Shown one piece after another: positions 1 to 37,814 of a stretch of 37,814 nucleotides of DNA (within the stretch, counting starts at the first letter, position 1; every line of letters begins with the position of its first letter). The DNA comes from Hyphomicrobiales bacterium (GTDB lineage: Bacteria; Pseudomonadota; Alphaproteobacteria; Rhizobiales; Xanthobacteraceae). The stretch covers positions 1 to 37,814 of the forward strand of contig JAFKKL010000014.1 of NCBI GenBank assembly GCA_017305595.1. The letters are read 5' to 3'. The position numbers and the translations under genes are program-made. Below the pieces are notes generated by a model. That model saw only the letters and a program-made list of their open reading frames with translations, searched no databases and had not been told where the DNA came from.

Positions 1-67
1 CTGGGGCGAGGGTGGCACGGATTTCTCCGGCATCATCCATCATTTGCGCGAAATCGCCGGAAAATAG
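1..67 (+). CDS. C-terminal fragment of an unidentified protein (partial at left edge)
   Basis: An open frame enters from the left edge and ends at TAG 65-67. It encodes about 21 visible residues ending in HHLREIAGK. The frame is read from base 2. The tail is compatible with a 3-hydroxyisobutyrate dehydrogenase-like NAD(P)-dependent oxidoreductase, but the visible part is too short to assign a family. It precedes the acyl-CoA synthetase gene on the same strand with a gap of 114 bases. Confidence 0.4.
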   Translation, partial: WGEGGTDFSGIIHHLREIAGK

Positions 68-181
68 CCGCGCGGGAGCGGCCCGACGGGCAGTCTCGAT
101 CTAACGCAAAAGGCGGATTGCCCTGCCACGTTGCGCGGTGACATCCTGTCCCCGAATACAGCCATGATCGAGGTTGCGACG

Positions 182-1912
182 ATGACGACATTCCAAGAGG
201 CCCGCCAATTTCTCCTCGACCACCGTACCGATTACGCCGGCGCGGTGGCCGGTTTCAAATGGCCCGACCAGACCGAGTTCAACTGGGCGCTCGACTGGTT
301 CGACGCGGATCTCGCGCGCGATCCGCAAAGCAAGGATCGTCCGGCGCTGTGGATCGTCGAGGCCGCGACCAACACCGAAACCAAACTCACATTCGCCGAA
401 TTGTCGCTTCGCTCCAACCGCGTCGCGAACTTTTTGCGCGCGCAGGGGCTCAAGCGCGGCGATCATCTGCTGCTGCTGCTCGGAAACGTGGTGCCGCTAT
501 GGGAGACGATGCTCGCCTGCATCAAGCTCGGCGTCGTCATCATTCCCGCCACCACGCTGCTGACGCCGGATGAATTGCAAGACCGGCTCAATCGCGGCCG
601 CGCCAAGGCGGTGGTTGCCGCGCAGGATCAGGTGGCGAAATTCGCCTCGCTCAAGAGCGGCGATCTCAAGCGCATTGTCGTCGGACCGGGCAGCGACGGC
701 TGGCTGTCGTTTGAAAAGGCCTCCGAGTTCTCCGATGCGTTCACGCCGGACGGCGTGACGCGCGCCGACGATCCGATGCTGTTGTATTTCACCTCCGGCA
801 CCACGGCAAAGCCGAAGCTGGTGCGTCACAGCCAGCGCAGCTATCCGGTAGGGCATCTCTCGACCATGTATTGGATCGGCCTCAAGCCCGGCGACATTCA
901 TCTGAACATTTCCTCGCCCGGCTGGGCCAAGCATGCCTGGAGCTGTTTCTTCGCGCCGTGGAACGCGGGCGCGGCGGTGTTCGTGGTCAATCAGCCGCGT
1001 TTCGACGCCAAGAATTTGCTTGCCACCATCGGCCGCTGCGGCGTCAGCACGCTGTGTGCGCCGCCGACGGTATGGCGCATGTTCATTCAGGAGAAACTGT
1101 CGGACTTCAAGGTGTCGCTGCGCGAGGTCTGCGGCGCCGGCGAGCCGCTCAATCCCGAGATTATCGATCAGGTGAAAGGCGCATGGGGCCTCACCATTCG
1201 CGACGGCTACGGCCAAACCGAGACGACCGCCATGGTCGGCAATTCGCCGGAGCAGCCGCTGAAGGTCGGATCGATGGGGCGGCCGATGCCGGGCTATCAT
1301 ATCCGCGTCGTCGATGCCGACGGCAACCCCGCCAAGGAAGGCGAGGTAGCGCTGGTGCTCGGCGATCAACGCCCGGCCGGACTGATGCGAGGCTACCAGA
1401 CTGACGACGGCAAGCTTGCGGGTGCGGAAGGCGAAGTCTATCGCAGCGGCGACGTCGTATTCGTCGATGACGACGGCTATCTCACCTTCGTCGGCCGCGC
1501 CGACGACGTCTTCAAGTCGTCCGACTATCGCATCAGCCCGTTCGAACTTGAGAGCGTGCTGCTGGAACACGATCTCGTTGCCGAGGCGGCGGTGATCCCG
1601 AGCCCGGATCCGATCCGGCTCGCGGTGCCCAAGGCTTACATCCTGCTGGTCGGCGACACCGAGCGTTCCGCTGCAACCGCGCTGTCGATCTTTCGCTTCC
1701 TGCAAGAGCGGCTGGCGCCGTTCAAGCGCATCCGCCGCATCGAACTGGTGACCGAATTGCCGAAGACCATCTCCGGCAAGATTCGCCGGGTGCAGTTGCG
1801 CCGCCTCGAACACGACGGCGACCGCGACGATAAACTGCGCGGCGCGGAATTCCGCGAAGAGGAGTTCCCCGAATTGCAGGCCGCGCGTGCGGCCGGAGCG
1901 TCGGGAAGCTGA
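182..1912 (+). CDS. AMP-dependent acyl-CoA synthetase, medium-chain (ACSM-like) type
   Basis: This cytoplasmic adenylate-forming enzyme would activate a carboxylic acid with ATP and then load it on CoA. The 576-residue length is normal for the family. The phosphate-binding motif YFTSGTTAKPK begins at residue 202, DGYGQTETT is at 341-349, the RSGD...GRADD hinge region follows, and the adenylation lysine is in PKTISGK at about residue 533. The overall pattern, including the SSDYRISPFELE segment, resembles mammalian ACSM and bacterial benzoate/medium-chain ligases more than long-chain FadD. I chose ATG 182 because GAGG at 170-173 lies 8 bases upstream; ATG 164 is an alternative. It lies upstream of a hydratase and a hydroxyacyl-CoA dehydrogenase, which suggests that its product feeds a beta-oxidation-like route. 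Substrate is not determinable from sequence. Confidence 0.9.
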   Translation: MTTFQEARQFLLDHRTDYAGAVAGFKWPDQTEFNWALDWFDADLARDPQSKDRPALWIVEAATNTETKLTFAELSLRSNRVANFLRAQGLKRGDHLLLLLGNVVPLWETMLACIKLGVVIIPATTLLTPDELQDRLNRGRAKAVVAAQDQVAKFASLKSGDLKRIVVGPGSDGWLSFEKASEFSDAFTPDGVTRADDPMLLYFTSGTTAKPKLVRHSQRSYPVGHLSTMYWIGLKPGDIHLNISSPGWAKHAWSCFFAPWNAGAAVFVVNQPRFDAKNLLATIGRCGVSTLCAPPTVWRMFIQEKLSDFKVSLREVCGAGEPLNPEIIDQVKGAWGLTIRDGYGQTETTAMVGNSPEQPLKVGSMGRPMPGYHIRVVDADGNPAKEGEVALVLGDQRPAGLMRGYQTDDGKLAGAEGEVYRSGDVVFVDDDGYLTFVGRADDVFKSSDYRISPFELESVLLEHDLVAEAAVIPSPDPIRLAVPKAYILLVGDTERSAATALSIFRFLQERLAPFKRIRRIELVTELPKTISGKIRRVQLRRLEHDGDRDDKLRGAEFREEEFPELQAARAAGASGS

Positions 1913-1961
1913 CGCCGAGGGCAGGCAGGTTTATCGAGGATTTCGCACGGGCTCTCGTCTC

Positions 1962-2038
1962 CGTCATTGCGAGCGATGCGAAGCAATCCATTCTTTTTAT
2001 GGTCTGGATTGCTTCGTTGCTATCGCTCCTCACGATGA
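1962..2038. repeat. Intergenic palindromic (REP-like) repeat
   Basis: The left arm (1963-1990, with GCGAAGCAATCCA) and the right arm (about 2004-2038, TGGATTGCTTCG...) are imperfect inverted copies around a short AT-rich loop. This kind of 'CATTGCGAGCGAAGCAATCCA' palindrome is common between genes in Bradyrhizobium relatives. It could form a transcript hairpin after the acyl-CoA synthetase gene and may attenuate read-through. The rest of the 256-base gap shows no gene. Confidence 0.8.
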
Positions 2039-2135
2039 TGAAGTTTGCCACCCCGAGGTCGAGAGCAGGATCGGCGACAAGATCAAGTAGAAATTTCCGC
2101 ATATTTTGCTTGGCCATTGAACCTTTCTGTGAAAA

Positions 2136-2161
2136 CTGCTGCCGGAACATTCCGACAGCAG
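2136..2161. promoter_or_regulatory. 26-bp dyad just upstream of the hydratase start, candidate operator
   Basis: Two 12-base arms, CTGCTGCCGGAA and TTCCGACAGCAG, flank the dinucleotide CA and match as an inverted repeat with one mismatch. The site ends 7 bases before ATG 2169 and overlaps the AGG that would serve as ribosome binding site. It could bind a dimeric repressor of the TetR or GntR type controlling the hydratase-dehydrogenase pair, or it could act as an RNA hairpin hiding the ribosome site. No regulator gene is adjacent. Confidence 0.45.
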
Positions 2162-2168
2162 GACCAGA

Positions 2169-2633
2169 ATGAGCTTGACCATCACACGCGACGCCTATTT
2201 CGACCTCGTTGGCAAGGAAATCGGGATTTCCGCCTGGCACACCGTCGATCAGAGCCGGATCGATACTTTCGCTGACGTCACCGAAGACCACCAATTCATC
2301 CACATCGATCCCGAGCGGGCGGCGCGCGAGACGCCGTTCGGCGCGACCATCGCACACGGCTTCCTGACGATGTCGCTGCTCAGCGTGTTCTCTTATGAGG
2401 CGCTGCCGAAGATCGAAGGCGCGACCATGGGCGTCAACTACGGCTTCGACAAGCTGCGCTTCGTCTCGCCGGTGCGCGCCGGCTCGCGTGTGCGCGGGCG
2501 CTTCACGTTGACCGAAGCGAAGATGCGCGGCCCGAACGAATTGTTGTCGCGCACCAGCGTCAGCGTCGAGATCGATGGCGAAGCCAAGCCGGCGCTGGCC
2601 GCCGATTGGTTAGGCCTCCTGTATTTTGCTTGA
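2169..2633 (+). CDS. MaoC-type (R)-specific enoyl-CoA hydratase
   Basis: This 154-residue hot-dog protein would hydrate trans-2-enoyl-CoA to (3R)-hydroxyacyl-CoA. The hydratase-2 motif is clear: D40 and H45 have the five-residue spacing of the catalytic Asp/His pair in PhaJ-type hydratases, inside DHQFIHIDPERAA, followed by PFGATIAHGF at about 57-65. The length is that of single-domain MaoC/PhaJ proteins (NodN-like members also belong here). The start ATG has AGG 6 bases upstream. The next gene, a dehydrogenase of the matching stereochemistry, begins 16 bases later, so the two are probably cotranscribed. Confidence 0.9.
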   Translation: MSLTITRDAYFDLVGKEIGISAWHTVDQSRIDTFADVTEDHQFIHIDPERAARETPFGATIAHGFLTMSLLSVFSYEALPKIEGATMGVNYGFDKLRFVSPVRAGSRVRGRFTLTEAKMRGPNELLSRTSVSVEIDGEAKPALAADWLGLLYFA

Positions 2634-2649
2634 AACTGGGAATAACAGC

Positions 2650-3573
2650 ATGACAATCAGATTTGACAGACGCGTCGCCATCGTCACCGGCGCGGGCAAC
2701 GGGCTTGGACGCGCGCATGCGCTGGGTCTGGCGCGTTACGGCGCGAAGGTCGTCGTCAACGATTTCGGTGGCGCGCGCGACGGCACCGGCGGCTCGATGA
2801 CCGCGGCCGAAGCCGTGGTGGAGGAAATCCGCAAGGCCGGCGGCGAAGCCATGGCCGACGGCGCCGACGTGTCCGATTTCGAACAGGTCACCGCGATGGT
2901 CGCGAAGGCGACCGAGAAGTGGGGCGCCGTCGATATCATGTGCGCCAATGCCGGCATCCTGCGCGACAAGTCGTTCGCCAAGATGGAAGTCGCGGATTTC
3001 GCCAAGGTGCTCAACGTGCATCTCACCGGCACGTTCTACTGCTGCAAGGCGGTGTGGGAAGGCATGCGCGCGCGCAACTACGGCCGCATCGTGCTCACCA
3101 CGTCGTCCTCCGGTCTCTACGGCAATTTTGGTCAGGCCAATTACGGCGCCGCGAAATACGGCATGGTCGGGTTGATGAACGTGATGGCGGAAGAAGGCCG
3201 CAAGACCGACATCCGCGTCAACATCATCTCGCCGACGGCGGCGACCCGCATGACCGAGGAACTGCTGCCGAAGCAGGCGCTCGACCTGATGCGGCCGGAC
3301 GCGATCACACCGGCGGTGCTGTTCCTGCTCGGCGAGAACGCGCCAACGCGCACCATCATGGGCGCGGGCGCGGGTTCGTTCGCGGTGATCAAGATTCTGG
3401 AATCCGAAGGCATCAACCTGCCGCAGAACGAGTGGACGCCCGACGCCGTCGCGGCGCACTTCAACGCCATCGCCGACATGTCGAAGGCGCAGGCGCTCGA
3501 AGGCGCATTCCAGCAGACGCAGAAGTACGTCGCGCAGGCGGCGGCCGCCGCCGGCATCAACCTGGAGAAGTAA
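2650..3573 (+). CDS. SDR-family (3R)-hydroxyacyl-CoA dehydrogenase, MFE-2-like
   Basis: This 307-residue short-chain dehydrogenase would oxidise 3-hydroxyacyl-CoA with NAD(P)+. The cofactor motif TGAGNGLG is at 13-20, NAG occurs in CANAGILRDKSF, and the catalytic triad is S152, Y165 and K169 (YGAAK). The stretch VVVNDFGGARDGTGGS and the GLYGNFGQANYGAAK context are characteristic of the dehydrogenase domain of peroxisomal multifunctional enzyme type 2, which acts on D-(3R) substrates. Together with the preceding MaoC protein it forms the same two activities as MFE-2 on separate chains. ATG 2650 is chosen because GGGAA lies upstream and the fold starts a few residues later. The flavoprotein gene follows 11 bases downstream. 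Confidence 0.88.
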   Translation: MTIRFDRRVAIVTGAGNGLGRAHALGLARYGAKVVVNDFGGARDGTGGSMTAAEAVVEEIRKAGGEAMADGADVSDFEQVTAMVAKATEKWGAVDIMCANAGILRDKSFAKMEVADFAKVLNVHLTGTFYCCKAVWEGMRARNYGRIVLTTSSSGLYGNFGQANYGAAKYGMVGLMNVMAEEGRKTDIRVNIISPTAATRMTEELLPKQALDLMRPDAITPAVLFLLGENAPTRTIMGAGAGSFAVIKILESEGINLPQNEWTPDAVAAHFNAIADMSKAQALEGAFQQTQKYVAQAAAAAGINLEK

Positions 3574-3584
3574 GCGACATCGTC

Positions 3585-4814
3585 ATGACTGCCGCTCCGA
3601 AACCAGACGTCGCGGTGATCGGGGCGGGGCCTGCCGGCCTGATGGCGGCCGAGGTGCTGGTGAATGGTGGCTCGTCGGTCACCGTCTACGACACGATGCC
3701 TTCGGCCGGCCGCAAACTGCTGATGGCCGGGCGCGGTGGCCTCAACCTCACGCACAGCGAGCCGCTGCCGCAATTCATGACGCGTTACACTGACGCGGCG
3801 GCGCGCTTGTCTTCAGTCATCGACGCCTTTCCACCCGATACATTGCGTGCGTGGAGCGAAGCGCTGGGGCAGCCGACATTCATCGGCTCCAGCGGCCGGG
3901 TATTTCCAAAAAGCTTTAAGGCGTCGCCGCTCTTGCGCGCGTGGCTGCGCCGTCTCGATGCAAGCGGCGTAACGTTGGCTTTGCGCCATCGCTGGACCGG
4001 GTTGGACGACGATGGCCGCCTGCTATTCGCGACACCGCAAGGACAAATAACGGTGAAGGCCGCCGCGACCGTGCTGGCGCTCGGTGGTGCAAGCTGGCCG
4101 CGTCTCGGCTCCGATGGACATTGGGTTGATCTCTTGACGCAACGGGGTGTGATGATCGTGCCCCTGCGGCCGGCCAATTGCGGCTTCATTGTCGCGTGGT
4201 CCGAAAAATTCAGCGAACGCTTCGCCGGTCAGCCGTTGAAGAATATCGAACTGCGATTCGGTGCGAATACCGTGCGTGGCGAGGCGATGATCGGCCGCGA
4301 GGGCATCGAGGGTGGCGCGGTCTATGCGCTGGCGTCGGTGTTGCGCGAGGAAATCACGCGGGCAGGGCATGTGATTTTGCATTTCGCATTGCGGCCCGAC
4401 CTGGATCAACAACGATTGATTGAACGATTGTCAAAGCCGCGTGGCAAGCAATCCTTCGCAACGTATTTGCGTAAAGCCGCTGGCCTAGCGCCGGTGGCAA
4501 TCGGGTTACTGTATGAATCCGCGTTGTCCGCGAAAGTCGATCTGCCCCATCTGTCGCCGGCCGATCTCGCTACGCGCATCAACGATGTGCAAATCAGCCT
4601 GATCCGCACCACAGGCCTCGACCGTGCCATCTCGACGGCCGGCGGCATCGCGTTCGACGAACTCGACGATGCGTTCATGCTGCGCCGTCTTCCCGGCGTG
4701 TTCGCCGCTGGCGAAATGCTCGATTGGGAAGCCCCGACCGGCGGCTATCTGCTGCAAGCGTCGTTCGCGACTGGAAATGCGGCAGGGCGCGGGGCGCTTG
4801 CTTTCATTCGTTGA
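3585..4814 (+). CDS. BaiN/HI0933-like FAD-dependent oxidoreductase (TIGR03862-type)
   Basis: A 409-residue flavoprotein. The FAD-binding GAGPAG motif sits near residue 15, followed by the family hallmark GRKLLMAGRGGLNLTHSE. Near the C terminus, GGIAFDELDDAFMLRRLPGVFAAGEMLDWEAPTGGY contains the second FAD-contact GE motif. These features place it in the HI0933/BaiN group, whose members are soluble FAD/NAD(P) oxidoreductases, mostly of unknown substrate; BaiN is linked to bile-acid dehydroxylation in gut clostridia. ATG 3585 gives a start immediately before the Rossmann strand; the same frame stays open far upstream through the dehydrogenase gene, which is a shadow. It may be cotranscribed with the preceding genes, but a functional link is not evident. 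Confidence 0.85.
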   Translation: MTAAPKPDVAVIGAGPAGLMAAEVLVNGGSSVTVYDTMPSAGRKLLMAGRGGLNLTHSEPLPQFMTRYTDAAARLSSVIDAFPPDTLRAWSEALGQPTFIGSSGRVFPKSFKASPLLRAWLRRLDASGVTLALRHRWTGLDDDGRLLFATPQGQITVKAAATVLALGGASWPRLGSDGHWVDLLTQRGVMIVPLRPANCGFIVAWSEKFSERFAGQPLKNIELRFGANTVRGEAMIGREGIEGGAVYALASVLREEITRAGHVILHFALRPDLDQQRLIERLSKPRGKQSFATYLRKAAGLAPVAIGLLYESALSAKVDLPHLSPADLATRINDVQISLIRTTGLDRAISTAGGIAFDELDDAFMLRRLPGVFAAGEMLDWEAPTGGYLLQASFATGNAAGRGALAFIR

Positions 4815-4830
4815 CGATCGTCTTGGTATT

Positions 4831-4945
4831 CGTCATGCCCGGCCTTGTGCCGGGCATCCACGTCTTACCGAGATTTAAACAAAGAAAATACGTGGATAGC
4901 CGAGACATAGGCGAGCGAAGCGACGCCGTTCTTCGAACGGCTATG
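4831..4945. repeat. Composite intergenic palindromic repeat
   Basis: A perfect stem ATGCCCGGC (4835-4843) / GCCGGGCAT (4849-4857) is followed by ATCCACGT (4856-4863) pairing with ACGTGGAT (4890-4897), and then by a second perfect hairpin GCCGTTC-TTC-GAACGGC (4925-4941). The 'GTCATGCCCGG...CCGGGCATCCACG' unit is a familiar dispersed repeat of Bradyrhizobium-type genomes. It lies between convergent genes and may terminate transcription from either side. Confidence 0.8.
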
Positions 4946-4977
4946 CTTGGCCATGATGCTATGCCGTGGGATGCGCG

Positions 4978-6057
4978 TTACCGCAGCTTCCCGCGCGCAG
5001 CGACCGGGAGCACGCCGACGATTTCCTCGCCGCGTACCATCACCACTTCGTCCAGCATGTTGACGACGACGCAGACGTGGTTCGGCACGATGCGCACCAC
5101 GTCGCCGATGTTCGGCCGGGTGTTGCTGCGCGACAGATCGAGGAAGCCGTGCTCCTCGGCGAAGCGCGCGATCTTGGCTTCCGGGTGTTCGAGGATCAAG
5201 CCGAAACCGTCGAGGCCGCCACTGTCGGCGGTCAGTGTCTTGGAGCCGGCATCGAGAATACCGCGCTCGGGCGCGGCGCGGCTTACCACCGTCGAATAAA
5301 TATGCAGCGCGCAGTCGTCGAGCGTCGCAACGCCGGCCGCCATCTGCATCCGGTCGTTGTAGATGTAGGTGCCGGGACGATGTTCGGTCGCGCCGCGCAG
5401 TTGCCCGAGATTTTTCAGGTTCGGTGAGCCCCCGGTGGAGACGATGGCGGGCTCCAGCACGAGTGCGCGGACGCCGGCTAATGCCTCGTCGAAGAACGCT
5501 TGCGCCTGCGGCCAGCCGCTCTCGGTTGGATACAGCATAAATCCAGCGAAGCTCAGGCCCGGCGATGTTGAAATCACACGGGCGAGTTCGATAGCCTCAG
5601 CGGCGGTTTCAACACCGGCGCGCTTGCGGCCGGTATCACATTCCACCACCACCGGCAGCGCACGCCCAGCAACAGCAGCCGCTTTAGTGAGTTCGGCGAC
5701 GACGACGGGGTTGTCGGCTGCGATGGTAACGTCGATGCGCGAACGCAATGCGCCGAGTCGCGCCATCTTCTCGTCGCCCAGCAGGTTGTAGCTGATGAGA
5801 ATGTCATCGATGCCGGCCTCCGCCATCACTTCGGCTTCGCCGAGTTTCTGGCAGGTAATGCCGCGCGCGCCGGCCTCGATCTGAAGTTTTGCCAGTTCCG
5901 GCGACTTGTGCGTCTTGATATGCGGCCGGTTGGCGACGCCCGCCGCATCGCATGCCGCCTGCACCCGCGCGATGTTGCGCTCGACGCGGTCCATGTCGAT
6001 CACCGCGGCGGGGGTTCCGAATTCTCGGGCGATCTTGGCGGCGAGGGGAGTCGTCAT
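4978..6057 (-). CDS. D-threonine aldolase / D-serine dehydratase-type PLP enzyme (fold type III)
   Basis: A 359-residue alanine-racemase-fold enzyme. RPHIKTHK near residue 44 carries the Schiff-base lysine (K48 by family pattern). PNHVC at 325-329 supplies the metal pair His327/Cys329, as in D-serine dehydratase DSD1; D-threonine aldolases have His-x-Asp at this site. The predicted reactions are PLP- and metal-dependent cleavage of D-3-hydroxyamino acids or dehydration of D-serine; the Cys favours the DSD1-like branch, but the annotation remains ambiguous. It starts 12 bases after the uup stop, so it is very likely the last gene of the DUF188-uup transcript. Confidence 0.85.
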   Translation of the reverse strand: MTTPLAAKIAREFGTPAAVIDMDRVERNIARVQAACDAAGVANRPHIKTHKSPELAKLQIEAGARGITCQKLGEAEVMAEAGIDDILISYNLLGDEKMARLGALRSRIDVTIAADNPVVVAELTKAAAVAGRALPVVVECDTGRKRAGVETAAEAIELARVISTSPGLSFAGFMLYPTESGWPQAQAFFDEALAGVRALVLEPAIVSTGGSPNLKNLGQLRGATEHRPGTYIYNDRMQMAAGVATLDDCALHIYSTVVSRAAPERGILDAGSKTLTADSGGLDGFGLILEHPEAKIARFAEEHGFLDLSRSNTRPNIGDVVRIVPNHVCVVVNMLDEVVMVRGEEIVGVLPVAARGKLR

Positions 6058-6069
6058 CGGCGCATCCTT

Positions 6070-7884
<1,815 letters not shown>

Positions 7885-7918
7885 AGTGCTTTCAACTGGG
7901 TCGAAATTCGAATGATTG

Positions 7919-8392
7919 TCAGACGTCGCTTGGCAGCGCGCGCTGGATGCGCCGAATAGCCTGATCGAGCGCCGAGAGAAAGGCGGAGCGATGACGCGGC
8001 GAAAAGGCCGCGGGCCCGCCGGTGACTTCACCGCTGGAGCGCAGATCAGTCATCAGGTTGCGCACCGCGAGCGTCATCCCGATCGACTCTTCGGTGAATG
8101 GCTTGCCGGTCGGCGCGATCACTGTGGCACCGGCCTTGACGCAGCGACTGGCGAGCGGAATGTCCGCGGTGATGACGATGTCATGCTTGCCGGCGCGTTC
8201 CGCGATCCAGTCGTCGGCAGCGTCCATGCCGTCGCCGGCGGCGATACGCTCGATCAACGGGTCTTGCGGCACACGGATGAACTTGCCCGCCACCACGCTC
8301 ACTGGAAGGTTGTGGCGCACAGCGACGAGATAGACCTCGTCCTTCACCGGGCAGGCATCGGCGTCGATATAGATGCGCGGCGTGATGGTCAC
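7919..8392 (-). CDS. YaiI/YqxD family (DUF188) protein, GTG start
   Basis: This 157-residue protein begins with [18 protein letters not shown], the N-terminal signature of the YaiI/YqxD/DUF188 family, a PIN-like nuclease-fold group of unknown role. [11 protein letters not shown] and [23 protein letters not shown] further match the family. The frame is open upstream, but the start is best placed at GTG 8392: an AGGAAA sits about 7 bases before it and family members start right at this strand. Head of a probable operon with uup and the PLP enzyme. Confidence 0.88.
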
Positions 8393-8537
8393 AAGCGAAT
8401 TTCCTGTCGGCGGAATGTGCGGCCCGTTTCCTACGCGATTAGCCCGCAAAATGCGAGCGTTGCTAAGGGCGGTCTTGCCATCGCGGGCTGGGCGCGTAGC
8501 ATTGGCGCAATTGTCGCCAATTGAGAGTGAAAGATCG

Positions 8538-9332
8538 ATGTCCAGCATGCAGCCTTATCGCGTCGAGGCCTACAACACCGCGAAGCAGTCTGAAAACAAA
8601 ATTCACGACGACGCGGTGGCGCGGCAATACGGCTTCAGCGGCGGGCTGGTTCCCGGCGTTGAAGTGCTGGCCTACATGATGCATATGCCGATCGCTCGCT
8701 GGGGTCGCACCTTTCTCGAGCGCGGGCGCATCGAAGGGCGCTTCGTCAAGCCGGTCTATGACGGCGAGATGGCGGACGTCATTAGCCAGGAAGACCCACA
8801 GGGGCTGACCTTGCGGGTCGAGAGCAAGGACCAGCTTTGCGCTACCGGGCAAGCGTCGCTGCCGAATCGGACCGAACGGATCGTGCTGAGCGAGTATCCG
8901 GAAACTGCGCCGGTCGCCGAGCGCCTCCCGGTGGATGACAACTCCTACCAGCTTGGCGCGTGGCTGGGCACCGCGCCGCGAAGCTGGAACAACAAGGAAT
9001 TCACCGAATATCTCACTGAGGTGCGCGCCACCGATCAAATCTATCGTGACGCCGGCGCGCTGCATCCCGGCATTTTCCAGCGCATCATGAATCAGGTGCT
9101 GGTGCAGAACGCTATTTTGGGGCCGTGGATTCATGTCGGCAGCGCCATGCAACTGCTGTCGTCCGCGCATCCGCACGACGAGTTGGCGGCGCGCGCCAAG
9201 GTCACCGCGAATTACGAGAAGAAGGGCCACCGCTTCGTCGAACTCGACGCGCTGGTGGTCGCCAACGGCCGCACCCCGGTCGCGCATTGCCACCACATCG
9301 CAATCTACAAGCCGCGCGTGCAGGCGGCGTAG
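8538..9332 (+). CDS. MaoC-like hot-dog-fold protein of unknown substrate
   Basis: A 264-residue soluble protein. The segment [26 protein letters not shown] (about 23-48) follows the MaoC/hydratase layout of an Asp/His-containing turn, then a Gly-rich loop and the long hot-dog helix. [17 protein letters not shown], which follows, resembles the next strand pair of these folds. A second half around 180-260 ([24 protein letters not shown]...) could be a second hot-dog. I cannot assign an activity: hydratase and thioesterase are both possible. GAGAGTGAAAG lies just upstream of ATG 8538. It is transcribed divergently from the DUF188 gene with 145 bases between the starts. Confidence 0.75.
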
Positions 9333-9381
9333 ATGGATCGGCTGACTTCGTTTCGTGCACGGGTGTGCAGCACCAAGATTG

Positions 9382-9503
9382 TCGTCCCCGCGCAGGCGGG
9401 GACCCAGACTCCGCAGCAGCAATGATGCAAAAAGCGCTTGTTGCTCATGCCTGCAATCACCCGAACCGCTAGGGGTTCTGGGTCCTCGCCTTCGCGAGGA
9501 CGA
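9382..9503. repeat. Long inverted repeat made of two REP-like hairpins
   Basis: The arm 9382-9406 (TCGTCCCCGCGCAGGCGGGG...) and the arm 9479-9503 are near-perfect inverted copies, and each arm is itself a small hairpin. They bracket about 70 bases of unremarkable sequence. It fills the gap between convergent genes, where it may help terminate transcription. Confidence 0.8.
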
Positions 9504-9537
9504 TACTGAGATTTAGGGCAACGAACCGTGCATCGAG

Positions 9538-11922
9538 TCAGGCTCTTCCGGCCTGCCGCGCGTCGCGTAGCGCGCGCCAGACGCGCTCCGGTGTCAGCGG
9601 CATTTCGATCTGGGTCACGCCTTCGTCCGCCATCGCGTTGATCGCGGCGTTGACCAGCGTGGCGAGGCTGCCGGCGCAGCCGGCTTCGCCGCAGCCTTTG
9701 ACGCCGAGCGGATTGCTGGTCGCGGGCGAGGGCTGTTCGCCGATCGTCATTGCCGGCACGTCGCTGGCGCGCGGGATGGCGTAATCCATGAACGAGCCGG
9801 TGATCGGCTGGCCGTTGTCATCGTAGCTGACTTGCTCCATCAGCACTTGACCGATGCCTTGCACGACGCCGCCGTGCAACTGGCCCTCGACGATCATCGG
9901 ATTGATGACCACGCCGAAATCGTTGACGCCGGTGTACTTCACAACCTTGGTGACGCCGGTGTCGGGATCGATCTCGACCTCGCTGATATGACAACCGTTG
10001 GGAAACGTTGACGGCACGCCGGGCGAAGCATGATCGACATCGAGCGAGGTGGGCTGCCCGTCGACCGGCGGCGATGTGCGCAGAGCGTTGGCGAGTTCGA
10101 GCAGGCCGATCGAGCGGTCGGTGCCGGCGATGGTGAAGCGCCCGTCGGTGAATTCGATGTCGCTTTCGGCGGCTTCCAGTTTATTGGCCGCCGCGATCTT
10201 GCCTTTGGCGATCACCAGATCGCTGGCTTCGACGATGGCGGTGCCGCTCGCCATGATCGAGCGCGAACCGCCAGTGCCGCCGCCGCTGTGCACCACATCG
10301 CTGTCGTTCTGCATCAGGCGGATATTGTCGAACGGGACGCCGAGCTTGGCCGCCAGCACCTGCGCGAACGGCGTGGCGTGGCCTTGCCCATAATCGAGCG
10401 TGCCGGTGGTCAGCAGCACGGTGCCGTCCGCCTCGAAATCGATCTTGCCGAGTTCGGCGAAGCCCGCCGTCACTTCGAGATAGCAGCCGACCGCGATGCC
10501 GCGCAGTTTGCCGCGCTTGCGCGCCTCACGCTTGCGCTGGGCGAAGCCAGCGTAGTCGGCCAGTTCAAGCGCCTTGTCGAGCACGGCGGGAAAGTCGCCG
10601 GAATCGTAGGTCAGGCCGTTGGCAGCGGCGAACGGGATTTGCGGCGGCTTGATCAGGTTGCGGCGGCGCAAGGTCAGGCGGTCGATGCCCATCTCGGCTG
10701 CGGCGCGATCCAGCAGACGCTCCATGAAGTAGTTGGCTTCGGGGCGGCCCGCGCCGCGATAGGCGCCCATGAAGGTGGTGTTGGTCACCACGCACTTGAT
10801 ATCAACTTCGATCAGCGGCGTGCGATAGACGCTGGCGATGTTCTTGGCGATGTTGAGCGACAGCGGCAGCGGCCCGACGCCGGCGATATAGGCGCCGAGA
10901 TTGCCGAAGCCCGTGACGCGAACGCCGAGGATGGCGCCCTTGGCATCGAAGGCCAGTTCGGCGCGCACGTCCTGCGCGCGGCCGTGATTGTCGCTGAGGA
11001 AACTCGATGAGCGTTCATCGAGCCATTTCACCGGCCTCCCCAGCAGTCGGGATGCGTGCAGCAGACAGACGTATTCCGGATAGCTCGCATTCTTCATGCC
11101 GAACGAGCCGCCGACGTTATAAGTGAGCAGCCGGATTTTCTCGCGCGGCACGTTCATCAGCTTGGCGAGCGAAGCGACGTTGCCGGACACGCCCTGCGTC
11201 GCGACATGCACCGTGAAGCGACCGCTGGCCTTGTCGTAGGAGGCGAGCCCCGCGCGCGGCTCCATCGGCACCACGGCGACGCGGGTGTTGATGATGTCGA
11301 GCGAGGTGACATGCGCGGCCTTGGCGAAAGCCGCCGCCGTCGCGGCACGGTCGCCGGAGTAATAGTCGAGCGCGATATTGTTGGGGATGTGATCGTAGAG
11401 CAGCGGCGCGCCGGGCTTGATGGCGTCCTCGGATTTCGTCACCGACGGCAGCTCATCGATTTCGATGATCACCGCTTCAGCGGCATCACGCGCCTGCGCC
11501 GCGGTCTCCGCGACGACGCAGGCGACCGGGTCGCCGACGAAGCGGACCTTGTCGATGGCGAGCGCCATGCGGTCGGACTGCAACAGCGGCGAGCCGTCGG
11601 CGTTCTTCATCGGCAGGCTGCAACGGATCGGCGTGTAGCCGGCCTCGACCAGGTCCTTGCCGACATAGATCCCGAGCACGCCCGGCATCTGCCGCGCCGC
11701 GCTGGTGTCGATGGCGCGGATCACGCCGTGGGCATGGGAACTGCGGACCATCCAGGCATGGGCCTGACCGGGCAGGCTGAAGTCGTCGGTGTAGCGGCCC
11801 TTGCCGCGCACGAGGGTATCATCTTCCTTGCGGCGAACGGGCTGCCCGACGGCGTGCTTTTGCAGTGCAATGGCGTTGTCGCGCGCGAGGCTGGCAGTCG
11901 GTCTAGGTGTCTTGTTGTCCAT
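9538..11922 (-). CDS. Molybdopterin-binding large subunit, CoxL form II / xanthine dehydrogenase family
   Basis: This is a 794-residue large subunit of a molybdenum hydroxylase. The N-terminal GQPVRRKEDDTLVRGKGRYTDD segment is typical of the aldehyde oxidase/xanthine dehydrogenase a/b hammerhead domain. GGSFGMKN and the AYRGAGRPEA signature lie in the molybdopterin domains, and the catalytic glutamate is in GVKGCGEAG near the C terminus. AYRGAGR is the form II CoxL signature; true CO dehydrogenase has a Cys-containing loop (AYxCSFR), so CO oxidation is not predicted. The FAD- and 2Fe-2S-binding partner subunits are not adjacent on either side. ATG 11922 is preferred; TTG 11940 would add six residues. 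Substrate unknown. Confidence 0.88.
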   Translation of the reverse strand: MDNKTPRPTASLARDNAIALQKHAVGQPVRRKEDDTLVRGKGRYTDDFSLPGQAHAWMVRSSHAHGVIRAIDTSAARQMPGVLGIYVGKDLVEAGYTPIRCSLPMKNADGSPLLQSDRMALAIDKVRFVGDPVACVVAETAAQARDAAEAVIIEIDELPSVTKSEDAIKPGAPLLYDHIPNNIALDYYSGDRAATAAAFAKAAHVTSLDIINTRVAVVPMEPRAGLASYDKASGRFTVHVATQGVSGNVASLAKLMNVPREKIRLLTYNVGGSFGMKNASYPEYVCLLHASRLLGRPVKWLDERSSSFLSDNHGRAQDVRAELAFDAKGAILGVRVTGFGNLGAYIAGVGPLPLSLNIAKNIASVYRTPLIEVDIKCVVTNTTFMGAYRGAGRPEANYFMERLLDRAAAEMGIDRLTLRRRNLIKPPQIPFAAANGLTYDSGDFPAVLDKALELADYAGFAQRKREARKRGKLRGIAVGCYLEVTAGFAELGKIDFEADGTVLLTTGTLDYGQGHATPFAQVLAAKLGVPFDNIRLMQNDSDVVHSGGGTGGSRSIMASGTAIVEASDLVIAKGKIAAANKLEAAESDIEFTDGRFTIAGTDRSIGLLELANALRTSPPVDGQPTSLDVDHASPGVPSTFPNGCHISEVEIDPDTGVTKVVKYTGVNDFGVVINPMIVEGQLHGGVVQGIGQVLMEQVSYDDNGQPITGSFMDYAIPRASDVPAMTIGEQPSPATSNPLGVKGCGEAGCAGSLATLVNAAINAMADEGVTQIEMPLTPERVWRALRDARQAGRA

Positions 11923-12065
11923 GAAACCATCGATTTCCAAGCGTTTCGCGCTACATGCGCTATCGCTTCCCGACCGAAATACCGTAACCCCCGGTGACCG
12001 GCAACGCCGGATTGGGCATGGCGGCTGCGTGCCGTGGTTGCGCCACCACGCACGTCCTTTGGGTT

Positions 12066-12114
12066 GAGCATGATCTTTTCCGAAAACCGGTTTCCCCTTT
12101 TCGGGATCATGCTC
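12066..12114. repeat. Dispersed alphaproteobacterial palindrome (GAGCATGATC type)
   Basis: GAGCATGATC (12066-12075) and GATCATGCTC (12105-12114) form a perfect 10-bp inverted repeat around CCGAAAACCGGTTTCCCC. This unit occurs in many copies between genes in Rhizobiales. Here it lies in the 250-base gap between the divergent molybdenum-subunit and ppx genes, 59 bases before ppx. The remainder of the gap shows no gene. Confidence 0.85.
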
Positions 12115-12172
12115 TAAACTTTCCGTGAAACATTATTCCAGTCGGCCGATCCGGCCGCGAGAGACAGGTTGC

Positions 12173-13210
12173 ATGAACAACGACGCCCGGCGCAGCGATG
12201 GCCCGGAGCCGCCCCGATCGCATCAGCGCGCCAATGGCGATGCCGCACTGGCAAGTGCGGGCGTCTATGCCGCGCTCGACCTCGGAACCAACAACTGCCG
12301 CCTCTTGATCGCCTGCCCGGAAGGCGAGGGGTTTCGTGTGATCGATTCGTTCTCGCGGATCATCCGGCTCGGCGAGGGTATCTCCGCCACCGGCCGCATC
12401 AGCGAGGCGGCGATCGGGCGGGCCATCTCGGCGCTGAGCGTCTGTCGCGACAAGATGCGCCATCGCAACGCCCAGCGGTTGCGCCTGATCGCGACCGAAG
12501 CCTGCCGCGCGGCCTCCAATGCGGAGGCGTTCCGCGACCGCGTCGCGACCCAGACCGGCATCGCGCTCGAAGTCATCAACCGCGAGACCGAGGCGTCGCT
12601 GGCGGTGGTCGGCTGCTCGCCGCTGGTCGACCCGCAGGGCACCGGCGCGATCCTGTTCGATATCGGCGGCGGTTCCAGCGAACTGGTGCGGATCGATCGC
12701 AACGGCGGCGCGCCGCGCGTCGAGGGCTGGATGTCGATCCCGCTCGGCGTCGTCACGCTGGCGGAACGCTTCGGCGGCAAGGACGTCAGCGCCGATGTCT
12801 ACGCGCGGATGGTGCAGGAAGTCTCCCGCCACGTCGCGCCGTTCGCGGCGAAGCACGGCGGCAACCTCGAGACGATGCATCTGCTCGGTACCTCGGGAAC
12901 CGTGACCACGCTGGCCGGCATCCACCTGCGGTTGCCGCGCTACGATCGCCGTCGCGTCGACGGACTCTGGATGGATGACGGCGAGATCACCTCCGCGATC
13001 TCCACCTTGCTCGGCATGAGCTATCAGGAGCGCGCCAACAACAACTGCATCGGCTTCGAACGCGCCGATCTGGTGCTGGCGGGCTGCGCCATTCTTGACG
13101 CCATCCGCAACGCGTTTCCGCTGCCGCGCCTGCGCGTCGCCGATCGCGGGTTGCGCGAGGGCATGCTGGTGGAAATGATGCGCGAGGACGGCGCCATCGG
13201 CTTGGCGTAA
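12173..13210 (+). CDS. ppx: Ppx/GppA-family exopolyphosphatase/guanosine pentaphosphatase
   Basis: A 345-residue ASKHA-fold phosphatase that would hydrolyse polyphosphate or pppGpp. The first phosphate loop YAALDLGTNNCRLLI is at about 32-46, and the second is ILFDIGGGSSELVRI near 160. GTSGTVTTLAG follows in the second half. The length fits the short two-domain Ppx/GppA form that lacks the C-terminal HD-like domain of the E. coli enzymes. ATG 12173 has ACAGG upstream. The rRNA methyltransferase gene rlmE follows 52 bases later, a linkage seen widely in Rhizobiales. The N-terminal 30 residues are polar and probably disordered. Confidence 0.9.
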   Translation: MNNDARRSDGPEPPRSHQRANGDAALASAGVYAALDLGTNNCRLLIACPEGEGFRVIDSFSRIIRLGEGISATGRISEAAIGRAISALSVCRDKMRHRNAQRLRLIATEACRAASNAEAFRDRVATQTGIALEVINRETEASLAVVGCSPLVDPQGTGAILFDIGGGSSELVRIDRNGGAPRVEGWMSIPLGVVTLAERFGGKDVSADVYARMVQEVSRHVAPFAAKHGGNLETMHLLGTSGTVTTLAGIHLRLPRYDRRRVDGLWMDDGEITSAISTLLGMSYQERANNNCIGFERADLVLAGCAILDAIRNAFPLPRLRVADRGLREGMLVEMMREDGAIGLA

Positions 13211-13262
13211 CGGTTCGCTTCGCGGCCTATCGTTCATGACGTTTTCGAGATAAGCAACCGGC

Positions 13263-13943
13263 ATGGCAAAGGACACTACCGGGCGGCTGCACGTCACCGT
13301 CAAGAGCGCCGGCAAACGCAAACTGTCGTCGAAACTGTGGCTGGAGCGGCAGCTCAACGATCCCTATGTCGCGCAGGCGAAGCGCGACGGCTGGCGTTCG
13401 CGTGCTGCCTACAAGCTGATCGAAATGGACGACAAGTATCGGCTGTTGAAGCCGGGACAGGTGGTGGTCGATCTCGGCGCCGCGCCCGGCGGCTGGAGCC
13501 AGGTCGCCGCCCGCAAGGTCGGTTCGCTTGAAGGCAAGGGCAAGGTAGTGGCGATAGATCTGCTCGAGATGCCGGAAATTCCCGGCGTCGCCTTCACACA
13601 ACTCGATTTCATGGACGACAAGGCGCCGGACATGCTGCGTGAGATGATCGGTGGCGGCGTCGACGTGGTGATGTCGGACATGGCCGCCAACACCACCGGC
13701 CACCGCAAGACTGATCAACTACGCATCGTCGGCCTCGTGGAAACGGCTGCGGCCTTCGCGGCCGAGGTGTTGAAGCCCGGCGGCACCTTCATCGCAAAAG
13801 TATTCCAGAGCGGCGCGGACGCAGAGTTGTTGGCGCAGGTGAAACGCGACTTCGCCACCGTGCGCCACGTCAAACCGGCGGCAAGCCGTCAGGATTCATC
13901 GGAGCGCTATCTGCTCGCCACCGGCTTTCGCGGCGGCGCGTAA
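13263..13943 (+). CDS. rlmE: 23S rRNA 2'-O-ribose uridine methyltransferase RlmE (FtsJ)
   Basis: This 226-residue SAM-dependent enzyme would methylate the 2'-OH of U2552 in the 23S rRNA A-loop. The SAM motif VVDLGAAPGGWSQVA is at about 76-90. The catalytic tetrad is visible as K51 (RAAYK), D139 (MSDMA), K179 (IAKVF) and E214 (SSERYL). Length and order match RlmE. The N-terminal Lys-rich segment (KSAGKRKLSSKLW) fits RNA binding. It ends 20 bases before the convergent amidohydrolase gene. Confidence 0.95.
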   Translation: MAKDTTGRLHVTVKSAGKRKLSSKLWLERQLNDPYVAQAKRDGWRSRAAYKLIEMDDKYRLLKPGQVVVDLGAAPGGWSQVAARKVGSLEGKGKVVAIDLLEMPEIPGVAFTQLDFMDDKAPDMLREMIGGGVDVVMSDMAANTTGHRKTDQLRIVGLVETAAAFAAEVLKPGGTFIAKVFQSGADAELLAQVKRDFATVRHVKPAASRQDSSERYLLATGFRGGA

Positions 13944-13963
13944 CACCGCGTCGCGCGTAATAC

Positions 13964-15421
13964 TCAGGCCAGCGTGTTCTTGAAGATCCGGCCGTCCTTC
14001 ATGATGACTTTCAAGTTCGGCTCGGGATCGGCGATCAGCGCGAGATTTTCCAGCGGATTGCCGTCGACCAGCAATACGTCGGCGAGCGCGCCCGGCTCGA
14101 TGACGCCGACCTTGGCGCGATAGGGGTTACGCTCGCCCGACATGGCGAGAAGCTCGCCGTTCGCTGCCGTTGCCATCCGCAGCACGTCGGCGTTGTCGAA
14201 CCATCGAGACAATTTGGTGAGTTGCTTGCCCTGGTTGGCGACGCCCTTCGGATTGAACAGGATATCGGTGCCCCAAGCGGTCTTCACCTTGTGCTTCTTG
14301 GTGAGTTCGTAGGCGCGGACCGTTCCCTTGGCGATCTCTTCCTGCTGCTGGCGCTGTACCGGGTTCGATTTGGGATTGGAGTCTTCGTCGGCGAGGAACG
14401 GTTGCAGGCTCCACCAGGCGCCCTTGTCGGCCATCATCTTCACCGCGTCCTCGTCGGCGAGCTGACCGTGCTCGATGCATCGCACGCCGTTCTGCAACGC
14501 GCGCTTGATGCCGTCCGGCGTATAGACGTGCGAGCAGACATAGGTGCCCCAGTCCGATGCGGCATTGGCCGCAGCGCGGATTTCCTCGGCGGTGAACTGG
14601 TTGACATCGATCGGGTCGTAAGCGGAAGAGACCCCGCCGCCGGTCATGATCTTGATCTGGCTGGCGCCGAGCAGAAGCTGCTCGCGCACGCGGCGCAGCA
14701 CTTCCGGCACGCCATCGGCAACCGCGGAAATGCCTGCCGCTTCGGCGTGGCTGATATCGTTGGCGGAGCCGCGCGGCACCTCGTAGCGCAGCCGGAAATC
14801 GCCGTGCCCGGAGGTCTGCGAGATCATGGCGCCCGAGGGAAAGATACGGGGACCGGCGAACATACCTTGATCGATGGCACGCTTCAGAGCGAAGGACGGG
14901 CCGCCGACATCGCGGATCGTGGTGAAGCCGCGCATCAGAGTTTGCTCTGCTTGCTGAGCTGCCACCAGATGAACGTAGGGAACGTCCGCGGTGAGGGCCA
15001 CCACTTCCGGAATCCCGCACATCACCGTGTGCCAGTGCGCATCGATCAAACCCGGCATCAACGTGCGGCCACCGCCATCGATGATCTGCGCGCCCTCCGG
15101 CGGGCGTTCGCCCGCCGCCGCGATGGCCTTGATCCGGTTGCCTTCGACGATCAGATTGCGTCCCGCAATCAGGCTTGCCGATTTGCCGTCGAAAATTCGG
15201 ACATTGGTGAAGACAACCGGCCCCGTCGGTGCGCGTGGCACGGCAGCCGTCGCGCTTTTCGGGGACAGCGCCATTGCGCCGATCGCGCCCGCGCCGGCCA
15301 GGAACGAGCGGCGCGAAAACCGCCGCTCGATCGCTGCGTTCAGCCGGGCGAAAGCGGGACTGTGGCAAGCGCAGGTATAGCGTGCTTCCGCGTCGTCATT
15401 TACCGGTGTGCAAATCAGCAT
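13964..15421 (-). CDS. Tat-exported metal-dependent amidohydrolase
   Basis: A 485-residue protein of the imidazolonepropionase/Xaa-Pro-dipeptidase-like amidohydrolase group. The twin-arginine signal FSRRSFLAGAGAIGAMALS spans about 35-53, with probable cleavage near residue 60, so the enzyme should act in the periplasm. Metal ligands appear as DAHWH, a lysine in ASQIKIMTGGG, His in CSHVYT and IEHG, and Asp in AWGTD. VDGNPLENLALI and the KVIMKDGRIFKN tail are the usual beta-sandwich C terminus. An unusual 34-residue leader with CACHSPAF precedes the Tat motif; GAGAGG before ATG 15421 supports this start. The substrate is unknown. The upstream metallo-hydrolase and exporter genes lie on the same strand with short gaps. 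Confidence 0.88.
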   Translation of the reverse strand: MLICTPVNDDAEARYTCACHSPAFARLNAAIERRFSRRSFLAGAGAIGAMALSPKSATAAVPRAPTGPVVFTNVRIFDGKSASLIAGRNLIVEGNRIKAIAAAGERPPEGAQIIDGGGRTLMPGLIDAHWHTVMCGIPEVVALTADVPYVHLVAAQQAEQTLMRGFTTIRDVGGPSFALKRAIDQGMFAGPRIFPSGAMISQTSGHGDFRLRYEVPRGSANDISHAEAAGISAVADGVPEVLRRVREQLLLGASQIKIMTGGGVSSAYDPIDVNQFTAEEIRAAANAASDWGTYVCSHVYTPDGIKRALQNGVRCIEHGQLADEDAVKMMADKGAWWSLQPFLADEDSNPKSNPVQRQQQEEIAKGTVRAYELTKKHKVKTAWGTDILFNPKGVANQGKQLTKLSRWFDNADVLRMATAANGELLAMSGERNPYRAKVGVIEPGALADVLLVDGNPLENLALIADPEPNLKVIMKDGRIFKNTLA

Positions 15422-15494
15422 CAGGCCCTCTCAATGTTCCCCGTTTCATTCTCGCTGCCTGCGTTGTTGCAAGTCAAGCGTTGTCAAGACGTGC

Positions 15495-16316
15495 CTAAAT
15501 CCCGCTCAGCACGATCACCGTCGGCGTTTTTGGCAAGGCTCCAACGGAAATTCGGAAGGACGGCTCGCTGCGGCGGTCGATAGCGAACTGGCCGCGGAGC
15601 CGATCGAGCAAATCCGACAGCGGTGTGCCGAAACGATGCATCGGCAGCACGATGGATGCGCGCAATCGCCGCACGATTTCTGACATGCCGTCGAGGGACA
15701 TGGTGTAGGTGCCGTCGATCGGCACCATGACGATATCGAGCCGGCCGATGGCGGCGATGTGGCTGTCGTCGAGCGGATGGTGCAGGTGGCCGAGGTGGCC
15801 GATGCAGAGGCCCGCGACCTCGAAGATGAAGATCGAGTTGCCGTTGGGGATCATCGCAACGTTGGCGCCGTCCTCGTAGAGCGAGCGGCGGATATCGGTC
15901 GGCACGTTGCGGATGAAGACATCGCGCACCGTCAGCGCGTGTTTCGCCGCTTCGCCGTTTTCGCCCCAGCCGTGCAGCACGTACTTGATGCGCGGATCGG
16001 GATTGAGCGTGTAGTGCGTGGAATGCGCCCGGTTCATGGTGACCACGTCGGGCAATCCGCCGGTGTCGTAGGTGCCGGTGTAATCGGTGGCGATGCGTAC
16101 GCCGTCTGGCGTGTCGATCACATAGGTCGAATGCCCGGCATAGCGGATGGTGACTTCATCGGCACGCGCGGCGGTGCGGATGCTGGCGTAGACGACGTGA
16201 GGAAGCATCTGCGCCATCGCGAGGCACTGGCTCGCCGGCGGACGCTCGGCGGCATGGCCGGTCGCGGGACCGAATGCGATCATCAGGAGAGCCGTGATCC
16301 ACCACAGCCGCGCCAT
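15495..16316 (-). CDS. Secreted UlaG-like metallo-beta-lactamase-fold hydrolase
   Basis: A 273-residue protein with an N-terminal signal peptide (WWITALLMIAFGPATGHAAE, cleavage after the AHA-type site near residue 23). VTIRYAGHSTYVIDTPDGVRIATDYTG is the first core strand pair of the metallo-beta-lactamase fold. GHLGHLHHPLDDSHIAAIGRLDIVMVPIDGTYTM follows the UlaG/YcbL-like order, and LPMHRFG supplies a late metal histidine. A canonical HxHxDH is not obvious: the first motif is replaced by MNRAHSTHYT. Probable periplasmic hydrolase of unknown substrate. It lies 71 bases after the MFS gene and 73 bases before the amidohydrolase. Confidence 0.8.
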   Translation of the reverse strand: MARLWWITALLMIAFGPATGHAAERPPASQCLAMAQMLPHVVYASIRTAARADEVTIRYAGHSTYVIDTPDGVRIATDYTGTYDTGGLPDVVTMNRAHSTHYTLNPDPRIKYVLHGWGENGEAAKHALTVRDVFIRNVPTDIRRSLYEDGANVAMIPNGNSIFIFEVAGLCIGHLGHLHHPLDDSHIAAIGRLDIVMVPIDGTYTMSLDGMSEIVRRLRASIVLPMHRFGTPLSDLLDRLRGQFAIDRRSEPSFRISVGALPKTPTVIVLSGI

Positions 16317-16387
16317 GCCTGCGTCTCCGTGCCATCAGCCGGCATCAAGCAAACCACGCCGCTTACGCGGTCGCAACAGCGTTCGGA

Positions 16388-17857
16388 TCAGCCGAGTTTC
16401 TGGTCGCGCGCGGTCGCGGTTTCACGGGCGGCTTCTTCCTCCGCTTCCGCCTCGCGCGGCGGAGTGACGACGACAACCTGCCGGCCGGAAATCTGATGGC
16501 CGGCGTCGACCGGCATCCGGAAGAAGAACCAGCCCGACAGCGCGGCGAAAATGCCAACGATCACGAAGGCCGGGCCGAACTCCTTGGCGGTGAGTTCGCT
16601 GGCATGGCTCAACGCCATGGTGGCTTCCACCGAGAACGCGCCAATGGCGACCCCCGCGGATACCGACAGTTGTTGTGCGACGCTGACCAGCGTGGTGGCA
16701 CGGCTCATCTTCTCCGGCTCGATATCGGCATAGGCCAGCGTGTTGAGCGCGGTGAACTGCAACGAGCGGAAGAAGCCGCCGACGATCAGGATGATGACGA
16801 TCAGCAAGAGTGGCGTCGAAATGGTGAACAGCGCGCAGGCGGCGAGAAAGACGGCGCTGACCAGCGCGTTCACCGACATGATGTTACGGAAGCCGAAGGC
16901 GCGGATGACGCGCGCGGCCAAGGCCTTCATGCCCATCGAGCCGAGCGCCGAGGTGAACGTCACGAGGCCCGACTTGAAGGGTGACAGCCCGAAGCCGAGT
17001 TGCATCAACAGCGGCAGCAGGAACGGCAGCGCGCCGATGCCGAGCCGGAACAGGAAGCCGCCCATGACGCTGGCATACATCGTCGGGTGCCGCATCAGGC
17101 TGAAATCCAGCACCGGACTGTCGGTTCGCCTGGCGTGGCGGACGTAGAGCACGGTGAACAGCACACCGCCGCCGATCAGTGCCACCAGCGCCTGCCATGG
17201 CATCAGCCCGAGGCCCGCGACCGAGAGGCCGAAGGCGAGGCCACCGAGCCCGAGGCCGGACAGCACCATGCCGACGAGGTCGAAGCGGTCCGGGTTCTCG
17301 CTACGAATCGGATCGATGTAGCGTTGCGCCATCACGATGCCGACGATGCCGATCGGAATGTTGATCAGGAAAATCCAGTGCCATGAGAAGTAGGTGGTGA
17401 TGAAGCCGCCGAGCGGCGGGCCGATCACTGGCCCGATCAGCGCCGGCACCGTCACCCAGGCCATGGCGTTGACCAGCGCGCTCTTATCGATGGAGCGCAG
17501 CAGCACCAGCCGCCCCACCGGCGTCATCATCGCGCCGCCGAGGCCCTGCACCACGCGCGCGATCACGAAGTCGTTGATCGAGGAGGCGATGGCGCAGCCG
17601 ATCGAGCCGATCATGAACACGGCAATCGCGGCGCTGAACACCTTGCGTGCGCCGAAGCGGTCGGCGGTCCATCCCGAGGCCGGAATGAACACCGCGAGTG
17701 AGAGCAGATAGGAGGTGATGGCGAGCTTCAGCGTCAGCGGGCTGGTGCCGATGTCGGACGCGATCGCCGGCAACGAGGTGGCGATCACCGTCGAGTCCAT
17801 GTTTTCCATGAACAGAGCGGTCGCCACGATCAGCGGGATCACGCGTTCTTTATTCAT
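16388..17857 (-). CDS. MFS multidrug exporter, DHA2 (EmrB/QacA-like)
   Basis: This 489-residue inner-membrane protein consists mostly of hydrophobic segments, consistent with about 14 helices. D20 in FMENMDSTVIATSLPAIA, motif A (GWTADRFGARKV) and the motif C-like stretch ALIGPVIGPPLGGFI mark the DHA2 drug:proton antiporters. The polar tail after the last helix (HQISGRQVVVVTPP... with many Glu) is cytoplasmic. No EmrA-like membrane-fusion partner is adjacent. It is the first gene of a minus-strand group with the metallo-hydrolase and the amidohydrolase. Confidence 0.9.
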   Translation of the reverse strand: MNKERVIPLIVATALFMENMDSTVIATSLPAIASDIGTSPLTLKLAITSYLLSLAVFIPASGWTADRFGARKVFSAAIAVFMIGSIGCAIASSINDFVIARVVQGLGGAMMTPVGRLVLLRSIDKSALVNAMAWVTVPALIGPVIGPPLGGFITTYFSWHWIFLINIPIGIVGIVMAQRYIDPIRSENPDRFDLVGMVLSGLGLGGLAFGLSVAGLGLMPWQALVALIGGGVLFTVLYVRHARRTDSPVLDFSLMRHPTMYASVMGGFLFRLGIGALPFLLPLLMQLGFGLSPFKSGLVTFTSALGSMGMKALAARVIRAFGFRNIMSVNALVSAVFLAACALFTISTPLLLIVIILIVGGFFRSLQFTALNTLAYADIEPEKMSRATTLVSVAQQLSVSAGVAIGAFSVEATMALSHASELTAKEFGPAFVIVGIFAALSGWFFFRMPVDAGHQISGRQVVVVTPPREAEAEEEAARETATARDQKLG

Positions 17858-18009
17858 TGCGCCTTGCGGGGATGAGGGACGTGAGAGAGCCGGGCCTTTA
17901 GCATCCTCCGTGGACTGCGACTATTGTACAATCCGGAATGCCTCCTAGATGCTGGCTGCGAAGGTACGCCGCATGGTGCGGGGCTGGCCTGTCTGACGGA
18001 GTTCCGACG

Positions 18010-18258
18010 ATGATCTATGTCCTCGCCGCTCTTCTTCCGCCGCTCGGTCTGCTGTTCAACGGCCAGCCGTTCTCGGCGATCTTCAATGTAGTGCTGCTTG
18101 TCGTCTGCATCATCTTCGGGCTGATCTTCCCGGTCCTGTTCTTCGTACCGTCGGCGCACGCCATCCTGGCGGTGTACATGAAGCGGGAGGATCGCAAGCA
18201 CCGCGAGGTGGTGGAGGCGATTCGCCAGCACGGCCCGCCGCCGGGTTACCCCCGCTAA
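18010..18258 (+). CDS. Small Pmp3/YqaE-like membrane protein (copy 1)
   Basis: An 82-residue protein with two hydrophobic segments (about 2-15 and 24-53) followed by a charged tail (MKREDRKHREVVEAIRQHG). LLPPLGLLFNGQPFSAIFNVVL resembles the LLPPLxVxxxxGxxxxxxxNxxL pattern of Pmp3/UPF0057 stress peptides, but the rest is longer than the usual 52-60 residues. A second, diverged copy follows 63 bases downstream, so the pair probably arose by duplication. Function in this lineage is unknown; Pmp3 proteins affect membrane potential and salt tolerance in other organisms. The gap from the MFS start (17857) is 152 bases and contains the palindrome ATTGTACAAT (17923-17932). Confidence 0.7.
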   Translation: MIYVLAALLPPLGLLFNGQPFSAIFNVVLLVVCIIFGLIFPVLFFVPSAHAILAVYMKREDRKHREVVEAIRQHGPPPGYPR

Positions 18259-18321
18259 CGGGGGATCGGCAACGCCGCACCAAGCCGATAGGCAAGTCCT
18301 GTCGGCAAGCGGGCGGCGAAC

Positions 18322-18588
18322 ATGATCTATGCATTGGCCATTCTGCTACCGTCGGTCGCGTTGTGGATCGACGGTCAGCGGATTTCGGCGTTCCTCAACA
18401 TAATCATCTGCGGCATCAGCGCCTATTTCGCGCTGACGTTGGCGATGTTCGCGCCGCTGCTGGCGGGGCCCGCGCATGCGCTGGTCCTGATTTACCTCAC
18501 CAGCGCCACACGGTTCGGCCGGCGTCAGTCGGCGGTTTCGTTGCGGATGCCGCCGGGCCCCCGCAAGGGGCGCGATCGCGCGGGATAA
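18322..18588 (+). CDS. Small Pmp3/YqaE-like membrane protein (copy 2)
   Basis: An 88-residue tandem relative of the preceding gene. Both begin with MIY(V/A)LA(A/I)LLP, share an (F/D)GQ(P/R)xSAxxN segment near residues 17-26, have a second hydrophobic helix and end with a polar tail. In this copy the tail is Arg-rich (RFGRRQSAVSLRMPPGPRKGRDR), so the two copies differ in the charge of their cytoplasmic ends. The product is likely a small inner-membrane protein. Confidence is limited by its short length. Confidence 0.6.
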   Translation: MIYALAILLPSVALWIDGQRISAFLNIIICGISAYFALTLAMFAPLLAGPAHALVLIYLTSATRFGRRQSAVSLRMPPGPRKGRDRAG

Positions 18589-18727
18589 GCGGTCCTGCAT
18601 TGCGGCAAAAGCCTTTGAAACATTGGGACGCCGTGCTATCGACCACCGCCAATCCCTCGTAATGGGTTCCCGATTCCACGGCGACGCGCCGCCTTTGCGT
18701 CACCGAACGGACGCTCATTCCGGGTAA

Positions 18728-20257
<1,530 letters not shown>

Positions 20258-20303
20258 CGGCGATCCGGACTGGCGACCGCGCACGTGCGGCCGCCGACCG
20301 TCA

Positions 20304-20504
20304 TCAAGCATTGCGGCGGGGATGATAGGTCAAGCCTTCGCCGCCGCAGGGGCAATCGATATCGCCACAAGATGGTCCGGTGGCCGCGATGGCGGCATCG
20401 ATCTCTGCATCGGTAACCGCGCGCGGGCGCCGATTCCCCGGCGCGCGATGGTCGGGCGTGCGCCACATGGCGTCGAACAACTCATGGAGCAATGAGTGGC
20501 TCAC
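20304..20504 (-). CDS. Small Cys-containing protein coupled to the CobW gene
   Basis: A 66-residue protein of unknown function. The start GTG 20504 overlaps the TGA of the CobW gene (20503-20501) in a 4-base GTGA overlap, and GGAG lies about 7 bases before it, so translation is probably coupled. The C-terminal half carries three cysteines in [15 protein letters not shown], which could bind Zn2+; a His-rich context (HSLLHE, YHPRR) is present too. No membrane or signal segment is visible. Position behind a CobW protein under a Zur-like site suggests a role in zinc economy, which is inference. Confidence 0.65.
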
Positions 20505-21709
20505 GCCGCCGCTCCGCGTCGCCAGCCGGGGAAGGGATCGCGAAGCCCTGTCCAACGCTTGGGACCCAGCGTCATTTCCGTTCCGGTCAGCAGGCAGGTA
20601 TCGAGGTGGCGCGTAATCGTCGCCTGATCCATCGCCGGACCGCCGATGATGACGATTTCCTGCCGTCTGTCGCCGTAACGCTCGTCCCAGTTGTTGAGCA
20701 CACCCGCGCGCCACTCCGGATCGGCCGGCCAGCGTTCACGGTCGGTGGCCGCCCACCAGACCCCGGCCGGTTCGTGTCGCACGATGGCGCCGGCGCGCGA
20801 CAGCGATCCAGCGAACTCCATCCGTGACGCCAGCCAGAAGAAGCCCTTGGCACGGATCACGCCGGGCCATTCCGCGGTGATGAAGCGGTGGAAGCGCTCC
20901 GGGTGAAACGGCCGTCGCGCGCGATAGACGAAGCTGCGGAAGCCGTATTCCTCCGTCTCCGGGGCGTGGTGGCGGCCTTCCAGCTCCTGAAGCCAGCCGG
21001 CCGATTGGCTGGCGCGCTCGTAGGAGAATTTCCCTGTATTCAGAATGCGTTCGAGCGGGATTTGGCCGAATTCGCTGAAGATGATTTCGGCGTCGGGGTT
21101 GAGCTGCCGAAGGCTGCATAGCAGGAGTTCACGCTCCAACTCCGTGATCAGGTCGATCTTGTTGACGACGATGACATCCGCGAACTCGATCTGGTCGATC
21201 AGCAGTTCCGCGACCGCCCGGTCATCGCCGTCACCGGCGGCGCGGTCGCGATCCGCCAGCAGGTCGCGCGAGGCCGTGTCGGCGAGGAAGTTGCGGGCAT
21301 CGACCACCGTGACCATGGTGTCGAGCCGCGCCACGCCGGACAGGCTGTGGCCATCGGCGTCCTCGAAGGCGAAGGTGGCGGCGACCGGCATCGGTTCGGA
21401 GATTCCGGTGGATTCGATCAGCAGGTAATCGAACCGGCCTTCGCGGGCGAGCGCCTCGACTTCCTTGAGAAGATCGTCGCGTAACGTGCAGCAGATGCAG
21501 CCGTTCGACATTTCGACGAGGCGCTCTTCCTGTCGACTGAGTTGCGCACCGCCGTCGCGCACCAGCGCGGCGTCGATGTTCACTTCGCTCATGTCGTTGA
21601 CGATCACCGCCACGCGCAGATTGTCGCGATTGTGGAGGATATGGTTGAGCAGGGTAGTCTTGCCCGCGCCAAGAAATCCCGACAGCACCGTGACTGGCAA
21701 GCGCTTCAT
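20501..21709 (-). CDS. CobW/ZigA-family GTPase, probable zinc metallochaperone
   Basis: A 402-residue COG0523 G3E GTPase. Walker [10 protein letters not shown] is at 11-19 and the metal-binding CxCC motif (CICC) is at 71-74, as in ZNG1/ZigA/YeiR. Switch-like [13 protein letters not shown] and NKIDL (Mg/guanine specificity) follow, and the C-terminal CobW_C domain runs from about 250 to the end ([20 protein letters not shown], then LGPKRW). Members transfer Zn2+ (or Co2+) to client enzymes under metal shortage. ATG 21709 has GGAG upstream (TTG 21721 is a poorer start). The palindrome at 21724-21743 fits Zur control, which favours a zinc rather than a cobalamin role; no cob genes are nearby. 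Confidence 0.9.
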
Positions 21710-21723
21710 CGTTTGCTCCAATA

Positions 21724-21743
21724 TGTTATGTTATAACATAACA
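21724..21743 (-). promoter_or_regulatory. Zur-like operator
   Basis: TGTTATGTTATAACATAACA is a perfect 20-bp palindrome beginning 15 bases upstream of the CobW ATG and directly abutting the -10 hexamer. It resembles the AT-rich GTTATxxTATAAC-type boxes bound by the Fur-family zinc repressor Zur. A repressor bound here would cover the transcription start. The assignment rests on pattern and on the regulated gene type; it has not been compared with a binding-site matrix. Confidence 0.75.
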
Positions 21744-21771
21744 ATTGTAGCCGGTCTGGCCGGCGGGTCAA
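21744..21771 (-). promoter_or_regulatory. Sigma70-type promoter of the CobW gene
   Basis: On the minus strand, TTGACC (21771-21766) and TACAAT (21749-21744) are separated by 16 bases, close to the consensus -35/-10 arrangement. The predicted start falls inside the adjacent Zur-like palindrome. It is the only convincing housekeeping promoter I could see near this gene. Confidence 0.65.
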
Positions 21772-21986
21772 CCGGCAGGCAAAGCCGAAGTGGCGGATCG
21801 AGGGAAGTCGGTCGATGGTGCGGCTTTTGTCCCGCGCGCTGGCAAACATATCGAATAGACAATCTATCGTTTTGTTTTGACGTGATATTTCTGGTGCGTT
21901 CCGGTTTCCCCTCGGCGGTAAAACGCGGTAGGATTACCGGGCGGGACACCGTCGTTCCGTGTCAGAACCATGGAATCGCGGTTGTC

Positions 21987-22610
21987 ATGTATGAATGGAC
22001 GGACGAACGGCTCGAAGCTCTCTCCACGCCCGAGTTGAAGAACCTGCTCGGCAATGCGGAGCGCAAATCCGCCGACGATCTGGCCGCCAAATGCAAGGCG
22101 GTGCTTGAAACGCGCAACGCGTTGAAGCCGAACCGCATCGCCAAGCCGCGAACCGAACTGAAGGAGTTCGAGCACACCGTTGCCGATCAGATTGCCGCCG
22201 TCGGCAAGGAGATGGCGGCGAAGTACGATCTGTCCGAGGAGACGGCGAAGGCGCACTCGTCCGGCGTCAAGGGCTTTCGCGTCCACAAGCTGCTTGACTC
22301 CAAGGGCTCCGCCAAGCTCGGCGGCATGCAGCGCGACGGCTCGGTCGCGATCGATCGTTACATCTCCTATCGGCGCGGCAACGACATTGTGGCGCTCGGC
22401 GTTTTCCTGTTGAAGGATGCGCCGCTCGACAGCCATGAATTTCATGTCATCGCGCCGGCGGCGTTTCTGTCCGATCCGAAACCGATCGCCGAGATTCGCC
22501 CCACCGCGACCGAAAAGCAGAAACAATCCGCCGAGACCGGCCTTGCGTTCAAGGACCTCGCCCCGGCTGCGGCCGCCTTCGATGCCGCGCTTGCCAGGAT
22601 CACGGCCTGA
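21987..22610 (+). CDS. Protein of unknown function (207 residues)
   Basis: A soluble, charged protein I do not recognise. The first 90 residues are helical and polar, beginning MYEWTDERLEALSTPELKNLL with a SAP-like helix pair. The second half contains IDRYISYRRGNDIVALGVFLLKD and EFHVIAPAAFL, which read like beta strands, and the C terminus is Ala-rich. No signal or membrane segment is present. Codon usage resembles its neighbours, so recent acquisition is not indicated. ATG 21987 is the best start, though the frame is open upstream. The 277 bases between this start and the divergent CobW start hold the CobW promoter and otherwise no recognisable feature. Confidence 0.7.
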   Translation: MYEWTDERLEALSTPELKNLLGNAERKSADDLAAKCKAVLETRNALKPNRIAKPRTELKEFEHTVADQIAAVGKEMAAKYDLSEETAKAHSSGVKGFRVHKLLDSKGSAKLGGMQRDGSVAIDRYISYRRGNDIVALGVFLLKDAPLDSHEFHVIAPAAFLSDPKPIAEIRPTATEKQKQSAETGLAFKDLAPAAAAFDAALARITA

Positions 22611-22671
22611 CGACACTGTTGCCGTTCGAGCCGTTCCGATCGTCATCCAATTCCGTTGAGAGGTTATCCGC

Positions 22672-23706
22672 ATGTCCCAGTCCGCCAAGCGTATCGTTCT
22701 GGCATCCCGCCCGGTGGGCGAACCGACCCCGGCCAATTTCCGCTTCGAGGACTACGCGGTGCCGACGCCGGGCGAGGGCGAGGTGCTGTTGCGGACGATC
22801 TGGCTGTCGCTGGATCCGTACATGCGCGGCCGTATGGACGACGGCCCGTCCTATTCCGCGCCGGTGCCGATCGACGGCGTGATGGAAGGCGGCACGGTCT
22901 GCGAGGTGGCTGCCTCCAACAATCCCGGCTTCGCCAAGGGCGACATCGTGCTGGCTCATAGCGGCTGGCAGCAATACGCGCTGTCGAACGGCAAGGGCCT
23001 GCGCAAGATCGATCCGAAGATTGCGCCGATCTCGACGGCCGTGGGCATCCTCGGCATGCCGGGCATGACCGCCTACACGGGTCTTCTGGCCATCGGCAAT
23101 CCGCAGCCGGGCGAGACGGTGGTGGTCGCGGCGGCGTCGGGCGCGGTCGGCTCGGCGGTCGGCCAGATTGCGAAGATCAAGGGCGCGCGGGCGGTCGGCA
23201 TCGCCGGCGGCAAGGAGAAGTGCGCTTACGTCAAGAACGAACTCGGCTTCGACGAGTGCCTCGACCATCGCGATCCCGACCTGCGCGCGAAGGTGAAGGA
23301 AGCCTGCCCGAAGGGCATCGATGTCTATTTCGAGAACGTCGGCGGCAAGGTGTTCGACGCGGTGCTGCCGCGCTTCAACGACTTCGCGCGCATTCCGGTC
23401 TGCGGCCTGATCGCCGACTACAACACCATCTTCGGCAAGGACACGCCGACGCCGCCGTGGGCCAACACCATCATGCGGCAGATACTGGTCAAGCGCCTCA
23501 ACTTCCGCGGCTTCATCGTCCGCGATTTCGCCGCGATGTATCCGGACTTCATCCGCGACATGTCGCAATGGCTGCGCGAGGGCAAGATCAAGCACAAGGA
23601 ATTCGTGACCGAAGGGCTCGAGAGCGCGCCGCAAGCCTTCATGGGTCTGCTCAAGGGGGCCAACTTCGGCAAGCAACTGGTCCGCGTCGGCCCCGACAAG
23701 GCCTAG
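22672..23706 (+). CDS. NADP-dependent medium-chain reductase, CurA/PTGR-like
   Basis: A 344-residue zinc-independent medium-chain dehydrogenase/reductase. N-terminal RPVGEPTPANFRFEDYAVP and DPYMRGRM are hallmarks of the leukotriene B4 dehydrogenase/CurA group. The NADPH-binding stretch AASGAVGSAVGQIAKIKGARAVGIAGG is at about 150-176, and FENVGGKVFDAVL follows. These enzymes reduce the double bond of alpha,beta-unsaturated ketones and aldehydes. GAGAGG precedes ATG 22672. The MAPEG gene follows after 41 bases. Confidence 0.9.
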   Translation: MSQSAKRIVLASRPVGEPTPANFRFEDYAVPTPGEGEVLLRTIWLSLDPYMRGRMDDGPSYSAPVPIDGVMEGGTVCEVAASNNPGFAKGDIVLAHSGWQQYALSNGKGLRKIDPKIAPISTAVGILGMPGMTAYTGLLAIGNPQPGETVVVAAASGAVGSAVGQIAKIKGARAVGIAGGKEKCAYVKNELGFDECLDHRDPDLRAKVKEACPKGIDVYFENVGGKVFDAVLPRFNDFARIPVCGLIADYNTIFGKDTPTPPWANTIMRQILVKRLNFRGFIVRDFAAMYPDFIRDMSQWLREGKIKHKEFVTEGLESAPQAFMGLLKGANFGKQLVRVGPDKA

Positions 23707-23747
23707 TCGGGACGCGCTCACGCCCGCGCAGGAGAACGGAGGCCGCG

Positions 23748-24167
23748 ATGTCCGTCCAGATGGTATTGCTGCCGGTGTTCGTGCTCGTGGGCCTGTCCTT
23801 CGCGCTCCTGTTGATGATGGCCGGGGTGCGAACCCGCGCGCTGACCTCGGGCGAGGTGACGTTCAAGGACATCGCGCTCGGCCGCAACTGGCCGGATCGC
23901 GCCACGCAGATCGGTAACTGTTTCAACAACCAGTTCCAGTTGCCGCTACTGTTCTATGTGCTGGTCGCCATCGCGCTGCCGCTGCGTCGCGCCGATTTGG
24001 TGTTCGTGCTGCTGTCGTGGGTGTTCGTCGTCACCCGATTCGCCCACGCCGGCATCTTCGTCACCAGCAACGACGTGCGGCGACGTTCGCTGGTCTGGTT
24101 CGCCGGCGTGCTTGTGCTGATGGCGATGTGGCTGTACTTCGCGCTGCGCCTTTTGTTTTTGCTCTAG
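23748..24167 (+). CDS. MAPEG-family membrane protein
   Basis: A 139-residue inner-membrane protein with about four hydrophobic segments (about 4-26, 62-80, 83-98 and 116-139). NCFNNQFQLPLLFYVLVA and WVFVVTRFAHAGIFVTSN match the conserved N/Q and R/H positions of the MAPEG family (eicosanoid and glutathione metabolism type), bacterial members of which are largely uncharacterised. A GGAG-GGAGG pair lies before ATG 23748. It sits between the CurA-like reductase and an rRNA methyltransferase with gaps of 41 and 22 bases, so cotranscription is likely. Confidence 0.82.
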   Translation: MSVQMVLLPVFVLVGLSFALLLMMAGVRTRALTSGEVTFKDIALGRNWPDRATQIGNCFNNQFQLPLLFYVLVAIALPLRRADLVFVLLSWVFVVTRFAHAGIFVTSNDVRRRSLVWFAGVLVLMAMWLYFALRLLFLL

Positions 24168-24189
24168 CGGCGCTTGACCGAGGATCGTC

Positions 24190-25494
24190 ATGACACCGGG
24201 CGCAAGGCTCGCCGCAGCCATTGAAGTCATTTCCGCCATCGATGCGCAGCGGGTCCCGGCGGCCAAGGCGCTGAAGGAATGGGGTACGGCGCATCGCTTT
24301 GCCGGCTCCGGTGACCGCGCGGCGATCTCCGGGCTGGTATTCGACGTTTTGCGCCGAAAGGCCTCCAGCGCCTGGATCATGGACGACGACACCCCGCGCG
24401 CGCGGGTGTTCGGCATGATGAAGCTGGAGCGCGGTGCAAGCGCCGATGCGCTCGCCGCGCTGTGCGACGGTTCGCGCTTTGCGCCCGATACGCTGTCGCC
24501 GGCAGAGCGCCATGCATTGACGGTGCGCACGCTCAACGGCGCGCCGGCTCCGGTCGCGGGTGATTATCCGGAATGGATGGACGACCATCTGGCCGAGGTG
24601 TTCGGCGACGACCGCGTGGCGGAAGCAACCGCGATGGCCCGCCGCGCGCCGCTCGACTTGCGCGTCAACACGCTGAAGGCGAAGCGCGAGAAGACGGCGG
24701 CCTCGCTGGCCCATCTCGGCGCCAAGCCGACACGGTGGTCGCCGTGGGGCCTGCGCATCGCCCTCGGCGCCGACGCCCGCAATCCCGGCATCCATGCCGA
24801 GGAGGATTTCGTCAAAGGCGGCGTCGAGGTGCAGGACGAAGGCTCGCAACTCGCCGCTCTGTTCTCGGCCGCCAAACCCGGCGAGCAGGTGATCGATCTC
24901 TGCGCGGGGGCGGGCGGCAAGACCCTGGCGCTGGCGGCGATGATGCAGGGCAAGGGCCGGCTGATCGCCACCGACGGCGACAAGCGGCAACTCGCGCCGA
25001 TCCACGAGCGGCTGTCGCGCGCCGGCGTCCACAACGCCGAGGTGCGCGCGCCGAAGGGCGACGTGGACCCGTTGTCCGATATCCGCGCCTCCGCCGATCT
25101 GGTGCTGATCGACGCGCCCTGCACCGGCACCGGCACATGGCGGCGCAACCCGGACGCCAAGTGGCGCATCCGCCCGGGCGCGCTGGAGGTGCGGCTCAAG
25201 GCGCAGGCCGAGGTGCTGGACCGCGCCGCGCCGCTGGTGAAGCCGGGCGGGCGGATCGTCTACATCACCTGCTCGGTGCTGCCGGCCGAGAACAACGCGC
25301 AAATCCGCGGCTTTCTCGCCCGCCAGCCGGGATTTGCCGTGGTGCCGCCGGCGCAGGTCGTGGGCCCGCTGTGGGACAAGGCCGAGGATTTCCTAGCGGC
25401 CAGCCTGCAAAGCCCGGAGGGCCTCCTGATGACCCCGCGGCGCACCGGCACCGACGGCTTCTTCGTCTCGGTGCTGGCTCGCAGTCCAAGCTGA
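24190..25494 (+). CDS. RsmB/NOP-family RNA (cytosine-C5)-methyltransferase
   Basis: This 434-residue protein has a NusB-like helical N-terminal part (1-130) and a SAM-dependent catalytic domain. The SAM motif VIDLCAGAGGKTLALAAM is at about 236-253. The two catalytic cysteines are C311 in DAPCTGTGTWRRNP and C361 in YITCSVLPAEN. This layout is that of RsmB, which methylates C967 of 16S rRNA; the exact target is inferred only from the family. It precedes guaA by 78 bases, a frequent arrangement in Rhizobiales. Confidence 0.9.
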   Translation: MTPGARLAAAIEVISAIDAQRVPAAKALKEWGTAHRFAGSGDRAAISGLVFDVLRRKASSAWIMDDDTPRARVFGMMKLERGASADALAALCDGSRFAPDTLSPAERHALTVRTLNGAPAPVAGDYPEWMDDHLAEVFGDDRVAEATAMARRAPLDLRVNTLKAKREKTAASLAHLGAKPTRWSPWGLRIALGADARNPGIHAEEDFVKGGVEVQDEGSQLAALFSAAKPGEQVIDLCAGAGGKTLALAAMMQGKGRLIATDGDKRQLAPIHERLSRAGVHNAEVRAPKGDVDPLSDIRASADLVLIDAPCTGTGTWRRNPDAKWRIRPGALEVRLKAQAEVLDRAAPLVKPGGRIVYITCSVLPAENNAQIRGFLARQPGFAVVPPAQVVGPLWDKAEDFLAASLQSPEGLLMTPRRTGTDGFFVSVLARSPS

Positions 25495-25572
25495 GAATCC
25501 GGGGCTGAAAATCCCGCCGATAACCGCTTTTGCGGCATTGCAGGGCCGCCGCCGGTCGCGTATCTCCTGCCC

Positions 25573-27168
25573 ATGACAGCACACAGCCAGACGAGCCCGG
25601 CGGCCACGGATATCGCGGCCGCGCACGACAAGATTCTCATCATCGATTTCGGATCGCAGGTGACGCAACTGATCGCGCGGCGGGTGCGCGAGGAGGGCGT
25701 CTATTCCGAGATCGTGCCGTTCCAGAAAGCCGAAGCCGCTTTTCGCGAGATGAGGCCTAAAGGCGTCATCCTGTCCGGCGGTCCCGCCTCGGTGCTCGAC
25801 AAGGACGCGCCGACGGCCCCGCAGTCGGTGCTCACCGCCGGGGTGCCGGTGCTCGGCATCTGCTACGGCGAACAGACCATGGCGCAACAACTCGGCGGCA
25901 CCGTGGAAGGCGGACACCATCGCGAATACGGCCGCGCCGCCATCGAAGTCACCGACGACTGCGCGCTGTTCGAAGGCGTCTGGCAGAAGGGCGGCAAATA
26001 CGACGTCTGGATGAGCCACGGCGACCGCGTCACCAAACTGCCGGATGGTTTCCGCGCGGTGGCGAAGGCGGCCGGCTCGCCGATCTCGGTGATCGCCGAC
26101 GACGAGCGCAAATTCTACGCGATGCAGTTTCACCCCGAGGTAGTGCATACGCCGGACGGCGCCAAGTTGCTGCGCAACTTCGTGCGCAAGGTGGTCGGCC
26201 TGAAGGGCGACTGGACCATGCGCGCCTTCCGCGAGGAAGCCATCGAGAAAATCCGGGCGCAGGTTGGCAAAGGCAAGGTGATCTGCGGTCTGTCCGGCGG
26301 CGTCGATTCATCGGTCGCGGCGATCCTGATTCACGAAGCCATCGGCGATCAGCTCACCTGCGTGTTCGTCGATCACGGCATGCTGCGCAAGGACGAGGCG
26401 AAAAGCGTCGTCGACATGTTCAGGGATCACTACAACATTCCGCTGGTGCATGTGGATGCGTCGAAGCAGTTCCTCGGCGAGCTCGACGGCGTCACCGATC
26501 CGGAAGTGAAGCGCAAGACTATTGGCCGGCTGTTCATCGACGTGTTCGAAGCGGAAGCGAAGAAAATCGGCGGTGCCGATTTTCTCGCGCAAGGCACGCT
26601 CTATCCCGACGTGATCGAAAGCGTGTCGTTCACCGGCGGTCCGTCGGTGACGATCAAGTCGCACCACAACGTCGGCGGCCTTCCGGCGCGCATGAACATG
26701 AAACTGGTCGAACCGTTGCGCGAACTGTTCAAGGACGAGGTCCGCGCGCTCGGCCGCGAGCTCGGCCTGCCGGATATTTTCGTCGGCCGCCATCCGTTCC
26801 CGGGGCCGGGCCTTGCGATCCGCTGTCCCGGCGAGATCACGCGCGACAAGCTCGATATCCTGCGCGAGGCGGATGCAATCTACATCGACCAGATCCGCAA
26901 AGCGGGTCTCTACGACACCATCTGGCAGGCCTTCGCGGTGCTGTTGCCGGTGAAGACTGTGGGCGTGATGGGCGACGGCCGCACTTACGAGTACGTCGTC
27001 GGCCTGCGCGCGGTAACCTCGACCGACGGCATGACCGCGGACTTCTATCCGTTCGACATGAAGTTCCTCGGCGAAACCGCCACCCGCATCATCAACGAAG
27101 TGAAGGGCGTCAACCGCGTCGTTTACGACGTGACCAGCAAGCCGCCCGGCACGATCGAGTGGGAATAA
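25573..27168 (+). CDS. guaA: GMP synthase (glutamine-hydrolysing)
   Basis: This 531-residue amidotransferase converts XMP to GMP using ATP and glutamine. The class I glutaminase domain has nucleophile C97 in GICYGEQ and H187/E189 in QFHPEV. The ATP pyrophosphatase P-loop SGGVDSS is at 241-247, and the C-terminal dimerisation/XMP-binding domain ends in KPPGTIEWE, the usual end of GuaA. Length and order are complete, so the island insertion just behind it has not destroyed the gene. The extreme 3' end of guaA is a known integration target of genomic islands, and an integrase begins 318 bases after the stop. Confidence 0.97.
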
Positions 27169-27486
27169 TTTTTGCCCATCCGGGCGTATCCAAACTCACG
27201 CTGCAATACGACATAAGACAATGAAAATGCTGAAAAAATCTCTCTGAGACTTTCGGCATCTATCGCCGGGTTAGCCTCCCGTTTGACGGTATGGCTGGCG
27301 GTATGGCGCGTCTTGTCTCAACCGAAAAACGCATATACCGTCAGGGGCAAGAGAGCTTCTGACGGTATATTTTTTGGCATAAACACTTGTAAATGCTGAA
27401 TAAAAGCTATGTCAGGCGGCCCAGTTTTGGCCTGACGGTATAATTGGGTGCTCTCCTGCATTTTTTGACCGATCTGGAGGGTGCAG
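27169..27486. other. Island left boundary: AT-rich att region with TGACGGTAT repeats
   Basis: This 318-base non-coding stretch is visibly AT-richer than its flanks. TGACGGTAT occurs at 27284-27292, 27360-27368 and 27433-27441, in reverse at 27334-27342, and again inside the integrase gene at 27552-27560. ATATACCGTCAG (27333-27344) and CTGACGGTATAT (27359-27370) form a perfect 12-bp inverted repeat. AAATGCTGAA is repeated directly at 27225 and 27391. These look like integrase arm-type and accessory sites of an attL, with the core presumably in the last bases of guaA. No second copy of the guaA end is in the window. Confidence 0.6.
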
Positions 27487-28743
27487 ATGCTGACCGACAC
27501 CGCCATCAAGGCACTGAAACCAAAAGATAAATTATACAAGATTGTGGATCGTGACGGTATGTACGTCGTGGTCCAACCTTCGGGTTCAATCGTGTTCCGC
27601 TTGGACTACCGGCTCAACGGCCGTCGGGAAACCTTGACGTTGGGTCGTTATGGCCCGGCGGGTCTGTCTCTGGCCCGGGCGCGTGAGAAGCTGATTGATG
27701 CCAAGCGCGCGATTTCCGAGGGTCGCTCGCCGGCGCAGGAAAAGCAGCGCGAGAAGCGGAGGATCAAGGAAGCCAAGAGCTTCGGCCAGTTCGGTGAGCG
27801 CTGGCTTCAGGAAGCGAGGATGGCGGACAGTACACGCGCGATGCGGCGGTCGATCTTCGAGCGCGACATCCTCCCGGCGTTTCGCAATCGACTGCTAACC
27901 GAGATCCTGCCGGAGGATCTGCGCGGGTTGTGCGCGAAGGTAAAGGAACGCGGGGCGCCGGCAACAGCGGTCCATGTCAGAGACATTGTGAAGTTGGTTT
28001 TCGCCTTCGCCATCCTGCACGGGGAGAAGGTCGCCAACCCGGCCGACGAGGTTGGCCCATCGTCGATCGCGACCTTCGTGCCGAAGGACAGGTCGCTATC
28101 TCCCGCGGAGATCCGCATCATGCTCGGACAGCTTGAGCATGTCCCGACGCTGCCGACGATCCGTCTCGGGATAAAGCTGATTCTGCTCTCGATGGTGCGA
28201 AAGAGCGAATTGCAGGATGCAGTCTGGGAAGAGGTCGATTTTGAGAACGCCGTCTGGTCGATCCCCAAGGAGCGAATGAAGCGCTCGAAGGCTCACAACG
28301 TCTATCTATCGCAGCAAATGCTCGACATCTTCATCGCTCTCAAGACCTGCGCCGGTAACTCGAAATACGTCCTGCCGTCGCGCTACGACGCTGACGCGCC
28401 GATGTCGCGGGCCACGTTCAATCGGGTCACGATGGCGGTGGTGGTGCGGGCCAAGAAGGAAGGAATGCCGCTGGAGTCCTTTACGGTTCACGATCTCCGA
28501 CGCACCGGCTCGACTCTGCTGAACGAACTGGGCTTCAACAGCGACTGGATCGAGAAGTGCTTGGCGCACGAGGATGGCCGATCCTCACGGGGCATCTACA
28601 ACAAGGCGGAATATGAGCATCAGCGCCGGCACATGATCCAGGAATGGTCCAACATCGTGGACGCTTGGGTCGTGGGGGAGAAATACACGCCGACCCTTTA
28701 TCCGCCGACAATGGACCTGCTTACGCCCGAGCCGGATGTTTGA
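27487..28743 (+). CDS. Tyrosine integrase, P4-type (island integrase)
   Basis: A 418-residue site-specific recombinase that would insert and excise the island at guaA. The N-terminal DUF4102-like arm-binding domain starts LTDTAIKALKPKDKLYKIVDRDGMYVVV, followed by a core-binding domain (about 95-190) and the catalytic domain. The active residues read R238 (MVRKSEL), H335 and R338 (HDLRRTG), H361 (CLAHED) and nucleophile Y371 (GIYNKAEY). GGAGG at 27476-27480 supports ATG 27487. It points away from guaA, and its 3' end overlaps the AlpA gene on the other strand by 23 bases. Confidence 0.95.
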   Translation: MLTDTAIKALKPKDKLYKIVDRDGMYVVVQPSGSIVFRLDYRLNGRRETLTLGRYGPAGLSLARAREKLIDAKRAISEGRSPAQEKQREKRRIKEAKSFGQFGERWLQEARMADSTRAMRRSIFERDILPAFRNRLLTEILPEDLRGLCAKVKERGAPATAVHVRDIVKLVFAFAILHGEKVANPADEVGPSSIATFVPKDRSLSPAEIRIMLGQLEHVPTLPTIRLGIKLILLSMVRKSELQDAVWEEVDFENAVWSIPKERMKRSKAHNVYLSQQMLDIFIALKTCAGNSKYVLPSRYDADAPMSRATFNRVTMAVVVRAKKEGMPLESFTVHDLRRTGSTLLNELGFNSDWIEKCLAHEDGRSSRGIYNKAEYEHQRRHMIQEWSNIVDAWVVGEKYTPTLYPPTMDLLTPEPDV

Positions 28744-29005
28744 TGGGGCGGGTCTTGCGAAGCTGGACATCGGGCATGGGTGCGCGTTTCACGGTTTTCG
28801 CGCGCGAGGCGCGGCGGCGCTCCTCGAGCCAGGCTTCGACTTCGGCGAGGTCCCAGACCACGCAGCGAGACGTAAGATAGAAGCGCTGCGGAAATTCACC
28901 GCGCTGCTCCATGTCGTAGATGGTCGTGTCGGCCAACGGGACGATTTGCCGAAGCTCATGGCGCCGGATGGTCCGTGTCACGGCGGGAGGTTCGTGTGAT
29001 TTCAT
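28721..29005 (-). CDS. AlpA-family regulator / excisionase-like protein
   Basis: A 94-residue winged-helix protein. RTIRRHELRQIVPLADTTIYDMEQRG followed by FPQRFYLTSRCVVWDLAEVEAWLEERR is the standard AlpA/MerR-like layout, in which helix 2 contacts DNA. Such proteins activate or assist the integrase of P4-like islands and may act as recombination directionality factor. The basic C-terminal tail (ASRAKTVKRAP) may add DNA contacts. GGAG lies 7 bases before ATG 29005. The coding end overlaps the integrase end tail-to-tail. Confidence 0.85.
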   Translation of the reverse strand: MKSHEPPAVTRTIRRHELRQIVPLADTTIYDMEQRGEFPQRFYLTSRCVVWDLAEVEAWLEERRRASRAKTVKRAPMPDVQLRKTRPIKHPARA

Positions 29006-29161
29006 CAGAGGACTCCGTCAGCCATTGGGTTCAACGGATAGAAGTCGATAGACGACGTTGAAAGAAAGCTCGGATTGAGGGGCGTAGAACGGTATCGCGC
29101 TCTGGCGTGCATATCGGATAAGGCGCGGCCCTCGCCGCGCCCAGCCAGACCTCCAATCGGT

Positions 29162-29791
29162 TCATTTGGCTGATCGTCGATACCGGCCCTTCCGGCGTGA
29201 GCCGACGTAGCATATGAGACCAGCCACCTTGAGCGCGGCGATGTCCCGACGCGCGGTTTTCAGACTAACCGCCCACATTGCCACAATATCCCGTGCGTCA
29301 CTTCGACCTGCCGCGACTCGGTCGAGAAACCAGTGCTGCCGCTCGTTGAGTTCGGCCCGATCAGGGACATTTATAGGGTCGCGTTCAGGGACACGTTCAG
29401 GGACATTTTTCCGCGCGCCCGTTGCCGATCGTCCCCCTGCGGCTTCCCCGGCAGCATAGGCTTCGCGCGCTCTGACCAGGGAAATGCGATCCACTGGCCC
29501 GGTCAGCGGGATGGCTGCCGGCCCATCAATCAGGCCGAGAACGAAGGCCCTGATGACTGGGGACGAGACCACCAGCCGCAGGAAATAGACGCTGTCTGGC
29601 CCGTGCTGGCCTGAGAGCCAGTGCTTGACGGTTCGCTCGCTTGCGTCCGTCTGGCGCATGAGCTGCTTAATCGCGCGGCGACTGTCGCCATGCTCTTTGC
29701 GTAGCAGCTCAGCGATGGTCCGCGCATAGACTTCGCGTCCGCCAAGAACACCTGTCCATAGGGGTAATTTCCTGCCCGTTTTCGGCAACAT
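29162..29791 (-). CDS. Two-domain HTH protein of the island
   Basis: A 209-residue soluble protein with two probable DNA-binding segments. The first, around residues 38-75 (SRRAIKQLMRQTDASERTVKHWLSGQHGPD), looks like a phage-type HTH. The last 60 residues (HWFLDRVAAGRSDARDIVAMWAVSLKTARRDIAALKVAGLI) resemble a DeoR-like winged helix. Between them lies a charged linker with repeated VPER/VPDR units encoded by near-repeats of ttcagggaca. The role is probably regulatory; it is divergent from the serine recombinase gene. The start is uncertain: ATG 29791 has a GGAAG that lies too close. The 156 bases between this gene and the AlpA start hold no gene. Confidence 0.65.
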   Translation of the reverse strand: MLPKTGRKLPLWTGVLGGREVYARTIAELLRKEHGDSRRAIKQLMRQTDASERTVKHWLSGQHGPDSVYFLRLVVSSPVIRAFVLGLIDGPAAIPLTGPVDRISLVRAREAYAAGEAAGGRSATGARKNVPERVPERDPINVPDRAELNERQHWFLDRVAAGRSDARDIVAMWAVSLKTARRDIAALKVAGLICYVGSRRKGRYRRSAK

Positions 29792-29801
29792 CTTCCGTTT
29801 T

Positions 29802-29830
29802 CTCCGCAGCTAAACTGTTCCCGTGCGGAG
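29802..29830. promoter_or_regulatory. Inverted repeat between divergent regulator and recombinase genes
   Basis: CTCCGCA (29802-29808) and TGCGGAG (29824-29830) are perfect 7-bp inverted arms separated by 15 bases in the divergent spacer of the HTH gene and the serine recombinase gene. It could be an operator for the neighbouring HTH protein, or a leader hairpin. Short arms make this tentative. Confidence 0.35.
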
Positions 29831-29907
29831 TGACGGCAGAGGCCCGTCATGCGCTGCGGCGGTAGGTCGCCCGGACCGCCGCAGGCAAGTTCGTGAGGCG
29901 TAATGTG

Positions 29908-31476
29908 ATGAGCCGGAGAGACTACGATAATGATCGGTCAGAGCAGCCCGAACGTCCTCTTCGGGCTGCCGAATACGTCCGCATGTCGACGGATCATCAG
30001 AAGTATTCGACGGAAAACCAAGCCGACGCGATCAAGCACTATGCCGAGGCGCGCGGAATCGAGATCGTCTGTACCTACGCCGACGAAGGAAAGAGCGGGC
30101 TCAGCGTCGATGGTCGTGATGCGTTCAAGCGGCTGATCGCGGACATCGTGGAAGGCCGCGCCGACTTTGAGATGATCCTCGTCTACGACGTGAGCCGCTG
30201 GGGGCGCTTCCAGGACACCGACGAAAGCGCCTACTACGAATATATCTGCAAGCGCGCCGGCGTTCGTGTCCAATACTGCGCCGAGCAGTTCGAGAATGAC
30301 GGAAGCCCGATCGCGGCCATCATCAAGGGCGTGAAGAGCGCCATGGCCGGGGAATATAGCCGTGAGCTTTCCGTCAAGGTTTTCGCCGGCCAGGGGCGCC
30401 TGATCGAGAAAGGGTATCGTCAGGGAGGCCCGGCGGGTTTTGGACTACGGCGAACGCTCATCGATGAGCACGGCGCTATCAAGGGGTGTCTTGAACGCGG
30501 CGAGCAGAAGAGTCTCCAGACTGACCGCGTGATTCTGACACTCGGCCCGGCCGAGGAAGTCGATCTGGTTCGCGAAATCTACCGGGCGTTCGTCCATCAA
30601 GGGTATAGCGAGAGCGAGATCGCGGCCGATCTCAACAGGCGGGGTATTTCCACCGACCTTTGGCGACCCTGGACCAGGGGAACCGTCCACCAGATTCTCA
30701 TCAACGAGAAATATGTCGGCGACAACGTATGGAACCGCCGCTCTTTCAAGCTGAAGAAGAAGCGCGTCCGGAACGATCCCGGTATGTGGATCAGGGCGCA
30801 GGATGCGTTTGCGGCCGTCATCGAACGCGAACTGTTCGAGGCGGCCAGGACCATCATCGGTGCGCGCTCCTTCCGGCTGAGCGACGAAGAGATGCTGCAA
30901 TCTCTGAGGGCGCTTTATCAGCAAAAAGGTTTGCTCTCCGGCATCGTCATCGACGAATCCGATGGGATGCCGTCCAGCAGCGCCTACAGCTCCCGCTTTG
31001 GCAGCCTGCTTCGCGCCTACGGTCTCGTGGGCTTCACGCCGGATCGCGATTACCGCTACGTTGAAATCAACCGCGAACTGCGAAAGCTCCATCCCGGTAT
31101 TCTTCGTGAGGTGCTCGATGGATTGCGGGCAACGGGCAGCGATGCCTGGCAGGATCTCGAGGCCGACCGGATAGTCGTCAACGGTGAGTTCAGCGTCTCG
31201 TTGGTGATCGCGCGGTGCATCGAGACGCCGACCGGGCTCCTTCGGTGGAACCTGCACTTCGATACCTCGCTCGCGCCCGACATCACGATTGTCGCGCGGA
31301 TGGATAGAGCCAATCGCGCGCCGTTCGACTTCTATCTGTTCCCCCGCATTGACATGCTCTCCGAAAAGCTGCGGCTAGGAGAGGAGAATGCGCTCGCGCT
31401 CGATGCCTACCGCTTCGACGACCTTGAGCTTCTCTATGACATCGCCGCGCCTGTTCCTCTTGGGGAGGCCGCCTGA
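29908..31476 (+). CDS. Serine recombinase with atypical C terminus
   Basis: A 522-residue large serine recombinase. The N-terminal resolvase domain has R25, nucleophile S27 and the spaced YVRMSTDHQKYSTENQ motif, then VYDVSRWGRFQD. The recombinase domain follows from about 165 (GPAGFGLRR) to 315 (YRAFVHQGYSESEIAADLNRRGI, then the GTVHQILINEKYVGDNVWN motif). The usual zinc ribbon is missing: no paired cysteines appear after residue 300. Instead a segment around 345-390 (PSSSAYSSRFGSLLRAYGLVGF) resembles a homing-endonuclease-associated DNA-binding repeat. ATG 29908 is used (GAGG upstream); GTG 29893 would add five residues. The stop overlaps the next gene by one base, so it is cotranscribed with two ParB-like genes. 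Confidence 0.88.
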   Translation: MSRRDYDNDRSEQPERPLRAAEYVRMSTDHQKYSTENQADAIKHYAEARGIEIVCTYADEGKSGLSVDGRDAFKRLIADIVEGRADFEMILVYDVSRWGRFQDTDESAYYEYICKRAGVRVQYCAEQFENDGSPIAAIIKGVKSAMAGEYSRELSVKVFAGQGRLIEKGYRQGGPAGFGLRRTLIDEHGAIKGCLERGEQKSLQTDRVILTLGPAEEVDLVREIYRAFVHQGYSESEIAADLNRRGISTDLWRPWTRGTVHQILINEKYVGDNVWNRRSFKLKKKRVRNDPGMWIRAQDAFAAVIERELFEAARTIIGARSFRLSDEEMLQSLRALYQQKGLLSGIVIDESDGMPSSSAYSSRFGSLLRAYGLVGFTPDRDYRYVEINRELRKLHPGILREVLDGLRATGSDAWQDLEADRIVVNGEFSVSLVIARCIETPTGLLRWNLHFDTSLAPDITIVARMDRANRAPFDFYLFPRIDMLSEKLRLGEENALALDAYRFDDLELLYDIAAPVPLGEAA

Positions 31477-32381
31477 TGCCTGCTGTTCGACCGAACAAGA
31501 TCGAAATGATCCCTATCTCCCGGATCACGGTTCTGAACCCACGCGCGCGCAACAAGCGCCAGCATCGGGAGATCGTGAACAACATCGAAGCCATCGGCTT
31601 GAAGAGGCCGATCACGGTGAGCCGCCGCGATGGCGCAGGCGGGCCGAGATATGATCTCGTCTGTGGTGAGGGCCGGTTGGAAGCCTTCCAGATGCTTGGT
31701 CAGACCGAGATTCCGGCCGTGGTGATCGAGGCCAGCGAAAGCGAGTGCCTCGTCATGAGCCTGGTCGAGAATATCGCCCGGCGCACGCCGCGGCCCATCG
31801 ATCTCATGAAGGAGATCGGCGCGCTACGATCTCGCGGTTACAACGACGCTGCCATCGCGGAGAAGATCGGTGTCGGGGCATCCTGGGTGAACATGATCGC
31901 GTCGCTACTCGAGCGTGGCGAGGAACGGCTGGTGTCCGCCGTAGAGACCGGGCTCATTCCGATCACCTTGGCAATGGAGATTTCCAAAGCCGAAACGGAA
32001 GAGGCGCAGAACCTGCTCCTCGACGCTTACGAGACCGGCAAGCTTCGGGGCAAGAAACTCGCCGCGGTTCGACGTCTGCTGGAAATGCGGATGCGCAGCC
32101 AGCGCAAGGGTGGATTGCCTGTCGGGCGGTTGGGCCGAAAGGGCACCGGCGTCCGTCGGATGACGGCCGCCGATCTCATGCAGGTCTATCAGCGGGAGGC
32201 GGAAAAGCAGCGTCTGCTGGTCAAGAAGTCGGACTTCACGCAAACCCGGCTGCTGTTCGTCGTCGAGGCGCTGAAGGATCTGCTCGGCAATGACGGTTTC
32301 ATCAATCTGTTGAGGGCGGAGGGGCTGGCGACCATGCCACGCGCGCTCAAGGTCCGTGTGTCGGGAGACGATCATGACTGA
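31476..32381 (+). CDS. ParB/RepB-like protein 1
   Basis: A 301-residue protein with a ParB N-terminal nucleotide-binding domain: GEGRLEA (64-70, the canonical GERRxxA with G in place of the first Arg), ENIARR (98-103), and an HTH at about 124-142 (NDAAIAEKIGVGASWVNMI). The C-terminal half resembles the RepB plasmid partition C-terminal domain (TRLLFVVEALKDLLGNDGF...LLRAEGL). No ParA-type ATPase is nearby, so normal ParABS segregation is unlikely. TGATG couples its start to the recombinase stop, and its end overlaps the second ParB-like gene by 8 bases. It may bind or load on DNA to help recombination; that is inference. Confidence 0.82.
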   Translation: MPAVRPNKIEMIPISRITVLNPRARNKRQHREIVNNIEAIGLKRPITVSRRDGAGGPRYDLVCGEGRLEAFQMLGQTEIPAVVIEASESECLVMSLVENIARRTPRPIDLMKEIGALRSRGYNDAAIAEKIGVGASWVNMIASLLERGEERLVSAVETGLIPITLAMEISKAETEEAQNLLLDAYETGKLRGKKLAAVRRLLEMRMRSQRKGGLPVGRLGRKGTGVRRMTAADLMQVYQREAEKQRLLVKKSDFTQTRLLFVVEALKDLLGNDGFINLLRAEGLATMPRALKVRVSGDDHD

Positions 32382-33309
32382 AGAACCGAAGGATCGGGAT
32401 GACGGCCGTATCCATTTGGGCTTCGATCGCGATTTTCTGACGATCCCCGTTGCGGCGATCGTTCCGCTGAAGACGTTGCCGCCCGGCGCCAGGGAGAGCC
32501 GATCCTATTCGCAGGTGCTGAGTTCGATCAAAGCGATCGGCCTGATCGAAGCGCCCGTCGTCATGGCAGACGAAAAGAATGCCGGAACCTGGTTTCTCCT
32601 CGATGGTCATCTGCGGCTTGAGGCGCTGAAGGAACTCGGCATCTCCGAGGTCGAGTGCCTGCTTGCGGCTGACGACGACACCTACACCTACAACAAGCGC
32701 GTGAATCGCATACCGCCGATCCAGGAGCATCGGATGATCGTGCGGGCAATGGACCGGGGCGTGTCCTCGACCGACATCGCGGCAGCCTTGAACCTTCAGG
32801 TCGAGTCCGTGCTGCGGCGTTTCCGGCTCCTGGAAGGGATCAGCCCCGAGGCGGCCGAGATGCTGAAGGACACACCTTGCTCGATGAAGGTGTTCGACAT
32901 TCTGCGTCAGATGACGGCCGTGCGGCAGATCGAGGCCGCCGATCTGATGATCGGCCAGAACAATTTCACGGTCATGTTTGCCCGTGCGTTGCGCGCGGCG
33001 ACATCCGAAAACCAGCTTGCCGCCACCAAGAAGGGCAAAGGCGGCGGCAAGCCGACGCCCTCGGGCCAGCAGATCGCCCGCATGGAGCGCGAGCTGGCGG
33101 CGCTCCAGACCCAGGTGAAGTCGGTCGAGGAAACCTACGGCATCGACAATCTGCATTTGACCGTCGCGCGTGGATACGTCGCCAAGCTCCTTGCGAACAA
33201 TCGCGTGGTTCGCTGGCTGGCGACCCATCAACAGGACTATCTCAGCGAGTTTCAGAAGATCGCCGAGATCGACAGGCTCGGCCCGATCGCGGAAACGTCG
33301 GGCGCCTGA
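32374..33309 (+). CDS. ParB/RepB-like protein 2
   Basis: A 311-residue diverged partner of the preceding protein. LLDGHLRLEALKELG (76-90) corresponds to the GERRxxA box with DGHLRLEA, which retains one Arg. NKRVNRIPPIQEHRMI replaces the ENIQR segment, and an HTH appears at about 131-150 (SSTDIAAALNLQVESVLRRF). A short coiled coil near 235-260 (RMERELAALQTQVKSVEE) precedes a C-terminal helical domain. ATG 32374 is preferred because GGGAGA precedes it; GTG 32356 is possible. The 8-base overlap with the first ParB-like gene suggests that the two products form a hetero-oligomer. Confidence 0.78.
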   Translation: MTEEPKDRDDGRIHLGFDRDFLTIPVAAIVPLKTLPPGARESRSYSQVLSSIKAIGLIEAPVVMADEKNAGTWFLLDGHLRLEALKELGISEVECLLAADDDTYTYNKRVNRIPPIQEHRMIVRAMDRGVSSTDIAAALNLQVESVLRRFRLLEGISPEAAEMLKDTPCSMKVFDILRQMTAVRQIEAADLMIGQNNFTVMFARALRAATSENQLAATKKGKGGGKPTPSGQQIARMERELAALQTQVKSVEETYGIDNLHLTVARGYVAKLLANNRVVRWLATHQQDYLSEFQKIAEIDRLGPIAETSGA

Positions 33310-33486
33310 GTCAGATATGGGGACCCGGACCCGATAAGCGCGGGGACCATGGGAGAAGCCGCACCGTGGGGCGGATCAAGCATGGTGGTGGGAATGGCGG
33401 CGAACCCGCATGAAGCCCACTAGGCTGGTCCACATATAGCCAGCCGCATGAGGGGTAGCTTGTTGCCCCGCATGAACAGGACGGGT

Positions 33487-33509
33487 GTGCCGGACGCGCC
33501 GGCCGGCAC
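33487..33509. terminator. Hairpin between convergent ParB2 and helicase genes, possible terminator
   Basis: GTGCCGG (33487-33493) and CCGGCAC (33503-33509) form a perfect 7-bp stem with a 9-base loop, 6 bases beyond the helicase stop on the minus strand. No U-run follows on either side, so intrinsic termination is uncertain. A second imperfect stem, ATGAGGGG/CCCCGCAT, lies just upstream near 33446-33471. The 205-base gap between the two genes otherwise shows nothing. Confidence 0.4.
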
Positions 33510-33514
33510 GCCCG

Positions 33515-36500
33515 CTATTCATCGCGGTGTTTCTGTCGTGAGAATGCCGAAAGATCGAGGGTCAATGCTTTCAGCGACCGCGTCGTTTCCACGTCGTGAT
33601 GGGTCAGGAGATCGACAAGATCCTCCTGGTCCGGCTGCCCCAAAGCGAGGCGATAGAGCAGCCTCTGCGTCCTCAACTTTGCGAATCGATCAATATCGCG
33701 ACTTTGGGGGAGCGCGAACAAATGTCGCTTCAGTTCCGCACCTTCCATCGCCCACCAGGGGCTGAGGCCGGTTTTGTCGTCCGCGAACGCCTTGTCGGCG
33801 TCGCGTGCGATGATGTCCCACGGCGACGATGCTTGGCCGCGTGCCTGCGCCAACGCTTGTTCGCCTAGTTTTCGGGCGAGCGGTTGTCGGACAGTCAGTC
33901 CGCCGAAGCGCTGGACGCGACCTTCGCGTTGCTCCAGGTCAACCGGGCTGGAACAAAGATCCCAGTGGCCCAGCCGGTCGCACCAGCTATGGAAGTCGAG
34001 ACCTTCCTGTCCGACAGAGGTCGTTGCCAGGACATGGGGCCAGAACGGCGTATTGAACGCGCTGCGGATTTCCTCAGAGCGCGCCGGTGGCGGTTCATTG
34101 ACATCATGATCCTGCCGATGAGTCTCTGTCTCGGTGCCTCCAAACGGCACCGCAGCGTGACAGCGGATACGGATCTTGTCCTTTTTCTTCGCGCCCTTGA
34201 ACCCGAAAGTGCCGACGTTCGCTGCAAGCGCCGCCGACAGATCCTCGATCAGTCCATCAGGATTGACCTTGGATTTGCGCAGCCAGAAATGTTCGTCGAG
34301 GACGGCTTCCAGGCAGCCATCAACGCACGCATTCTGATATTTCTGCGTGGCGTCCTCGCCGGGCAAGATCGACCAGAAAACGGGGCGATCCAGATAGGTG
34401 CGCAGCCGCGTCCAGCAGAAGCGCACAAGGCGCGCGAAATGCTGCTCCTGGTAATCGAAAAGCTCAGGAAGGTGGCGATAGAGTGCTCGGCCCGTCACGA
34501 CGCCAGGGGCGCCGAGAGCCATATCCACCAGAGCGTCCAGCTCCCACCGGCTTAGCCAGGTGATCGCCTCGGCCTCTTGGCGCTGCTTGAGCAAGGTTTG
34601 AAGTGTTGCATCGTTCGGGGCGACCCGACCCCAGTTCTTCTGGACCGCCGCGAACTCCCGAGCCAGCGGCGCCTTTTGCGCGCGCTCAATGGCCGCGAGG
34701 ATCGCCCACGCCGGTTTGCGTCGTCGGTTGCTTCGCGCATTCGGAGCCTCCGGCGCGATGGACGGGGGCAGCGCCTGAATAATCTGCTGCCGCGCCCTGG
34801 CCCTGATCTGCTTGATCGCAGCCTTGCCCTTCACATCTAGGGGATCGACAGCGCGGATCAGGAAAGGGCTCGGGTGAAACAGGGCGAGCGTCGGGCCTTG
34901 GTTCGGCTTCGGGTTCAGGTGGCGTTTCTTCCACGCGGCAGCGTAGGGAAGATTGCTTTTCGCCACGCATTTGCGCTCGACCTCAAGGCTGACAAGGGCT
35001 GCCAGGCTTTGCGGTGTGGCCCTGAATCGGCTGAAGATCAGCATCTTGGGCGATTGCGTCACCTTTGCCCATGGGCCGGAAGGCGTCCACCAAGTCAGCG
35101 ACGGCAACACCCACGGCAGGGCAAGGGCCTCCGTTGGCACAAGGCCGTTGAGGGCACGGAGCTTGGCGCTTCCCCAACCCTCTTTGGGCGGCTTGAAGCA
35201 ATTGGTGACTCCGAGCCGGGGGACGCTGCGCGTGGCCGGAAAATCTATGTCGCGAGAAATCTGGTATCGGTCCCCCAACGCTTGCGCAGGGAGTGGCACT
35301 GACAGCCAGTAGGCGATCGCGCTGCCTGCGAGCTTGGGCGACACATGGTCGGTGAAATGGCGATAGACGTCGAGATCGTGGGGCTCGATCCTTACGGACG
35401 GCGGCGCAGGCTCTCCGGCATGGTCGGAAACCGGACGCTCGGTCCGCGACATGAGCGGTGTGAGAAGCGCCTCAAGATGGTGCTTGAGCGCTTGCGCCTC
35501 TTCGATCGCCGCCGTGCGGCCATCGGGAGGCAGGTGGCCGATCAAATGCAACAGATCGCCAAAACGACGAAATTGGGATTCGGCCTCGGCGCGTACAGCC
35601 GGCCCGCCCAGAAACTCGATAATCTCGAAAAATTCGACATGGGGGGCAGCCCCAGCGCCGCTTTCCCAGCGCTCGGCATAGAAACGGTAGGGCGTGGCGG
35701 ACAGGAGGAGGATCGGCGGCGGCGTCCCGCCATCTGTTCCCGCCAGCAGTTGCCGCGCCAGGGGATTATCGGCGCCTGCATTGAGCAGTTCGCGATAGCA
35801 TTGGAACTCGTCGAAAATTACGAGATCGGGCGGGGCGGAATCCAGAGCGGCTTGAGCGAGCGCCTTCCGCATCCGGCCCAAGCTCTGACCATGTTTGCTG
35901 GCCACGATCGCGTGCAGAATGTTTTCGCGGGCCGGCTTGCCAAATTCCGCGCGTAACGCTCGGCCATAGGCCGCCTTGAAAAGGGCGGAGACATTGTCGA
36001 ACTTGCCCTGAGCTTCCTCGCACGCCCATGGCCAGCCGGACGTTGCGCCATATTCGATATAGCCTTCAGGAAAGGCTGCGGTCAGGCCGGGGTATAGTTC
36101 GTCCAACAGGAGCTTGACGAACGCGCGCTCGACAGCCTTGCCGCCGTAGAGGCGCTGCGAGCTGGAGAATGATGTGGTGGGTGTAAAGGCGTAGAGCCGC
36201 AGCTTTCCCTTGCGCTTTTCCTCGAACGGAATGAGACCGACGCGGTCGATGATGGAGAGTGCGTCCTTGGCATCGTCCTTCTCGAGGAAGCGCAGCAGTT
36301 CGACCTTATTCTGGTCCGCGACTTTGAGCCCGCTCGTAATATAATAGACCGTGAACTTGCGCGCTTTGCTCGCCAGTGCCGCAAGCGTATCTCGGGCGAC
36401 GACGGTCTTCCCGAGGCCGACTTCGTCCGCGACAAGGAATCGGCGCAGTGCGTTGCCTCCCGACAGAGCGGCAGTTGCAGCCTTTACCGTTGCGGCCTGG

Positions 36501-36523
36501 AAGGGTTTCGATCTTGCGCTCAT
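33515..36523 (-). CDS. SF2 helicase with DEFQ motif II, candidate defence helicase
   Basis: A 1002-residue SNF2/SF2-like ATPase. FQAATV at 8-13 and Walker A ADEVGLGKT (32-40) lie almost at the N terminus. Motif II is DEFQ (238-241), motif III LSATPYR (274-280), a motif IV-like KMLIFSRF is at 493-500, motif V is VGQEGLDFH (837-845), and motif VI QREGRVQR is at 865-872. About 300 residues are inserted between motifs IV and V, which is unusual. ATG 36523 overlaps the stop of the upstream PLD gene by four bases (ATGA), giving probable translational coupling. This pairing and the island setting suggest DNA translocation coupled to nuclease attack on foreign DNA; no substrate is known. The family resembles DISARM-type helicases in style, but no DrmA/DrmB or methylase is present. 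Confidence 0.85.
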   Translation of the reverse strand: MSARSKPFQAATVKAATAALSGGNALRRFLVADEVGLGKTVVARDTLAALASKARKFTVYYITSGLKVADQNKVELLRFLEKDDAKDALSIIDRVGLIPFEEKRKGKLRLYAFTPTTSFSSSQRLYGGKAVERAFVKLLLDELYPGLTAAFPEGYIEYGATSGWPWACEEAQGKFDNVSALFKAAYGRALRAEFGKPARENILHAIVASKHGQSLGRMRKALAQAALDSAPPDLVIFDEFQCYRELLNAGADNPLARQLLAGTDGGTPPPILLLSATPYRFYAERWESGAGAAPHVEFFEIIEFLGGPAVRAEAESQFRRFGDLLHLIGHLPPDGRTAAIEEAQALKHHLEALLTPLMSRTERPVSDHAGEPAPPSVRIEPHDLDVYRHFTDHVSPKLAGSAIAYWLSVPLPAQALGDRYQISRDIDFPATRSVPRLGVTNCFKPPKEGWGSAKLRALNGLVPTEALALPWVLPSLTWWTPSGPWAKVTQSPKMLIFSRFRATPQSLAALVSLEVERKCVAKSNLPYAAAWKKRHLNPKPNQGPTLALFHPSPFLIRAVDPLDVKGKAAIKQIRARARQQIIQALPPSIAPEAPNARSNRRRKPAWAILAAIERAQKAPLAREFAAVQKNWGRVAPNDATLQTLLKQRQEAEAITWLSRWELDALVDMALGAPGVVTGRALYRHLPELFDYQEQHFARLVRFCWTRLRTYLDRPVFWSILPGEDATQKYQNACVDGCLEAVLDEHFWLRKSKVNPDGLIEDLSAALAANVGTFGFKGAKKKDKIRIRCHAAVPFGGTETETHRQDHDVNEPPPARSEEIRSAFNTPFWPHVLATTSVGQEGLDFHSWCDRLGHWDLCSSPVDLEQREGRVQRFGGLTVRQPLARKLGEQALAQARGQASSPWDIIARDADKAFADDKTGLSPWWAMEGAELKRHLFALPQSRDIDRFAKLRTQRLLYRLALGQPDQEDLVDLLTHHDVETTRSLKALTLDLSAFSRQKHRDE

Positions 36524-37814
36524 GAGACAAGCCGGGAGCGCGCGATGGCCCAGATCTGAGCGAGTTCGTTCAAGTCAGCTCGCTCCGCTTCGCTCAGATT
36601 TTCGCCGTGGGCGAGCAGCGCATCCACATAGGGCGCAAAATGGCGATCGACCCGGCCGAAGGCTTTGCGATCGCGTGCCCAAGCCGTGAGAATATCCTCC
36701 AATGTAAGGCGGTCATAACCCAGGCCTTGGGGACGGTTGCCCCGCGATCCGACATCTTCATCCCATGCACCGCCACCGACCGGAAGCGTGTCGCCGCCAA
36801 GCATCGCCCGCATCCAGTCATGGAATGCGCGGAGCCCCATGTGGCTGGCCAGGGCGGCTAGATCCCGCTGCGCTTCGAGAGGCGGATCGACGGTGACGCG
36901 CTGCATCCATCGCAAATTGCCGTCTGGGCCGCTTATCCGCACCTGAATGAAGGCAGACTGAAGTGACAAGGGGATCGACCCAAGATTGAGGCGGGCGGCA
37001 TCGGGCAGCCAAGGCAGCAGGTCGCCATTTGCAGATCCGGCGTGCAGCACATGGTCCGGGTAGGCAAGCGAAGGAACCGCCTGCGCATCGATCGAGAAGC
37101 ATTCTCCGTCGCGGCGCAGAAGCGGGTTCCAGGAGGCCATGAGCGCCTTGCGTGACTCTTCCAGAGCATCGGCCGTACTTGTGCTGCGCATATCTGTGGC
37201 GGCGAGTTCCTCTATGGTGACGGGCGTGGCCTTACCGACGAGGAACGCCAGGCCGGAAGCGAACGCCTCGCCCGCTTCGAGTTCGACCATGATTTCCGAG
37301 TTGCGTCCCGACCATGCCCTTTCGGTCGCATTGGCGCTCCCGACCCTCAAGATGGTCTTTTCACCCGAGTGGAAGCAGAAGATTTTCGCATGGAGAGCAA
37401 GGGGCGCCGGCTCCACATCATCTTCGGCCACAGGTTCGGTGCCGGGCAGAGCGAGCGTGGACTCGTCAGCGAGCACGTCCGGCGCCGCATAGGCCAGGAT
37501 CTTCGAGAAACCGGTCAGCGAGGTCCTGGACCGGCCGGCCATATCGGCAAGAGCCGGCATCGACGAAATCAGCGTTCTGGATCCCGCAGCCCCCCAGTTG
37601 CCTGCCTTTTTCAGGAAGTCGGGCGACAGGAATGGGCTGATGATCGTTATGCCATCGACCGCCCGGGATGGCGGCTCCGCTGGCAAGGGAACACCTTCAT
37701 CCAGCCCATTGAGGAGGCCGCGTAGGCGAAAACCGTCTGGCGCATCCCACCAGATCGCCTCCAGTTGCTTCGCGATGTCATCGGCATCCTCGCGCGATGC
37801 GCAGCGTGCGAGAG
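36520..37814 (-). CDS. Phospholipase-D-like protein (5' partial, runs off right edge)
   Basis: The frame is open to the right edge of the window (through 37812), so at least 430 residues are encoded and the start lies outside. The visible N-terminal part reads DIAKQLEAIWWDAPDGFRL. ITIISPFLSPDFLKKAGNWG and LHAKIFCFH...LRVGSANATERAW are the SPFLS and HxK/GSANxT motifs of PLD-like nucleases; the Asp of a canonical HKD is not seen after the Lys. A second motif may lie beyond the edge. The C-terminal region (about residues 180-430 of the fragment) is helical and unassigned. The gene is followed by the helicase with an ATGA overlap. A stand-alone TTG start at 37686 is not needed, because the frame continues upstream. 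Confidence 0.78.
   Translation of the reverse strand, partial: LARCASREDADDIAKQLEAIWWDAPDGFRLRGLLNGLDEGVPLPAEPPSRAVDGITIISPFLSPDFLKKAGNWGAAGSRTLISSMPALADMAGRSRTSLTGFSKILAYAAPDVLADESTLALPGTEPVAEDDVEPAPLALHAKIFCFHSGEKTILRVGSANATERAWSGRNSEIMVELEAGEAFASGLAFLVGKATPVTIEELAATDMRSTSTADALEESRKALMASWNPLLRRDGECFSIDAQAVPSLAYPDHVLHAGSANGDLLPWLPDAARLNLGSIPLSLQSAFIQVRISGPDGNLRWMQRVTVDPPLEAQRDLAALASHMGLRAFHDWMRAMLGGDTLPVGGGAWDEDVGSRGNRPQGLGYDRLTLEDILTAWARDRKAFGRVDRHFAPYVDALLAHGENLSEAERADLNELAQIWAIARSRLVS

Follow-up and report, generated by a model that had tools for sequence, protein, structure and literature searches.

The window is an entire contig of 37,814 bases whose sequence stops inside its last gene. 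It contains a host gene, genes of a mobile element, and a pair of overlapping genes on the minus strand:

25573..27168, plus strand: guaA (GMP synthase), the host gene used as integration site (Pfam GATase 1.8e-43, GMP_synt_C 1.9e-43)
27140..27168, no strand: likely left attachment region at the guaA 3' end (20-base identity profile against seven relatives)
27481..28743, plus strand: tyrosine integrase (Pfam Phage_integrase 2.4e-21, Arm-DNA-bind_3 3.3e-20)
29162..29791, minus strand: small protein of the element with weak helix-turn-helix matches (Pfam HTH_29 4.2e-4, under cut-off)
29893..31476, plus strand: large serine recombinase of the element (Pfam Resolvase 1.2e-23, Recombinase 7.5e-22)
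31476..32381, plus strand: ParB/RepB-like protein 1 (Pfam RepB 1.3e-25, ParB_N 7.8e-12)
32356..33309, plus strand: ParB/RepB-like protein 2 (Pfam RepB 7.4e-46)
33515..36523, minus strand: zacC, complete (ATG start), for the 1002-aa SF2 helicase-like ATPase of Azaca
36520..36523, minus strand: ATGA overlap of the zacB stop and the zacC start (4 bases, from the sequence)
36520..37812, minus strand: 3' part of zacB, codons 172 to 601 (PLD-like, 430 codons, 5' end open at the window end)
37813..37814, no strand: contig end, with zacB codons 1 to 171 and zacA (DUF6361) expected past it

Profile matches make it almost certain that the minus-strand pair belongs to the Azaca system, as its zacC and the 3' part of its zacB. 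The PADLOC profile for ZacC matched the helicase at 7.3e-266 (883.6 bits), with residues 2 to 995 aligned on profile positions 10 to 1018 of 1019, and that for ZacB matched the PLD-like protein at 5.2e-61 (205.2 bits; profile positions 184 to 580 of 586), on which Pfam PLDc_2 reached 1.1e-4, under its cut-off. This defense-system HMM search had been proposed in the preliminary description, whose picture of a defense module coupling a PLD protein, by an ATGA overlap, to a 1002-residue SF2 helicase with a DEFQ motif agrees with the probable ZacB and ZacC. Its suggestion of a distinct, undescribed system is not upheld, since Azaca (ZacA-ZacB-ZacC) is an already described three-gene anti-phage system, reportedly from Millman et al. 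in 2022, and the window pair is not a new one. The name appears in passages of PMC12278908, PMC10925250, and PMC10952713.

The helicase motifs of the window ZacC are intact: ADEVGLGKT (32), DEFQ (residues 238 to 241), SATP (275), GQEGLDFH (838), and EQREGR (864). GKT and the latter four are invariant across 11 diverse homologues, one of which is annotated only from GKT onward. In relatives, zacB has 601 codons, and alignment places the start of the window at codon 172; on this alignment the TTG at 37686 is a mechanical start from the ORF list. Full-length relatives align with two PLD motifs in ZacB, of which the second (LHAK / GSANAT / NSE) lies inside the window and the first (HPK / SRNLT), known from relatives, lies past the contig end.

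In all 42 loci counted, zacA, zacB, and zacC follow one another in that order on a single strand. In these loci, the proposed count of co-occurrence finds zacB and zacC together, with zacA in each; the module, first described as two genes, has three, and the further partner anticipated past the right edge is expected to be zacA. It was the contig end at 37814, inside zacB, that made the helicase/PLD pair seem partnerless. The 42 loci fall into 17 ZacC clusters (joined at identities of at least 60%), including one Bacteroidota and one archaeal plasmid, and represent at most 41 distinct loci because L092 and L110, with equal sequence length (1003851) and equal scores, are very likely one plasmid region. 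Several have split frames or missing ends, and four of them supplied the seeds of the Zac HMMs and score by construction. Left out of the count were four incomplete ZacC places (two in G131, one in G096, and the second in G614) and L111 from A. tumefaciens, which has a 347-aa helicase fragment with no annotated zacA or zacB nearby. ZacC matches occurred in 48 of 72,556 plasmid records, of which 22 were opened (L111 included); annotation in many plasmid records names DUF6361, PLD, and helicase. With these plasmids and the integrated element, homologues are not confined to standing alone in core chromosomes, an outcome that would have spoken against defense. Four scans of viral contigs, two with ZacC as a single protein and one each with alignments of ZacC and ZacA, found no relative. 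The window resembles complete zacABC loci in its near full-length ZacC, the 3' part of ZacB, the strand, and the overlap; it differs in that zacA and 171 zacB codons are past the contig end or absent and in that the copy probably sits on a guaA-integrated conjugative-type element. PADLOC was run on the ZacA, ZacB, and ZacC of two relatives, L026 and L078; in L026, a near-identical locus, full ZacA reached 3.4e-89 and full-length ZacB 9.5e-115.

The location of the pair in an island inserted at guaA, also part of the preliminary description, is seen in the comparison with relatives. In each of the seven relatives compared, identity to the window climbs near position 27140, within the final bases of guaA; past this point it is mostly 18 to 20 of 20 bases (range 15 to 20) in four of the seven, and in the three Caulobacterales copies it drops again after about 27200. 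Aligned DNA segments of the element are 92 to 99% identical among the window, Aureimonas, Nitrospirillum, Rhizobium, and Asaia (three orders), whereas most of guaA is only about 70 to 74% identical among them; judged by these values, the element has spread between quite different bacteria. The small protein at 29162..29791 is also present in several relatives, and zacB/zacC are, as stated earlier, convergent to the recombination genes, namely, the plus-strand serine recombinase and the two ParB/RepB-like genes that end at 33309. Part of contig C270 of the same assembly matches the Nitrospirillum element at about 97% identity and encodes a T4SS coupling protein, a T2SSE-type ATPase, and an RPA replication initiator, and a relaxase domain is present in the matching Nitrospirillum stretch. 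We infer that C270 and the window, which are separate contigs, are one element. On these comparisons, the element that holds the Azaca genes is probably of conjugative type and is integrated at the guaA 3' end. A search of seven extended loci for the right attachment site, using the guaA-end pattern in one orientation, returned the guaA copy only, the right end not having been reached.

Overall, we consider it highly probable that the window carries part of an Azaca operon as cargo of a guaA-integrated conjugative-type element; the likeliest way for Azaca to act is as a helicase-guided nuclease. In the mechanism we envisage, ZacC would be an ATP-driven DNA translocase that engages invading DNA together with ZacA (DUF6361), which may act as recognizer or bridge. 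The two PLD half-sites of ZacB could form a single catalytic center in one chain, and ZacB would then cut the invading DNA; the element would bring this defense into each new host. PLD proteins are not necessarily nucleases, and judging from its motifs we give helicase-guided DNA cleavage by ZacB about an even chance; any particular role for ZacA is a good deal more tentative. A sequence search of solved structures with ZacA, ZacB, and ZacC returned no close relative: two chance-like matches for ZacA (E ≤1); 7clg chain A as the sole match to the ZacB profile (E ≤0.1; E = 0.014, 46 residues); and two Dicer-related helicase chains for the ZacC profile (E ≤0.001), the better at 2.9e-4 over about 48 residues around motif I. 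AlphaFold2 models of ZacA and ZacB were unusable (mean pLDDT of 34.5 and 31.0), their alignments having only 9 and 10 close homologues.

Among the further cargo seen on relatives of the element are Hma and an AddAB-like helicase-nuclease operon. Hma (HmaABC; PMC8565338) resembles Azaca in that relatives have it on an element of the same kind (HmaA, 1583 bits in Nitrospirillum; HmaB and HmaC, 1071 and 906 bits in Brevundimonas). It differs in having its own operon, which in Nitrospirillum lies some 10 kb upstream of zacA, and is absent from the window. It is conceivable, though in our judgment unlikely, that Azaca and the AddB-like/AddA-like/SF2 helicase operon found upstream of zacA in relatives together make up a larger machine. 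One AddAB family adjoins Azaca in 5 of the 17 ZacC clusters, arranged in three ways (upstream on the same strand, divergently in L100, and convergently in L097). Of 25 plasmid records whose AddB-like match is at least 58%, 11 have zacC within about 15 kb, a count that leaves out 35 weaker AddB-like records. However, the other 14 records have no ZacC match, and an obligate partnership of AddAB with Azaca is rejected for this reason. Five of the 14 were opened: the neighbor of the operon is BREX in two, and Shango, a multiubiquitin/ThiF cluster, and a type III-like cluster in one each. The family is also missing within the stretch read in 12 of the 17 clusters and from some members of the other five (Aureimonas, L073, L074, L094, L095, L098, and L102), and the 6.7 kb that come next in L026, upstream of zacA, had no match in the window's own assembly (control, 5/5). 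Methylocystis L076, a seed of the HMMs that stands outside the 5/17 cluster count, was rejected as a carrier of the same family, its AddA being only 28.6% identical over 542 residues.

Less probable again is a degraded Azaca remnant, in which zacA and the start of zacB are truly lost and the locus no longer defends. A search of the window's own assembly gave no match to ZacA (positive controls, 6/6 genomes); since the adjoining 6.7 kb were not found there either, the window copy may be incomplete beyond the cut at the contig end, and split zacB frames are known from L034 and L107. But this is a draft assembly in 392 contigs with a completeness of 94%, and the contig stops with its frames open and its motifs intact. 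Moreover, zacB is unbroken in 10 of 11 close relatives; the exception is L034, whose record has ambiguous bases, so the break there may be an assembly error.

DISARM, treated in PMC12458937, has in common with Azaca a PLD protein and an SNF2-class helicase. The C-terminal motifs of the window helicase are weakly and locally similar to DrmD, but the reading of the pair as a DISARM-like system or fragment is so improbable as to be negligible and is rejected on curated cut-offs; the preliminary description had already doubted DISARM because its partner genes were not seen. The helicase scores 43.8 bits against the DrmD model NF038317 (cut-off, 610), 22.0 bits against NF038318 (cut-off, 950), and 35.7 bits in PADLOC, far from the score of the ZacC profile. 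Residues 172 to 601 of the PLD-like protein, the candidate for DrmC, match ZacB alone in PADLOC at E ≤0.1. No full match to any DISARM protein, including DrmB (DUF1998), DrmA, and the methylase, was found among the six window proteins scanned with PADLOC from 27481 rightwards, where MTase_II reaches 16 to 17 bits on the two ParB-like proteins. The anti-phage PLD-helicase protein NF042964 is likewise similar to Azaca in combining a PLD-like domain with a helicase, as is Mokosh; the score against NF042964 is 23.5 bits (cut-off, 1100), and no Mokosh-named family was among the PADLOC results for the window helicase and PLD-like protein. A table in PMC10952713 lists a PLD-like domain for Mokosh I, Mokosh II, and Azaca.

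The assignment to Azaca removes a candidate new system, whose apparent novelty came from the contig end, and provides a clear case in which Azaca has recently spread between alphaproteobacterial orders by way of one kind of integrated element. A table in a 2026 review (PMC12926258) places Azaca among systems whose mechanism is unknown, in a coarse entry where Hachiman is listed too, which makes the predictions from the ZacB and ZacC motifs worth testing. The AddAB-like proteins that stand beside the various systems, distant Azaca clades included, are 57 to 92% identical to the Nitrospirillum copy, and we speculate, with considerable doubt, that one portable AddB-like/AddA-like(/SF2 helicase) operon is common to alphaproteobacterial defense islands, its partners being swapped among distant Azaca clades, BREX, Shango, multiubiquitin/ThiF, type III-like, and Hma systems, Azaca being one client. 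The DNA ends left where ZacB cuts would then be degraded by the AddAB-like engine. The common helicase-nuclease operon points to a connection of Azaca with Hma, BREX, and Shango that can be tested; if the idea is true, several "separate" defense systems would have one DNA-destroying back end in common.

The two overlapping reading frames at the right edge of the window are part of the known anti-phage system Azaca, truncated by the contig end and carried on a mobile element. The genes in this region are as follows:

29893-33309, + strand: serine recombinase and two ParB/RepB-like genes, in some element copies only
33515-36523, - strand: zacC, helicase ORF, 1002 aa
36520-37812, - strand: 3' part of zacB, PLD-like ORF, 430 codons, open-ended

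The ATGA overlap is visible at 36520-36523, and the pair converges on the recombination genes, as previously noted. The helicase matches the PADLOC profile ZacC at 7.3e-266 (residues 2-995 on profile positions 10-1018 of 1019) and the PLD-like protein matches ZacB at 5.2e-61 (profile positions 184-580 of 586), so that the preliminary description of a distinct, undescribed system has to be abandoned. Runner-up PADLOC matches of the helicase were weak (PDC-M27C, 63.6 bits; DrmD, 35.7 bits), and DrmD of DISARM was rejected at an NCBIfam score of 43.8 bits against a cutoff of 610. ZacC is called the Azaca helicase in PMC12278908 and in PMC10925250, which classes it as SF2_SNF2; given the PADLOC naming and the gene order, it follows that ZacA and ZacB would be the remaining two Azaca proteins. 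A PLD-like domain is listed for Azaca in a table of PMC10952713, which cites Millman et al. 2022, and a table in a 2026 review places Azaca among systems of unknown mechanism (PMC12926258). A literature search on the name DUF6361 returned nothing.

The window comprises all 37814 bases of contig C239, from a draft assembly of 392 contigs, and its right edge is therefore the contig end; ZacB can be read there from residue 172 onward. Eleven loci of other genomes, whose DNA extends beyond the window's end point, hold ZacC with 92-99% identity in the best segment (551 residues only in locus L035); in most of these loci zacB has 601 codons and is preceded by zacA. In L026, a near-identical locus, ZacA scored 3.4e-89, DUF6361 5.6e-13, and full-length ZacB 9.5e-115. 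Profiles built from four loci were run on 42 (11 element loci, 9 genome stretches, 21 plasmid stretches, and 1 phage record; L111, a fragment, was excluded before counting), which fall into 17 ZacC clusters joined at at least 60% identity, and two of which are very likely one region. The order zacA-zacB-zacC on a single strand was found in 42/42, among them a Bacteroidota plasmid and an archaeal plasmid, and the supposed two-gene module is thus one of three genes. Further partners had been expected past the right edge; zacA does lie there in relatives, but no ZacA was found in the window's own assembly, while the same search was positive in 6/6 carrier genomes. Likewise, the next 6.7 kb of L026 had no match in the assembly, the same query being positive in 5/5 relatives; the operon here may therefore lack parts. 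In two loci zacB is split into two frames while zacA and zacC remain open: Brevundimonas sp. SSC2 (L034, 5890-7954), whose MAG contains ambiguous bases, and Agrobacterium fabrum pTiL-11 (L107, 8112-9968).

Comparison of the window with relatives by 500-base segments bore out an island inserted in guaA. Identity of guaA itself is 68-75% at 25501-26500 and 76-85% at 26501-27000; it jumps at ~27140, within the last 29 bases of the gene, in 7/7 relatives compared, and from 27501 the aligning segments are 92-99% identical in Aureimonas and Rhizobium subbaraonis (Hyphomicrobiales), Nitrospirillum (Rhodospirillales), and Asaia (Acetobacterales; 28001-29500 missing), with one short piece at 100%. The near-identical Azaca-bearing element (window 27140-37814 and loci L025, L026, L032, and L033) spans three orders of Alphaproteobacteria. 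A second lineage comprises Phenylobacterium (Caulobacterales), Brevundimonas, and a Caulobacterales MAG, with an Azaca part ~80-92% identical; in the three Caulobacterales copies identity drops again past ~27200. Brevundimonas and the Caulobacterales MAG have no recombinase-ParB module separating zacC from the integrase, and the module is therefore not part of Azaca. Where present, it coexists with the element's tyrosine integrase. Genes with transposase-type integrase core domains interrupt the element in two copies: in Rhizobium subbaraonis such a gene lies between pieces of the serine recombinase (L033, 13522-14379), and in Aureimonas one precedes a helicase gene that is shortened (L025, 1879-2748).

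Counted from guaA, the Nitrospirillum and Brevundimonas elements share piecewise homology over ~59 kb and ~52 kb, respectively, distances within which their right ends are not reached. The assembly that contains the window also contains C270, a contig of 30,973 bases that aligns in two pieces, at ~97% identity, with the corresponding Nitrospirillum part and carries genes for a T4SS coupling protein, a T2SSE-type ATPase, a transglycosylase, an RPA replication initiator, and a ParB-like protein; in the matching Nitrospirillum part, relaxase and DUF3363 domains occur together in one protein. These features fit an integrative and conjugative element, and guaA is a known ICE site of Mesorhizobium (PMC8627217). 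Because no right attachment site was found in the loci, read as far as they extend, and because we infer that the window and C270 come from one element, we call the element conjugative-type.

Copies of the element in relatives additionally contain Hma, a system described in PMC8565338; HmaA was tested in Nitrospirillum, and HmaB and HmaC were tested in Brevundimonas. The stretch from Hma to zacA includes an operon whose far side is flanked by a WYL-domain gene; the operon encodes a PD-(D/E)XK protein of 885 aa, a UvrD protein of 1131 aa, and an SF2 helicase of 1113 aa. By size and domain content the PD-(D/E)XK and UvrD proteins are like AddB and AddA, respectively, and we call them AddB-like and AddA-like; the ~1113-aa helicase joins them in some copies only. 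The family, 57-92% identical to the Nitrospirillum copy, adjoins distant Azaca loci (L078, L104, L110, L100, L097, and L105) and was located beside several systems:

L129, 10001-19403: beside BREX
L133, 10001-19407: beside BREX
L130, 10001-19400: beside Shango (SngA, SngB, SngC)
L131, 10001-16050: beside a multiubiquitin/ThiF cluster
L132, 9998-16026: beside a type III-like cluster
L078, 788-6840: beside Azaca
L097, 11609-19901: beside Azaca

A WYL-domain gene stands between Hma genes and the AddAB-like operon in two loci (L066, 156-6219; L067, 5025-9434); in L129 and L133 such a gene occupies the equivalent place, with BREX instead of Hma on its other side. Of the 25 plasmid records that match the AddB-like protein at 58% or more, 11 have zacC within ~15 kb, and five of the remaining 14 were read. 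In 7/7 plasmid records that hold the third gene at 80% or more, coordinates place it one gene (~3.4 kb) further downstream than the AddB-like gene, and none of the seven has a ZacC match. The link to defence systems could be ordinary island clustering. Among the matches listed in a literature search on AddAB, BREX, and defence islands, one paper mentions AddAB, once.

Strong ZacC matches (E ≤ 1e-40) occur in 7/385 genomes of the class and 5/398 of the phylum, both counts including the window's genome. In the relatives' genomes, 17/61 match ZacC at E ≤ 0.001, strongly only in the window's genome (G000) and G019; the remaining 15 have best E values of 1e-14 to 6e-4, as expected of other helicases. 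Matches at 1e-20 were found in 48 of 72,556 plasmid records, 33 covering at least 80% of the query, whereas 50,697 phage records yielded a single match, to an unverified scaffold. This patchy, mobile spread fits defence cargo. Azaca was reportedly tested against phages by Millman et al. in 2022.

The window's ZacC carries the five motifs GKT, DEFQ, SATP, GQEGLDFH, and EQREGR, which are invariant in 11 diverse proteins (25-68% identical to the first). Having two half-sites within a chain is typical of PLD enzymes whose active site is a single combined one. In ZacB, the second motif is invariant in 12 diverse proteins (L311, H312, K314; G329, S330, N332, T334; N342, E344), as are N136 and T138, while H111, P112, and K113 are nearly so, 2 of the 12 rows being N-terminally short as annotated. 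Invariant ZacA residues in 12 proteins (F51, P52, S55, Y63, G114, Y130, W131, and Y275) have no known function, and structure predictions for ZacA and ZacB gave unusable models. The family assignment and the motifs are observed, and the best-supported reading is that Azaca would be a helicase-guided nuclease, for which we infer a division of labor whereby ZacC may act as an ATP-driven translocase, ZacB as the nuclease, and ZacA as an adaptor or recogniser.
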